Positions 1 to 51,046 of a stretch of DNA of 51,046 bases are shown piece by piece. The notes beneath the pieces were generated by a model. The model saw nothing but the letters and a program-made list of their open reading frames with translations. It did no database searches and was not told the DNA's origin. The position numbers and the translations under genes were made by a program. The stretch lies in assembly GCA_023511995.1 (NCBI GenBank), contig JAIMAL010000019.1:1-51046 (forward strand). The letters are read 5' to 3'. Position 1 is the first letter of the stretch; every line of letters starts with the position of its first letter. This DNA is from Burkholderiales bacterium. Lineage in GTDB: Bacteria > Pseudomonadota > Gammaproteobacteria > Burkholderiales > Thiobacteraceae.

Positions 1-74
1 GATGGGGCAAAATGCTCGCACATTCTGACCCACCTACCCGTTAATCAAAATTGCACTTCAAACTTGAATCCGCG
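1..74 (+). repeat. Left copy of a 74-bp terminal inverted repeat (probable IS end)
   Basis: This segment is a perfect reverse complement of 50971-51044. Identity stops at base 75, just before the rsbR-like gene. The right-hand copy clearly interrupts a gene, so the repeat is most simply the same terminus of an insertion sequence present at both edges. The GACCCACC-type stretch recalls IS21-family ends, but no transposase is in view, so the family is a guess. A length of about 75 bp is also what a k-mer assembler leaves at a repeat boundary. Confidence 0.85.
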
Positions 75-82
75 GAAGCCCA

Positions 83-949
83 ATGGCCGAAGACGCCAAG
101 AAAGCCAGCCTGACCCTCATCGAGCAGCTCAAGCTGCAGGTGGGCAACATTTCCAGCCGCATCGAAGCCCACGGCCACGCGGTGTTCGGCGACAACAACG
201 TGTTGTCCACCGATGAGATCACCGACCTCAGCGTGGAATTCCTGGAGCTCATGGTGGTGCTCTTGGATGCCGAGGATCCCCTCGATTCCCACCAGCCGGC
301 CTTCCGCGCCCTGAAGACCTTCTTTGGCAACATCTCCCAGCAGATCGTGGCCCGGGGTGGACGCATGGAGGACTTCGTGCGCTACATGCAGTTTCTGCAG
401 CGCTGCTTCATCGAGGCTTTGGGGCAGGACGAGGACGTGCAGCCGGAGGACATGCGCGCGATCCTGCTTCTGCTCTCCAGTGTGTTCAATGAACTGCTGC
501 TAGCGGTGTTCCAGACCTACCTGGAGGAAAAGGAGCGCACCATCGATGCCCAGCAGCGGGAACTGCGCGCCACGTCCACTCCGATCACGGAAATCTGGGA
601 CGGCGTGCTCACCCTGCCCATCATCGGCACGCTGGATTCCTCACGCACCCTCATCATCATGGAAGCGCTGTTAAACCGCATCGCCCAGGAACGGGCGCAG
701 GCGGTGGTGATGGATGTGACCGGCGTGCACACCGTCGATTCCCAGGTCTCCCATCACATGATCCAGATGGTGCGCGCCATCCAGCTCATGGGTGCCACGG
801 CCATCCTCACCGGCATCCGCCCGGAGATCGCCCGCGCCATGACCAGCCTGAACATCGATCTGGGCAACGTCACCACCCGGGCCACCCTCTCCGATGGCCT
901 GAAAGAGGCCTTTCGGCAGCTCGGCGTGCAGGTGAGTCGCGCGGCATGA
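83..949 (+). CDS. RsbR-like stressosome co-antagonist (C-terminal STAS domain)
   Basis: The 288-residue protein has a helical N-terminal half (about 1-150) and a STAS domain (about 168-285) closely resembling Bacillus RsbR proteins, with the DVTGV, VDS and GIRPEIA motifs. RsbR proteins form the stressosome shell with RsbS, and RsbT phosphorylates them in that family. The position matching RsbRA Thr171 is Ser220, so it can still accept phosphate. The position matching Thr205 is Ala252. The start lies 8 bp inside the left repeat boundary and there is an in-frame stop at 65-67, so the native promoter, and possibly some native N-terminus, has been replaced. The gene overlaps the next by ATGA. No RsbT-type kinase is visible in the window. 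Confidence 0.82.
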   Translation: MAEDAKKASLTLIEQLKLQVGNISSRIEAHGHAVFGDNNVLSTDEITDLSVEFLELMVVLLDAEDPLDSHQPAFRALKTFFGNISQQIVARGGRMEDFVRYMQFLQRCFIEALGQDEDVQPEDMRAILLLLSSVFNELLLAVFQTYLEEKERTIDAQQRELRATSTPITEIWDGVLTLPIIGTLDSSRTLIIMEALLNRIAQERAQAVVMDVTGVHTVDSQVSHHMIQMVRAIQLMGATAILTGIRPEIARAMTSLNIDLGNVTTRATLSDGLKEAFRQLGVQVSRAA

Positions 950-1284
950 ACGTCGGGGGCATCCATCTCACCCGGGTGGGCGGCGGCGCCATGCTGGCCG
1001 AGCCCACGCGCGCCCTGGATCTCTCGGACACCGCGCCGGTCATGGAGGCGATCCTCAGTGAATTGCAGGCCAACAAGGCTAATTGCCTTTATTACGACCT
1101 CGCCGAAGTGCCGGTGATCGACCGTGTTCATTTCGCCTGGCTCGATGCCCTCGGCCGCGCCTGCCGCGCGATCAACGTGCGCATGGTGTGCATCCACATG
1201 CAGCCCACCGCGGCCTTCGGCCTCGCCACCCTGATTCAGGACAAGCCCAGCTTCCACACCGCCCTGGACATGGAATCCGGCTAA
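946..1284 (+). CDS. RsbS-like single-domain STAS protein lacking the phosphoacceptor serine
   Basis: The 112-residue protein is a lone STAS domain, the architecture of the stressosome scaffold RsbS. It overlaps the preceding rsbR-like gene by 4 bp, so the two are translationally coupled. In Bacillus RsbS the phosphorylated Ser59 follows an Ile-Asp pair. Here the aligned motif is VIDRV and the residue is Arg60. A bulky positive residue in place of serine would prevent RsbT-type phosphorylation. Whether it mimics one state or marks a different role is unknown. A terminator-like hairpin follows the gene, and neither an rsbT nor an rsbX gene comes next. Confidence 0.75.
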   Translation: MNVGGIHLTRVGGGAMLAEPTRALDLSDTAPVMEAILSELQANKANCLYYDLAEVPVIDRVHFAWLDALGRACRAINVRMVCIHMQPTAAFGLATLIQDKPSFHTALDMESG

Positions 1285-1311
1285 GGCAGGGCGCCTGCCT
1301 GCCCTTTTTTT
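1285..1311 (+). terminator. Probable rho-independent terminator after the STAS pair
   Basis: A GGCAGG/CCTGCC stem (1285-1290 with 1294-1299) begins directly after the stop codon. A run of seven T follows at 1305-1311. The stem and T-run are separated by 5 nt, so an alternative GGGC/GCCC pairing may be the working form. comM converges from the other side. Confidence 0.6.
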
Positions 1312-1364
1312 CCCCAAGGGGGAGAGGGGGCGAAGGGCGGCTCAACGCTTCGTGTTGGTGCCGG

Positions 1365-2855
1365 TTAGAGCAGCCGCCGGTACTGGATCGCCTCCGCCAG
1401 GTGGCGATGGGTGATGCCGCTTTCGCCTTCCAGATCGGCAATGGTGCGCGCCACGCGCAGGATACGGTGGTAACTGCGACCGGAAAGGTTGAGGCGGGAG
1501 ATGGCTTGTTTGAGCAAGGCGGTGCCGGCGGCGTCCACCGGGCAGTGGGTCTCCACCTCCCCCGGCGCGAGCTGGGCGTTGGGCTTGCCCTGGCGTTGCA
1601 TCTGCCGGGCACGGGCGGCTTCCACCCGGGCGCGGATGGCTGCCGACGGCTCCCCCACGGGTGCGGCAAAAAGCTCCGCCTCGGTGAGTGCGGGCACCTC
1701 GATTTGGATGTCGATGCGGTCCAGCAGCGGCCCCGACAGGCGGCTGCGGTAGCGCTTCACTTGATCCGGCGTGCAGTGGCAGCGGCCGCTGGGATGCCCC
1801 AGATAGCCGCAGGGGCAGGGATTCATTGCCGCCACCAGTTGGAACCGTGCCGGGAATTCCGCCTGCTGCGCCGCGCGGGAAATGTGGATGCGCCCCGATT
1901 CCAGCGGCTCGCGCAACACCTCCAGCACGCGCCGGTCGAATTCCGGCAGCTCATCCAGGAACAACACACCGTTGTGGGCGAGGGAGATTTCCCCGGGCCG
2001 GGGATTGCTGCCGCCTCCCACCAGGGCCACGGCGGAAGCGGTGTGATGGGGGGCGCGGAAGGGACGCACCCGCCATTGATCCAAACGGAAGCCCTGGCTG
2101 CCGAGGGACTGGATGGCCGCCGCTTCCAATGCCTCCTCCTCGCTCATGGGGGGCAGGATGCCGGGCAGGCGGGCGGCCAGCATGGATTTCCCCGTTCCCG
2201 GCGGCCCGCTCATGAGCACGCTGTGGCCACCGGCGGCGGCCACCTCCAGCGCCCGTTTCGCCTGCGCCTGGCCCTTCACCTCGGCGAAATCCGCCTCCGG
2301 CCGGGGAGACTCTGGTGGCCTGCCGGCGTAAACCGGCAGGCGGGCGCCGCCGGCGAAATGCCCGCACACCTCGAGCAGCGTGTGGGCGGGATGGATGGCC
2401 ACCTTGCCGGCGAGGGCGGCCTCGGCGGCATTGGCTGCCGGCAGGATGAAGGCACGGCCTGCCTGTCCGGCGCGCCAGGCCATGGCGAGCGCCCCGCGCA
2501 CCGGACGCAGCGCACCGGTGAGCGCCAGTTCACCGGCGAATTCATAGCGGTCCAGCTCATCCCGGGGAATCTGCTGGGAGGCGGCGAGGATTGCCAGCGC
2601 AATGGGCAGATCGAAGGCGCCCCCTTCTTTGGGCAGATCGGCAGGGGCGAGATTGACGGTGATGCGCCGCGCGGGAAATTCGAAGCGCGCCGTCTGCAGG
2701 GCGGCACGCACCCGATCCCGGGCCTCCTTCACTTCCGCCTCGGGCAGGCCGACGATGGTGAAGCCCGGCAGCCCATTGGCCAGATGCGCCTCCACCGTCA
2801 CCAGCGGCGCCTCCACACCCGATAGCGCCCGGCTGTGCACAACGGCGAGACTCAT
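1365..2855 (-). CDS. comM: ComM/YifB family Mg-chelatase-like AAA+ ATPase
   Basis: The 496-residue protein matches the ComM family in length and order: an N-terminal Lon-protease-like fold (about 1-175) beginning MSLAVVHSRA, then a AAA+ module with Walker A GPPGTGKS (217-224), the FRAPHHTAS stretch, Walker B LFLDELPEF, and a C-terminal Mg-chelatase lid. ComM is a hexameric helicase that promotes branch migration during natural transformation in gamma- and betaproteobacteria. The open frame continues upstream, but the start at 2855 gives the conserved N-terminus. The gene lies 28 nt downstream of ubiK on the same strand and may be cotranscribed with it. Confidence 0.93.
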   Translation of the reverse strand: MSLAVVHSRALSGVEAPLVTVEAHLANGLPGFTIVGLPEAEVKEARDRVRAALQTARFEFPARRITVNLAPADLPKEGGAFDLPIALAILAASQQIPRDELDRYEFAGELALTGALRPVRGALAMAWRAGQAGRAFILPAANAAEAALAGKVAIHPAHTLLEVCGHFAGGARLPVYAGRPPESPRPEADFAEVKGQAQAKRALEVAAAGGHSVLMSGPPGTGKSMLAARLPGILPPMSEEEALEAAAIQSLGSQGFRLDQWRVRPFRAPHHTASAVALVGGGSNPRPGEISLAHNGVLFLDELPEFDRRVLEVLREPLESGRIHISRAAQQAEFPARFQLVAAMNPCPCGYLGHPSGRCHCTPDQVKRYRSRLSGPLLDRIDIQIEVPALTEAELFAAPVGEPSAAIRARVEAARARQMQRQGKPNAQLAPGEVETHCPVDAAGTALLKQAISRLNLSGRSYHRILRVARTIADLEGESGITHRHLAEAIQYRRLL

Positions 2856-2883
2856 GCGGCGAAGATGTTTCGCTGAAGGTGGC

Positions 2884-3132
2884 TCATGTCCCGCCGGCTG
2901 GCTTGCCGCCTTCGAGCTCGGCGACTTTTTTTTCCAGCTCTTCGAGCTTTTCCCGGGTGCGGGCAAGCACGGCCTGCTGCACCTCGAACTCTTCACGGGT
3001 GACAAGATCGAGGCGGCTGAAAAAACTCGTCAACACCGCCCGCAGATTCTTCTCCACATCCGCCGCCGGCGACTGCCCGAACACCTCGCGGATGCGGCTG
3101 GCCAGCTCGTCGAGAAACTTGGGGTTCTGCAT
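2884..3132 (-). CDS. ubiK: UbiK (BMFP/YqiC family) ubiquinone biosynthesis accessory factor
   Basis: This 82-residue protein has the BMFP layout: an N-terminal amphipathic helix (FLDELASRIREVFG), a central region with DVEKNLRAVLTSFFSRLDLVTREEFEVQ split by the usual DLVTREEF turn, and a C-terminal coiled coil (about 50-75). In Enterobacteria UbiK trimerises, binds UbiJ and helps ubiquinone synthesis under aerobic conditions. It also has membrane-fusogenic activity in vitro. It sits directly upstream of comM. Confidence 0.9.
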   Translation of the reverse strand: MQNPKFLDELASRIREVFGQSPAADVEKNLRAVLTSFFSRLDLVTREEFEVQQAVLARTREKLEELEKKVAELEGGKPAGGT

Positions 3133-3397
3133 GGGTCTTCTCCAGAAAATGGAAGTCTAGCGTGAAATCCCCTGCGCCGGACACGCTGATCCCCCGCAAA
3201 AGGCGCGGGCGGTTCCTTGCGCTGCCGTGGGGCGCCGCTCACCTGCCGCAAGCGTTGAGGGGGGGCAGGGGCGGCTGAGACGCCCTGCGCTCGATTGCGG
3301 TGCAAAGCGTTTGGCACGTGCACCGGTCTGGGGCGGGGTTTGCGCCGGGACCGCGGCGGTCGCACTTATCTCCCTGTTTTTACGGCCGATTCCGTGC

Positions 3398-3414
3398 TGG
3401 CACGGCGCCTGCTA
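3398..3414 (+). promoter_or_regulatory. Sigma-54 (RpoN) promoter of torF-glnK-amtB
   Basis: The sequence TGGCACG-GCGC-CTGCTA matches the sigma-54 consensus TGGCACG-N4-TTGCW. GG at 3399-3400 and GC at 3411-3412 are separated by exactly 10 nt, as sigma-54 requires. The predicted transcript start is near 3424, ahead of the AAGGAG ribosome site at 3440-3445. The remaining 3133-3397 region holds no gene I can support. It contains GGTGCA and GTGCACC half-site-like words at about 3299-3325, but no full NtrC dyad. Confidence 0.8.
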
Positions 3415-3451
3415 GAGAAGGGCTGCACCCTCACTCAACAAGGAGATTTCC

Positions 3452-4617
<1,166 letters not shown>

Positions 4618-4627
4618 GGAGGCGACG

Positions 4628-6130
4628 ATGAAAAAAATTCTGACCTCGCTCCTCTTGAGCGTGCTCGTCCTCTTCACCGCTGGCGCGCTTGCCGAAGAGG
4701 CACCGCCTGCGGCAGCCCCGGTGGAGGCGGCACCCGCGGCGCAACCGGCGGCACCGGCGGCGCAGGCGGCAGCTCCCGCAGCCCCCGCAACAGCCGCGGC
4801 CCCCACGCCCAACAAGGGGGATGTGAGCTGGATGCTCGTCTCCACCCTCCTCGTGCTCATGATGGTGGTGCCGGGCCTGGCCATGTTCTACGGCGGGCTG
4901 GTGCGGGCAAAAAACACCCTGTCCGTGCTCATGCAGGTGATGGTGACCTTTTCCCTGATCGTCGTGCTCTGGGCCATCTACGGCTACAGTCTGGCCTTCA
5001 CGGAAGGCAATGCCTTCATCGGTGGCTTCGACCGGCTGTTTCTCAAGGGCATGTTCAATGCCGCCGATGGCAGCTTCTCCATGGGAGCGACGTTCAGCAA
5101 GGGGGTGGTGATTCCGGAACTTCTGTTCGCCGCCTTCCAGGCCACCTTCGCCGGCATCACCTGTGCCCTGATCGTGGGTGCCTTCGCCGAGCGCATGAAG
5201 TTCCCGGCGGTGCTTCTCTTCATGGTGCTGTGGTTCACCCTCTCCTACGTGCCCATCGCCCACATGGTGTGGTTCTGGATGGGGCCCGATGCCTACATCA
5301 AACCGGAGGTCGTGGATGCCATGAACGCCAAGGCGGGCCTGCTCTGGCAGTGGGGGGCGCTGGACTTCGCCGGTGGCACGGTGGTGCACATCAACGCGGG
5401 GGTGGCCGGGCTGGTGGGCGCCTATCTCGTTGGCAAGCGCATCGGTTACGGGCGGGAGGCCATGCCGCCCCATAACCTGACCATGACCATGATCGGTGCC
5501 TCGCTGCTGTGGGTGGGCTGGTTCGGCTTCAACGCCGGTTCCGCCCTCGAGGCGGGCAACAGTGCGGTACTGGCCTTCTTCAACACCCTGCTCGCCACCG
5601 CCGCCGCCGTGTTGAGCTGGAGCTTCGCCGAATGGATGGTCAAGGGCAAACCCTCCATGCTGGGTGCGGCCTCCGGGGCCGTGGCGGGTCTTGTGGCCAT
5701 CACGCCCGCGGCCGGCAATGTGGGCATGATGGGGGGCCTCATCATCGGACTCGTCGCCGGGGTGGCCTGCCTGTGGGGGGTGACGGGCCTCAAGAAAATG
5801 CTGGGGGCCGATGACGCCCTGGATGTATTTGGCGTGCACGGCGTCGGCGGCATCGTCGGTGCTCTCCTCACCGGGGTCTTCAACAACCAGGCCCTGGGCG
5901 GGCCGGGACTCGTCACCGACTGGGTGACCGCCACCGTGGGCTCCAATGGCATCCTCGACCAATTGTGGATCCAGGCCAAGGCGGTGGGAGTGTCGGTGGT
6001 CTGGTCCGCCGTCGCCGCCTTCATCTCCTACAAGATCGTCGATCTGGTGGTGGGACTGCGGGTCGCCGAAGAACAGGAACGCGAAGGTCTGGATGTGGCC
6101 GAACACGGGGAACGGGCCTACACCGTCTGA
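4628..6130 (+). CDS. amtB: Ammonium transporter AmtB with N-terminal signal peptide
   Basis: The 500-residue inner-membrane channel starts with a signal peptide (about 1-22), then an Ala/Pro-rich linker (about 23-62) before the first core helix (WMLVSTLLVLMMVVPGLAMFYGG). The rest has the Amt fold with the paired pore histidines in VVHINAGVAG and VFGVHGVGG. AmtB conducts ammonium and docks GlnK, encoded just upstream. A strong terminator follows. The low-complexity periplasmic linker is longer than in E. coli AmtB. Confidence 0.96.
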   Translation: MKKILTSLLLSVLVLFTAGALAEEAPPAAAPVEAAPAAQPAAPAAQAAAPAAPATAAAPTPNKGDVSWMLVSTLLVLMMVVPGLAMFYGGLVRAKNTLSVLMQVMVTFSLIVVLWAIYGYSLAFTEGNAFIGGFDRLFLKGMFNAADGSFSMGATFSKGVVIPELLFAAFQATFAGITCALIVGAFAERMKFPAVLLFMVLWFTLSYVPIAHMVWFWMGPDAYIKPEVVDAMNAKAGLLWQWGALDFAGGTVVHINAGVAGLVGAYLVGKRIGYGREAMPPHNLTMTMIGASLLWVGWFGFNAGSALEAGNSAVLAFFNTLLATAAAVLSWSFAEWMVKGKPSMLGAASGAVAGLVAITPAAGNVGMMGGLIIGLVAGVACLWGVTGLKKMLGADDALDVFGVHGVGGIVGALLTGVFNNQALGGPGLVTDWVTATVGSNGILDQLWIQAKAVGVSVVWSAVAAFISYKIVDLVVGLRVAEEQEREGLDVAEHGERAYTV

Positions 6131-6155
6131 GTGTCTCCTCCCAGCCGTGGGGTTC

Positions 6156-6179
6156 GGGCGCCGCCGGCGCCCTTTTTTT
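6156..6179 (+). terminator. Rho-independent terminator of torF-glnK-amtB
   Basis: A 7-bp all-GC stem (GGGCGCC at 6156-6162 pairing with GGCGCCC at 6166-6172, loop GCC) is followed immediately by seven T. It starts 25 nt after the amtB stop. Confidence 0.9.
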
Positions 6180-6193
6180 CGCCCTGGGCTGTT

Positions 6194-6964
6194 TCAGGTG
6201 AAGGTGGCGGCGGCAATCTCCCGCAGTTTGGGCACCGTGAGCCCCCTGTCATTGGCGTGGGCGAGGGCGCGGCGCAGCCGGTCCGGGGCGCTGCGGCCCC
6301 GGCAGGCGTGCTGCGGGTCGGCGTGGATGGCCTCCTCAAGACCCCGCAGCAGGGCGGCGCGGTCGTGGCAGGCGCCGGTGAGGGCATCCTGGATGTCCAG
6401 TACCTCCTGCGCCACCGCCTCGGCCAGGGGGCGGTGTTGCGTCCACAGCTCGCCCACCGTGCCGCCGGTGATCAGCCCGGCGATATTGGTGGTGAGAATG
6501 TAGAGATTCTTGCGCACGAGCTCATGGTCCCGCTCGGCTTCGCTTTTCACCTCCCGGGCCGGCAGTCCGATGGCGGTCAGGGCGGCGACCACCAGGGGGG
6601 CCTGCGGCCCATGCACAGGGGTGGGGAGGAGGGGTTTGGCATCGGTGCCGGGTTTCTTCTCGAACCACACCGCCGCCACGGTGGGCTGGGAAATGGCGTG
6701 CGCCTGCCAGTCCCGGGGCAGAAGCTCATTCTGGATGAGGGCCACGCGATCTTTCCAGACAGAGGGCAGGGCCGCCAGGACGGTATGGAAGTCGGCTTCC
6801 GCCACCGCCACGAGAACCAGAGCGGGATGGGGCAGTTCACCGACAAGCCGACCCATGTCCTCACCCCGGTTGACGGGATAGACCGGATGCCCCGCCCGCA
6901 GGAAACCGCCGGCGAAAACGCGGCCCAGTTGGCCAAGACCGATGATGACGACGGGGGGACGCAT
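6194..6964 (-). CDS. Rossmann-fold NAD(P)-binding protein, PanE/ketopantoate-reductase-like
   Basis: The 256-residue protein begins with a Rossmann dinucleotide site VVIIGLGQLGRVFAGG (about 5-20). Its C-terminal half is helical, with ELVRKNLYILTTNIAGLITGG resembling the Lys/Asn-containing substrate helix of ketopantoate reductases. PanE is usually about 300 residues, and the conserved PanE fingerprint is incomplete, so the substrate is unassigned. It is a single gene between amtB (convergent) and gshA (divergent). Confidence 0.6.
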   Translation of the reverse strand: MRPPVVIIGLGQLGRVFAGGFLRAGHPVYPVNRGEDMGRLVGELPHPALVLVAVAEADFHTVLAALPSVWKDRVALIQNELLPRDWQAHAISQPTVAAVWFEKKPGTDAKPLLPTPVHGPQAPLVVAALTAIGLPAREVKSEAERDHELVRKNLYILTTNIAGLITGGTVGELWTQHRPLAEAVAQEVLDIQDALTGACHDRAALLRGLEEAIHADPQHACRGRSAPDRLRRALAHANDRGLTVPKLREIAAATFT

Positions 6965-7075
6965 GATGGCTCAAGGCAAGGAAGAAACACGAAATTGTAG
7001 AAGGCGAGGACGCGCCCCGCCACTCCTTCCCCGCGAGGCCAAGGCCGCCCTTCGCGCCGCAGCGGCGTTTCAAGT

Positions 7076-7081
7076 TAGAAT
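7076..7081 (+). promoter_or_regulatory. Possible -10 element for gshA
   Basis: GTTAGAATCGCGG resembles the -10 region found before several other genes here. TAGAAT lies 28 nt before the gshA start. No convincing -35 was seen. Confidence 0.35.
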
Positions 7082-7108
7082 CGCGGCTTTCTTCACGAGG
7101 CGGCTGCC

Positions 7109-8398
7109 ATGGTCCCCCATCTCTCCACCGCCCTCACCGGCCCCCTGCTGTCCCTGGAAAAGCGCATCCTGGAGGCGATGCCGGAAATCGAGCACTGGTT
7201 CCGCCGCCAATGGCAGCAGCATCCGGTGCCTTTCTATGCTTCCGTGGATCTGCGCAACGCGGGGTTCAAGGTGGCACCGGTGGACACCAATCTCTTCCCC
7301 GGTGGCTTCAACAATCTCAACCCGGATTTCCTGCCCCTGTGTGTGCACGCGACCATGTCGGCGGTGGAGAAAATCTGCCCCGATGCGCGCCGCTTCCTTA
7401 TCATCCCGGAAAGCCACACGCGCAATCTCTATTACCTCGCCAACGTCGCCGCGCTCGCCTATATCCTGCGCCACGCGGGGCTCGAGGTGCGCATTGGCAC
7501 GCTGATTGCGGACATTACCCAGCCCACCCGGATCGAGCTGCCCACGGGGGAGGAGGTGGTGCTGGAACCCCTGCGTCGCAAGGGGGACCGGCTGGGGCTT
7601 TCGGATTTCGATCCCTGCGCCATCCTCCTCAACAACGATCTTTCCGCGGGCGTGCCGGAAATTCTGCAAGGGGTGGCCCAGCCCATCATCCCGCCCGTTG
7701 CCGCCGGCTGGCATGCGCGGCGCAAGTCGGTGCACTTCGCCCATTATTCCCGTGTGGCGGCTGAGTTCGCCCAACTGATCGGCATCGACCCCTGGCTCAT
7801 CGATCCCTACTTCGAAACCTGTGGGGCGATCGATTTCCGTAACCCCGAGGGTGTCCAATGTCTCGTCGCCAAGGTGGAGACGCTGCTTGACAAAATCCGC
7901 GCCCGTTACCGGGAAAATGGCATCACGGAGCCGCCCTTCGTCATCGTCAAGGCCGATGCCGGCACCTATGGCATGGGCATCATGAGCGTAAAAAGCCCCG
8001 ACGAGGTGCGCCAGCTCAACCGCAACCAGCGCAAGAAAATGGCTGTGGTGAAGGAAGGCCTGGTGGTGAGGGATGTGCTCATCCAGGAGGGCGTCTACAC
8101 CTTCGAAAGCATCAACGAGGCGGTCGCCGAGCCCGTGGTGTACATGATCGACCATTACGTGGTGGGGGGGTTCTACCGGGTGCACACGGCAAGGGGCAAG
8201 GATGAGAATCTCAATTCACCCGGCATGCATTTCGTGCCGCTTTCCTTCGAAACCACCTGCTCCCTGCCGGAAACCGATGCCCGCCCCGATGCGCCGCCCA
8301 ACCGCTTTTACACCTACGGGGTGATCGCGCGGCTGGCGCTGTTGGCGGCGTCGCTGGAGCTTGAGCAGATGGGTGTGCCCGCTGCGCCCCGGAGATGA
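7109..8398 (+). CDS. gshA: Glutamate-cysteine ligase (Acidithiobacillus/Nitrosomonas type)
   Basis: The 429-residue enzyme belongs to the GshA family found mainly in beta- and some gammaproteobacteria, which is distinct from E. coli GshA. It condenses glutamate and cysteine with ATP, the first step of glutathione synthesis. Recognisable stretches are VDLRNAGFKVAPVDTNLFPGGFNNL near residue 50, IIPESHTRNLYYLANVAAL near 100 and the nucleotide-binding KADAGTYGMGIMSV near 290. gshB follows 21 nt downstream, completing the pathway. Size and start agree with the family. Confidence 0.93.
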   Translation: MVPHLSTALTGPLLSLEKRILEAMPEIEHWFRRQWQQHPVPFYASVDLRNAGFKVAPVDTNLFPGGFNNLNPDFLPLCVHATMSAVEKICPDARRFLIIPESHTRNLYYLANVAALAYILRHAGLEVRIGTLIADITQPTRIELPTGEEVVLEPLRRKGDRLGLSDFDPCAILLNNDLSAGVPEILQGVAQPIIPPVAAGWHARRKSVHFAHYSRVAAEFAQLIGIDPWLIDPYFETCGAIDFRNPEGVQCLVAKVETLLDKIRARYRENGITEPPFVIVKADAGTYGMGIMSVKSPDEVRQLNRNQRKKMAVVKEGLVVRDVLIQEGVYTFESINEAVAEPVVYMIDHYVVGGFYRVHTARGKDENLNSPGMHFVPLSFETTCSLPETDARPDAPPNRFYTYGVIARLALLAASLELEQMGVPAAPRR

Positions 8399-8419
8399 AG
8401 CTACGCTGCGGAGGCGTTC

Positions 8420-9355
8420 ATGCGCATTGCCATCATTCTCGACCCCCTCGAACACATCAAGACCTACAAGGATTCCACCTTCGCCATCATGCGCGAGGCG
8501 GCGCGGCGGGGGCATGGGCTCTTCGTCATGGAGCAGGGCGATCTCTGGCTTGAAGGTGGTGAGGTGCTCGCCCGTGTGAGCCGGCTCACCCTGGTGGATG
8601 ACGCGCTGGCCTGGTATTCCGTGGAGGAGGCGCAAACCCATGCGCTCACGGATTTCGACTGGGTGCTCATGCGCAAGGACCCACCTTTCGACATGGAATA
8701 CGTGTACAGCACCTATCTGCTGGAGCTCGCCGAAAGGGCGGGGGCGCGCATCCTCAACCGTCCGGCCGCCATCCGCGACTATAACGAGAAACTCTCCATT
8801 GCCCGCTTCCCCCGTTTCATGGCCCCCACCCTGGTGAGCCGCGACATGGCCCGTATCCGCGCCTTCATCGCAACGCAGGGTGAGGCGGTGATCAAGCCGC
8901 TCGATGCCATGGGGGGCACCAGCGTGTTCCGCACAAGCCTCCTGGATCCCAATCTTAACGTCATCGTGGAGACCATGACCCGGATGGGCACGCGCACGGT
9001 GATGACCCAGCGTTATATCCCGGAGATCGCGCTAGGGGACAAGCGCATTCTTTTGATCGACGGCGAACCGGTGCCCTGGGCGCTCGCGCGCATCCCCAGG
9101 CCAGGGGAGACGCGGGGCAATCTGGCGGCGGGGGGCCGCGGCGTGGCTCAACCCCTCTCAGCGCGGGACCGGGAGATTGCCGAAACCGTGGGTCCGGTGC
9201 TGAAGCAGGCAGGCCTGTTTCTGGTGGGGCTCGATGTGATCGGCGACTGGCTGACCGAGATCAACGTGACCAGTCCCACCGGCATGCAGGAGATCACGGC
9301 GCAGACGGGTTTCGATGTGGCAGCCCTGTTCCTGGATGCCCTGGAGCGGCAATGA
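8420..9355 (+). CDS. gshB: Glutathione synthetase
   Basis: The 311-residue ATP-grasp enzyme adds glycine to gamma-glutamylcysteine. It shows the GshB substrate motif MRKDPPFDMEY (about 85-95), the ATP-binding KPLDAMGGTSVF near 165, GDKRILLIDGEPV near 215, the glycine-rich lid NLAAGGRG near 240 and the Mg ligand region TEINVTSPTG near 280. It follows gshA in the same operon. Its stop codon overlaps the apbE start (ATGA), so apbE is probably translationally coupled. Confidence 0.97.
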   Translation: MRIAIILDPLEHIKTYKDSTFAIMREAARRGHGLFVMEQGDLWLEGGEVLARVSRLTLVDDALAWYSVEEAQTHALTDFDWVLMRKDPPFDMEYVYSTYLLELAERAGARILNRPAAIRDYNEKLSIARFPRFMAPTLVSRDMARIRAFIATQGEAVIKPLDAMGGTSVFRTSLLDPNLNVIVETMTRMGTRTVMTQRYIPEIALGDKRILLIDGEPVPWALARIPRPGETRGNLAAGGRGVAQPLSARDREIAETVGPVLKQAGLFLVGLDVIGDWLTEINVTSPTGMQEITAQTGFDVAALFLDALERQ

Positions 9356-10389
9356 AGGGGGCGCTTCGCCTTCTCATTCTCACCCTTGTGCTGCAGCTCG
9401 CTGGCTGTGGACGCCCGCCGGTGCATCAGGAGCAGGCCTATGTTTTCGGCACCCTGGTGGAGGTCACCATCTATGGTGAGCCGGAAGGCCGGGCGCGGGA
9501 GGCCGCTGGCCGAGTGTTGCGGGAATTCGATCGCCTGCACGCGAAGTTCCATGCCTGGAAACCCAGCGAGGTGACCACTGTCAATGCCGCCTTTGCCCGG
9601 GGCGAGGCGGTGCCGGTCTCGCCGGAACTGGCCACCGCCATCGAGGATGCCCGCCACTGGTGGGCGCTTTCCGGTGGGCTTTTCAATCCTGCCATCGGCC
9701 GGCTGGTTGCGTTGTGGGGCTTCCATGGTGACGAGTTCCGCCCCCAGCGTCCCAGCAACGCCGCCATTGCCGAGGTGGTGGTCGCCCGCCCCGGCATGGG
9801 GGACATCACCATCGCGAAAGGACAGGCGATGAGCCGCAATCGTTTCGTTGCCCTCGACTTCGGCGGTTACGCAAAGGGCCTTGCCCTTGATGTGGCGGCG
9901 CGGGAGCTTTCCACGATGGGTGTGCGCAACGCCCTCATCAATATCGGCGGCAATGTGTTGGCCTTGGGACGTGCGGGTGATCGGCCCTGGCACGTGGCTA
10001 TCCAGCATCCGCGCAAGCCCGGGGTGCTCGCCGAGCTGGACCTCTACGACGGCGAGGCGATCGGCACTTCCGGAGACTACCAGCGCTATTTCGAATTGGA
10101 TGGCCGACGTTATTGTCATCTCATCGACCCCACCACCGGCTGGCCGGCGCAGGGTGTGCAGGCGGTGACGGTGCTCATCCCGGGTGGGCCCAAGGCGGGG
10201 GTGCGTTCGGATGTGGCCTCCAAGCCCCTTTTCATTGCCGGTCCCGCCGGCTGGCAGCAGGCGGCGCAGCGCATGGGGATAAGCCACGCCCTGCTGGTGG
10301 ACGGGGAGGGTAAAATATTCGTCACACAGCGTCTTGCGCGGCGGCTGAAATTTTCTGCCGACGCCCCCAAGCCGGTGATCGTGCCCTGA
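9352..10389 (+). CDS. apbE: FAD:protein FMN transferase (lipoprotein)
   Basis: The 345-residue protein has a lipoprotein signal with the lipobox LAGC (Cys19), so it is anchored to the periplasmic side of a membrane. ApbE transfers FMN from FAD to a Thr or Ser in targets such as RnfG/NqrC or NosR. Family motifs are present: YVFGTLVEVTIYG at the start of the domain, ALDFGGYAKGLALD, NIGGNVLALG, and HLIDPTTGWPA, part of the metal/FAD site. No Rnf or Nqr genes are in the window, so the target is unknown. Confidence 0.95.
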   Translation: MKGALRLLILTLVLQLAGCGRPPVHQEQAYVFGTLVEVTIYGEPEGRAREAAGRVLREFDRLHAKFHAWKPSEVTTVNAAFARGEAVPVSPELATAIEDARHWWALSGGLFNPAIGRLVALWGFHGDEFRPQRPSNAAIAEVVVARPGMGDITIAKGQAMSRNRFVALDFGGYAKGLALDVAARELSTMGVRNALINIGGNVLALGRAGDRPWHVAIQHPRKPGVLAELDLYDGEAIGTSGDYQRYFELDGRRYCHLIDPTTGWPAQGVQAVTVLIPGGPKAGVRSDVASKPLFIAGPAGWQQAAQRMGISHALLVDGEGKIFVTQRLARRLKFSADAPKPVIVP

Positions 10390-10428
10390 AGGCCGGAGCT
10401 ACTGGCACGGATTTTTCTTGATGAACAA

Positions 10429-10451
10429 GGCCGGCGCAGGGTACGCCGGCC
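10429..10451 (+). other. Strong hairpin between apbE and the PTS IIA gene
   Basis: An 8-bp GC stem (GGCCGGCG at 10429-10436 with CGCCGGCC at 10444-10451, loop of 7 nt) lies in the 118-nt gap. No T-run follows, so it is not a standard terminator. It could stabilise an mRNA end or attenuate transcription into the PTS genes. Confidence 0.55.
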
Positions 10452-10507
10452 GCAGGCAACGCGGAGTTGCTGCAATGATGCCGGGATGGCCCGGCAGGGA
10501 TGGCATC

Positions 10508-10921
10508 ATGGTTGGTATTCTGATCATCGCCCATGGCAACCTGGGCGAGAGTCTCATCCACTGTGCGAACCACGTGTTCGGCACGCGGCCGCCGCGACTG
10601 GGCGCCCTCAGCGTAAGCGTGCACGATGATCCCGCCGTGCTGCTGCCGCGGGCGCGGGCGCTGGTGGCGGAGCTCGACGACGGCAGCGGTGTGCTGGTGC
10701 TTTCCGACATCTATGGTGCCACACCATGCAACGTGGGCTGTCAGCTCTTGCAGGCGGGACGGGTGGAAGTGGTGGCGGGCGTGAACCTGCCCATGCTGGT
10801 GCGGGTGCTTACCTATCGGGAACAGCCGCTGCAGGTGGTGGTGGAGAAGGCCGTCACCGGTGGCCGGGAGGGAGTCATCGAGGTGTCCAAGGAAGCATGT
10901 CGTGTTGCAACAGGACGTTGA
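10508..10921 (+). CDS. PTS mannose-type EIIA domain protein (regulatory PTS)
   Basis: The 137-residue protein is a lone EIIA-Man-like domain with the phosphorylatable His9 in GILIIAHGNLG and the SDIYGATPCN active-site loop. In sugar-transporting systems this domain passes phosphate to EIIB. Here it is followed only by HPr and enzyme I, with no EIIB or EIIC genes, which is the cytoplasmic regulatory PTS arrangement common in Betaproteobacteria. ATG 10508 was chosen because the family begins at this motif. The ptsH start lies inside its end (20-bp overlap). Confidence 0.92.
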   Translation: MVGILIIAHGNLGESLIHCANHVFGTRPPRLGALSVSVHDDPAVLLPRARALVAELDDGSGVLVLSDIYGATPCNVGCQLLQAGRVEVVAGVNLPMLVRVLTYREQPLQVVVEKAVTGGREGVIEVSKEACRVATGR

Positions 10922-11171
10922 AATCACCAACAAGCTGGGTTTGCATGCGCGTGCTTCGGCAAAGCTTTCTCAGCTTGCCGGCCGTTTTCAGAGCGATGTC
11001 TTTCTCGAACGCAACGGCAACCGGGTCAACGCCAAGAGCATCATGGGCGTGATGATGCTGGCCGCCGGCAAGGGCAGCGTCATCCGTATCGAGACCAACG
11101 GGCCGGACGAGGCGGAAGCGATGGCCGCCCTCATGGACCTCATCCATGACAAATTCGGCGAGGGGCAATGA
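10902..11171 (+). CDS. ptsH: Phosphocarrier protein HPr
   Basis: The 89-residue HPr has phosphorylatable His15 in NKLGLHARAS and Ser46 in NAKSIMGVMML, exactly the canonical positions when translation starts at GTG 10902. An AAGGA site lies 8 nt upstream of that GTG. HPr accepts phosphate from enzyme I (the next gene) and gives it to the EIIA just upstream. The retained Ser46 keeps the site used by HPr kinase (HprK), although hprK is not in the window. The gene overlaps the EIIA gene by 20 bp in another frame. Confidence 0.95.
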   Translation: MLQQDVEITNKLGLHARASAKLSQLAGRFQSDVFLERNGNRVNAKSIMGVMMLAAGKGSVIRIETNGPDEAEAMAALMDLIHDKFGEGQ

Positions 11172-11206
11172 CCCTCGTCGCCGCTTAAGGGGAGGGGAGG
11201 GCGCCC

Positions 11207-12937
11207 ATGAGCTTCACCATGCACGGGGTGGCCGTCTCCGGTGGCATTGCCATCGGCTTTGCCCATCTCGTCTCCCATGCCGCCCTCGATGTCCCCCACT
11301 ATGTCCTGCCCCAGCATCTGCTGGAGGAGGAAAAGGCGCGTTTCGATGCCGCGGTGGCGGCGGTGCGTGCCGAGCTCGAGGGCATGCGCGCCCACATCCC
11401 GCCGGATGCGCCGCCCGAGGTGGAAGCCTTCCTCGAAGTCCACCTCATGATCCTCAACGACTCCAGCCTGTCCAAGGTGCCCAAGCAGCTCATCGAAGCG
11501 CAGCAGTGCAATGCCGAATGGGCACTCACCCAGCAGATGGAGAATCTCCTCGACCAGTTCGAGCGCATCGAGGACCCCTACCTGCGGGAGCGCAAGCAGG
11601 ATGTCATCCAGGTGGTGGAAAAGGTGCTCAAGGAGCTCCTCGGGCACCCGGGCGTGCCCGCGGAGGCGCGCACCCCCGAGGAAGATAGCATCCTGGTGGC
11701 GCACGATCTGTCACCGGCGGACATGATCCTCTTCAAGCGGCACAAATTCGCCGCCTTCATCACCGACGTGGGCGGGGCCACTTCCCACACCGCCATTCTC
11801 GCCCGCAGTCTCAACATCCCCTCGGTGGTGGCCTTGCACCACGCGCGCAGTCTCATCCGCGAGCACGAGCTGATCATCGTCGATGGCGACCAGGGCGTGG
11901 TCATCGTCAACCCCGACCAGCACGTGCTGGCGGAATATCGTCTGCGCAAGAACCAGTGGGAGCTGGAACGCCAGAAACTCAAGCGGCTGGCGCAGACGAA
12001 GACACGCACCCTCGACGGCACGCCGGTGGAGCTGCATGCCAACATCGAGTTGCCGCAGGACGTGGCGCAGGTGAAGGAAAACGGTGCCACCGGCATCGGC
12101 CTCTTCCGCAGCGAATTCCTGTTCATGAATCGCAGCGACCTGCCCGGCGAGGACGAACAGTTCGAGTTCTACCGGCAGGTGGTGGCGGCGATGGAGGGTG
12201 CGCCGGTCACCATCCGCACCCTGGATCTAGGCGCGGACAAACAGTTGAGCCACGCGGAACGGCCGCCCAGCGCCAACCCGGCGCTGGGGCTGAGGGCGAT
12301 CCGCCTCTGTCTTGCCGAGCCGCAGCTCTTCCACACCCAGCTACGGGCCATTCTGCGCGCCTCCCACTACGGCCGGGTGCAGATTCTCATCCCCATGCTG
12401 GCCACGGTGCAGGAACTGGAGCACACCCTGCATCTCATCGAGGTGGCGAAAAAAAGTCTCGACGCCGATGGCATCCCTTACGACCGGGCGGTCAAGGTGG
12501 GGGGCATGATCGAGATTCCCGCCGCCGCACTCATGGCGCAGACCTTCGTCCGCAAGCTGGATTTCCTTTCCATCGGCACCAACGACCTCATCCAGTACAC
12601 GCTGGCCATCGACCGCACCGATGACAGCGTGGCCCACCTCTATGATCCCCTGCATCCGGCGGTGCTGCAGCTCGTCGCCCACACCATCCGCACCGCCAAC
12701 CGCAGCGGCACGCCGGTGGCGGTGTGCGGTGAAATGGCGGGGGACCCGAAACTCACCCGCCTGCTGCTTGGCTTCGGCCTGCGGGAATTCTCCATGCATC
12801 CGGCACATCTCTTGGCGGTCAAGCAACAGGTGCTGAAAACCAACCTGCCCGAAGTGCAGAATCTGGTGAGCAAGATGCTGAAGACCGAAGAGCCGGAAAA
12901 AATACGCGCCCTGCTCGCCCGGCTGAACAGCCTGTGA
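11207..12937 (+). CDS. ptsI: Phosphoenolpyruvate-protein phosphotransferase (PTS enzyme I)
   Basis: The 576-residue cytoplasmic enzyme moves phosphate from PEP to HPr. It shows the N-terminal HPr-binding helical part, the phosphohistidine domain GGATSHTAILARS with His194, and the C-terminal PEP-binding barrel with GIGLFRSEFLFM, the MIEIPAAALMA and SIGTNDLIQYTLAIDR segments, and CGEMAGDP. It lies 35 nt after ptsH. As no EIIB/EIIC is encoded nearby, the phosphate relay probably ends in regulation rather than in sugar uptake. Confidence 0.97.
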   Translation: MSFTMHGVAVSGGIAIGFAHLVSHAALDVPHYVLPQHLLEEEKARFDAAVAAVRAELEGMRAHIPPDAPPEVEAFLEVHLMILNDSSLSKVPKQLIEAQQCNAEWALTQQMENLLDQFERIEDPYLRERKQDVIQVVEKVLKELLGHPGVPAEARTPEEDSILVAHDLSPADMILFKRHKFAAFITDVGGATSHTAILARSLNIPSVVALHHARSLIREHELIIVDGDQGVVIVNPDQHVLAEYRLRKNQWELERQKLKRLAQTKTRTLDGTPVELHANIELPQDVAQVKENGATGIGLFRSEFLFMNRSDLPGEDEQFEFYRQVVAAMEGAPVTIRTLDLGADKQLSHAERPPSANPALGLRAIRLCLAEPQLFHTQLRAILRASHYGRVQILIPMLATVQELEHTLHLIEVAKKSLDADGIPYDRAVKVGGMIEIPAAALMAQTFVRKLDFLSIGTNDLIQYTLAIDRTDDSVAHLYDPLHPAVLQLVAHTIRTANRSGTPVAVCGEMAGDPKLTRLLLGFGLREFSMHPAHLLAVKQQVLKTNLPEVQNLVSKMLKTEEPEKIRALLARLNSL

Positions 12938-12942
12938 GCCGG

Positions 12943-12948
12943 TATAAT
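12943..12948 (+). promoter_or_regulatory. Possible -10 box (TATAAT) for the D,D-carboxypeptidase gene
   Basis: A perfect TATAAT lies 35 nt before the next start codon, just after the ptsI stop. No good -35 was found at 16-18 bp. Confidence 0.4.
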
Positions 12949-12982
12949 CCCCTGCCCTTGGTGAACCCCTGCGGATGCAAGC

Positions 12983-14119
12983 ATGAAAAAAATCCTTTTC
13001 ACCCTGCTCATGTTTCTCCCCTGGCTGCCGGCGCAGGCGCAGGGACTGGTGCCGCCGCCGGCTGCGCCGGATATTGCTGCGCGTTCGTGGCTGCTCATGG
13101 ATTTCCAGAGCGGCCAGGTGTTGCAGGCCCAGAATGCGGACGAGCGCATCGAACCGGCGTCGCTGACCAAACTGATGACCGCCTATCTCGCCTTCACCGC
13201 CATCCGGCAGGGTCGGCTCAAGCTCACCGACAGCCTGCCGGTGTCGGAGAAGGCCTGGCGTAGCGAAGGCTCCCGCATGTTCCTCGATCCCCGGCAGCCG
13301 GCGCGGGTGGAGGATCTGCTCAAGGGCATGATCGTGCAGTCGGGCAATGATGCCTGTATCACCCTGGCGGAAGGGATTGCCGGCAGCGAAGAGGCCTTCG
13401 TGGAACTCATGAACCGCGAGGCGAAGCGCCTGGGGCTTGCCAACACCCATTTCACCAATTCCACGGGGCTGCCCCATCCGCAACACTATTCCACGGCGCG
13501 CGACTTGGCGCGGCTGGCGGCGGCGCTGATCCGAGATTTTCCCGAGTTCTATCGCCTCTACTCGCTGAAGGAATTCACCTACAACAAAATCACCCAACCC
13601 AACCGCAACCGCCTGCTGTGGCAGGACCCCTATGTGGACGGGGTGAAGACCGGCCACACCGAAGGGGCGGGCTACTGTCTCATCGCCTCTGCCAAACGGG
13701 GGGAGATGCGGCTGATTTCAGTGGTGGCCGGCGCCGCTTCCGACAATGCCCGCACCATGGAAAGCCAGAAGCTCCTCAACTACGGCTTCCAGTTTTACGA
13801 GACCTACCGCCTCTACCGCAAAGGGCAGACCGTCGCCACCCTGCCGGTGTACAAGGGCGCGGCAAAGACGGTGGCGGCGGGCTTCGACCAGGATGTGTAT
13901 CTCTCCCTGCCCAAGGGCTACTATGCCCAGGCGAAGGCCAGCCTGGCAAGCCGCCAGCCCCTTCTGGCGCCCCTTGCCAAAGGGCAGCCGGTGGGAACGC
14001 TCACCATCGAGGTGGGGGGTAGGCCCTATGCCAACTTCACGCTGCAGGCCATGCAGGAGGTGGGCGTGGCGGGCCTGTTCCGCCGCGCCTGGGATACGGT
14101 GCGCCTGTGGTGGCGATGA
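12983..14119 (+). CDS. dacA: D-alanyl-D-alanine carboxypeptidase, PBP5/6 type
   Basis: The 378-residue penicillin-binding protein trims the terminal D-Ala of peptidoglycan stem peptides in the periplasm. It has a signal peptide (about 1-20, ending AQAQ), the catalytic SxxK at Ser60-Lys63 (ASLTKL), SGN at 120-122 and KTG at 222-224. After the catalytic part comes the beta-rich PBP5 C-terminal domain. The end (AGLFRRAWDTVRLWWR) is an amphipathic helix that would anchor it to the inner membrane. Whether it is closest to dacA or dacC of E. coli was not resolved. A D-amino-acid transaminase gene follows almost directly. Confidence 0.95.
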   Translation: MKKILFTLLMFLPWLPAQAQGLVPPPAAPDIAARSWLLMDFQSGQVLQAQNADERIEPASLTKLMTAYLAFTAIRQGRLKLTDSLPVSEKAWRSEGSRMFLDPRQPARVEDLLKGMIVQSGNDACITLAEGIAGSEEAFVELMNREAKRLGLANTHFTNSTGLPHPQHYSTARDLARLAAALIRDFPEFYRLYSLKEFTYNKITQPNRNRLLWQDPYVDGVKTGHTEGAGYCLIASAKRGEMRLISVVAGAASDNARTMESQKLLNYGFQFYETYRLYRKGQTVATLPVYKGAAKTVAAGFDQDVYLSLPKGYYAQAKASLASRQPLLAPLAKGQPVGTLTIEVGGRPYANFTLQAMQEVGVAGLFRRAWDTVRLWWR

Positions 14120-14127
14120 GGGAGACG

Positions 14128-14979
14128 ATGACGGTCTATCTCAATGGCCGCTGGCTCCCGATGGAGGAGGCGATGGTGCCCGTGCTGGATCGGGGCTTCA
14201 TCTTCGGCGATGGGGTGTATGAGGTGATCCCCGTCTATTCGCGGCGCCCCTTCCGCCTGCGGGAGCATTTGCGCCGGCTGCAATACAGTCTCACCGCGAT
14301 CAAGCTTGCCAACCCCCATGGAGAGGCGGAGTGGACAGCGTTGATCGAAGCGCTCATCGCCCGCAACGAGGGGGAGGACCAGTATCTTTATCTGCAGGTG
14401 ACGCGCGGTCCGGCCAAGCGGGACCATGCCTTTCCGCCGGTGGTTCGGCCCACGGTGTTCATGATGAGCACGCCCCTTTTGCCGCCCGACCCCGTCCTCA
14501 AGCAGGAGGGGGTGACCGCCATCACCGCCATCGACAACCGCTGGCTGCGTTGCGACATCAAATCCATCTCCCTGCTGCCCAATGTGCTGCTGCGGCAACT
14601 GGCGGTGGAGGCGGGGGCCATGGAGGCGGTTCTCCTACGCGATGGTTTCCTCACCGAAGGCGCGGCGAGCAACATCTTTGTCGTCAAGGACGGGGCATTG
14701 CATGCCCCACCCAAGGACAACCTGATGCTTGCCGGCATCACCTACGATGTGGTGGTGGAGCTCGCCCAGGCCGACGGCATTCCGGTCCACATCCGGCGCA
14801 TTGCTGAGGCGGAGCTGCGCAACGCAGACGAACTGTGGCTCACCTCCTCGACGCGAGAAGTGCTCCCCATCACGCGGCTCGACGGAAAAGTGGTGGGCAA
14901 CGGCCGGCCGGGGCCTCTCTTTGCGCGCATGGATGCCCTCTATCAGGCCTTCAAGGCCACCGCCATGCGGGGCGGTTGA
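14128..14979 (+). CDS. dat: D-amino acid aminotransferase (class IV, PLP)
   Basis: The 283-residue class IV PLP enzyme interconverts D-alanine and D-glutamate with their 2-oxo acids. Starting at ATG 14128, the PLP lysine is Lys145 in RCDIKSISLLPNV, the position reported for Bacillus D-AAT. Other family marks are DRGFIFGDGVYEV (about 21-33), the FLTEGAASNIFVV cofactor loop and WLTSSTREVLP. Longer starts (14107 GTG, 14116 ATG) overlap dacA, and 14128 has the best ribosome site (GGGAG). Placement after a D-Ala carboxypeptidase suggests recycling or supply of D-amino acids for the cell wall. Confidence 0.92.
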   Translation: MTVYLNGRWLPMEEAMVPVLDRGFIFGDGVYEVIPVYSRRPFRLREHLRRLQYSLTAIKLANPHGEAEWTALIEALIARNEGEDQYLYLQVTRGPAKRDHAFPPVVRPTVFMMSTPLLPPDPVLKQEGVTAITAIDNRWLRCDIKSISLLPNVLLRQLAVEAGAMEAVLLRDGFLTEGAASNIFVVKDGALHAPPKDNLMLAGITYDVVVELAQADGIPVHIRRIAEAELRNADELWLTSSTREVLPITRLDGKVVGNGRPGPLFARMDALYQAFKATAMRGG

Positions 14980-14980
14980 A

Positions 14981-15244
14981 ATGAGTGACGGCAGCGGGCT
15001 CGAATTCCCTCAGCGCTTCCCCATCAAGATCATGGGCGAGGCGCGCGATGATTTTGCGCAGACCATGGTGGAGATCGTCCTGCGCCACGCACCGGATTAT
15101 GATCCGGCCGCCACGGAGATGCGGCCCTCCCGCAACGGCCGTTATCTTAGCCTCACCTGCACCATCCACGCCGTCTCCCGCGCCCAGCTCGACGCCCTCT
15201 ATGGCGAGTTGAGCCGGCATCCCTGGGTCAAGGTGGTGCTCTGA
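14981..15244 (+). CDS. ybeD: YbeD/DUF493 family protein
   Basis: The 87-residue protein has the YbeD fold signature: [25 protein letters not shown] at the N-terminus and [25 protein letters not shown] in the middle, ending with HPWVKVVL. YbeD is an ACT-like small protein usually found beside lipB, as here, and its function is not settled. It starts 1 nt after the dat stop and ends 7 nt before lipB, so it is part of the same operon. Confidence 0.92.
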
Positions 15245-15251
15245 GGCAGCC

Positions 15252-15872
15252 ATGGCCCACACCGCCAACCCCCTGCTCGTCGTGCGCCGGCTGGGGCGGG
15301 TGGAGTATTCCACCACCTGGCAGGCGATGCAGGCATTCACCGCCCAGCGCGGGCCCGACACTGCGGACGAACTGTGGCTGTTGGAACACCCGCCCGTCTT
15401 CACCCTAGGGCTTGCGGGCAGACGCAGCCACATCCTGCGCGCCAGCGACATCCCCATCATCGCCAGCGACCGCGGCGGCCAGGTGACCTACCACGGGCCG
15501 GGGCAGATCGTGGCCTATCTGCTCCTGGATTTGCGCCGGCGCGGATACGGCGTGCGGGAGCTGGTGCAGCGCATGGAGCAGGCGGTGATCGATCTCCTCG
15601 CCGACTATGGCATCGAGGGCCGACGTCGTGACAAGGCGCCGGGGGTCTATGTGGCGGAAAAGAAAATCGCCGCGTTGGGTCTGCGCATCCGCCAGGGCAG
15701 GAGTTATCACGGTCTCGCCCTCAATGTGGACATGGATCTGGCGCCCTTCACCTGGATCGATCCCTGCGGCTATCCGGGCCTTGAGGTCACCCAGTTGCGC
15801 GATCTGGGGGTGGCGGAGCCTTTGCCGGCGGTGGCCGAACGCTTGGCCGCGAGGCTTGCCCGCTGCCTCTGA
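15252..15872 (+). CDS. lipB: Octanoyl-[ACP]:protein N-octanoyltransferase
   Basis: The 206-residue enzyme transfers octanoyl from ACP to lipoyl domains, the first step of lipoate assembly. It has the conserved [12 protein letters not shown] segment (74-85), the catalytic Lys138 in EKKIAALG and catalytic Cys172 in PCGYPG. lipA, which usually follows, is absent. The gene ends 3 nt before the convergent dynamin-like gene. Confidence 0.96.
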
Positions 15873-15875
15873 GGG

Positions 15876-17819
15876 CTAGGCCGCGTCGCGGTTTTTCGCC
15901 TGACTTGCCTGTGTGGGGGGTTTCAGGCGGCTGAGGATACCGCCCAGGGTTTCCACTTCACGGTCGAGTGCTGCTTCGGTGGCGGCCAGCTCCTTCAGCC
16001 TTTCCTGCAGACTGTCGATGTTTTCGTGGATTTTGCGGACGTTTTCGATGCGCCGCTCCATGTCCATTTTGTAGTCGGTGATCTGGCTCAGCAGCGGGCC
16101 CAGGGCATTGCGCAACCAGATTTCGCTATCGTGGCGGGCGCGCTCGAAGATGGCGCGTGCCTCGGCGGCCAGGTTGAGGAAGAACCGCCGCACCAGGAAA
16201 TGCTTCTCGGTGAGGATGTTCACCGGATCGCGGCAGAAGGCTTCGGTGCGCCGTTTGAGTTCGTCGAAGGCGGCCTGACAGGGGTCGAGGTCGAGAAACG
16301 GCGCTTCCCGTCTTTCGAAACCATGCTGAACATGGAAGCGGACGTAGGCGCTGTCCACCAGCCCCTTGATCTGCCGCGCATGCTTGTGGATGTGCTGGAA
16401 CTGCTGGGCGGTGTGGCGGATCAGGGACTGCATGCCCCGCATCAGCCCCGCCGTGGTCCAGCTTCCCTTGAGGGAGGCGTGCGCCCTTTCCAGGATGCCA
16501 TCCAGCCGTTCCATGCTCAGGTTGCTCAGAAGAATGTGGCCATGGCGGGTGATGACGGAACGGGTGACGTTGAAGGCGTGCAGGGTTTCCTCGTAGGTCA
16601 GCTTGTCCTCGTTTAGCTTCTGCAGCATCTTGTGGATCACTTCCCGGTTCTTGCCGGAAAGGGATGACAGCTCGGCGCGCTCGTGGCGCACGGCGGCAAG
16701 CCGGCTGCTGGCGCTCTTGTAGGCGGCGAGCACCAGCGCGCCGATTTCCCGGGTGACCGCCGTGCGCAGGATTTCCTGGCGTCTGGGGATGATGTCGCGG
16801 GCAAGCAGCTGTTCCAGCGCGGCGATGCCGCTGCGCGCCGCCAGGGTCTCATCGCCGCGGATTCTGGCAAGAAGTGCCTTCTGCGCCGACAGGGCGAGCA
16901 CCTGGCCGGGGGCGATGCCCAGTTGCTGGGCGGTGGCCTGCTTCTGCCGCTCGATGGTCGCCTGCACCTTGTCCCAGGGCTTCAACTCGTCCCACAGGGT
17001 GTCCACCTTGTTCAGCACGACGATGCTGTGGGCGGCATGGGGCGCCACGTGCTTTTGCCAGATTTCCAGGTCGGAGCGCGTCACACCGGTGTCGGTGGCA
17101 AGCAGAAAGAGCACCGCATGGGCACTGGGGATCATGCTCAAAGTGAGCTCGGGTTCGCTGCCCAGGGCATTGAGCCCCGGCGTGTCGAGAATGGCCAGAC
17201 CGCTTTTCAGCAGCGGGTGCGGATAGTTGATGAGGGCATGGCGCCACTTGGGGATTTCCACCCGCCCGTCCTCCCGCAGCATGTCCGCCTGCATGGGATC
17301 CTGGTCGTCCCACAGCCCCAGGGCGCGTGCCTCTACCTGGCTCACCCGCTTGGTTTCGGTGAGGCTTTCGAAGATTTCCACCATCTGCTCCGGGTGGTCG
17401 AGGTCGAGCCAGCTCGTCACCCATTCGACGGGTTTTTTTCTGAGTTGGCGGATAGTCTCGTCGCGATAGCGGGTCTCGATGGGGAGCAGCCGCAGATAAG
17501 GGCGCTCGCCCGGATCGTAAAAGATTTCCGTCGGGCACATGGTGGTGCGCCCGGCATCCGAGGGCAGCAGCCGCTGCCGGAAGTCGGCGAAGAAAAGGGC
17601 GTTGATGAGCTCCGTCTTGCCCCGGGAGAACTCGGCGACGAAGGCCAGGGTGATGCGGTCGTGGCGCAGGCTTTCCATGAGGTCGTAGAGCTTCAGCGAC
17701 TGCGCCGCCTCCACCCCACCGCGCGCATCCAGCCACGCCTGATAGGCCTCGATGGCGGCAAGGAGATCCTCGCGCCAGCGGCGGTACTGCTCCACCCGTT
17801 GTCTGATAAGGACGGTCAT
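15876..17819 (-). CDS. Dynamin-family (BDLP-like) large GTPase
   Basis: The 647-residue protein has an N-terminal GTPase domain with G1 AEFSRGKT (62-69), a G2 Thr97 in TTMCPTE, G3 DTPG (212-215) and G4 NKVD (270-273), then a long mostly helical region with a coiled coil near the end (about 575-625). This is the bacterial dynamin-like layout, in which members remodel or tether membranes. No clear transmembrane or paddle segment is seen. The first P-loop glycine is Ala62 and the residue after GKT is Glu, both departures from the dynamin consensus. It overlaps yggU by ATGA at the end of the yggS-proC-yggT-yggU block, which is not a usual neighbour. Its cellular role is unknown. Confidence 0.8.
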   Translation of the reverse strand: MTVLIRQRVEQYRRWREDLLAAIEAYQAWLDARGGVEAAQSLKLYDLMESLRHDRITLAFVAEFSRGKTELINALFFADFRQRLLPSDAGRTTMCPTEIFYDPGERPYLRLLPIETRYRDETIRQLRKKPVEWVTSWLDLDHPEQMVEIFESLTETKRVSQVEARALGLWDDQDPMQADMLREDGRVEIPKWRHALINYPHPLLKSGLAILDTPGLNALGSEPELTLSMIPSAHAVLFLLATDTGVTRSDLEIWQKHVAPHAAHSIVVLNKVDTLWDELKPWDKVQATIERQKQATAQQLGIAPGQVLALSAQKALLARIRGDETLAARSGIAALEQLLARDIIPRRQEILRTAVTREIGALVLAAYKSASSRLAAVRHERAELSSLSGKNREVIHKMLQKLNEDKLTYEETLHAFNVTRSVITRHGHILLSNLSMERLDGILERAHASLKGSWTTAGLMRGMQSLIRHTAQQFQHIHKHARQIKGLVDSAYVRFHVQHGFERREAPFLDLDPCQAAFDELKRRTEAFCRDPVNILTEKHFLVRRFFLNLAAEARAIFERARHDSEIWLRNALGPLLSQITDYKMDMERRIENVRKIHENIDSLQERLKELAATEAALDREVETLGGILSRLKPPTQASQAKNRDAA

Positions 17820-18112
17820 GGCTTGAGCAATGCCTGCTCCGGATCGATACGACTGCCTGCGATCTCCACGATCTTCCGGCGAGCGTGTTCGCCGCTTTTC
17901 ACCTGCACCTGACGCAGGGGCACGTCGAAGACCTGCGCCAGGAAGTCGATCAGTTTCTCATTGGCCCGGTTCTCCAGCGGCGGTGCCGCGACACGGATTT
18001 TCAGCGCATCGCCATGGGGACCCACCACCTCCGTGCGCGGCGCGTTGGGCTGCACCTGCACGGTGAGGACGAGGGTCCCCGTGCTCCCGCGCCGGTACCA
18101 GGGATGCGTCAC
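17816..18112 (-). CDS. yggU: YggU/DUF167 family protein
   Basis: The 98-residue protein carries the DUF167 core: VQVQPNAPRTEVVGPHGDALKIRVAAPPLENRANEKLIDFLA, followed by VKSGEHARRKIVEI. The function of the family is unknown. The start is GTG 18112, whose GTGA overlaps the yggT stop. The gene also overlaps the downstream GTPase gene by 4 nt. The yggT-yggU pair is widespread in proteobacteria. Confidence 0.9.
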   Translation of the reverse strand: MTHPWYRRGSTGTLVLTVQVQPNAPRTEVVGPHGDALKIRVAAPPLENRANEKLIDFLAQVFDVPLRQVQVKSGEHARRKIVEIAGSRIDPEQALLKP

Positions 18113-18711
18113 AACCCCAGGCCTCCCATGCTGACATGGATCACTCCCTTGGCCAGCCGTTCCAGCCAGGCCACCGGCAGCATCAGCAGCAACTGGCAGA
18201 CGATGAGGATCACCATCGGCGACAGGTCCACGTTGGCCACCGGCGGAATGATCCGCCGCACCCGCCGCGTGAAGGGACGCGACAGCGCCTCCAACACACC
18301 CATGAAGGGGCTCATGGGGTTGATAAGGCTCACCACGAACAACAGCACCTGTACCAGCATCAGCAGATAAAGGCTCATGCGCAAGAGCTCCACCGCCGCC
18401 ATGAAACCCAGGCCCAGAAACATGATGGGGCCGCCCCGCAGCAGGGGCAGGCCGGCCAACGCCTCGATGACGATGAGCAGCAGCCACTGCACCGCCAGCG
18501 CGACAAGAAGGGTGGCTACATCCCAGCCCCCCATCGCGGGCAGCCTGCGCCGTGCCGGCAGTACCACGAAATCCGTCAGCGTCATCACGAACTGGCTGAG
18601 CGGGTTACCCGGGTGCACCCGCAAAAGTTGCAGATAAAAACGCAGCAAAAGCAGCGCGACAAACGCGGTGCCGATGGTGTCCAGAAGAAAAATAACGGCT
18701 TCGCTGAGCAT
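18109..18711 (-). CDS. yggT: YggT family integral membrane protein
   Basis: The 200-residue inner-membrane protein contains two copies of the YGGT module (about 1-65 and 105-175), each with hydrophobic helices around an N-P motif (HPGNPLSQF and INPMSPFMGVLEAL) and the basic RPFTRRVRRIIPP stretch. The family has been linked to osmotic stress and ion transport, but without firm biochemistry. It sits 36 nt downstream of proC and overlaps yggU. Confidence 0.93.
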   Translation of the reverse strand: MLSEAVIFLLDTIGTAFVALLLLRFYLQLLRVHPGNPLSQFVMTLTDFVVLPARRRLPAMGGWDVATLLVALAVQWLLLIVIEALAGLPLLRGGPIMFLGLGFMAAVELLRMSLYLLMLVQVLLFVVSLINPMSPFMGVLEALSRPFTRRVRRIIPPVANVDLSPMVILIVCQLLLMLPVAWLERLAKGVIHVSMGGLGL

Positions 18712-18747
18712 GGCTTGAGTCCCGTCCAGGGTGAAATGACAAAAATG

Positions 18748-19563
18748 TCATCCGCCGTTGCGGCCCAGCTCGTCCCCCAGTTCCCGGGAACGGGCCGCGG
18801 CGGCGCCCACGGCGTCGATGATGGCCTGCCGCACCGCAGCGGCTTCCAGGCTGGCCAGCGCCCGTTCCGTGGTGCCGCCGCGGGAAGTGACGCGGGCACG
18901 CAGCGTGGCCAGGTCCTCCTGGCTTTTGGCGGCCAGGCGGGCGGCGCCGGCGAAGGTGGCGAGGGTGAGCTGCCGGGCCTGCGCCGCGGACAGTCCGAGG
19001 CGGATGGCGGCTTCCTCCAGCGCCTCCATGAAATAGAAGACATAGGCGGGCCCGCTGCCGGATACCGCCGTGATGGTATCCATGTCTTCCTCCCGCGCCA
19101 CCCAGACCACCTCGCCCACCGCTTCCAGCACCGTTGCCGCCTGCCTGCGTTCCGCCTCGCCCACTTCGGGCAGGGCGTAGACGCCGCTGATGCCCGCCTG
19201 CACCAGGGCAGGGGTGTTGGGCATGGCGCGCACGATGCGCCGATAGGTGAGCCAGCGGGAAAGATCGGCGGCGCGCACGCCGGCGGCGATGGAAATCACA
19301 AGCTGGTTTTTGAGGTGGGGGGCGAGGGTCTTCGCCACCTCCCGCAACTGCTGGGGTTTCACCGCCAAAAGGACGATGTCGCAGGCCAGAACGCCGGCAT
19401 CCACTGCCGGCTCAACGATGAGGCCGTATTGGCGTTGAAGCCGCTCCCGCGCCTGCGGGTCGGGGTCCACCACGCGCAGCTCGGCGGCCCTGAAGCCGCG
19501 GCCCAGAAGTCCGCCGATGAGGGCATTGGCCATGTTGCCGCCGCCGATGAAGGTGATGTTCAT
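18748..19563 (-). CDS. proC: Pyrroline-5-carboxylate reductase
   Basis: The 271-residue enzyme reduces pyrroline-5-carboxylate to proline with NAD(P)H. It has the Rossmann site FIGGGNMANALIGGL (5-19), the VKPQQ segment near 70, AMPNTP near 110, and the signature VSGSGPAYVFYFMEAL with TSRGGTTERAL further on. It lies between yggS and yggT, the standard arrangement in proteobacteria. Confidence 0.97.
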   Translation of the reverse strand: MNITFIGGGNMANALIGGLLGRGFRAAELRVVDPDPQARERLQRQYGLIVEPAVDAGVLACDIVLLAVKPQQLREVAKTLAPHLKNQLVISIAAGVRAADLSRWLTYRRIVRAMPNTPALVQAGISGVYALPEVGEAERRQAATVLEAVGEVVWVAREEDMDTITAVSGSGPAYVFYFMEALEEAAIRLGLSAAQARQLTLATFAGAARLAAKSQEDLATLRARVTSRGGTTERALASLEAAAVRQAIIDAVGAAAARSRELGDELGRNGG

Positions 19564-19612
19564 GATGAAGTCCTTTTCCCTGGGCGCGTTGCGCCCCCGT
19601 GCTCCTCACGTT

Positions 19613-20311
19613 TCATGGGTTTGCCGTTTTCCGCCGTTCGCCGAAAATGGCACTGCCCACCCGCACCAGGGTGGCGCCTTCGCACACCGCCGCTTCCAGA
19701 TCCTGGGACATGCCCATGGACAGGGTGTCCAGCTCAAGCCCCTCGCGGCCGAGGGCGTCCTTGAGCTCCCGCAGCAGGCGAAAGCGGCGCCGCAGCAGCG
19801 TGACATCCGGTGTGGCCTCGGGAATGGTCATCAGGCCCCGCAGGCGCAGCCGGGGGAGTGTTGCGATGAAGCGAGCAAGCGGCGCCACCGCCTCCGGCGC
19901 CACCCCGCTTTTGGCGGCTTCCCCGCTCACATTCACCTGCACGCAGACGTTGAGGGGGGGCAGGCTGGCGGGGCGTTGTTCCGCCAGCCGGCGGGCGATT
20001 TTCTCCCGGTCCACGCTGTGCACCCAGGCGAAGTGTTCGGCGATGGGGCGGGTCTTGTTGCTCTGCACCGGACCGATGAAATGCCATTCGATGGCAAGAT
20101 CGTTGAGCGCGGCCATTTTGGCGAGCGCCTCCTTAACGTAACTTTCGCCGAAGGCGCGCTGGCCACAGGCATAGGCGGCGCGGATGGCGTCAGCGCCGAA
20201 GGTCTTGGACACCGCGAGCAGGGTGATGGTGGCGGGATCGCGGCCGCATTCGGCGGCGGCCTTCTCGATGCGGCGCCTGACGCCTTGCAATGCCGTTTGG
20301 ATTGTCGTCAT
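19613..20311 (-). CDS. yggS: YggS/PLPBP family pyridoxal phosphate homeostasis protein
   Basis: The 232-residue single-domain TIM-barrel protein binds PLP through Lys36 (AVSKTFGAD), the same position as in E. coli YggS. Other marks are FGESYVKEA, the IEWHFIGPVQSNK region, and LSMGMSQDLEAAV near the end. It has no enzyme activity in known homologues but keeps PLP and amino-acid pools balanced. It is the first gene of the minus-strand block and diverges from pilT. Confidence 0.96.
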   Translation of the reverse strand: MTTIQTALQGVRRRIEKAAAECGRDPATITLLAVSKTFGADAIRAAYACGQRAFGESYVKEALAKMAALNDLAIEWHFIGPVQSNKTRPIAEHFAWVHSVDREKIARRLAEQRPASLPPLNVCVQVNVSGEAAKSGVAPEAVAPLARFIATLPRLRLRGLMTIPEATPDVTLLRRRFRLLRELKDALGREGLELDTLSMGMSQDLEAAVCEGATLVRVGSAIFGERRKTANP

Positions 20312-20505
20312 AATGCTTCGGCCCAGCTTCGAGGAATGGGTGCAAGGTCCGCCCGGCGTTCCGGCCTGACCGCGGCAGGGCGGGCCGAAGGTTGACCGGC
20401 CGAAGGATTTTCCTCAAGAAACGGCCGCGACGGCCGTTATTGTCGGGTGGCCGGGGGCTACCCATCGGCAAGGCGCATCGCGCACTCACCCGCGGGGGAT
20501 TATAA

Positions 20506-21543
20506 ATGGAAATCGCTGATCTGCTTGCCTTCACCGTCAAGAACAAGGCTTCCGACCTGCATCTTTCGGCGGGCCTGCCGCCGATGATCCGGGTCAATGG
20601 CGACATCCGGCGCATCAATGTGGAACCCCTGGACCACAAGGGGGTGCACAGCATGATCTATGACATCATGAACGATGCGCAACGCAAGTTCTACGAGGAG
20701 AATCTGGAGGTCGATTTCTCCTTCGAGGTGCCCAACCTCGCCCGCTTCCGCGTCAATGCCTATGTGCAGCAAAGGGGTGCGGCTGCCGCCTTCCGCACCA
20801 TCCCCTCCAAGGTGCTGACCCTGGAGCAGCTCAACGCACCGGCGATTTTCAAGGATCTCTGTCACCACCCCAACGGGCTCGTGCTGGTCACCGGCCCGAC
20901 CGGCTCCGGCAAGTCCACCACACTGGCGGCGATGATTAACGAGATCAACGAGACGGAGTATGGTCACATCCTCACCATCGAGGATCCCATCGAATTCGTC
21001 CACGAATCGAAGAAATGCCTCATCAACCAGCGGGAGGTGGGACCGCATACGCTTTCCTTCAACAACGCGCTGCGTTCCGCCCTGCGCGAGGACCCGGACG
21101 TCATCCTGGTGGGCGAGCTGCGTGACCTGGAAACCATCCGTCTTGCCCTTACCGCCGCGGAAACCGGCCATCTCGTGTTCGGCACGCTGCATACCAGCTC
21201 GGCGCCGAAGACCATCGACCGCATCATCGACGTCTTCCCGGCCGCGGAAAAGGAGATGGTGCGCGCCATGCTGTCGGAGTCGCTGCGGGCGGTGATTGCC
21301 CAGACCCTGCTCAAGACCAAGGACGGCAGCGGCCGCGTGGCGGCGCACGAGATCATGATCGGCACGCCCGCCATCCGCAACCTGATCCGCGAGAACAAGG
21401 TGGCGCAGATGTACTCCACCATCCAGACCGGTCAGAACGTGGGCATGCAGACCATGGAGCAGTGCCTGGCCGATCTGGTGCGCCGCAACATCATCTCCGA
21501 AGCGGAGGCCGCCAAGGCGGCGCGCAAGGACGCCAAGTTCTGA
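20506..21543 (+). CDS. pilT: Type IV pilus retraction ATPase PilT
   Basis: The 345-residue hexameric ATPase powers pilus retraction. It has Walker A GPTGSGKST (130-138), the Asp box around TIEDPIEF (157-164), Walker B VILVGE (199-204), a His box ending FGTLHT, and the C-terminal AIRNLIRE motif (289-296), which is essential for retraction in PilT. It starts close to a TATAAA, with a GGGGGA ribosome site, and diverges from yggS. pilU follows 71 nt later. Confidence 0.97.
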   Translation: MEIADLLAFTVKNKASDLHLSAGLPPMIRVNGDIRRINVEPLDHKGVHSMIYDIMNDAQRKFYEENLEVDFSFEVPNLARFRVNAYVQQRGAAAAFRTIPSKVLTLEQLNAPAIFKDLCHHPNGLVLVTGPTGSGKSTTLAAMINEINETEYGHILTIEDPIEFVHESKKCLINQREVGPHTLSFNNALRSALREDPDVILVGELRDLETIRLALTAAETGHLVFGTLHTSSAPKTIDRIIDVFPAAEKEMVRAMLSESLRAVIAQTLLKTKDGSGRVAAHEIMIGTPAIRNLIRENKVAQMYSTIQTGQNVGMQTMEQCLADLVRRNIISEAEAAKAARKDAKF

Positions 21544-21614
21544 GGCACCGGTAAGGGGTATTGCGGCGGGCATGATCGGGGCCGAAATGGCCGGCAAATT
21601 CGAAGGAGGAATTC

Positions 21615-22751
21615 ATGGAGCGCGAACAAGCCCAGAAATTCATGCATGACCTGTTGCGCCTGATGGTGAGCAAGAAGGCATCGGACCTCTTCATCACCGC
21701 CGGCTTCCCCCCTGCGCTCAAGATCGACGGGCGGGTGGTGCCCGTCTCCAACCAGACCCTCACGCCGCAGCACACGGTGGAGCTGGCGCGCGCCATCATG
21801 AATGACAAACAGGCCTACGAATTCGAGTCCACCAAGGAGTGCAACTTTGCCATCTCGCCCCCCGACATCGGCCGTTTCCGCGTCAATGCCTTCGTCCAGC
21901 AGGGCCGCACCGGCATGGTGTTGCGCACCATCAACTCGGTCATCCCCACCTTCGAGGAGCTCGGCCTGCCTGAGGTGCTCAAGGACGTGGCCATGACCAA
22001 ACGGGGGCTGGTGATCTTCGTCGGCGGCACGGGTTCGGGCAAATCCACGTCGCTTGCGGCGATGGTGGGCTACCGCAACGAAAACAGCCAGGGTCACATC
22101 ATCACCATCGAAGACCCCATCGAATACGTCCACGAGCACAAGAAGTGCATCATCACCCAGCGGGAGGTGGGGGTGGATACCGACGACTGGTTCTCTGCCC
22201 TGAAAAACGCCCTGCGCCAGGCGCCGGACGTGATCCTGATCGGGGAGATCCGCGACCGCGAAACCATGGAATACGCCATCCAGTTCGCGGAGACGGGCCA
22301 TTTGTGCCTGTCCACCCTGCATGCCAACAGCGCCAATCAGGCTTTGGACCGCATCATCAACTTCTTCCCCGAGGAGAAACGGGATCAGTTGCTGATGGAC
22401 CTCTCCTTAAACCTCAAGGCCTTCGTTTCCCAGCGGCTGATTCCGCGCCGGGAAGGCAAGGGGCGCGTGGCAGCGGTGGAAATCATGCTCAACTCGCCCT
22501 TGATCTCCGACCTCATCTTCAAGGGGCAGGTGCACGAAATCAAGGAAGTCATGGCCAAATCCCGCGAGATTGGCATGCAGACCTTCGACCAGCACCTCTT
22601 CGAGCTTTACGAGGCGGGCCTCATCAGCTACGAGGATGCGCTGCGCAACGCCGATTCGGTCAACGACCTGCGCCTGCAGATCAAGCTCCACGGCCAGGAG
22701 GCCAAGGAGCGGGACATCATGTCCAACATCAACCACCTGGACATCATCTGA
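21615..22751 (+). CDS. pilU: Type IV pilus retraction accessory ATPase PilU
   Basis: The 378-residue PilT paralogue has Walker A GGTGSGKST (137-145), an Asp box TIEDPIEY, Walker B VILIGEIRDRET and HLCLSTLHANSANQA. It lacks the AIRNLIRE motif of PilT and has the longer C-terminus typical of PilU. PilU works with PilT to raise retraction force. A strong AGGAGG site lies 6 nt upstream of the start. No other pilus genes are in the window. Confidence 0.96.
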   Translation: MEREQAQKFMHDLLRLMVSKKASDLFITAGFPPALKIDGRVVPVSNQTLTPQHTVELARAIMNDKQAYEFESTKECNFAISPPDIGRFRVNAFVQQGRTGMVLRTINSVIPTFEELGLPEVLKDVAMTKRGLVIFVGGTGSGKSTSLAAMVGYRNENSQGHIITIEDPIEYVHEHKKCIITQREVGVDTDDWFSALKNALRQAPDVILIGEIRDRETMEYAIQFAETGHLCLSTLHANSANQALDRIINFFPEEKRDQLLMDLSLNLKAFVSQRLIPRREGKGRVAAVEIMLNSPLISDLIFKGQVHEIKEVMAKSREIGMQTFDQHLFELYEAGLISYEDALRNADSVNDLRLQIKLHGQEAKERDIMSNINHLDII

Positions 22752-22756
22752 GGGCG

Positions 22757-23917
22757 TCAGGGAGTGGCCCGCCGCCGGTTACTGCCCGCAACCAGGCGGA
22801 TTTCGTAGAGGCGGCACTCCAGCGGGCCGTTGTAGAGCGGGATGCGGCGGGAGGGGGTAAGGCGCATGAGCTGGGGCATGCGGCGATCGGCGGTGAAGAA
22901 CCAGGCCGTCCAGCCGGCGAACCGCTGTTTGAGCACGCTGGCGAGCCTGGGATAAAACGCCGCCAGGGCCTGGGCCTCCCCCATGCGCTCGCCATAGGGC
23001 GGGTTGGTCACCAATAGCCCGCTCGCCGCGGGCGGGTGGCAGTCGAGCACATCCTCCTGTTTCACTTCCACGCTTCCGGCAAGCCCGGCTTCGACGAGGT
23101 TTGCCTGCGCATGGCGCACTGCGGCGGCATCGCGATCAGCCCCCCAGATGGGTAAGCGCTCCGGCGCTTTTGCCGCCGTGCGGGCTTCCTCCTGCATCCT
23201 TTGCCATGAGGCGGCATCGAAATTGCGCAGGCGTTCGAAGGCAAAGCGGCGGCCCAGCCCGGGGGCGATGTCGAGGGCGATCAAGGCAGCCTCGATGAGG
23301 AAAGTGCCGCTGCCACACATGGGGTCGAAGAGGGGCACGCCGGGCTGCCAGCCGGCAAGGTGCAGGATGCCGGCGGCCAGATTCTCCCGCAGGGGCGCCT
23401 CGCCCTTGGACTTGCGCCAGCCTCGCTTGAACAGCGCCTCGCCCGAGGTGTCGAGATAAAGACTCAGCCGCGCCTCGTCGAGGAAGGCGTGGATGCGCAC
23501 CTCCGGCGCCTTTGTATCGACGCTGGGCCGCGCCTGGCAGACCGCGCGGAAGTGGTCGCACACCGCATCCTTGATGCGCAGGGCCACGAAGTGGAGGCTG
23601 CGCAAAGGACAGTGGCGGCCGACCGTGGCGACGGCGAAAGTCTGGGTGACGGTGAACAGGGATGACCAGGGGACGTCGCCTGCCACACGGTAGATGTCAT
23701 CCTCGCTGCGGTAGGGGGCGGTGGCGATGCGCCAGAGGACGCGGCCGGCGATGCGGCTTTGCAGATTGATGCGGTAGCAGAGGGGGAAGGGGCCGGCAAA
23801 ACCGACGCCCCCCGGCGTGGGTTCGACAGCGGTCGCGCCAAGCCCTCTGAGCTCTGCGGCCAGCACCTCCTCCAGCCCCCGGGGGCAGGTGGCAAAAAAA
23901 TTTTCCAGCGTGTCCAT
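22757..23917 (-). CDS. rlmL: THUMP-domain 23S rRNA (guanine-N2) methyltransferase, RlmL type
   Basis: The 386-residue protein has an N-terminal ferredoxin-like and THUMP region (about 1-160) and a class I methyltransferase with DPMCGSGTFLIEAAL (near 200) and the catalytic NPPYGER (near 310). It corresponds to the N-terminal half of E. coli RlmKL (about 700 residues), which makes m2G2445. The C-terminal RlmK half is absent, as in many bacteria that have the split form. It begins immediately after the hemJ stop on the same strand. Confidence 0.9.
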   Translation of the reverse strand: MDTLENFFATCPRGLEEVLAAELRGLGATAVEPTPGGVGFAGPFPLCYRINLQSRIAGRVLWRIATAPYRSEDDIYRVAGDVPWSSLFTVTQTFAVATVGRHCPLRSLHFVALRIKDAVCDHFRAVCQARPSVDTKAPEVRIHAFLDEARLSLYLDTSGEALFKRGWRKSKGEAPLRENLAAGILHLAGWQPGVPLFDPMCGSGTFLIEAALIALDIAPGLGRRFAFERLRNFDAASWQRMQEEARTAAKAPERLPIWGADRDAAAVRHAQANLVEAGLAGSVEVKQEDVLDCHPPAASGLLVTNPPYGERMGEAQALAAFYPRLASVLKQRFAGWTAWFFTADRRMPQLMRLTPSRRIPLYNGPLECRLYEIRLVAGSNRRRATP

Positions 23918-24331
23918 CTAGAAGGGTTTGACCACCACCAGGATCACCACGCTGATGAGGATCACCACCGGAAACTCGTTGAACCAGCGATACCAGACGT
24001 GACTGTGGCGGTTGGCGTCGTTGCGGAAATCCCGCAGAAGTCTGCCGCACCAGAGGTGATAGAGGATGAGCACGACGACGAGCGCCAGCTTCGCGTACAG
24101 CCAGCGGCCCTCGATGCCATAACCGAGCCACAGCCACAAGCCGAAAAGCACGGTGAGGACGGCGCCCGGCGTCATGATGCCGTAGTAGAGCTTGCGTTCC
24201 ATGATCTTGAAGCGGGCAATGGAAGGCGCATCCTCGCTCATGGCGTGATAGACGAAAAGCCGCGGCAGGTAGAACAGGCCGGCAAACCAGGTGACCATGA
24301 AGATGATATGGAACGCCTTGACCCAGAGCAT
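23918..24331 (-). CDS. hemJ: Protoporphyrinogen oxidase HemJ
   Basis: The 137-residue four-helix membrane protein matches the HemJ (UPF0093) family, which oxidises protoporphyrinogen IX in heme synthesis. The first helix carries the conserved His8 in KAFHIIFMVTWFAGLFYLPRLF, and the second begins after a conserved MERKLYYGIMTPG. Later conserved parts are YAKLALVVVLILYHLWCG and the terminal RWFNEFPVVILISVVILVVVKP. rlmL follows with no gap. Confidence 0.94.
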   Translation of the reverse strand: MLWVKAFHIIFMVTWFAGLFYLPRLFVYHAMSEDAPSIARFKIMERKLYYGIMTPGAVLTVLFGLWLWLGYGIEGRWLYAKLALVVVLILYHLWCGRLLRDFRNDANRHSHVWYRWFNEFPVVILISVVILVVVKPF

Positions 24332-24529
24332 CGTTCACTCCCGAAAAGGCGCATCATACCGCAGCGCCTTGAGCCTCGGGGGAGGGTGCGCAGCCCATTA
24401 CCAGACCCGCCGGTGCCCAACTTGGGCTTCTGCTGTCTGTCAAACGGGGATCACCGGTCAGCGCGTCTTTCCCGTTTCGTCTATCGTATTCGTTTAAACT
24501 TGCAGGACCGCATTTCGGGGAAAGGTCCC

Positions 24530-25048
24530 TTGGATTGGAAAGCCTTTTACAGACGCCACAACGGCAAGCTGGTGCCTTTGCTCCTGGTGGGGCTCATCGT
24601 CTATCTCTGGTTCCGGCCGCCGGCGTGGGTGGAGACGGTGAGTGGGGAACCGGCGCCGGTGCGCTTCACCACCCTCGATGGCGCGGTGCACGCGCTTGCC
24701 GATTTGCGGGGCAAGGTGGTGCTGGTCAATTTCTGGGCCACGTGGTGTCCCTACTGCCGCCACGAGATGCCCGCCATGGAGCGCTTCTATCGGGATCACC
24801 GCCAGCGGGGCTTCGAGATCGTCGCCTTCAGTGTGGATGAGGACCCGGGGCGGGTGGCGGCGTTCATGCGGGAGCATGGTTACACCTTTCCCGCCGCCAT
24901 GGCCGATGTGGCGATCCAGCAGGCTTTCGGGGGTGTAAGCCGCCTGCCCACCTCCTACATCCTCGATCGGGAGGGGCGCTTGCGGCACAAGGTGCACGGC
25001 CAGGTGCATTACGGCCGTTTGCGCGCCCTGGTGGAGCCCCTGCTGTGA
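24530..25048 (+). CDS. TlpA/ResA-like membrane-anchored thioredoxin
   Basis: The 172-residue protein has an N-terminal membrane anchor (about 15-28) and a thioredoxin-fold domain facing the periplasm with the active site WCPYC (Cys73 and Cys76) and the cis-Pro in SRLPTSYIL. Such proteins reduce or exchange disulfides in periplasmic or cytochrome c maturation partners. A methionine-initiated start is not available. TTG 24530, with an AAAGG site 5 nt ahead, gives a basic N-terminal tail before the anchor and is the best choice. No ccm genes are nearby. Confidence 0.87.
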   Translation: MDWKAFYRRHNGKLVPLLLVGLIVYLWFRPPAWVETVSGEPAPVRFTTLDGAVHALADLRGKVVLVNFWATWCPYCRHEMPAMERFYRDHRQRGFEIVAFSVDEDPGRVAAFMREHGYTFPAAMADVAIQQAFGGVSRLPTSYILDREGRLRHKVHGQVHYGRLRALVEPLL

Positions 25049-25083
25049 GCGGGGCATGCCGCCGGTCGCCGCGGTGAGGCGGC

Positions 25084-25476
25084 ATGCTTTCCCTTGCGGG
25101 GCTTTTCCTTACGGCTTTTCTTTCCTCCACCGTGCTGCCGGGGCAGTCGGAAGCGGCGTTGTTCGCCTTTCTGCGTTTTCACCCCGACCGCGCGGCGCTG
25201 GCCCTTGCCGTGGCGACCGCGGGCAATACCCTGGGCGGCATGACCTCCTATCTGATGGGGCGGCTTTTGCCCTCGCGCGCCCCGGAAGGGCGGGCGCTTG
25301 CCTGGGTCCGCCGCTTTGGAAGCCTTGCTCTCCTCTTTGCCTGGTTGCCGGTGGTGGGCGATGCCCTGCCCCTCGCCGCCGGATGGTTGCGCCTCAATGC
25401 CTGGCTTTGTGCCCTCTTCATGGCAGCGGGCAAGCTGGCGCGTTATGGGGTGGTGGCCTGGGCGGCGGGATTTTGA
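25084..25476 (+). CDS. YqaA/DedA-like small membrane protein
   Basis: The 130-residue protein has three or four hydrophobic segments and resembles the YqaA family, a short relative of DedA (SNARE-associated) proteins. Marks are FLSSTVLPGQSEAALFA near the start, ATAGNTLGGMTSYLMGR (about 45-60) and RFGSLALLFAWLPVVGDALPLAAGWLRL. The function is unknown. It follows the thioredoxin gene by 35 nt and may share its transcript. Confidence 0.8.
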   Translation: MLSLAGLFLTAFLSSTVLPGQSEAALFAFLRFHPDRAALALAVATAGNTLGGMTSYLMGRLLPSRAPEGRALAWVRRFGSLALLFAWLPVVGDALPLAAGWLRLNAWLCALFMAAGKLARYGVVAWAAGF

Positions 25477-25522
25477 TGGCGGCGGCAAGCCCCGCGCCTT
25501 GAGCGGCGAGCTGCGGGGCGGG

Positions 25523-25531
25523 TGCTAAAAT
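25523..25531 (+). promoter_or_regulatory. Possible extended -10 of the FAD/Fe-S oxidoreductase gene
   Basis: TGCTAAAAT matches an extended -10 (TGnTAnAAT type) 21 nt before ATG 25553. No clear -35 was seen. Confidence 0.4.
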
Positions 25532-25552
25532 GCCGCTTTGCCCGATGCCGCC

Positions 25553-28500
25553 ATGACCACCCGCCTGCGGGAAATCCCCTACAACTATACGTCTTTTTCC
25601 GACCGGGAAATCGTCATCCGTTTCCTGGGGGAAGAGATGTGGCAGGTGCTCGATGCCCTGCGCAGCGAGCGCCGCACCGGCCGCTCCGCACGCATGCTCT
25701 TCGAGGTGCTGGGCGACCTCTGGGTGGTCTCCCGCAATCCCTATCTGCAGGATGATCTGCTCGCCAACCGCCGCCGGCGGGAGGCGCTGATCGGCGCCCT
25801 GCGTCACCGTCTGCGGGAAATCGAAGCGCGCCGCCAGGGTAACGAGCAGGTGGCGCGGCTGCTTGCCGCCGCCAGCCAGGCGGTGGATGCCTTCGCGGCG
25901 GAATTCGAACACACCCGCCTTCTGCGGGCGCGGGTACTGAAGAAACTTTCCCCCCTCACCCGCCGCGACAACATCGCCTTCGATCCCATGAGCCGGGTCT
26001 CCCATGTCACCGACGCCACCGACTGGCGGGTGGAATACCCCTTCGTCGTGCTCACGCCGGACAGTGAGGAGGAGGTGGCGCCGCTGGTGCGGGCACTGAT
26101 CGAGTTGGGACTCACCATCATCCCCCGCGGGGGCGGCACCGGTTACACCGGCGGCGCGGTGCCCCTCACCAAGCTTTCGGCGGTCATCAATACGGAAAAG
26201 CTGGATACCCTCGGCAGCGTGGAAAGGGTCATGCTGCCCGGTGTGGCGACGCCCGTGCCGGTCATCCGTTGCGGTGCCGGTGTGGTGACGCGGCGGGTGA
26301 TGGAGGCGGCGGAGGCGGCGGGACTCGTCTTCGCCGTGGACCCCACCTCCGCCGATGCCTCCTGCATCGGCGGCAACGTGGCGATGAACGCCGGCGGCAA
26401 GAAAGCGGTGCTGTGGGGCACGGCCATCGACAATCTCGCCTCCTGGCGCATGGTGGACCCGCAGGGGCGGTGGCTCACCGTGGAGCGTCTGGACCATAAC
26501 CTGGGCAAGATTCACGAAGTCGAGGTGGCGCGCTTCCGCATCACCCGCCATGGGGCGGACGGCCAGGGGGTGGAAAGCCAGGAGGTGCTGGAAATTCCCG
26601 GGCGCGCCTTCCGCAGGGCGGGATTGGGCAAGGACGTCACCGACAAATTCCTCGCCGGTCTGCCGGGCATCCAGAAGGAAGGCTGCGACGGCATCATCAC
26701 CTCCGCCACCTTCATCCTGCATCGCATGCCGGCCTTCGGCCGCACCGTCTGCCTGGAATTTTTCGGCCAGGTGCACGAGGCCGTGCCGGCCATCGTCGAG
26801 ATCAAAGATTATCTTGACCGGCATCCCCAGGCGCGGCTGGCGGGGCTGGAACACCTGGATGCGCGCTATGTGAAGGCGGTGGGGTATGCGACCAAGGCCA
26901 ACCGCCCGCAACGTCCCAACATGGTGCTGCTTGCCGACATCGTTTCCGATGACGAGCAGGCAGTGGGGGAGGCGGCCTCCCACATCGTGCGTCTGGCCAA
27001 TGCCCGCGGGGGCGAAGGCTTCATCGCCGCAAGCCCGGAGGCCCGGCGCACCTTCTGGCTGGACCGGGCGCGTACCGCCGCCATCGCCGCCCATACCAAT
27101 GCCTTCAAGATCAACGAGGACGTGGTGATTCCGCTGGCGCGTCTGGCGGACTATAGCGATGGCATCGAGCGCATCAATATCGAGCTTTCCATCGCCAACA
27201 AGCTTCTGCTCCTCGACGAGCTGGAAAGCTTTTTCCGCGGCGATTTGCCCATGAGCCGCGATGAGGACGCCTTCGCCGATCCCGAGCTCACCGAGACCCG
27301 CCGCCACCGCGCCCTCGATCTCATCCATTCGGTGCGGCGCCGCTGGCAGTGGTTGCGGGATCATCTCGACGCCCCGCTGGCGGACTACGCCGCGGCCTTC
27401 GCCCACCTCTCTGATGCCCGGGGAGCAACGGCGCCCACGGTGTTCCGCGCCCTGCAGGATCACAGTCTGCGTGTGTCGTGGAAGCGGGAGGTGCGAGCGC
27501 CGCTGGCGGAGCTTTTCACCGGGCGGGGTTTCCGCCTCATCCTCGAGCGCTGCGACGAAATCCACCGGCAGGTGCTGCGGCGGCGGGTGTTCGTTGCCCT
27601 GCACATGCATGCCGGCGACGGCAATGTCCATACCAACATTCCCGTCAACTCGGACGATTACGAAATGCTGGCCACCGCCAACCGGGCGGTGGAGCGCATC
27701 ATGGCCCTCGCCAAGGCGCTGGGCGGGGTGGTGTCGGGGGAACACGGCATCGGCATCACCAAGCTGCAGTTCCTCGAGCCGGCGCAGCTTTCCGCCTTCG
27801 CCGAATACAAACGGCGGGTGGACCCGGCGGGTCATTTCAACCAGGGCAAACTTCTGCCCGGTGCCGACCTGCGCAACGCCTACACGCCCAGCTTCAATCT
27901 CCTGGAAGTGGAATCGCTGATCATGGAACAGTCGGAGGTGGGGCGTATCGCCGATTCCATCAAGGACTGCCTCCGTTGCGGCAAATGCAAGCCGGTGTGC
28001 AATACCCATGTGCCGCGGGCCAATCTCCTCTACAGCCCCCGCAACAAGATTCTCGCCACCTCGCTGCTCATCGAAGCATTTCTCTACGAGGAGCAGACAC
28101 GCCGCGGCGTTTCCCTGCGCCACTTCGAGGAATTCAACGACGTGGCCGACCATTGCACCATCTGCCACAAATGCGCCAACCCCTGCCCGGTGGACATCGA
28201 CTTCGGCGATGTATCCATCGCCATGCGCAACTTCCTCCGCCATCAGGGGCAGAAGCGCTTCAACGCCGGCACCTGGGCGTCCATGCTCTTCCTCAACGTC
28301 ACCGATCCGGCCACCCTGCATCTTTTGCGCAAGGCCCTCATCGAGTGGGGTTACCGCGCCCAGCGTCTTGCCCACACCCTCGTGCGGCGGCTCGGCCTTC
28401 TGCCCGGGGAGAAACGGCCGCGGGCCACCGTAGGCTCGCCGCCTGTGCCTGCCCAGGTGGTGCATTTCATCAACAAGCCGCTGCCCGCCGAAGTGCCGCG

Positions 28501-29371
28501 GCGCACGGCGCGATCACTGCTCGGTCTCACCGATCCCGGCATCGTGCCGGTGATCCGCGATCCGGCGCGGGCCCAGGAGGACCAGGAAGCGGTGTTCTAC
28601 TTTCCGGGGTGCGGTTCGGAACGGCTGTTTTCCCAGGTGGGCTTGGCCACCCAGGCCATGCTGTGGCATGTGGGAGCCATCACCGTGCTGCCCCCAGGCT
28701 ACCTGTGCTGCGGCTACCCACAGACGGCGGCCGGCTTCGAGGATCGCGGCCAGGCCATCAGCACCCGCAACCAGGTGCTCTTCCACCGGCTGGCCAACAC
28801 CCTCAACTATCTGGACATCCGCACCGTCATCGTCTCCTGCGGCACCTGCATGGATCAGTTGCTGAAATATCAGTTCGAGAAAATCTTCCCCGGCTGCCGC
28901 CTACTGGACATTCACGAGTACCTCATGGAGAAGGGTGTGCGCCTGGACGGCATCAGCGGCCGGCATTACCTCTACCACGATCCCTGTCATACGCCCATGA
29001 AAACCCACCCACCCCTCAAGGTGGCGCAAAGCCTGGTGGGACCACGGGTGCGGCTGTCCGACCGCTGTTGCGGCGAGGCCGGGACGCTGGCGGCAAGCCG
29101 CCCAGACATCGCCACCCAGGTGCGCTTCCGCAAGGAGGAGGAGCTCATCGCCGGACGGGAGATGATCAAGGCGGAGGAGGCAACGGCGGAAATCAAAGTG
29201 CTGACGGCCTGTCCTTCCTGTCTGCAGGGGCTTGCCCGCTATGAGGAGGATACAGGTCTGGTGGCGGATTACTTGGTGGTGGAACTTGCCCGCCACATCC
29301 TCGGCGAGAACTGGATGCAGGACTATATCCGGCGTGCCACCGCCGGCGGCATCGAAAGGGTGCTGCTCTAG
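25553..29371 (+). CDS. Giant FAD-linked oxidase / Fe-S oxidoreductase (DUF3683-FAD_binding_4-CCG)
   Basis: This 1272-residue protein fuses several modules: an N-terminal DUF3683-like region (about 1-130), a PCMH-type FAD-binding domain (about 160-330, with [13 protein letters not shown]), a long FAD-oxidase C domain with [12 protein letters not shown] and the SGEHGIG motif, two 4Fe-4S clusters ([11 protein letters not shown] near 805 and [12 protein letters not shown] near 868), and two CCG (heterodisulfide-reductase-like) motifs (CCGYPQT near 1052 and CCGEAGT near 1171). The layout resembles D-lactate/glycolate dehydrogenases that pass electrons to quinone. The exact substrate is unknown. 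ATG 25553 is preferred over the upstream TTG. Confidence 0.88.
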
Positions 29372-29497
29372 AGCCGCCCTTGAAGCGCGGCGCCGGCTGG
29401 CCAAGACGGAAGACGGGGCCGCCGCGGGCGGCGCTTGAAGCGGCTGTGCAAAGCTCCTAGGATATCGTCATCGCATCGGCCCCTGAAGGTCCACGTC

Positions 29498-31129
29498 ATG
29501 ACTTTTCCTGGCAGCGGCGAAATGCAGACGGCCCGGCCCCACATCTCCGACGCGCAGACTACCCGCCAGTGGCTGCAGGGCCTGCCGCTCACCAATGTAC
29601 CGGCGGCCCATGCCGAGATGCTGGTGCAGATGGAGCTCGTCAACACCTACGCCATGAGCGGGGTGGAACGGCTCAAGGTGATGGAGATCCTGCGCGAGCC
29701 CATCCTCTACCTGCAGGGGGAGCAGAGCCGCAAGTACGCCGGCAAACCCTTGCCCTTCGACAACACCGAGCTCTCCCTCTGGCGCAAGGTGCTTGCCTTG
29801 TGGGCGGCGCTGGCCAGGGGTTACCAGCATTGTCTGGAAAGTCTGCAGGCCGGGGAGCCCGAGCTCCAGACCTATCTGGGGTTCATCTGTCAGCGCCTGA
29901 TGCATGCCCTGGGCCGGCAGATCCTCGAATATCACCACGCCTACCAGCCGGTGCCGGAAAAACTCTGGCGCGAGGTGCACCAGACCTACGCCTTGGCGGA
30001 GGAGGAAGGGGTCGCCCGGCAGGCGGTGAAGGATGCGCAAAACCCGCTCTTCGACATTTCTTCCGTGGAGGCGGCCTATGGGGCGATCCTCCTCACGGCG
30101 CTGGCCGATCCCTATCATCTGACGGCGCGGCAGCTCGCCCAGATCGACCGCTGGCTGGGCAAATGGGCGGCGCGGGTGCAAGTGGTGAAGGAAAAGCCGC
30201 AGCCGCTTTACCCGGAACTGCGGCTTTCGCCCATCACCGTGGACCTGGCGTGCGCGGCGGGGCCGGCCATGATCGAGCCGCCGGCGCCCCCCGCAACCCT
30301 CCGCTATCTGGATACCAACCAGCTCGCGGTGACCCTCCTCAAGCGCATCCGCCATCTGCGCAAGGGAGGGAGCCCCGGCGAGCTGGACGTGGGCGAGGAT
30401 TGCGTGCAACCCGCCTGCGAGGCGTTGCTCACCATGCTCTATCAGCAGTGGTGCGAACCGCTGCCCATCCGCGGCTACGAACGCCGACCCGGCGAGGCGA
30501 AAGCCCAGGTGGCGTTCACGATTCCCGCCATCCACTTCTACTGCAATGGGGAAAAGCCGCTGCGTCAGCCGGGGGAGGCGCCGGAACTCTCCTGGCAGGC
30601 GATGCAGGATCTGCAGGTGTTCGGGCACGTCTCCACGCACACGGCGAAACTGGTGGCATCCCAGCGCGGCTATGCGCTGGAGACCTGGCGCATCGTCGAT
30701 GAGTCGGCGCTGGGTTTCCGCCTGGCGGCGGAAGGGGTGCATGGGGCACGCATCCAGCAAAACCAGCTCGTTGCCGTGCGGCCGCCGGATGCAAAAAGTT
30801 TCGTCCTCGGCGAGGTGCGCTGGTTGCGTTATCGTCCCGATGGCACCCTGCAGATGGGGATTCACAGCTTTCCCGGCATCCCGGTGGCGGTGGGCGTACG
30901 CCCGCCGGTGCTGATTTCCGCCCTGCAGGCCAAGTATCAACCCGCCTTTCTGTTGCCGGAGATTCCCCGCCTGAAGGTGCCGGCGAGCCTCATCCTCCCC
31001 CTGGGCTGGTATAGCCCCAACCGGCCCCTGGAGCTTCTTTTCGAGGACAGGCTCACGGTGAAGCTCACCGGCCTTCTCCATCACGGCAGCGATTTCGACC
31101 GGGTGACCTTCGAGGCGGGCGGCGGCTAA
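29498..31129 (+). CDS. Large conserved protein with a divergent C-terminal PilZ-like domain
   Basis: I do not recognise a named family. The 543-residue protein has a helical N-terminal half (about 15-250), a Pro/Ala linker, and a beta-rich C-terminus. That part contains R325-GYE-R329 (RxxxR) and D401-ES-AL-G406 (DxSxxG), the two PilZ motifs that bind c-di-GMP, followed by the expected LGEVRWLRYRPDGTLQMGI strand. The motifs are about 70 residues apart, further than usual, so there is an insertion. A c-di-GMP receptor role is an inference. ATG 29498 was chosen, but 29522 is also possible. Confidence 0.65.
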   Translation: MTFPGSGEMQTARPHISDAQTTRQWLQGLPLTNVPAAHAEMLVQMELVNTYAMSGVERLKVMEILREPILYLQGEQSRKYAGKPLPFDNTELSLWRKVLALWAALARGYQHCLESLQAGEPELQTYLGFICQRLMHALGRQILEYHHAYQPVPEKLWREVHQTYALAEEEGVARQAVKDAQNPLFDISSVEAAYGAILLTALADPYHLTARQLAQIDRWLGKWAARVQVVKEKPQPLYPELRLSPITVDLACAAGPAMIEPPAPPATLRYLDTNQLAVTLLKRIRHLRKGGSPGELDVGEDCVQPACEALLTMLYQQWCEPLPIRGYERRPGEAKAQVAFTIPAIHFYCNGEKPLRQPGEAPELSWQAMQDLQVFGHVSTHTAKLVASQRGYALETWRIVDESALGFRLAAEGVHGARIQQNQLVAVRPPDAKSFVLGEVRWLRYRPDGTLQMGIHSFPGIPVAVGVRPPVLISALQAKYQPAFLLPEIPRLKVPASLILPLGWYSPNRPLELLFEDRLTVKLTGLLHHGSDFDRVTFEAGGG

Positions 31130-31149
31130 TTTTTCGTCCCCACGGTGCG

Positions 31150-32481
31150 CTAGCCGCGCTCCTCCGCCAAAGCGCTGCGCTCCTTGGGGGCGATCACGCG
31201 GTTTGCAGGAAAACAGGCGGCAAAGGTGCTGCCCTTGCCCACTTCGCTTTGGATTTCCAGACGGGCCTGGTGGCGGGTGAGCACGTGCTTGACGATGGAA
31301 AGCCCAAGCCCCGTGCCGCCCGTCTCCCGGGAACGGCTGCGATCGACACGGTAGAAGCGTTCGGTGAGGCGGGGAATGTGTTGCGGCTCGATGCCGATGC
31401 CGGTATCCCGCACGGAAAAGCGCGCACCATCCCCGGTGCGTTCCCAGCGCAGCACCACTTCGCCCCCGGCCGGCGTGTAGCGGATGGCGTTGCTGATGAG
31501 GTTGCCGAAGGCACTGGCAAGCTCCCCTTCCGCGCCCATCAGCCAGGCGTCGCTGTGGATCTCCGCGCGCACCCGATGGCGGCCGCGGGAGAGGCTTTCC
31601 GCTTCCCTGAGCAGGCGGGTGATGAGTGCCGGCACGTTCACCGGCGCTTCCTGCAACGGGTTGGACGCGCTCTCCAGGCGGGAGAGGGTGAGCAGGTCCT
31701 CCACCAGCCTCTGCATGCGGCGGGTTTGCTCCAGCATGAGCTCGATCTGGTGGTTGCGTTCTTCCGGCGGCAGGTCGGGATGTTCGTGCAGGGTTTCGAG
31801 GAAGCCGCCCACCACGGTGAGGGGGGTGCGCAACTCATGGGACACATTGGCCACGAAGTCCCGGCGCACCGTCTCCAGTTGCTCGAAGCGACTGATGTCG
31901 CGGGAAATGAGCAGCTTCTGCTTGGCACCGAAGGGCACGAGCTGGATGGAGAGGGTGAGCTCGGGATTGCGGGCGGATTTCAGAATGAGCGGCTCGGCGT
32001 AGTTTTGCGCGGCGAGATACTCGTGGAACTGGGTCTGGCGCAGAAGATAGGTGATGGGCCGGCCGGCATCGGTTTCCAGGTTGAGCCCCAACTGCCGCTC
32101 GGCCACCGGGTTGAGCCACTCGATTTCATCGTTTTCGTCCAGGATCACCACGCCGTCGGGCATGGCCTCGCCGGCGCGACGGAAGCGGGCCAGCGCCTCC
32201 GACAACTGATGCCGGCTTTTCGATTGCCGGCGCACGATCTGGTAGAGCTCCGCGAACACATCGCCCCAGGCGCCGCCCGCCTGGGGAACGGTGCTGAGCT
32301 GGGGATCGCGCAGCCACCGGGCCAGTTTGGCCAACTGGCGCAGGTGATAGAGGGCATGGCCGGCCATCGCCAGGGCGAGGAAAACGGCCGCCACGGTGGC
32401 CCCTGCCAGCGGCCACAGAATCAGGGCACCGAGGACGTAGAGGGCGAGCGCGCCAAGGGCGCGCGTCCAGAGATCAGACAT
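31150..32481 (-). CDS. phoR: Phosphate regulon sensor histidine kinase PhoR
   Basis: The 443-residue kinase has one or two N-terminal membrane helices (about 10-45), a linker, a PAS domain (about 100-200, with MPDGVVILDENDEIEWLNP), the dimerisation/phosphoacceptor helix with His215 in NVSHELRTPL, and an ATP-binding domain with the N, G1 (DTGIGIE) and G2 (GGTGLGLSIV) boxes. PhoR phosphorylates PhoB when phosphate is scarce. It is encoded 57 nt downstream of phoB. The pst/phoU genes that PhoR usually works with are not in the window. Confidence 0.95.
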   Translation of the reverse strand: MSDLWTRALGALALYVLGALILWPLAGATVAAVFLALAMAGHALYHLRQLAKLARWLRDPQLSTVPQAGGAWGDVFAELYQIVRRQSKSRHQLSEALARFRRAGEAMPDGVVILDENDEIEWLNPVAERQLGLNLETDAGRPITYLLRQTQFHEYLAAQNYAEPLILKSARNPELTLSIQLVPFGAKQKLLISRDISRFEQLETVRRDFVANVSHELRTPLTVVGGFLETLHEHPDLPPEERNHQIELMLEQTRRMQRLVEDLLTLSRLESASNPLQEAPVNVPALITRLLREAESLSRGRHRVRAEIHSDAWLMGAEGELASAFGNLISNAIRYTPAGGEVVLRWERTGDGARFSVRDTGIGIEPQHIPRLTERFYRVDRSRSRETGGTGLGLSIVKHVLTRHQARLEIQSEVGKGSTFAACFPANRVIAPKERSALAEERG

Positions 32482-32538
32482 GGGCAAGGACGGGACAGAA
32501 TTGAGAGATTATGGCACGCCGCCGGCGAAGGCCTGGGG

Positions 32539-33228
32539 TCAGGTTTGGGCGGAGAAGCGGTAACCGGCCCCGCGGACGGTCTGGATGAGTGCATCGTGGC
32601 CGGTGGGTTCCAGTGCCCGGCGCAGCCGCCGGATGTGCACGTCCACTGTCCTTTCCTCGACGAAGACATGGCTGCCCCACACCTGGTCCAGAAGCTGGGC
32701 GCGGGAATGCACCCGCTCCGGATGGGTCATGAGGAAATGCAGCAGACGGAATTCGGTGGGCCCGAGGTTGAGGGGCACGCCGTTGCCGGTGACGCGATGG
32801 GTGACCGGATTGAGGACAAGACCATTGATCTCCACCGGCTCGTCCGTCATCTGCGGGGCGCGCCGGCGCAGCACCGCCTTGATGCGCGCCATGAGCTCCC
32901 GCGGCGAAAAGGGCTTGGTGACATAATCGTCGGCGCCGCTTTCCAGGCCACGCACGCGGTCCATCTCCTCGCCGCGGGCGGTGAGCATGATGATGGGAAT
33001 GTCCCGCGTGTGGCGGTCGGCCTTGAGCCGGCGGGCGAACTCGATGCCGGACTGGCCGGGCAGCATCCAGTCCAGGAGAATGAGATCGGGGATGGCCTCC
33101 TTCATGAGCCGGCTGGCCTCCTCGGCGCTTTCCGCCTGGACCACCGTGTGGCCGGCCTGCTTCAGGTTGAAACTCACGAGCGCCTGGATTGCGGGCTCGT
33201 CTTCCACCACCAGTACTGTCGCTGGCAT
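32539..33228 (-). CDS. phoB: Phosphate regulon response regulator PhoB
   Basis: The 229-residue regulator has the same length as E. coli PhoB. The receiver domain has Asp53 as phosphoacceptor ([10 protein letters not shown]) with LTARGEE and the KPF lysine. The C-terminal winged-helix DNA-binding domain includes [17 protein letters not shown] and [12 protein letters not shown]. The start at 33228 has a GGAGGA site and gives the exact family start [12 protein letters not shown] Pho box lies directly upstream, so autoregulation is likely. Confidence 0.97.
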
Positions 33229-33260
33229 GGCTTCCTCCTCATGACGGCGGATGGCATAGT

Positions 33261-33289
33261 ATGACGTCAATGTGACGGTTCGATGACAC
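33261..33289 (-). promoter_or_regulatory. Pho box upstream of phoB
   Basis: Read on the minus strand there are three 7-bp repeats, GTGTCAT, CCGTCAC and ACGTCAT, each separated by 4 nt. This is the 11-bp spaced CTGTCAT-type direct repeat bound by PhoB. It ends 33 nt before the phoB start, fitting a PhoB-activated phoB promoter. It also faces the divergent lipoprotein gene. Confidence 0.75.
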
Positions 33290-33305
33290 CCCCCGCTTTG
33301 CCCCG

Positions 33306-34424
33306 GTGAGAATCCTTTTGCTGTCCGCCTTCCTCCTGCTCACTGGCTGCGCGCCGCTCGCCTATTACCTGCAGGCTGCGGGCGGGCAGATGGAAGTGAG
33401 TGGCAAGGCCGTACCCATCACCGATGTCCTCGCCGATCCGGCCACCGATCCGGAGCTTGCCCGGCGGCTTGCCGTGGTGCTGGCGGCGCGGGAGTTCGCC
33501 AGCCGGGAGCTGAAACTTCCGGACAACGACAGTTTCCGCCGCTACGCGGACCTCGGGCGGCGCTACGCGGTGTGGAATGTCTTCGCCGCGCCGGAGTTTT
33601 CCCTCAAACCGCTGGAGTGGTGTTTCCCGGTGGCGGGCTGTGTCGCCTACCGCGGCTATTTTTCCGAAGCGGCGGCGCAGGCGGCAGCGGCCGAGCTTAC
33701 GGCAGCGGGTTTCGATGTCTTCGTCGCCGGCATTCCCACCTATTCCACCCTGGGCTGGTTTGCCGATCCCGTACTCAACACCTTCATCCGTTATCCGGAA
33801 GGGGAGCTCGTCGGCCTCATTTTCCATGAGCTGGCCCATCAGACGGTTTACCTGCCGGGGGATACCGCGTTCAATGAATCCTTCGCCACCGCCGTGGAGG
33901 AGGCGGGCGTGCGCCGCTGGTTTGCCCGGCAGCCGGATTCCTCCCCGGCGCGGGCATGGGAGGAGACGAGACAACGCCGTCAGGACTTCCACGCCCTGCT
34001 GTTCCGCATCCGCGACCAACTGGCCCGGGCTTTCGCCGAGGCCGCGGACGAGGCAGACGCCCGCGCCCGCAAGGCCGCCATCCTGCGCGCAGCGGAAGCG
34101 GAATACGAAGGCCTGCGCGCAAGCTGGGGCGGCTATTCCGGTTATGACCGCTGGTTCCGTTCAAGCCCCCTTAACACCGCCAAGCTGGCTTCCGCCACCC
34201 TCTATCTCGATCACCTGCCGGCCTTCCGCACCCTGCTGGGTTGTCTCGACGGTGATCTGCCGGCTTTCTATGAGGCGGCGCGCGGCCTGGCAAAGCTGCC
34301 CGCGCCTGAGCGCAACAGCCTTCTCGCCGGGCTTGCGGGGGGAGAGCGCTGCGTGGTTTTGACCCCCTCCGGGGCAACCCCTATCATGGGTGGCATGACC
34401 TCCTCCCTTTCCTCCACGCCATGA
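33306..34424 (+). CDS. Predicted lipoprotein metallo-aminopeptidase (DUF2265-like)
   Basis: The 372-residue protein has a lipoprotein signal (LTGC, Cys15) and a zinc-metalloprotease motif HELAHQ with His174, followed by a candidate third ligand Glu191 in FNESFAT. This is the HExxH plus downstream Glu layout of gluzincins. The family is annotated as a predicted aminopeptidase, and no substrate is known. GTG 33306 is the start, giving a short hydrophobic signal. The stop overlaps the next gene by ATGA. The Pho box lies just upstream, so phosphate control is possible. Confidence 0.82.
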
Positions 34425-34984
34425 GCCAGGTCCCGGGCAGCCGCTTTTGCCTCTACGATACCCAAGCACTTTCCGCCGTGCTGGATGCCATGGCCTGGCA
34501 GGCGGCGGGGCTTTTTACCGGGCGGCGGGACGTGATCGTGGTGGGCATCCTGCGCCGCGGAGCCCCGCTGGCCGATATGCTTTTCACGCGGCTTGCGCGG
34601 GATTTCCATGTGCCGGGTCTGTCACGCCTGGATCTTGCCATCAAACGCTATGGGGACGATCTCACCCTGCTTCACCCCGAGACGCGGCTCACAGAAAACC
34701 CCGCCCACGCGGGGCTCGATCTTTCCGGGCGTTCCCTCATCGTGGTGGACGATGTGATGTACAAGGGTTATTCGATGCTGCGTGCGGTGGAGTACCTGGC
34801 CGGCAAGGGGGCGGCGGAGATCCGCACCGCGGTGCTGGTGGATCGGGGCGCGGCGAAACTGCCGGTGCGCACCGACATCGTCGGTGTCACCCTCAACGTC
34901 GCCCCCACTGACATCATCGAGTGCAACGTGCCGCCCTACGAACCTACCCTGAAGATCGACCTGCTGCGCCCGGCGCGGGCCTGA
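34421..34984 (+). CDS. pyrR: PyrR-like phosphoribosyltransferase
   Basis: The 187-residue protein resembles PyrR, which in Gram-positives binds pyr mRNA and also has uracil phosphoribosyltransferase activity. It keeps the PRTase fold, including VVGILRRGAPLADML and the DD pair in IVVDDVMYKGYS. The usual TG residues of the PRPP loop (VDDVLxTGRT) are replaced by YKGY, which may weaken PRPP binding. No pyr operon is nearby. It overlaps the upstream lipoprotein gene by 4 nt. Confidence 0.78.
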   Translation: MSQVPGSRFCLYDTQALSAVLDAMAWQAAGLFTGRRDVIVVGILRRGAPLADMLFTRLARDFHVPGLSRLDLAIKRYGDDLTLLHPETRLTENPAHAGLDLSGRSLIVVDDVMYKGYSMLRAVEYLAGKGAAEIRTAVLVDRGAAKLPVRTDIVGVTLNVAPTDIIECNVPPYEPTLKIDLLRPARA

Positions 34985-34989
34985 GGCGC

Positions 34990-35223
34990 TCACGGGCCGG
35001 GTTGCCCCCGTCCCGCCCCATCGACGCAGGCTTTGCCGTGGCAGCCGAAAACGGAAAAATAACGCGCCCAGACGAAGATGAGGAGGGGCAGGGCAAGGGC
35101 GGCGAGCTTCTGCCAAAGGGTCAGGGCATCCCCATGCCACCAGCGCACGGCGGCGGCCACCGACTCGACGAAGAGCACGAAGAAGGTGAAGGCGGCGAGG
35201 ATTTTGCCCATGACTTTCAGCAT
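34990..35223 (-). CDS. Small two-helix membrane protein
   Basis: The 77-residue product has two hydrophobic segments (about 7-27 and 38-60) with a short charged tail. It lies between pyrR and nfeD on the opposite strand. I do not recognise a family. The hydrophobic pattern and a plausible start at ATG 35223 argue that it is real, but the ribosome site is weak. The alternative ATG 35211 would remove four residues. Confidence 0.5.
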   Translation of the reverse strand: MLKVMGKILAAFTFFVLFVESVAAAVRWWHGDALTLWQKLAALALPLLIFVWARYFSVFGCHGKACVDGAGRGQPGP

Positions 35224-35262
35224 GCCCACCACTTTGCCCGATTTGCCGCTATAGTCAATGCC

Positions 35263-36579
35263 ATGAGCCGTGCCCTGTTGCTTTTCCTGGTCTTTGTCGC
35301 GCTGCCGGCGGTGGCCGCGCCGCGGGTGGTGATGCTGGCCGTGGATGGGGCCATCTCGCCCGCCAGCGCGGATTATGTGGTGCGGGGCATTACCCGTGCC
35401 GAGGAGAGCCAAGCGGAAGCGGTGGTGCTGCGGCTCGACACCCCCGGCGGGCTCGATTCGGCCATGCGAGACATCATCCGCAAAATCCTCGCCTCCCGCG
35501 TGCCGGTGATCGCCTGGGTGGCACCGGAGGGGGCGCGGGCCGCCAGCGCCGGCACCTACATCCTCTATGCCGCCCACGTGGCGGCCATGGCCCCCGCCAC
35601 CAATCTCGGGGCGGCGACACCGGTGGCCATCGGGGGACCCATGCCGGAAGGCCCTGGCGAACCAAAAAAACAACCGGGCGCCGAGAAGGGCGCCGAGCCC
35701 TCCGCCATGACGAAAAAGCAAATCCATGATGCCGCGGCCTATATCCGCGGGTTGGCGCAGCTACGGGGGCGCAATGGGGAATGGGCGGAGCGCGCGGTGC
35801 GCGAGGCGGTGAGTCTGTCCGCCGAAGAGGCCTTGCGGGAGAAGGTGATCGATGTCATCGCGGCGGATCTCCCTTCGCTGCTTGCCGCGGTGGATGGCCG
35901 GCGGGTCAGGGTGGGGGAGGCCGAGCGCCCGCTTGCCACGCGTAATGCCCAGGTGGAGGAGCGCCTGCCCGACTGGCGCACGCGACTGCTTGCCGTCATC
36001 ACCGATCCCGGCGTGGCCTACATCCTCCTCCTTCTGGGCATGTACGGGCTCATCTTCGAGTTTTCCAATCCGGGTTTCGGCATCGCCGGTGTGATGGGGG
36101 CGATCTGTCTCCTCCTTGCCCTGTTCGCTTTTCAACTGCTGCCCATCAGCTATGCCGGGCTCGCCCTCATCCTGCTGGGGGTGGGACTGCTCATCGCCGA
36201 GGTGTTCGTGCCCAGTTTCGGTGTGCTGGGGCTGGGGGGCATCGTTGCTTTCGTCGCCGGCTCCATCATGCTCATGGACCGCGAGGTGGCGGGGGCCGGT
36301 GTGCCGTTGGGTCTCATCGGCGCCTTCACCGTGGCCACCGCCGTTTTCATTCTGGTGGTGGGCCGCATGGCCCTGGCCTCGCGCAGGCGCCCGGTGGTGA
36401 GCGGCCGCGAGGAACTCCCGGGTAGCGCCGCCGAGGTGGTGGAGGTGAAGGACGGGATGGCCTGGGTGCGGGTCCACGGTGAATTGTGGCGGGCGCAAAG
36501 CGATACGCCCCTCGCGGTGGGCGACAGGGTAAAGGTGCGGTCGGTGGATGGCCTCACCCTGCAGGTGGACAAAAACTGA
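35263..36579 (+). CDS. nfeD: NfeD1-type ClpP-class membrane serine protease
   Basis: The 438-residue protein has a signal peptide (about 1-18), a ClpP-like domain with catalytic Ser95 in ARAASAGTYI and a likely Lys partner in the TKKQ stretch (about residues 145-150), then four membrane helices (about 245-370) and a C-terminal OB-fold NfeD domain (about 390-438). The Pyrococcus homologue cleaves the C-terminus of stomatin. The next gene encodes a slipin, so the standard protease-substrate pair is present. ATG 35263 was chosen because the signal peptide begins there. Confidence 0.93.
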   Translation: MSRALLLFLVFVALPAVAAPRVVMLAVDGAISPASADYVVRGITRAEESQAEAVVLRLDTPGGLDSAMRDIIRKILASRVPVIAWVAPEGARAASAGTYILYAAHVAAMAPATNLGAATPVAIGGPMPEGPGEPKKQPGAEKGAEPSAMTKKQIHDAAAYIRGLAQLRGRNGEWAERAVREAVSLSAEEALREKVIDVIAADLPSLLAAVDGRRVRVGEAERPLATRNAQVEERLPDWRTRLLAVITDPGVAYILLLLGMYGLIFEFSNPGFGIAGVMGAICLLLALFAFQLLPISYAGLALILLGVGLLIAEVFVPSFGVLGLGGIVAFVAGSIMLMDREVAGAGVPLGLIGAFTVATAVFILVVGRMALASRRRPVVSGREELPGSAAEVVEVKDGMAWVRVHGELWRAQSDTPLAVGDRVKVRSVDGLTLQVDKN

Positions 36580-36594
36580 AGCAAGGAGCATCTC

Positions 36595-37350
36595 ATGGTG
36601 GAACTCATTTTCGGCTCGGGCTGGCTGCTCATTCTCATCATCGCCTTCCTCGTCTCGGCGCTGAAGATTCTGCGCGAATACGAGCGGGGCGTGGTGTTCA
36701 TGCTGGGACGGTTCTGGAAGGTGAAGGGGCCGGGACTGGTGGTGGTCATTCCCGGCATCCAGCAGATGGTGCGGGTGGATTTGCGCACCATCGTCATGGA
36801 TGTGCCCAGTCAGGATGTGATCTCCCGCGACAACGTCTCGGTGAAGGTGAACGCGGTGGTTTATTTCCGCGTGGTGGACCCCGCCAAGGCCATCATCCAG
36901 GTGGAGGATTACCTCTCGGCCACCAGCCAGTTGGCGCAGACCACCCTGCGCGCCGTGCTGGGCAAGCACGAGCTCGATGACATGCTGGCGGAGCGGGAGC
37001 GGCTCAATCTGGACATCCAGACCGTGCTCGACCAGCAGACGGATGCCTGGGGCATCAAGGTGTCCAATGTGGAAATCAAGCATGTGGACATCGACGAGTC
37101 CATGGTGCGGGCCATTGCCCGGCAGGCGGAAGCGGAGCGGGAGCGCCGGGCCAAGGTCATTCACGCCGAAGGCGAGCTGCAGGCCTCCCAGAAACTGGCT
37201 CAGGCGGCAGAGGTGCTGGCGCGGCAGCCGGCCGCCATCCAACTGCGTTATCTGGAGACCCTGACGGCGATCGCCGCCGACAAGAACTCCACCATCGTCT
37301 TCCCCCTGCCCATCGATCTCATCGATGCGATCCTGAACAAAAAATCCTGA
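36595..37350 (+). CDS. Slipin (stomatin-like SPFH/band 7 protein)
   Basis: The 251-residue protein has a single N-terminal membrane helix (about 7-23), an SPFH domain ([29 protein letters not shown] and related), and a helical/coiled-coil C-terminus ending in a hydrophobic stretch. Slipins form large membrane-bound rings that organise membrane microdomains. It follows nfeD by 15 nt with an AAGGAG site, so the two are cotranscribed. The NfeD protease probably processes it. Confidence 0.95.
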
Positions 37351-37447
37351 AGGTGACTCGCGCCAGGTTTTTTGCTCACTGTCGCGGCCCGGGCCGCCGC
37401 GGAAAGCCGAAAAGGGCCGCGGGCAATTCCCGGCAGGAAGGCGTAAC

Positions 37448-38878
37448 TCACGGCCGCGCAAACAGCCAGGCAAGCAGGCTGTCCTGGAAGGGGCGGGCGC
37501 GGGCAGCCTGCGGGTCATTGATCAGGCAGACGACGATCATCTCCCGTCCTTTCGCATCCCGGGAATAGCCGGCCAGCGCCCGCACATCGTCGAGGGAGCC
37601 GGACTTGAGACGCGCCTGTCCTGCCACGGGCTGCCCCGCAAGGCGGTGGCGCACCGTGCCGTCGAGCCCCACCAGGGGGAGTGAGGCGGCGAACTCGGGA
37701 TACCAGAGCGAGGCCCTTGCCGCCCCCAATAGCGCGGCAAGGTGCCGCGCGGTGATGCGGGTGCCCCGGTCCAGTCCCGCGCCATTGCCCGGCTGCAGTT
37801 CCACAAAATCGAGGCCGCGGCTTGCCAGCACCGTCTTCACCGCCAGGGCCGCTTTTTCCGGGGTGGCGGGGGGGCCGAAGAGCTCCGCGCCGAGGGTGAG
37901 GTAAACCTGTCGCGCCATCACATTGTTGCTGAACTTGTTGATGTCGCGCACCACCTCGGCAAGGGGCGCCGATTCGAAACGGGCCATGAGCCGCGCCCCA
38001 TCGGCAACCGTGCCGGCTTTGACCCGCCCCCTTAAACGGCCGCCCAGTTCCTGCCAGAGGCTGTTCAGGAGCAGTTCGGCCTGGGTGTCGGCATCGAAGA
38101 GGGCGAAATGGGCCGACTGCTCACCACAGGAGAGGGGATACTCGCCGCCAAGCCGCAACAGCACCCCCCGCCGCGTTTTTTCCACGGTGGCGGCGAGATT
38201 GTTCTTCCAGTCCCCGCAGGGGCCGGCCACGGGGCGCAGCCGGTTGTCGAGGGCAAGACCCGCTGCCGCTTCCAGGCGAACGTGAAGGCGGCCGCTTTGC
38301 GGCAGGATGTGGAGGCGCTGGGTGCGGAAATTGAGGAGCAGGGCATCGGGCCCCACGTTGTAAGGCCGGAGGGGCTTTCCGTCGAAGGCCGCGGGGTCTT
38401 CCGGCGGCAAATCGAAATGACTGCGGTCGAGCACCACATCGCCATCGATCTTTCGCAAACCCCGCGCGCGCAGCTCCCGCAGCCAAAGCCAAAGGGTCTC
38501 GAGGGTGATGCGGGGATCGCCATAACCCTTGAAATAGAGTCGGCCCTTCAGCCGCCCGCCGTCCTCCTCCCCATCGGCATAGACTTCCGTGCGCCAGCGA
38601 TAGGCGGGGGTGAGGGCCTCCAGCGCGGCGAAAGTGGTCACCAGTTTGATCACCGAGGCGGGGTTCATGGGGCGGTCCGCCTGGTGGGCGATGAGGGGAG
38701 TGGGGCTGCCCAGCTCCTGGACAAAGAGAGCGAGGCTTGTGGGCGGCAGGCCGGTTTCCTCCAGGGCACGCGCCAGCTCTGCCGGCAGTTGCGCTGCCGC
38801 GGGGAGGGGGAAAAGCAAGAAACAAAGCACCGCCCAGCCGGCGCGCGATAGCCACCGTTGGCGGCACTTGTGAAACAA
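37448..38878 (-). CDS. dacB: D-alanyl-D-alanine carboxypeptidase/endopeptidase PBP4
   Basis: The 476-residue class C penicillin-binding protein has a signal peptide (ending PAAAQ near residue 30), SxxK at Ser75-Lys78 (PASVIKL), SNN in KFSNNVMAR and KSG in LKSGSLDDVRALAGY, with the large PBP4 insertion (about 110-290). It trims and cleaves peptidoglycan crosslinks in the periplasm. No ATG suits the signal peptide. TTG 38878 gives a basic n-region and is used here, while a shorter GTG start is possible. The gene lies 40 nt downstream of wbpP. Confidence 0.9.
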   Translation of the reverse strand: MFHKCRQRWLSRAGWAVLCFLLFPLPAAAQLPAELARALEETGLPPTSLALFVQELGSPTPLIAHQADRPMNPASVIKLVTTFAALEALTPAYRWRTEVYADGEEDGGRLKGRLYFKGYGDPRITLETLWLWLRELRARGLRKIDGDVVLDRSHFDLPPEDPAAFDGKPLRPYNVGPDALLLNFRTQRLHILPQSGRLHVRLEAAAGLALDNRLRPVAGPCGDWKNNLAATVEKTRRGVLLRLGGEYPLSCGEQSAHFALFDADTQAELLLNSLWQELGGRLRGRVKAGTVADGARLMARFESAPLAEVVRDINKFSNNVMARQVYLTLGAELFGPPATPEKAALAVKTVLASRGLDFVELQPGNGAGLDRGTRITARHLAALLGAARASLWYPEFAASLPLVGLDGTVRHRLAGQPVAGQARLKSGSLDDVRALAGYSRDAKGREMIVVCLINDPQAARARPFQDSLLAWLFARP

Positions 38879-38918
38879 AGCCAGCCGTTGCGCCCCCGCC
38901 CTGGCCGCCGGCGTGGCT

Positions 38919-39962
38919 TCAGCGGTGGCGGGCGAAATCCCGCACATACCAGTCCATGGCGATGCGCAGTCCCTCCTCCACGGTGTGGGTGGGCTGGTAG
39001 TGCAGCAGGCGTTGGGCCTTGGAGATGTCGGCCAGGGAATGACGCACATCGCCGGGGCGGAAATCCCGGTGGAGGGGGCGCTTGTCCTTGAGGTGGGGAA
39101 AGCGCGGGGCGAGTTCGGCACGCAACAGCTCAAAGAGTTCATTGAGGGTGGTGCGGCGGCCGACGGCAATGTTGTAGACCTGGCCGCGTGCCGCCTCGTC
39201 CCGGGTGGTGGCGGCGAGGAGATTGGCTTGGATGGCGTTCTCCACGTAGCAGAAATCCCGGCTGGTTTCCCCGTCGCCATTGATGTAGACGGGCTCATCG
39301 CGGATCATGGCGGCGATCCATTTGGGAATCACCGCCGCGTAGGCGCCTTCCGGATCCTGGCGCGGGCCGAAGATGTTGAAGTAGCGAAGCCCGATGCTGC
39401 GAAAGCCATAGCAGCGGTCGAACACTTCGGCATACAGTTCGTTGACGTACTTGGTCACCGCGTAGGGGGAAAGAGGCTGGCCGATCTCGTCCTCCACCTT
39501 GGGCAGACGCGGGTGATCGCCGTAGGTGGAGCTGGAGGCGGCATAGATGAAGCTTTGCACGCCCGCATCCCTCGCCGCCACCAGCATGTGGAGGAAGCCA
39601 TCGACATTGCTCTGGTTGGTGGCCACGGGGTCCTCGATGGAGCGGGGCACCGAACCCAATGCCGCCTGATGCAGGACGTAGTCCACACCCCGGCAGGCCT
39701 GGCGGCAGAGGTCAAGATCGCGGATGTCCCCTTCGAGGAAGGTGAAGCGCTGCCACTGGGTGGGGCTCATCAGGGTGCGGACTTCATCGAGATTGCGCCG
39801 GTGGCCGGTGGCGAAGTTGTCCAACCCCACCACGTGCTGGTCCAAACGCAGCAAGGTTTCCAGGAGGTTGGAGCCGATGAAACCGGCGACACCAGTGATG
39901 AGCCAGGTGCGGGGACTGCGGGCAAGCTCCTCGCACAGGGCGGCGTAGGCAGGGGCATGCAT
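38919..39962 (-). CDS. wbpP: WbpP/TviC-type UDP-N-acetylhexosamine C4-epimerase
   Basis: The 347-residue extended SDR enzyme has NAD site GVAGFIG (24-30), the YxxxK pair Tyr167/Lys171 and a characteristic N-terminal lead ([15 protein letters not shown]) and [13 protein letters not shown] loop. This closely matches Pseudomonas WbpP and Salmonella TviC, which interconvert UDP-GlcNAc/GalNAc or their uronic acids. It starts 7 nt after the tviB-like stop, so the two form a pair supplying UDP-GalNAcA-type precursors to a surface polysaccharide. Confidence 0.9.
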
Positions 39963-39969
39963 CACGACC

Positions 39970-41250
39970 TCACAGACGCCAGAAACGGGCAAAGGCGGCG
40001 CGTGCCGCATCGGGATCGAAAATCCCCTTGACATCGATGAGCGCGCCGCGACCGTTCACCTTCGCCCGGTAATCGGCGAGCGGCCGCTCGATGAACTGCC
40101 GGTGGGCGACGGCGGCGACGATGCCATCGGCGGTGGGCAGCGCCTCCCAGCTCTTTAGGGTGATGCCGTATTCGTGCTCCGCCTCCCGGGGATCGGCGAT
40201 GGGGTCGTGCACGTGCACTTCCACGCCATAGCTTTCCAGTTCACGGATGACGTCGATGACGCGGGAATTGCGCAGATCAGGGCAGTTCTCCTTGAAAGTG
40301 AGGCCCAGCACCAGCACCTTCGCCCCCTTGATCTGGCTGCCGGCGGCGATCATCTCCTTCACCGTCTGCTCGGCGATGTATTTGCCCATGCCGTCGTTGA
40401 TGCGGCGTCCGGCGAGGATCACCTGCGGGTGATAACCCAGCATGTCGGCTTTGTAGGTCAGATAGTAGGGGTCCACGCCGATGCAGTGTCCGCCCACGAG
40501 TCCCGGGCGGAAAGGAAGGAAATTCCATTTGGTGCCGGCCGCGCGCAGCACTTCCAGGGTGTCGATGCCGATCTTGTGAAAGATCAGGGCGAGCTCGTTC
40601 ATGAGGGCGATGTTGAGGTCCCGCTGGGTGTTCTCGATCACCTTGGCAGCCTCCGCCACCTTGATGCTGGAGGCGCGATAGACGCCGGCGGTGATGATGG
40701 ATTCGTAAAGCGCCGCGACCTTTTCCAGGGTTTCCGGCGTGTCGCCGGAGACCACCTTGAGGATGCGCGTCAGGGTGTGTTCCTTGTCGCCGGGGTTGAT
40801 GCGCTCGGGGGAGTAGCCGACGAAGAAATCCTCCTTCCACTTCATGCCGGAGTGTTTCTCCAGCAGGGGAATGCACACCTCCTCGGTGGCGCCGGGATAG
40901 ACGGTGGACTCATAGACCACGATGGCGCCTTTTTTCATGTGCCGGCCCACGGAGGTGGAGGCGCCGATCAGCGGCCCGAAATCCGGTTGATGCGCGGCAT
41001 CCACGGGCGTGGGCACGGCGACGATGATGAAGTCGCAGGCCGCAAGCTGGGAGGCGTCCGTGGTGCAGGTGAGATGCACGGCGGCCCGCAGGTCTTCCGT
41101 CGCCACTTCTCCGGTGGGGTCGCAGTGGCGGCGGTAATGGGCCACTTTCTCCTCCGACAGGTCCACGCCGATGGTCTGGAATTTCTTGCCGAATTCCACG
41201 GCAAGCGGCAGGCCCACATAGCCGAGCCCGACGACACCGATGATGCTCAT
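39970..41250 (-). CDS. tviB: UDP-N-acetylhexosamine 6-dehydrogenase (TviB/WbpO-like)
   Basis: The 426-residue enzyme oxidises a UDP-HexNAc at C6 to the uronic acid with NAD. Motifs are [13 protein letters not shown] (5-17), [19 protein letters not shown] (147-155) and the catalytic Cys256 in [13 protein letters not shown]. The start at 41250 gives the family N-terminus. A -10-like TTAGAATG element lies 37 nt upstream. It is the first gene of the tviB-wbpP-dacB run. No glycosyltransferase or export genes of the polysaccharide are in the window. Confidence 0.92.
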
Positions 41251-41286
41251 GGTGATCAACCCCTGTTTCTTTTGCAATGTTCCCGC

Positions 41287-41292
41287 ATTCTA
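41287..41292 (-). promoter_or_regulatory. Possible -10 element for the tviB-wbpP-dacB run
   Basis: On the minus strand GTTAGAATGCGG carries TAGAAT. It is similar to the element before bioA and gshA. No good -35 is visible. Confidence 0.35.
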
Positions 41293-41340
41293 ACCAAGGG
41301 AAGCGGCCGCCGATAGCCGCGGGCCGTGACCAGGGCCGGC

Positions 41341-41346
41341 TATAAT
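41341..41346 (+). promoter_or_regulatory. Possible -10 box (TATAAT) of the serine protease gene
   Basis: A perfect TATAAT lies 6 nt before ATG 41353. If it is used, the transcript would start at or near the start codon and be almost leaderless. No matching -35 was seen. Confidence 0.3.
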
Positions 41347-41352
41347 CCGCCC

Positions 41353-42123
41353 ATGGTGAAGACGATGCGTGGGCGATTGTGCCTCGCGGCGATGCTGGCT
41401 GCAGCTTCCATGCCAGCGCGGGGGGAGCTTGCCGACACCATTGTCCGCGTCAAGCCGGCGGTGGTGGCGGTGGGCACTCAGCAGGCAACCCGCGCGCCCC
41501 AGCACGTCTTCCAGGGCACGGGTTTCGTCGTCGGGGATGGCCGGCAGGTGGTCACCAATGCCCATGTCCTGCCCCGCAATCCCGATCCTGCGCAACCGGA
41601 GCGCCTCGTGGTGCTCGCCCAGGTGGACGGCCGGCCGCGAGTCCTTCCCGCCCGCGTCGAGCGCATCGATATCGCCCATGATCTGGCGCTTCTCACCCTC
41701 GACGGACCACCGCTGCCCAGCCTCCCACTGGGCGATGCCAGTCGGGTGCGGGAGGGCATGGAGGTGGCCTTCACCGGCTTCCCCCTGGGCATGGCCCTGG
41801 GGCTTGTGCCTGTCACCCACCGCGGCATCGTCTCCGCCATCACCCCGGTGGCCAGCCGCGCGGGCGGGGCGCGGGATTTGAGCCCCCAGGCCATCGAACG
41901 GCTGCGCCAACCCTTCTTCGTTTTCCAGCTCGATGCCACGGCCTACCCAGGCAACAGCGGCAGTCCCCTGTTTGATCCCCGCACCGGCGAGGTGCTGGGC
42001 GTGTTGAACAGCGTCCTCGTCAAGAAAAGCAAGGAGGCCGCGCTCAGCGACCCCTCCGGCATCAGCTATGTCATCCCGGTGAATTTCATTCGCGATCTGC
42101 TGGCCGGTGCCGCCCGGCCGTGA
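41353..42123 (+). CDS. Secreted trypsin-like serine protease (HtrA-type fold, no PDZ)
   Basis: The 256-residue protein has an N-terminal signal (about 1-24, ending PARG) and the chymotrypsin-fold triad His71 (VTNAHVL), Asp110 (AHDLALL) and Ser202 (GNSGSPLF). The length leaves no room for a PDZ domain, so it differs from typical HtrA/Deg proteases. It is probably periplasmic and the substrate is unknown. It converges on bioA with a 1-nt gap. ATG 41353 is chosen over the upstream in-frame start at 41326. Confidence 0.85.
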   Translation: MVKTMRGRLCLAAMLAAASMPARGELADTIVRVKPAVVAVGTQQATRAPQHVFQGTGFVVGDGRQVVTNAHVLPRNPDPAQPERLVVLAQVDGRPRVLPARVERIDIAHDLALLTLDGPPLPSLPLGDASRVREGMEVAFTGFPLGMALGLVPVTHRGIVSAITPVASRAGGARDLSPQAIERLRQPFFVFQLDATAYPGNSGSPLFDPRTGEVLGVLNSVLVKKSKEAALSDPSGISYVIPVNFIRDLLAGAARP

Positions 42124-42124
42124 C

Positions 42125-43435
42125 TTACAGCCGGTCCAGCACCGCCCGTGTGCCCCGTACCAGGTGGTCGATTTCCGGCTCGCCGATGACATAGGGCGGC
42201 ATGAAATAGACCGTCGTCCCCAAGGGGCGCAGCAACAGCCCCTGTTCCAGGGCAAGGGTGAAGAAGCGGCGGGCGAAGTCGGCGGGGGGATCCGCCACCT
42301 CGAATGCCCAGATCATGCCCAGATGGCGGAATTGCCGCACCCGCCCGTGGCGGGCGATGGGCTCCGCCGCTTCCGTGAGGGCGCGGGCGAGTCTGCGGTT
42401 GGCTTCCAGCACCTGACCTTCCTCGAAGATATCCAGCACCGCCAGTGCCGCCCGGCAGGCCAGGGGATTTCCCGTGTAGGAATGGGAATGGAGGAAGCCC
42501 CGGCTGAGCGCCTCGTCATAGAAGGCGGCATACACCTCATCGGTGGTGAGCACTGCCGACAGGGGCAGGTAGCCCCCGGTGATGCCCTTGGACAGGCAGA
42601 GGAAATCGGGCGCGATGCCGGCCTGCTCACAGGCGAAGAGGGTGCCCGTGCGACCGAAGCCCACGGCGATTTCATCGGCGATGAGGTGGACTTGGTAGCG
42701 GTCGCAAAGACGGCGCGCCTGCCGCAGATATTCCGCATCGTACATGGCCATGCCCCCCGCGCATTGCACCAGGGGTTCGAGGATGAGGGCGGCGGTGGTG
42801 GCGTGGTTTTCACTGAGCCAGACTTCCAGGGCGCGGGCGGCCTCCATGGCGCGCTGCAAGGGGGGTACGCCCGGCGGGGCACGGCGGGGATCGGGGCTTG
42901 GCGCCTGATGGGTGGGCCGCAGCAGGGGCGCATAGGTGGCCTTGAACAGGGGCACGTCCGTCACCGACAGCGCGCCCAGGGTTTCCCCGTGGTACCCGTT
43001 TTCCAGGCTGACAAACCCGGTCTTCTCCGGCCGGCCGCGGTTTGCCCAGTAATGGAAACTCATCTTGAGGGCGATTTCCACCGCGGAGGCGCCGTCCGAG
43101 GCATAGAAGGCGTGTCCCAGGCGGCCGGGGGCGAGGCGCGCGAGTCTTTCCGAAAGCTCCACCACCGGCCGGTGGGTGAAGCCGGCCAGGATGACGTGTT
43201 CCAGCCGTTCCATCTGGTCGCGGAGGGCGGCATTGATGCGGGGATTGGCGTGACCGAAGAGATTCACCCACCAGGAGCTGATGGCATCCAGGTAACGGCG
43301 GCCGTCGAAGTCGTAAAGCCACGCCCCTTCGCCGCGGGCGATGGGGACGATGGGCAGGGTCTCGTGCACCTTCATCTGGGTGCAGGGATGCCAGACTGCC
43401 TGACGGCTGCGGTTGAGCCAGCGTTCATTGGACAT
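42125..43435 (-). CDS. bioA: Adenosylmethionine-8-amino-7-oxononanoate aminotransferase
   Basis: The 436-residue fold-type I PLP enzyme makes 7,8-diaminopelargonate in biotin synthesis, using S-adenosylmethionine as amino donor. It has the BioA start region WHPCTQMK (16-22), YDFDGRRYLDAISSWWVNLFGH, the ADEIAVGFGRTG motif and PLP Lys283 in LSKGITGGY. No other bio gene is adjacent. A TTAGAATGG promoter-like element lies 22 nt upstream of the start. Confidence 0.95.
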   Translation of the reverse strand: MSNERWLNRSRQAVWHPCTQMKVHETLPIVPIARGEGAWLYDFDGRRYLDAISSWWVNLFGHANPRINAALRDQMERLEHVILAGFTHRPVVELSERLARLAPGRLGHAFYASDGASAVEIALKMSFHYWANRGRPEKTGFVSLENGYHGETLGALSVTDVPLFKATYAPLLRPTHQAPSPDPRRAPPGVPPLQRAMEAARALEVWLSENHATTAALILEPLVQCAGGMAMYDAEYLRQARRLCDRYQVHLIADEIAVGFGRTGTLFACEQAGIAPDFLCLSKGITGGYLPLSAVLTTDEVYAAFYDEALSRGFLHSHSYTGNPLACRAALAVLDIFEEGQVLEANRRLARALTEAAEPIARHGRVRQFRHLGMIWAFEVADPPADFARRFFTLALEQGLLLRPLGTTVYFMPPYVIGEPEIDHLVRGTRAVLDRL

Positions 43436-43456
43436 GGGTCTTCTCCGCAAGGGGCC

Positions 43457-43462
43457 ATTCTA
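43457..43462 (-). promoter_or_regulatory. Possible -10 element for bioA
   Basis: GGTTAGAATGG on the minus strand carries TAGAAT, 21 nt before the bioA start. It repeats the pattern seen before tviB and gshA. Confidence 0.35.
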
Positions 43463-43536
43463 ACCCGCCCGGCGGCATTGCCTGCGCTGGCACCTTGCGC
43501 TAGATTTTTCCGGGTCATTGCCCGTGGAGGCCACGC

Positions 43537-44169
43537 ATGGAAATCTTCCAGAAGATCACCGCGCAGATCAGCGCCGTCGGCCTGCCGCTGTATGCGGTGA
43601 GCCTGACCGCCGTGCCCCGGGCGGACACACCGCTGCTCCTTTTCCTGCACTGGCACGGCTTCCGCAGCAGCGGGCAGGCCCGCAAGGTGCATCCTGTTCC
43701 CGGTTCCGCGCTGCAGATCAACGAACGCTGGCAGGCGCTGGAGGAGATCGATGAGGCCATGCTGGAGGCCGGCTGGCGGTTGGGGGCGTGGGATGTGGAG
43801 CGGGAAGAGCGGCGCCCCTGCAACCAGGTGGGGGCAAGCAGCCGGGAGGCGCTGGAATGCCTGCAGGCCTTCGGTGAACACCTCGACCGCCGGGCGGCCG
43901 AGGCCCTGCTGCTTGCGGAGGCGCCGGACCGCGAAGTGCTGCTCAAGGTGGGGGCGGAAAAGGGCTATGTGCGCTGGCAGTTCCGCCCTGTGCGCGGCGG
44001 GGTGTGGGCGGCCACGCCAGGCGATGAGACACTGGCTGCCGATGGCAGCCGGGAGCCCCCCTGCCCCGTCGCCCCCCGGCCGCCGGCACTCCACGGGCGG
44101 AGCCTGCGTGCCGTCCGCCGCACGGTCTATCGGCTTGGCCGTATCACCCGCTTGATCCTCCCCTCTTGA
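43537..44169 (+). CDS. Conserved hypothetical protein (unrecognised)
   Basis: The 210-residue protein is not one I can place. It has no signal peptide or membrane helix. The N-terminal half contains a short beta-rich stretch (about 10-42) and a helical segment around EALECLQAFGEHLDRRAAEALLL. The C-terminus is Arg/Pro-rich and basic. Start ATG 43537 has a GGAGG site upstream. Its stop codon is embedded in the -35 region of the groESL-1 heat-shock promoter, so the genes abut. It is long and has normal codon use, so it is probably real. Confidence 0.65.
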   Translation: MEIFQKITAQISAVGLPLYAVSLTAVPRADTPLLLFLHWHGFRSSGQARKVHPVPGSALQINERWQALEEIDEAMLEAGWRLGAWDVEREERRPCNQVGASSREALECLQAFGEHLDRRAAEALLLAEAPDREVLLKVGAEKGYVRWQFRPVRGGVWAATPGDETLAADGSREPPCPVAPRPPALHGRSLRAVRRTVYRLGRITRLILPS

Positions 44170-44190
44170 AATCGGGGGGCCTGCCCCCAT
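44165..44190 (+). promoter_or_regulatory. Sigma-32 (RpoH) heat-shock promoter of groESL-1
   Basis: CTTGAAA at 44165-44171 and CCCCATCT at 44185-44192 match the sigma-32 consensus CTTGAA-N13-17-CCCCATnT. CTTGAA and CCCCAT are separated by 14 nt. The expected start is near 44198, about 117 nt ahead of groES-1. The -35 overlaps the stop codon of the preceding gene. No CIRCE operator is present in this gap. Confidence 0.82.
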
Positions 44191-44314
44191 CTTCCTGCCC
44201 GCCGGCCGAGGAACCGGCACCGGCCGCGTGCCGCGGCCGCTTTCGCTTTGATGGGCATCCCCTTCGTCACCCACCGGGGGTGCCTCGGGTAATCTGCAAT
44301 CGGATAGGAGAGTT

Positions 44315-44635
44315 GTGATGCACATTCGTCCCCTTTACGACCGGATTATCGTCAAGCGGATCGAACAGCAGCGTCAGACGGCTTCCGGCATCGTCATCCC
44401 GGATACCGCCGGGGAGAAGCCGGAACAGGGTGAAGTCCTCGCCGTCGGTCCCGGCAAGCTGCTGGACAATGGCACCGTGCGGCCACTGGAGGTGAAAGTG
44501 GGCGACCGCGTGCTGTTCAGCAAGTATGGCGGTCAGACCGTCAAGGTCGAGGGCGAGGAACTTCTGGTGCTGCGCGAGGAAGACGTGCTCGGCATCATCG
44601 AACAGGGAAGCGCCAGCGCCAAGAAGGCTGCCTGA
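44315..44635 (+). CDS. groES: Co-chaperonin GroES, copy 1
   Basis: The 106-residue GroES begins [29 protein letters not shown], with the mobile-loop region (about 17-33), and has the [21 protein letters not shown] core. It has about ten more residues than copy 2 because of an [11 protein letters not shown] tail. It caps GroEL for protein folding. It is 36 nt upstream of groEL-1 and under the sigma-32 promoter. An AGGAG site lies before the start. Confidence 0.97.
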
Positions 44636-44665
44636 TGGAGTGGACCCTTTCCTCATAAGGAGTAG

Positions 44666-46294
<1,629 letters not shown>

Positions 46295-46311
46295 TCCCCT
46301 GATGCCGGCCC

Positions 46312-46341
46312 AACCCTCCCCTCGTGGGAGGGGTTTTTTTT
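46312..46341 (+). terminator. Rho-independent terminator after groEL-1
   Basis: A stem CCCTCCC (46314-46320) with GGGAGGG (46326-46332), loop CTCGT, is followed by a run of eight T at 46334-46341. Confidence 0.9.
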
Positions 46342-46383
46342 GTTCCCGGGAAGGGGGCGAAGGGCAAAAGGCGCGTTTTGCGG

Positions 46384-46412
46384 TTGCACTTTGCGGCCCT
46401 CCCGCCTATCAT
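46384..46412 (+). promoter_or_regulatory. Sigma-70 promoter of groESL-2
   Basis: TTGCAC at 46384-46389 and TATCAT at 46407-46412 are separated by 17 bp. The predicted start falls inside the CIRCE operator, so a bound repressor would block transcription. Confidence 0.75.
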
Positions 46413-46438
46413 TAGCACTCACCAGACTTGAGTGCTAA
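46412..46438. promoter_or_regulatory. CIRCE operator (HrcA site) of groESL-2
   Basis: TTAGCACTC-N9-GAGTGCTAA is a perfect CIRCE inverted repeat at 46412-46420 and 46430-46438. HrcA binds CIRCE and represses chaperonin genes until heat or other stress inactivates it. It lies 95 nt before groES-2. The first chaperonin operon has no such site. Confidence 0.95.
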
Positions 46439-46533
46439 CAATCCTCCCCGGCGGCGTGTTGGGCACTTTACGCAGCTCGCGGCCGCCGGCAACCCTTTTT
46501 TGAAGGAAACAGACTGAAGAAGGAGAACGCAAC

Positions 46534-46824
46534 ATGAAAATCCGACCCCTGCATGACCGCGTCATCGTCAAGCGTGTGGAGGAAGAGCGTCGCACCGCCT
46601 CCGGTATCGTCATTCCCGACACCGCGGCGGAGAAGCCGGATCAGGGCGAAGTCATCGCCGTCGGCCCCGGCCGGCGGGACGATTCTGGCAAGCTGATCCC
46701 CATGGACGTGAAGGTGGGTGACCGGGTGTTGTTCGGCAAATATGCCGGCCAGACCGTCAAGGTGGAAGGCGAGGAACTGCTCGTGATGCGCGAAGAAGAC
46801 ATCATGGGTGTGATCGAGAAGTAA
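46534..46824 (+). CDS. groES: Co-chaperonin GroES, copy 2
   Basis: The 96-residue GroES has the standard length and motifs ([24 protein letters not shown], the mobile loop, [28 protein letters not shown]). It differs from copy 1 at many positions and lacks its C-terminal extension. It has a strong AAGGAG site and is regulated by CIRCE. groEL-2 follows 74 nt downstream. Confidence 0.97.
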
Positions 46825-46898
46825 TGGAGACGTTTCTGCCACGGTGGACGCATGCTGTTGCGTGCGCGCGGTGGTGAATGGACTTTCAGGAGAGATAA

Positions 46899-48536
<1,638 letters not shown>

Positions 48537-48553
48537 CCGCCAAGGTCCCAGGC

Positions 48554-48588
48554 AAAGAACCCCGCGCGAAGCGGGGTTCTTTTTTTTT
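48554..48588 (+). terminator. Rho-independent terminator after groEL-2
   Basis: A 12-bp stem (AAAGAACCCCGC at 48554-48565 with GCGGGGTTCTTT at 48571-48582, loop GCGAA) runs into a T-tract ending at 48588. Confidence 0.95.
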
Positions 48589-48735
48589 GGGGGGGTCAAG
48601 AATCGCCGCCGGCGGCCGTTAGAGGGTCATGCCCCCCGGGCCGGATTTGCCGTTATCATGTGCCGCTTCAGTCGGTTTTCGCCGGCGGGGGCCCGGGTGG
48701 CGGGTGGGCGCGCCTGCCGCCCTTGTGCTGATCCC

Positions 48736-51000
48736 ATGTCCGAAAGCGCTTTTTCCTTTTCCCGCTCCGCGCGCACCCTGATTGCGGGGTTTGCCGTGGT
48801 CTGTCTGCTGCTTGCCGTGGTGGGGGCCACGGCGCTGTGGCAGATGCGCGAAACCAACGCGCGGCTTGCCCGCATCGTCGAGGAGGCCAACGCCAAAATC
48901 ACCCATGTCAACGCCATGCAGTCCGCCTCCCGGGAGCGGGCGCTTGCGGTCCAGTCCATGTTGCTTTCCACGGACCCCTTCGAGCGGGACGCGCTGATGT
49001 TGCGCTTCCGGGAGTATGGCGCCGAATTCGTCCGCCACCGCGATGCCCTGAGGGCCCTGCCCTTGACCGAGGTGGAGCGGCAGGCGCTGGAGGCGGCCCG
49101 GCAGAAAATCCGCACCTCCACGGCCCTCATGGAGGAGGTGGTGCAGCTTCTGGAGGAAAACCGCGACTTCGAGGCGGATCGTCTCCTGCTTGAGCAGGCG
49201 TTGCCCGCGCAGCAGGCGGTCTATGGCCATTTCCGTGAACTCCTCGCGCTGCAGGAGGAAGCCAGCGCGCAGGCGGCAGCGGAGGCGCGGCGCAGTTATC
49301 AGTTTGCCTTCGGCCTGGTCATGTTGCTGGGTCTTTCCGCCTTGGGCCTGGCGGTGATCGTCTCCGTGCGTGTGGTGCGCCGCACCCTTGCTGCCGAGCG
49401 TGCCCTGGCCCAAGAACGGGATCGCGCGGAAATCACCCTGCATTCCATCGGCGATGCGGTGATCAGTACCGATGCCGCCGGCCGCATCCTCCACCTCAAC
49501 CCCATGGCGGAACGGCTGACCGGCTGGTCATTGGCCGAGGCGAAGGGGCGGGAGGTGGATGAAATCTACCGCGTCGTGGATGAACGGGACCGCCGGCCTC
49601 TTAAGCGCGCCATCCAGGCGGCGTTGGGTAATGATCCCACGACCGTCACGCCCACCATGCCGCTCCTCATCAGCCGCAAGGGCGCGGAATACGCCATCGA
49701 GCAGACGGTCTCCCCCATCCGCGCCGGGGACGGGCGCATCCTGGGCGCGGTAGTGGTCTTCCGCGACGTCACCACGGAACGCACCCTCGCCCAGGAGCTG
49801 GCCTGGCAGGCGAGCCACGATGCCTTGACCGGTCTCGTCAACCGGCACGAATTCGAACGGCGCCTTTCCGTTTTGGCCGAGCGGGCGCGCAGTGGCAAGG
49901 AACATCACGTGCTGCTCTATCTCGATCTCGACCAGTTCAAGCTGGTCAACGACGTCTGCGGCCACATCGCCGGTGACGAGCTTTTGCGCCAGTTGGCGGC
50001 GGTGCTGAGACAGAAGCTGCGGGCGGAAGACACCCTGGCCCGCCTCGGGGGTGACGAGTTCGGAGTGCTCCTGCCCGGCCGCAGCAGCGTAGAGGGGGTG
50101 GCGGTGGCGGAACATCTGCGGCAGGAAATCGCCGAGTTCCGCTTCGTCTGGGAAGACAAGACCTTCACCGTGGGCGCTTCCGTCGGCGTGGTGGAGCTGG
50201 GCCCCCACTGCGGGGGGCTCGCTTCGGTGCTGGCTGCTGCCGACACCGCCTGTTACATGGCGAAGGAACGGGGACGCAACCGGGTCTTCGTCCACCGGGC
50301 GGCCGATGCCGATGTGCGCCGGCGTCATGGGGAAATCGAATGGGTGGACCGTTTGACCCGCGCCTTCGAGGAGGGACGTTTCCGCCTTTATTTCCAGGAA
50401 ATTCATCCCCTGCCCCTGGGTCAGCCGTGCCGCCGGCGGGAAATCCTGCTGCGCATGGTGGATGGCGATGGGCAGCTGGTGCCCCCCATGGCCTTCATCC
50501 CTGCCGCGGAACGCTACAACCTCATGCCCACCCTGGACCGCTGGGTGGTGCGCACTACCTTCGAGTGGCTGGCACGCAACCGCGATGGCCTGTGCCCCGA
50601 TGCCCTGCTTTCCATCAATCTGTCCGGCCAGTCCCTCGGGGATGAGGCCTTCGGCGATTTCGTTCTCGATGAAATCCGCAAGCGGGGGATCGACGCCCGC
50701 CACATCTGCTTCGAAATCACAGAGACGGTGGCCATCGCCAACCTCTCCCGCGCGCTGCGTCTGATGAACACCTTGCGCGCCGCCGGCTGCCGTTTCTCCC
50801 TCGACGATTTCGGCAGCGGCATGTCCTCCTTCGCTTACCTCAAGACCCTGCCCGTGGATTCCATCAAGATCGACGGTGGCTTCGTGCGCGACATGCTCAC
50901 CGATGCGGTGGATTTCGCCATGGTGGAGGCGATCACGCGGATCGGCCATGTGATGGGGCTTGCCACCATTCGCGGATTCAAGTTTGAAGTGCAATTTTGA
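48736..51000 (+). pseudogene. GGDEF-EAL c-di-GMP enzyme truncated by the right-hand IS end
   Basis: The open frame encodes 754 residues: a membrane helix (about 14-35), a helical periplasmic region, a second membrane helix (about 190-215), PAS (about 235-350), GGDEF (438-442, intact, with an RxxD inhibitory site at 429-432) and a partial EAL domain. The EAL motif is EIL at 569-571, and NLSGQSL, EITET and DDFGSG (690-695) are present. At codon 746 the sequence becomes the inverted repeat. Residues 746-754 are IS-encoded and the last 40 to 50 EAL residues, including the final catalytic Glu region, are lost. Cyclase activity may survive while phosphodiesterase should not. ATG 48736 is the best start. 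Confidence 0.85.
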
Positions 51001-51044
51001 TTAACGGGTAGGTGGGTCAGAATGTGCGAGCATTTTGCCCCATC
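50971..51044 (-). repeat. Right copy of the 74-bp terminal inverted repeat (probable IS end)
   Basis: This is the perfect reverse complement of 1-74. It begins inside the EAL domain of the GGDEF-EAL gene, giving a clear insertion scar. The last two bases of the window (51045-51046) extend the repeat beyond what the left end shows. Confidence 0.85.
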
Positions 51045-51046
51045 AA

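Follow-up and report, generated by a model that had tools for sequence, protein, structure and literature searches.

Probable loss of an RbdA-like phosphodiesterase through insertion of an IS30-like element in a Burkholderiales bacterium

A truncated RbdA-like gene at a contig end

Insertion of an IS after codon 745 of a c-di-GMP gene in a Burkholderiales bacterium has, judging by the sequence, in all probability resulted in the simple loss of an RbdA-like phosphodiesterase. The window, by which we mean the whole stretch of DNA analysed, is one entire contig (C19) of 51046 bases, from a genome of 2.51 Mb in 44 contigs. On its forward strand, the reading frame from 48736 comprises the 5' 745 codons of the gene (48736..50970), which Pfam matches and an orthologue in a congeneric genome (G001) mark as an RbdA-like gene of the 4HB_MCP-PAS-GGDEF-EAL type, followed by nine codons encoded by the IS and fused to the frame (RGFKFEVQF, with the stop TGA 50971..51000), the stop codon itself occupying 50998-51000. 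A re-reading of the frame found the coordinates, the limit of 745 codons, the nine IS residues and the stop given in the preliminary description all to be correct. That description had also held that an IS insertion cuts the EAL domain; the insertion is real, although the contig ends inside the IS and one side of it alone is visible.

Pfam profiles place a four-helix-bundle sensory module (4HB_MCP_1, E 2.6e-17) at residues 15-188 (48778..49299), a PAS domain (E 6.2e-15) at residues 235-345 (49438..49770), a complete GGDEF domain (profile 1-161 of 161; 49810..50283) and a truncated EAL domain (profile 2-207 of 236; 50347..50970), all on the forward strand. This order of sensor region, PAS, GGDEF and EAL is that of RbdA-like phosphodiesterases, with the EAL domain incomplete, and the closest PDB homologue by both sequence and fold is RbdA (PA0861) of Pseudomonas aeruginosa (5XGB/8PPS). 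The sequence hallmarks of a diguanylate cyclase are all present on the same strand: the full GGDEF domain, the GGDEF motif (residues 438-442; 50047..50061, identified from the sequence) and, five residues before it, the RxxD inhibitory site (RAED, R429-D432; 50020..50031, identified from sequence and alignment). Motif and feedback site had been described as intact, and both are. Among relatives, RxxD is kept in 28 of 29 at the level of the order and in 63 of 78 further proteins, 70 of these 78 matching the GGDEF pattern used.

Just upstream of the truncated gene, at 44666-48536 of the window, lies a groES-like gene flanked by two complete groEL-like genes (gene names that we assume rather than establish), and the DNA matching both groEL-like copies is found in the same order in G001.

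What the cut removes from the EAL domain

Alignment shows that the EAL ligands before the cut are all present (E569, N628, E660, D690, D691 and K711), their counterparts in RbdA being Glu585, Asn646, Glu678, Asp708, Asp709 and a conserved lysine, to which, together with K711, we presume a functional role. Lost with the cut are the equivalents of RbdA Glu765, Phe766 and Glu768, as well as the QG motif. Consequently, the truncated gene lacks the complete set of EAL residues for metal and substrate, which the G001 orthologue possesses (with Tyr in place of Phe766). In RbdA, Glu765, Phe766 and Glu768 move so as to bind metal and substrate, according to the available text of PMC11372557.

The missing motifs are strongly conserved among relatives: every one of the 29 that share the order has AE followed by QG 20 residues on, as do 77 of 78 found in named genomes, two partial loci having been set aside from 80. 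In a structural model of an intact relative (L152), a helix and a short strand are predicted beyond the position of the cut, with the active-site Glu located two residues past it. Model and alignment thereby uphold the preliminary claim that the region of the last catalytic Glu and the final strand and helix are removed. The model of the window protein (built from an alignment of the window protein with 47 of the 78 loci) gives its last six residues a mean confidence of 48, while the block means across its GGDEF part lie at 89-97 over model residues 1-130.

The EAL motif itself reads EIL, and it had been hinted that this weakens the domain. The hint did not survive comparison, for relatives carry EIL more often than any other form (32 of 75, against 26 of 75 for EVL and 11 of 75 for ELL, taking from each protein the first match to a simple motif pattern, which was found in 75 of 78), and an inactivating effect of EIL is thus ruled out. 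With the residues beyond codon 745 gone, the EAL domain is very likely to be catalytically dead.

The IS30-like element and its copies

The gene sequence is followed by the first 76 bases of an IS30-like element (50971..51046, forward strand; hereafter end A), inside which the contig stops. The same end recurs, with the same bases but on the reverse strand, at the contig's other end (1..74). Considering both ends of 42 of the 44 contigs (84 ends), 19 carry end A (the one at the truncated gene and 18 others) and 18 carry an end B, so that 37 of 84 ends belong to this element. Each of the two groups is identical across its shared 73 bases, and A reads as an imperfect inverted form of B. Since the same bases recur at so many contig ends, the tail of the contig is an IS end rather than a chance sequence. 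The identity of the visible ends also points to a recent multiplication of the element, to about 19 copies.

The bases flanking these ends suggest how the element inserts. At a length of 3 bp, the flanks form 14 A-B pairs, whereas 5000 random draws from these flanks average 4.8 and never exceed 12, and at lengths of 2, 4 and 5 there are 6, 0 and 1 pairs; five A and four B ends in the genome are left without a partner. A complete relative of the element in another genome of the same order measures 1058 bp from A to B, with an end A 91% identical to that of the window, and 3-bp repeats border each side of this copy and of a second, internally shorter copy from another genome (read by eye). Together with the 14 paired ends, the repeats around these related copies lead us to predict a 3-bp target repeat ATT at 50968..50970 (forward strand), a single copy of which is visible. 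The recurrence of the IS end across contig ends, combined with the 3-bp target repeats, also argues that the left junction of the insertion, between gene and element, is real. The element shows two inverted ends and short target repeats, as IS30-family members do. In the transposase of the complete relative, which represents the inner part of the element as found in the other genome's copy, HTH_38 scores above its cut-off and rve reaches 26.5 bits against a cut-off of 32.6; we tentatively take this pair of domains to indicate the IS30 family.

Three further observations concern mobile DNA in this genome. The inverse end A at the left of the window (1-74) lies 8 bases before a frame encoding a STAS domain (83-949), and it may displace the promoter of that gene. 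At the right end of C34 (L150:11322-11435), one end B is inserted 39 bp inside the end B of another copy, in the same orientation. Finally, the ends of C15 (right), C17 (right), C18 (both), C30 (left), C31 (right) and C40 (right) share AACCCAGATTTGTCATTAGG, and probably belong to a second multi-copy element.

The missing far side of the locus

In the congener G001, the orthologue is uninterrupted: it encodes 789 aa, is 76% identical and runs 44 residues past the cut (AEYVEN...QGYG...). A CBS-DUF294 gene follows 9 bp behind its stop codon. The counterpart of this gene in the present genome (81% identity) is located on contig C37 (C37:6142-8037), an indication that the locus was formerly unbroken.

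Searches for the intervening piece returned nothing that could be assigned to it. The stretch of about 145 bp before the CBS-DUF294 gene (G001 L151 6845-6990) has no good match in the 42 contigs read, paralogues aside. A tblastn scan with the last 130 residues of the orthologue, run against either end of 40 contigs and the left end of one more, gave nothing better than E 0.22. Queried genome-wide, 74 C-terminal residues yielded 18 matches at E up to 10, all of them this gene, paralogues or weak matches, and a 176-bp DNA query from the orthologue yielded 40 matches at E up to 10, the best a paralogue (E 1e-7), and not the missing piece. An uninterrupted copy of the gene, named at the outset as the finding that would overturn the insertion, was sought in 42 of the 44 contigs and not found, nor was the second junction (B side) of the insertion found in these 42. 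The left end of C37, the only B end flanked by ATT, was considered as the partner of the window's end and ruled out, as it belongs to C41: when C37 and C41 are aligned to one and the same G001 contig, their flanks stop at positions 178685 and 178645, 39 bp apart. The only B end flanked by TTC is disputed between C1 and C19.

C37 itself offers a probable reason for these absences. A stretch of 1.4 kb (C37:8038-9466, in L146), containing an acetyltransferase gene, a gene for ribosomal protein L28 and the first part of a YloV/DAK2 gene, starts within about 60 bp of the CBS-DUF294 start codon, at the place expected for the lost piece. Given this second and different L28, together with the YloV fragment, the stretch is probably a misjoined foreign contig end, a reading taken from sequence comparison. 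The genome's own L28 lies on C17; its matches to PDB entries 8crx and 8rd8 score 31 and 119 bits, while 8crx is the best PDB match of the C37 L28, at 84 bits. We take 8crx and the next matches of the C37 L28 to be mostly actinobacterial. GC content was uninformative as proof of foreign origin (68.2% in the stretch, 65.9% in the rest of C37 and 65.1% in the window). The misjoin is probably why the far junction is missing from the contigs read, and it would explain why there is one B end too few (18 versus 19). Annotators should therefore be aware that a probable misjoined foreign end adjoins the missing part of this gene in the assembly.

Is the insertion real, and is it simple?

Because one junction is visible in the contigs read, the assembly itself has to be weighed as a source of the pattern, as does rearrangement beyond the IS, which may have occurred. 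An artefact, with the junction absent from the cell, might be suspected given that the contig ends inside the IS and that C37, which carries the next gene, has a foreign end and so a probable misjoin close to the site. However, the join begins at the exact first base of the IS end, as at 18 other contig ends, 14 of the other ends obey the 3-bp repeat rule, and the 42 contigs read returned no uninterrupted copy. Moreover, the foreign stretch lies past the missing piece, and accounts for the absent second junction while leaving the first unaffected. We consider an artefact highly improbable. An IS-mediated deletion or inversion, by which the 3' end of the EAL domain would be gone from the genome and not just separated, draws on the unmatched 145 bp or so and on the lack of a clear repeat partner for either end of the window (the ATT B end going to C41 or C37, and the TTC B end contested between C1 and C19); with four B and five A ends unpartnered, rearrangements between copies are likely somewhere in the genome. 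Nevertheless, a shortfall of one B end fits the loss of a single short piece, the foreign stretch of C37 begins where that piece should be, about 60 bp from the start of the next gene, and two of the 44 contigs, outside the search, could hold it. Deletion or inversion is accordingly an unlikely account of the locus.

Phosphodiesterase loss or cyclase gain

Simple loss of function would come about as follows. A multi-copy IS30-like element inserted after codon 745 of the RbdA-like gene, and the sequence shows that the protein now breaks off where further active-site residues of the EAL barrel would follow, and carries nine IS residues instead. With its EAL domain dead, the gene would no longer supply a phosphodiesterase. 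What remains may be a GGDEF domain that still binds GTP or works as a weak cyclase, or else an unstable protein, and the CBS-DUF294 gene behind the truncated gene may suffer a polar effect. The net outcome would most likely be a plain loss of phosphodiesterase in one strain.

The main functional alternative, already put forward in the preliminary description, in which the truncated protein acts as a stand-alone diguanylate cyclase with product inhibition intact and raises local or global c-di-GMP, is rather unlikely. It is encouraged by the complete GGDEF domain with its GGDEF motif and RxxD site, by the degree of constraint that conservation of RxxD among relatives implies, by the confidence with which the GGDEF part is modelled, and by a natural variant of E. 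coli YciR that keeps GGDEF in the absence of EAL (reported in the accessible part of PMC5635171). Against it stands RbdA, for which the available sections of PMC11372557 report that phosphodiesterase is the measured activity and is lower when linked to the cyclase domain, that stimulation by GTP needs an intact GGDEF domain, and that the GGDEF domain alone is mainly monomeric, whereas dimers are formed by the EAL domain and by the GGDEF-EAL tandem. If the analogy holds, a loss of phosphodiesterase is likelier than a gain of cyclase, because the GGDEF domain of RbdA regulates a phosphodiesterase and is mainly monomeric by itself; loss of part of the active site may also weaken cyclase dimerisation. 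In addition, a barrel deprived of its last part may be unstable. Genome-wide domain matches, including those of the truncated gene, number 21 for EAL (one gene counted twice) and 25 for GGDEF; the 20 other EAL and 24 other GGDEF matches make any global change in c-di-GMP unpredictable, and the latter also weigh against this alternative. A bolder version, in which the insertion turned a dispersal phosphodiesterase into a neomorphic, feedback-inhibited membrane cyclase that was favoured by locking cells into surface growth, with a frame break on C4 expressing the same trend, appears very unlikely.

The break in question affects another GGDEF-EAL gene (C4:24360-25066, in L260), whose EAL-coding part passes from one frame into another immediately ahead of the KID motif; it is a frameshift or a sequencing error. 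Elsewhere, at C10:74732-74893 (L262), a tail resembling an EAL C-terminus (AEGIE...QGFH) ends a frame of 233 aa, where an EAL profile search detected nothing further of the domain.

As IS damage to one of many c-di-GMP genes, the plain phosphodiesterase loss that we favour is of an ordinary kind and carries little weight as an individual case. Its value lies in the clean natural test that it provides of whether an RbdA-like protein can do without the last part of its EAL barrel, and in the parallel test of whether an RbdA-like GGDEF domain can work alone.

Comparison with known systems

The truncated gene resembles RbdA in its order of PAS, GGDEF and EAL and in its metal ligands, which are identical up to the cut. 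RbdA is also a membrane protein with an all-helical periplasmic region, according to the consulted part of PMC11372557, and we count this as a further likeness. The EAL domain of RbdA, however, is complete and includes Glu765, Phe766, Glu768 and QG, all of which are lost here.

The element is akin to the IS30 family in the transposase of its complete relative, with HTH_38 and a putative rve domain, its length of ~1.06 kb, its imperfect inverted ends and its short target repeats, as well as in the insertion of one end B in another on C34. It differs in the length of its target repeats, which are 3 bp for this element and 2 bp for E. coli IS30, as given in the available text of PMC9333248.

Truncations of EAL proteins in E. 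coli offer the nearest parallels to the damage itself. The accessible portion of PMC5635171 describes PdeU3 without EGVE and QG, a YciR variant reduced to sensor and GGDEF by a stop codon that removes EAL, and a frameshift in YjcC. These cases share with ours the loss of the same two motifs, or the loss of EAL with GGDEF kept; they differ in that this portion of the paper attributes none of them to an IS insertion, and for PdeU3 it gives no cause at all.
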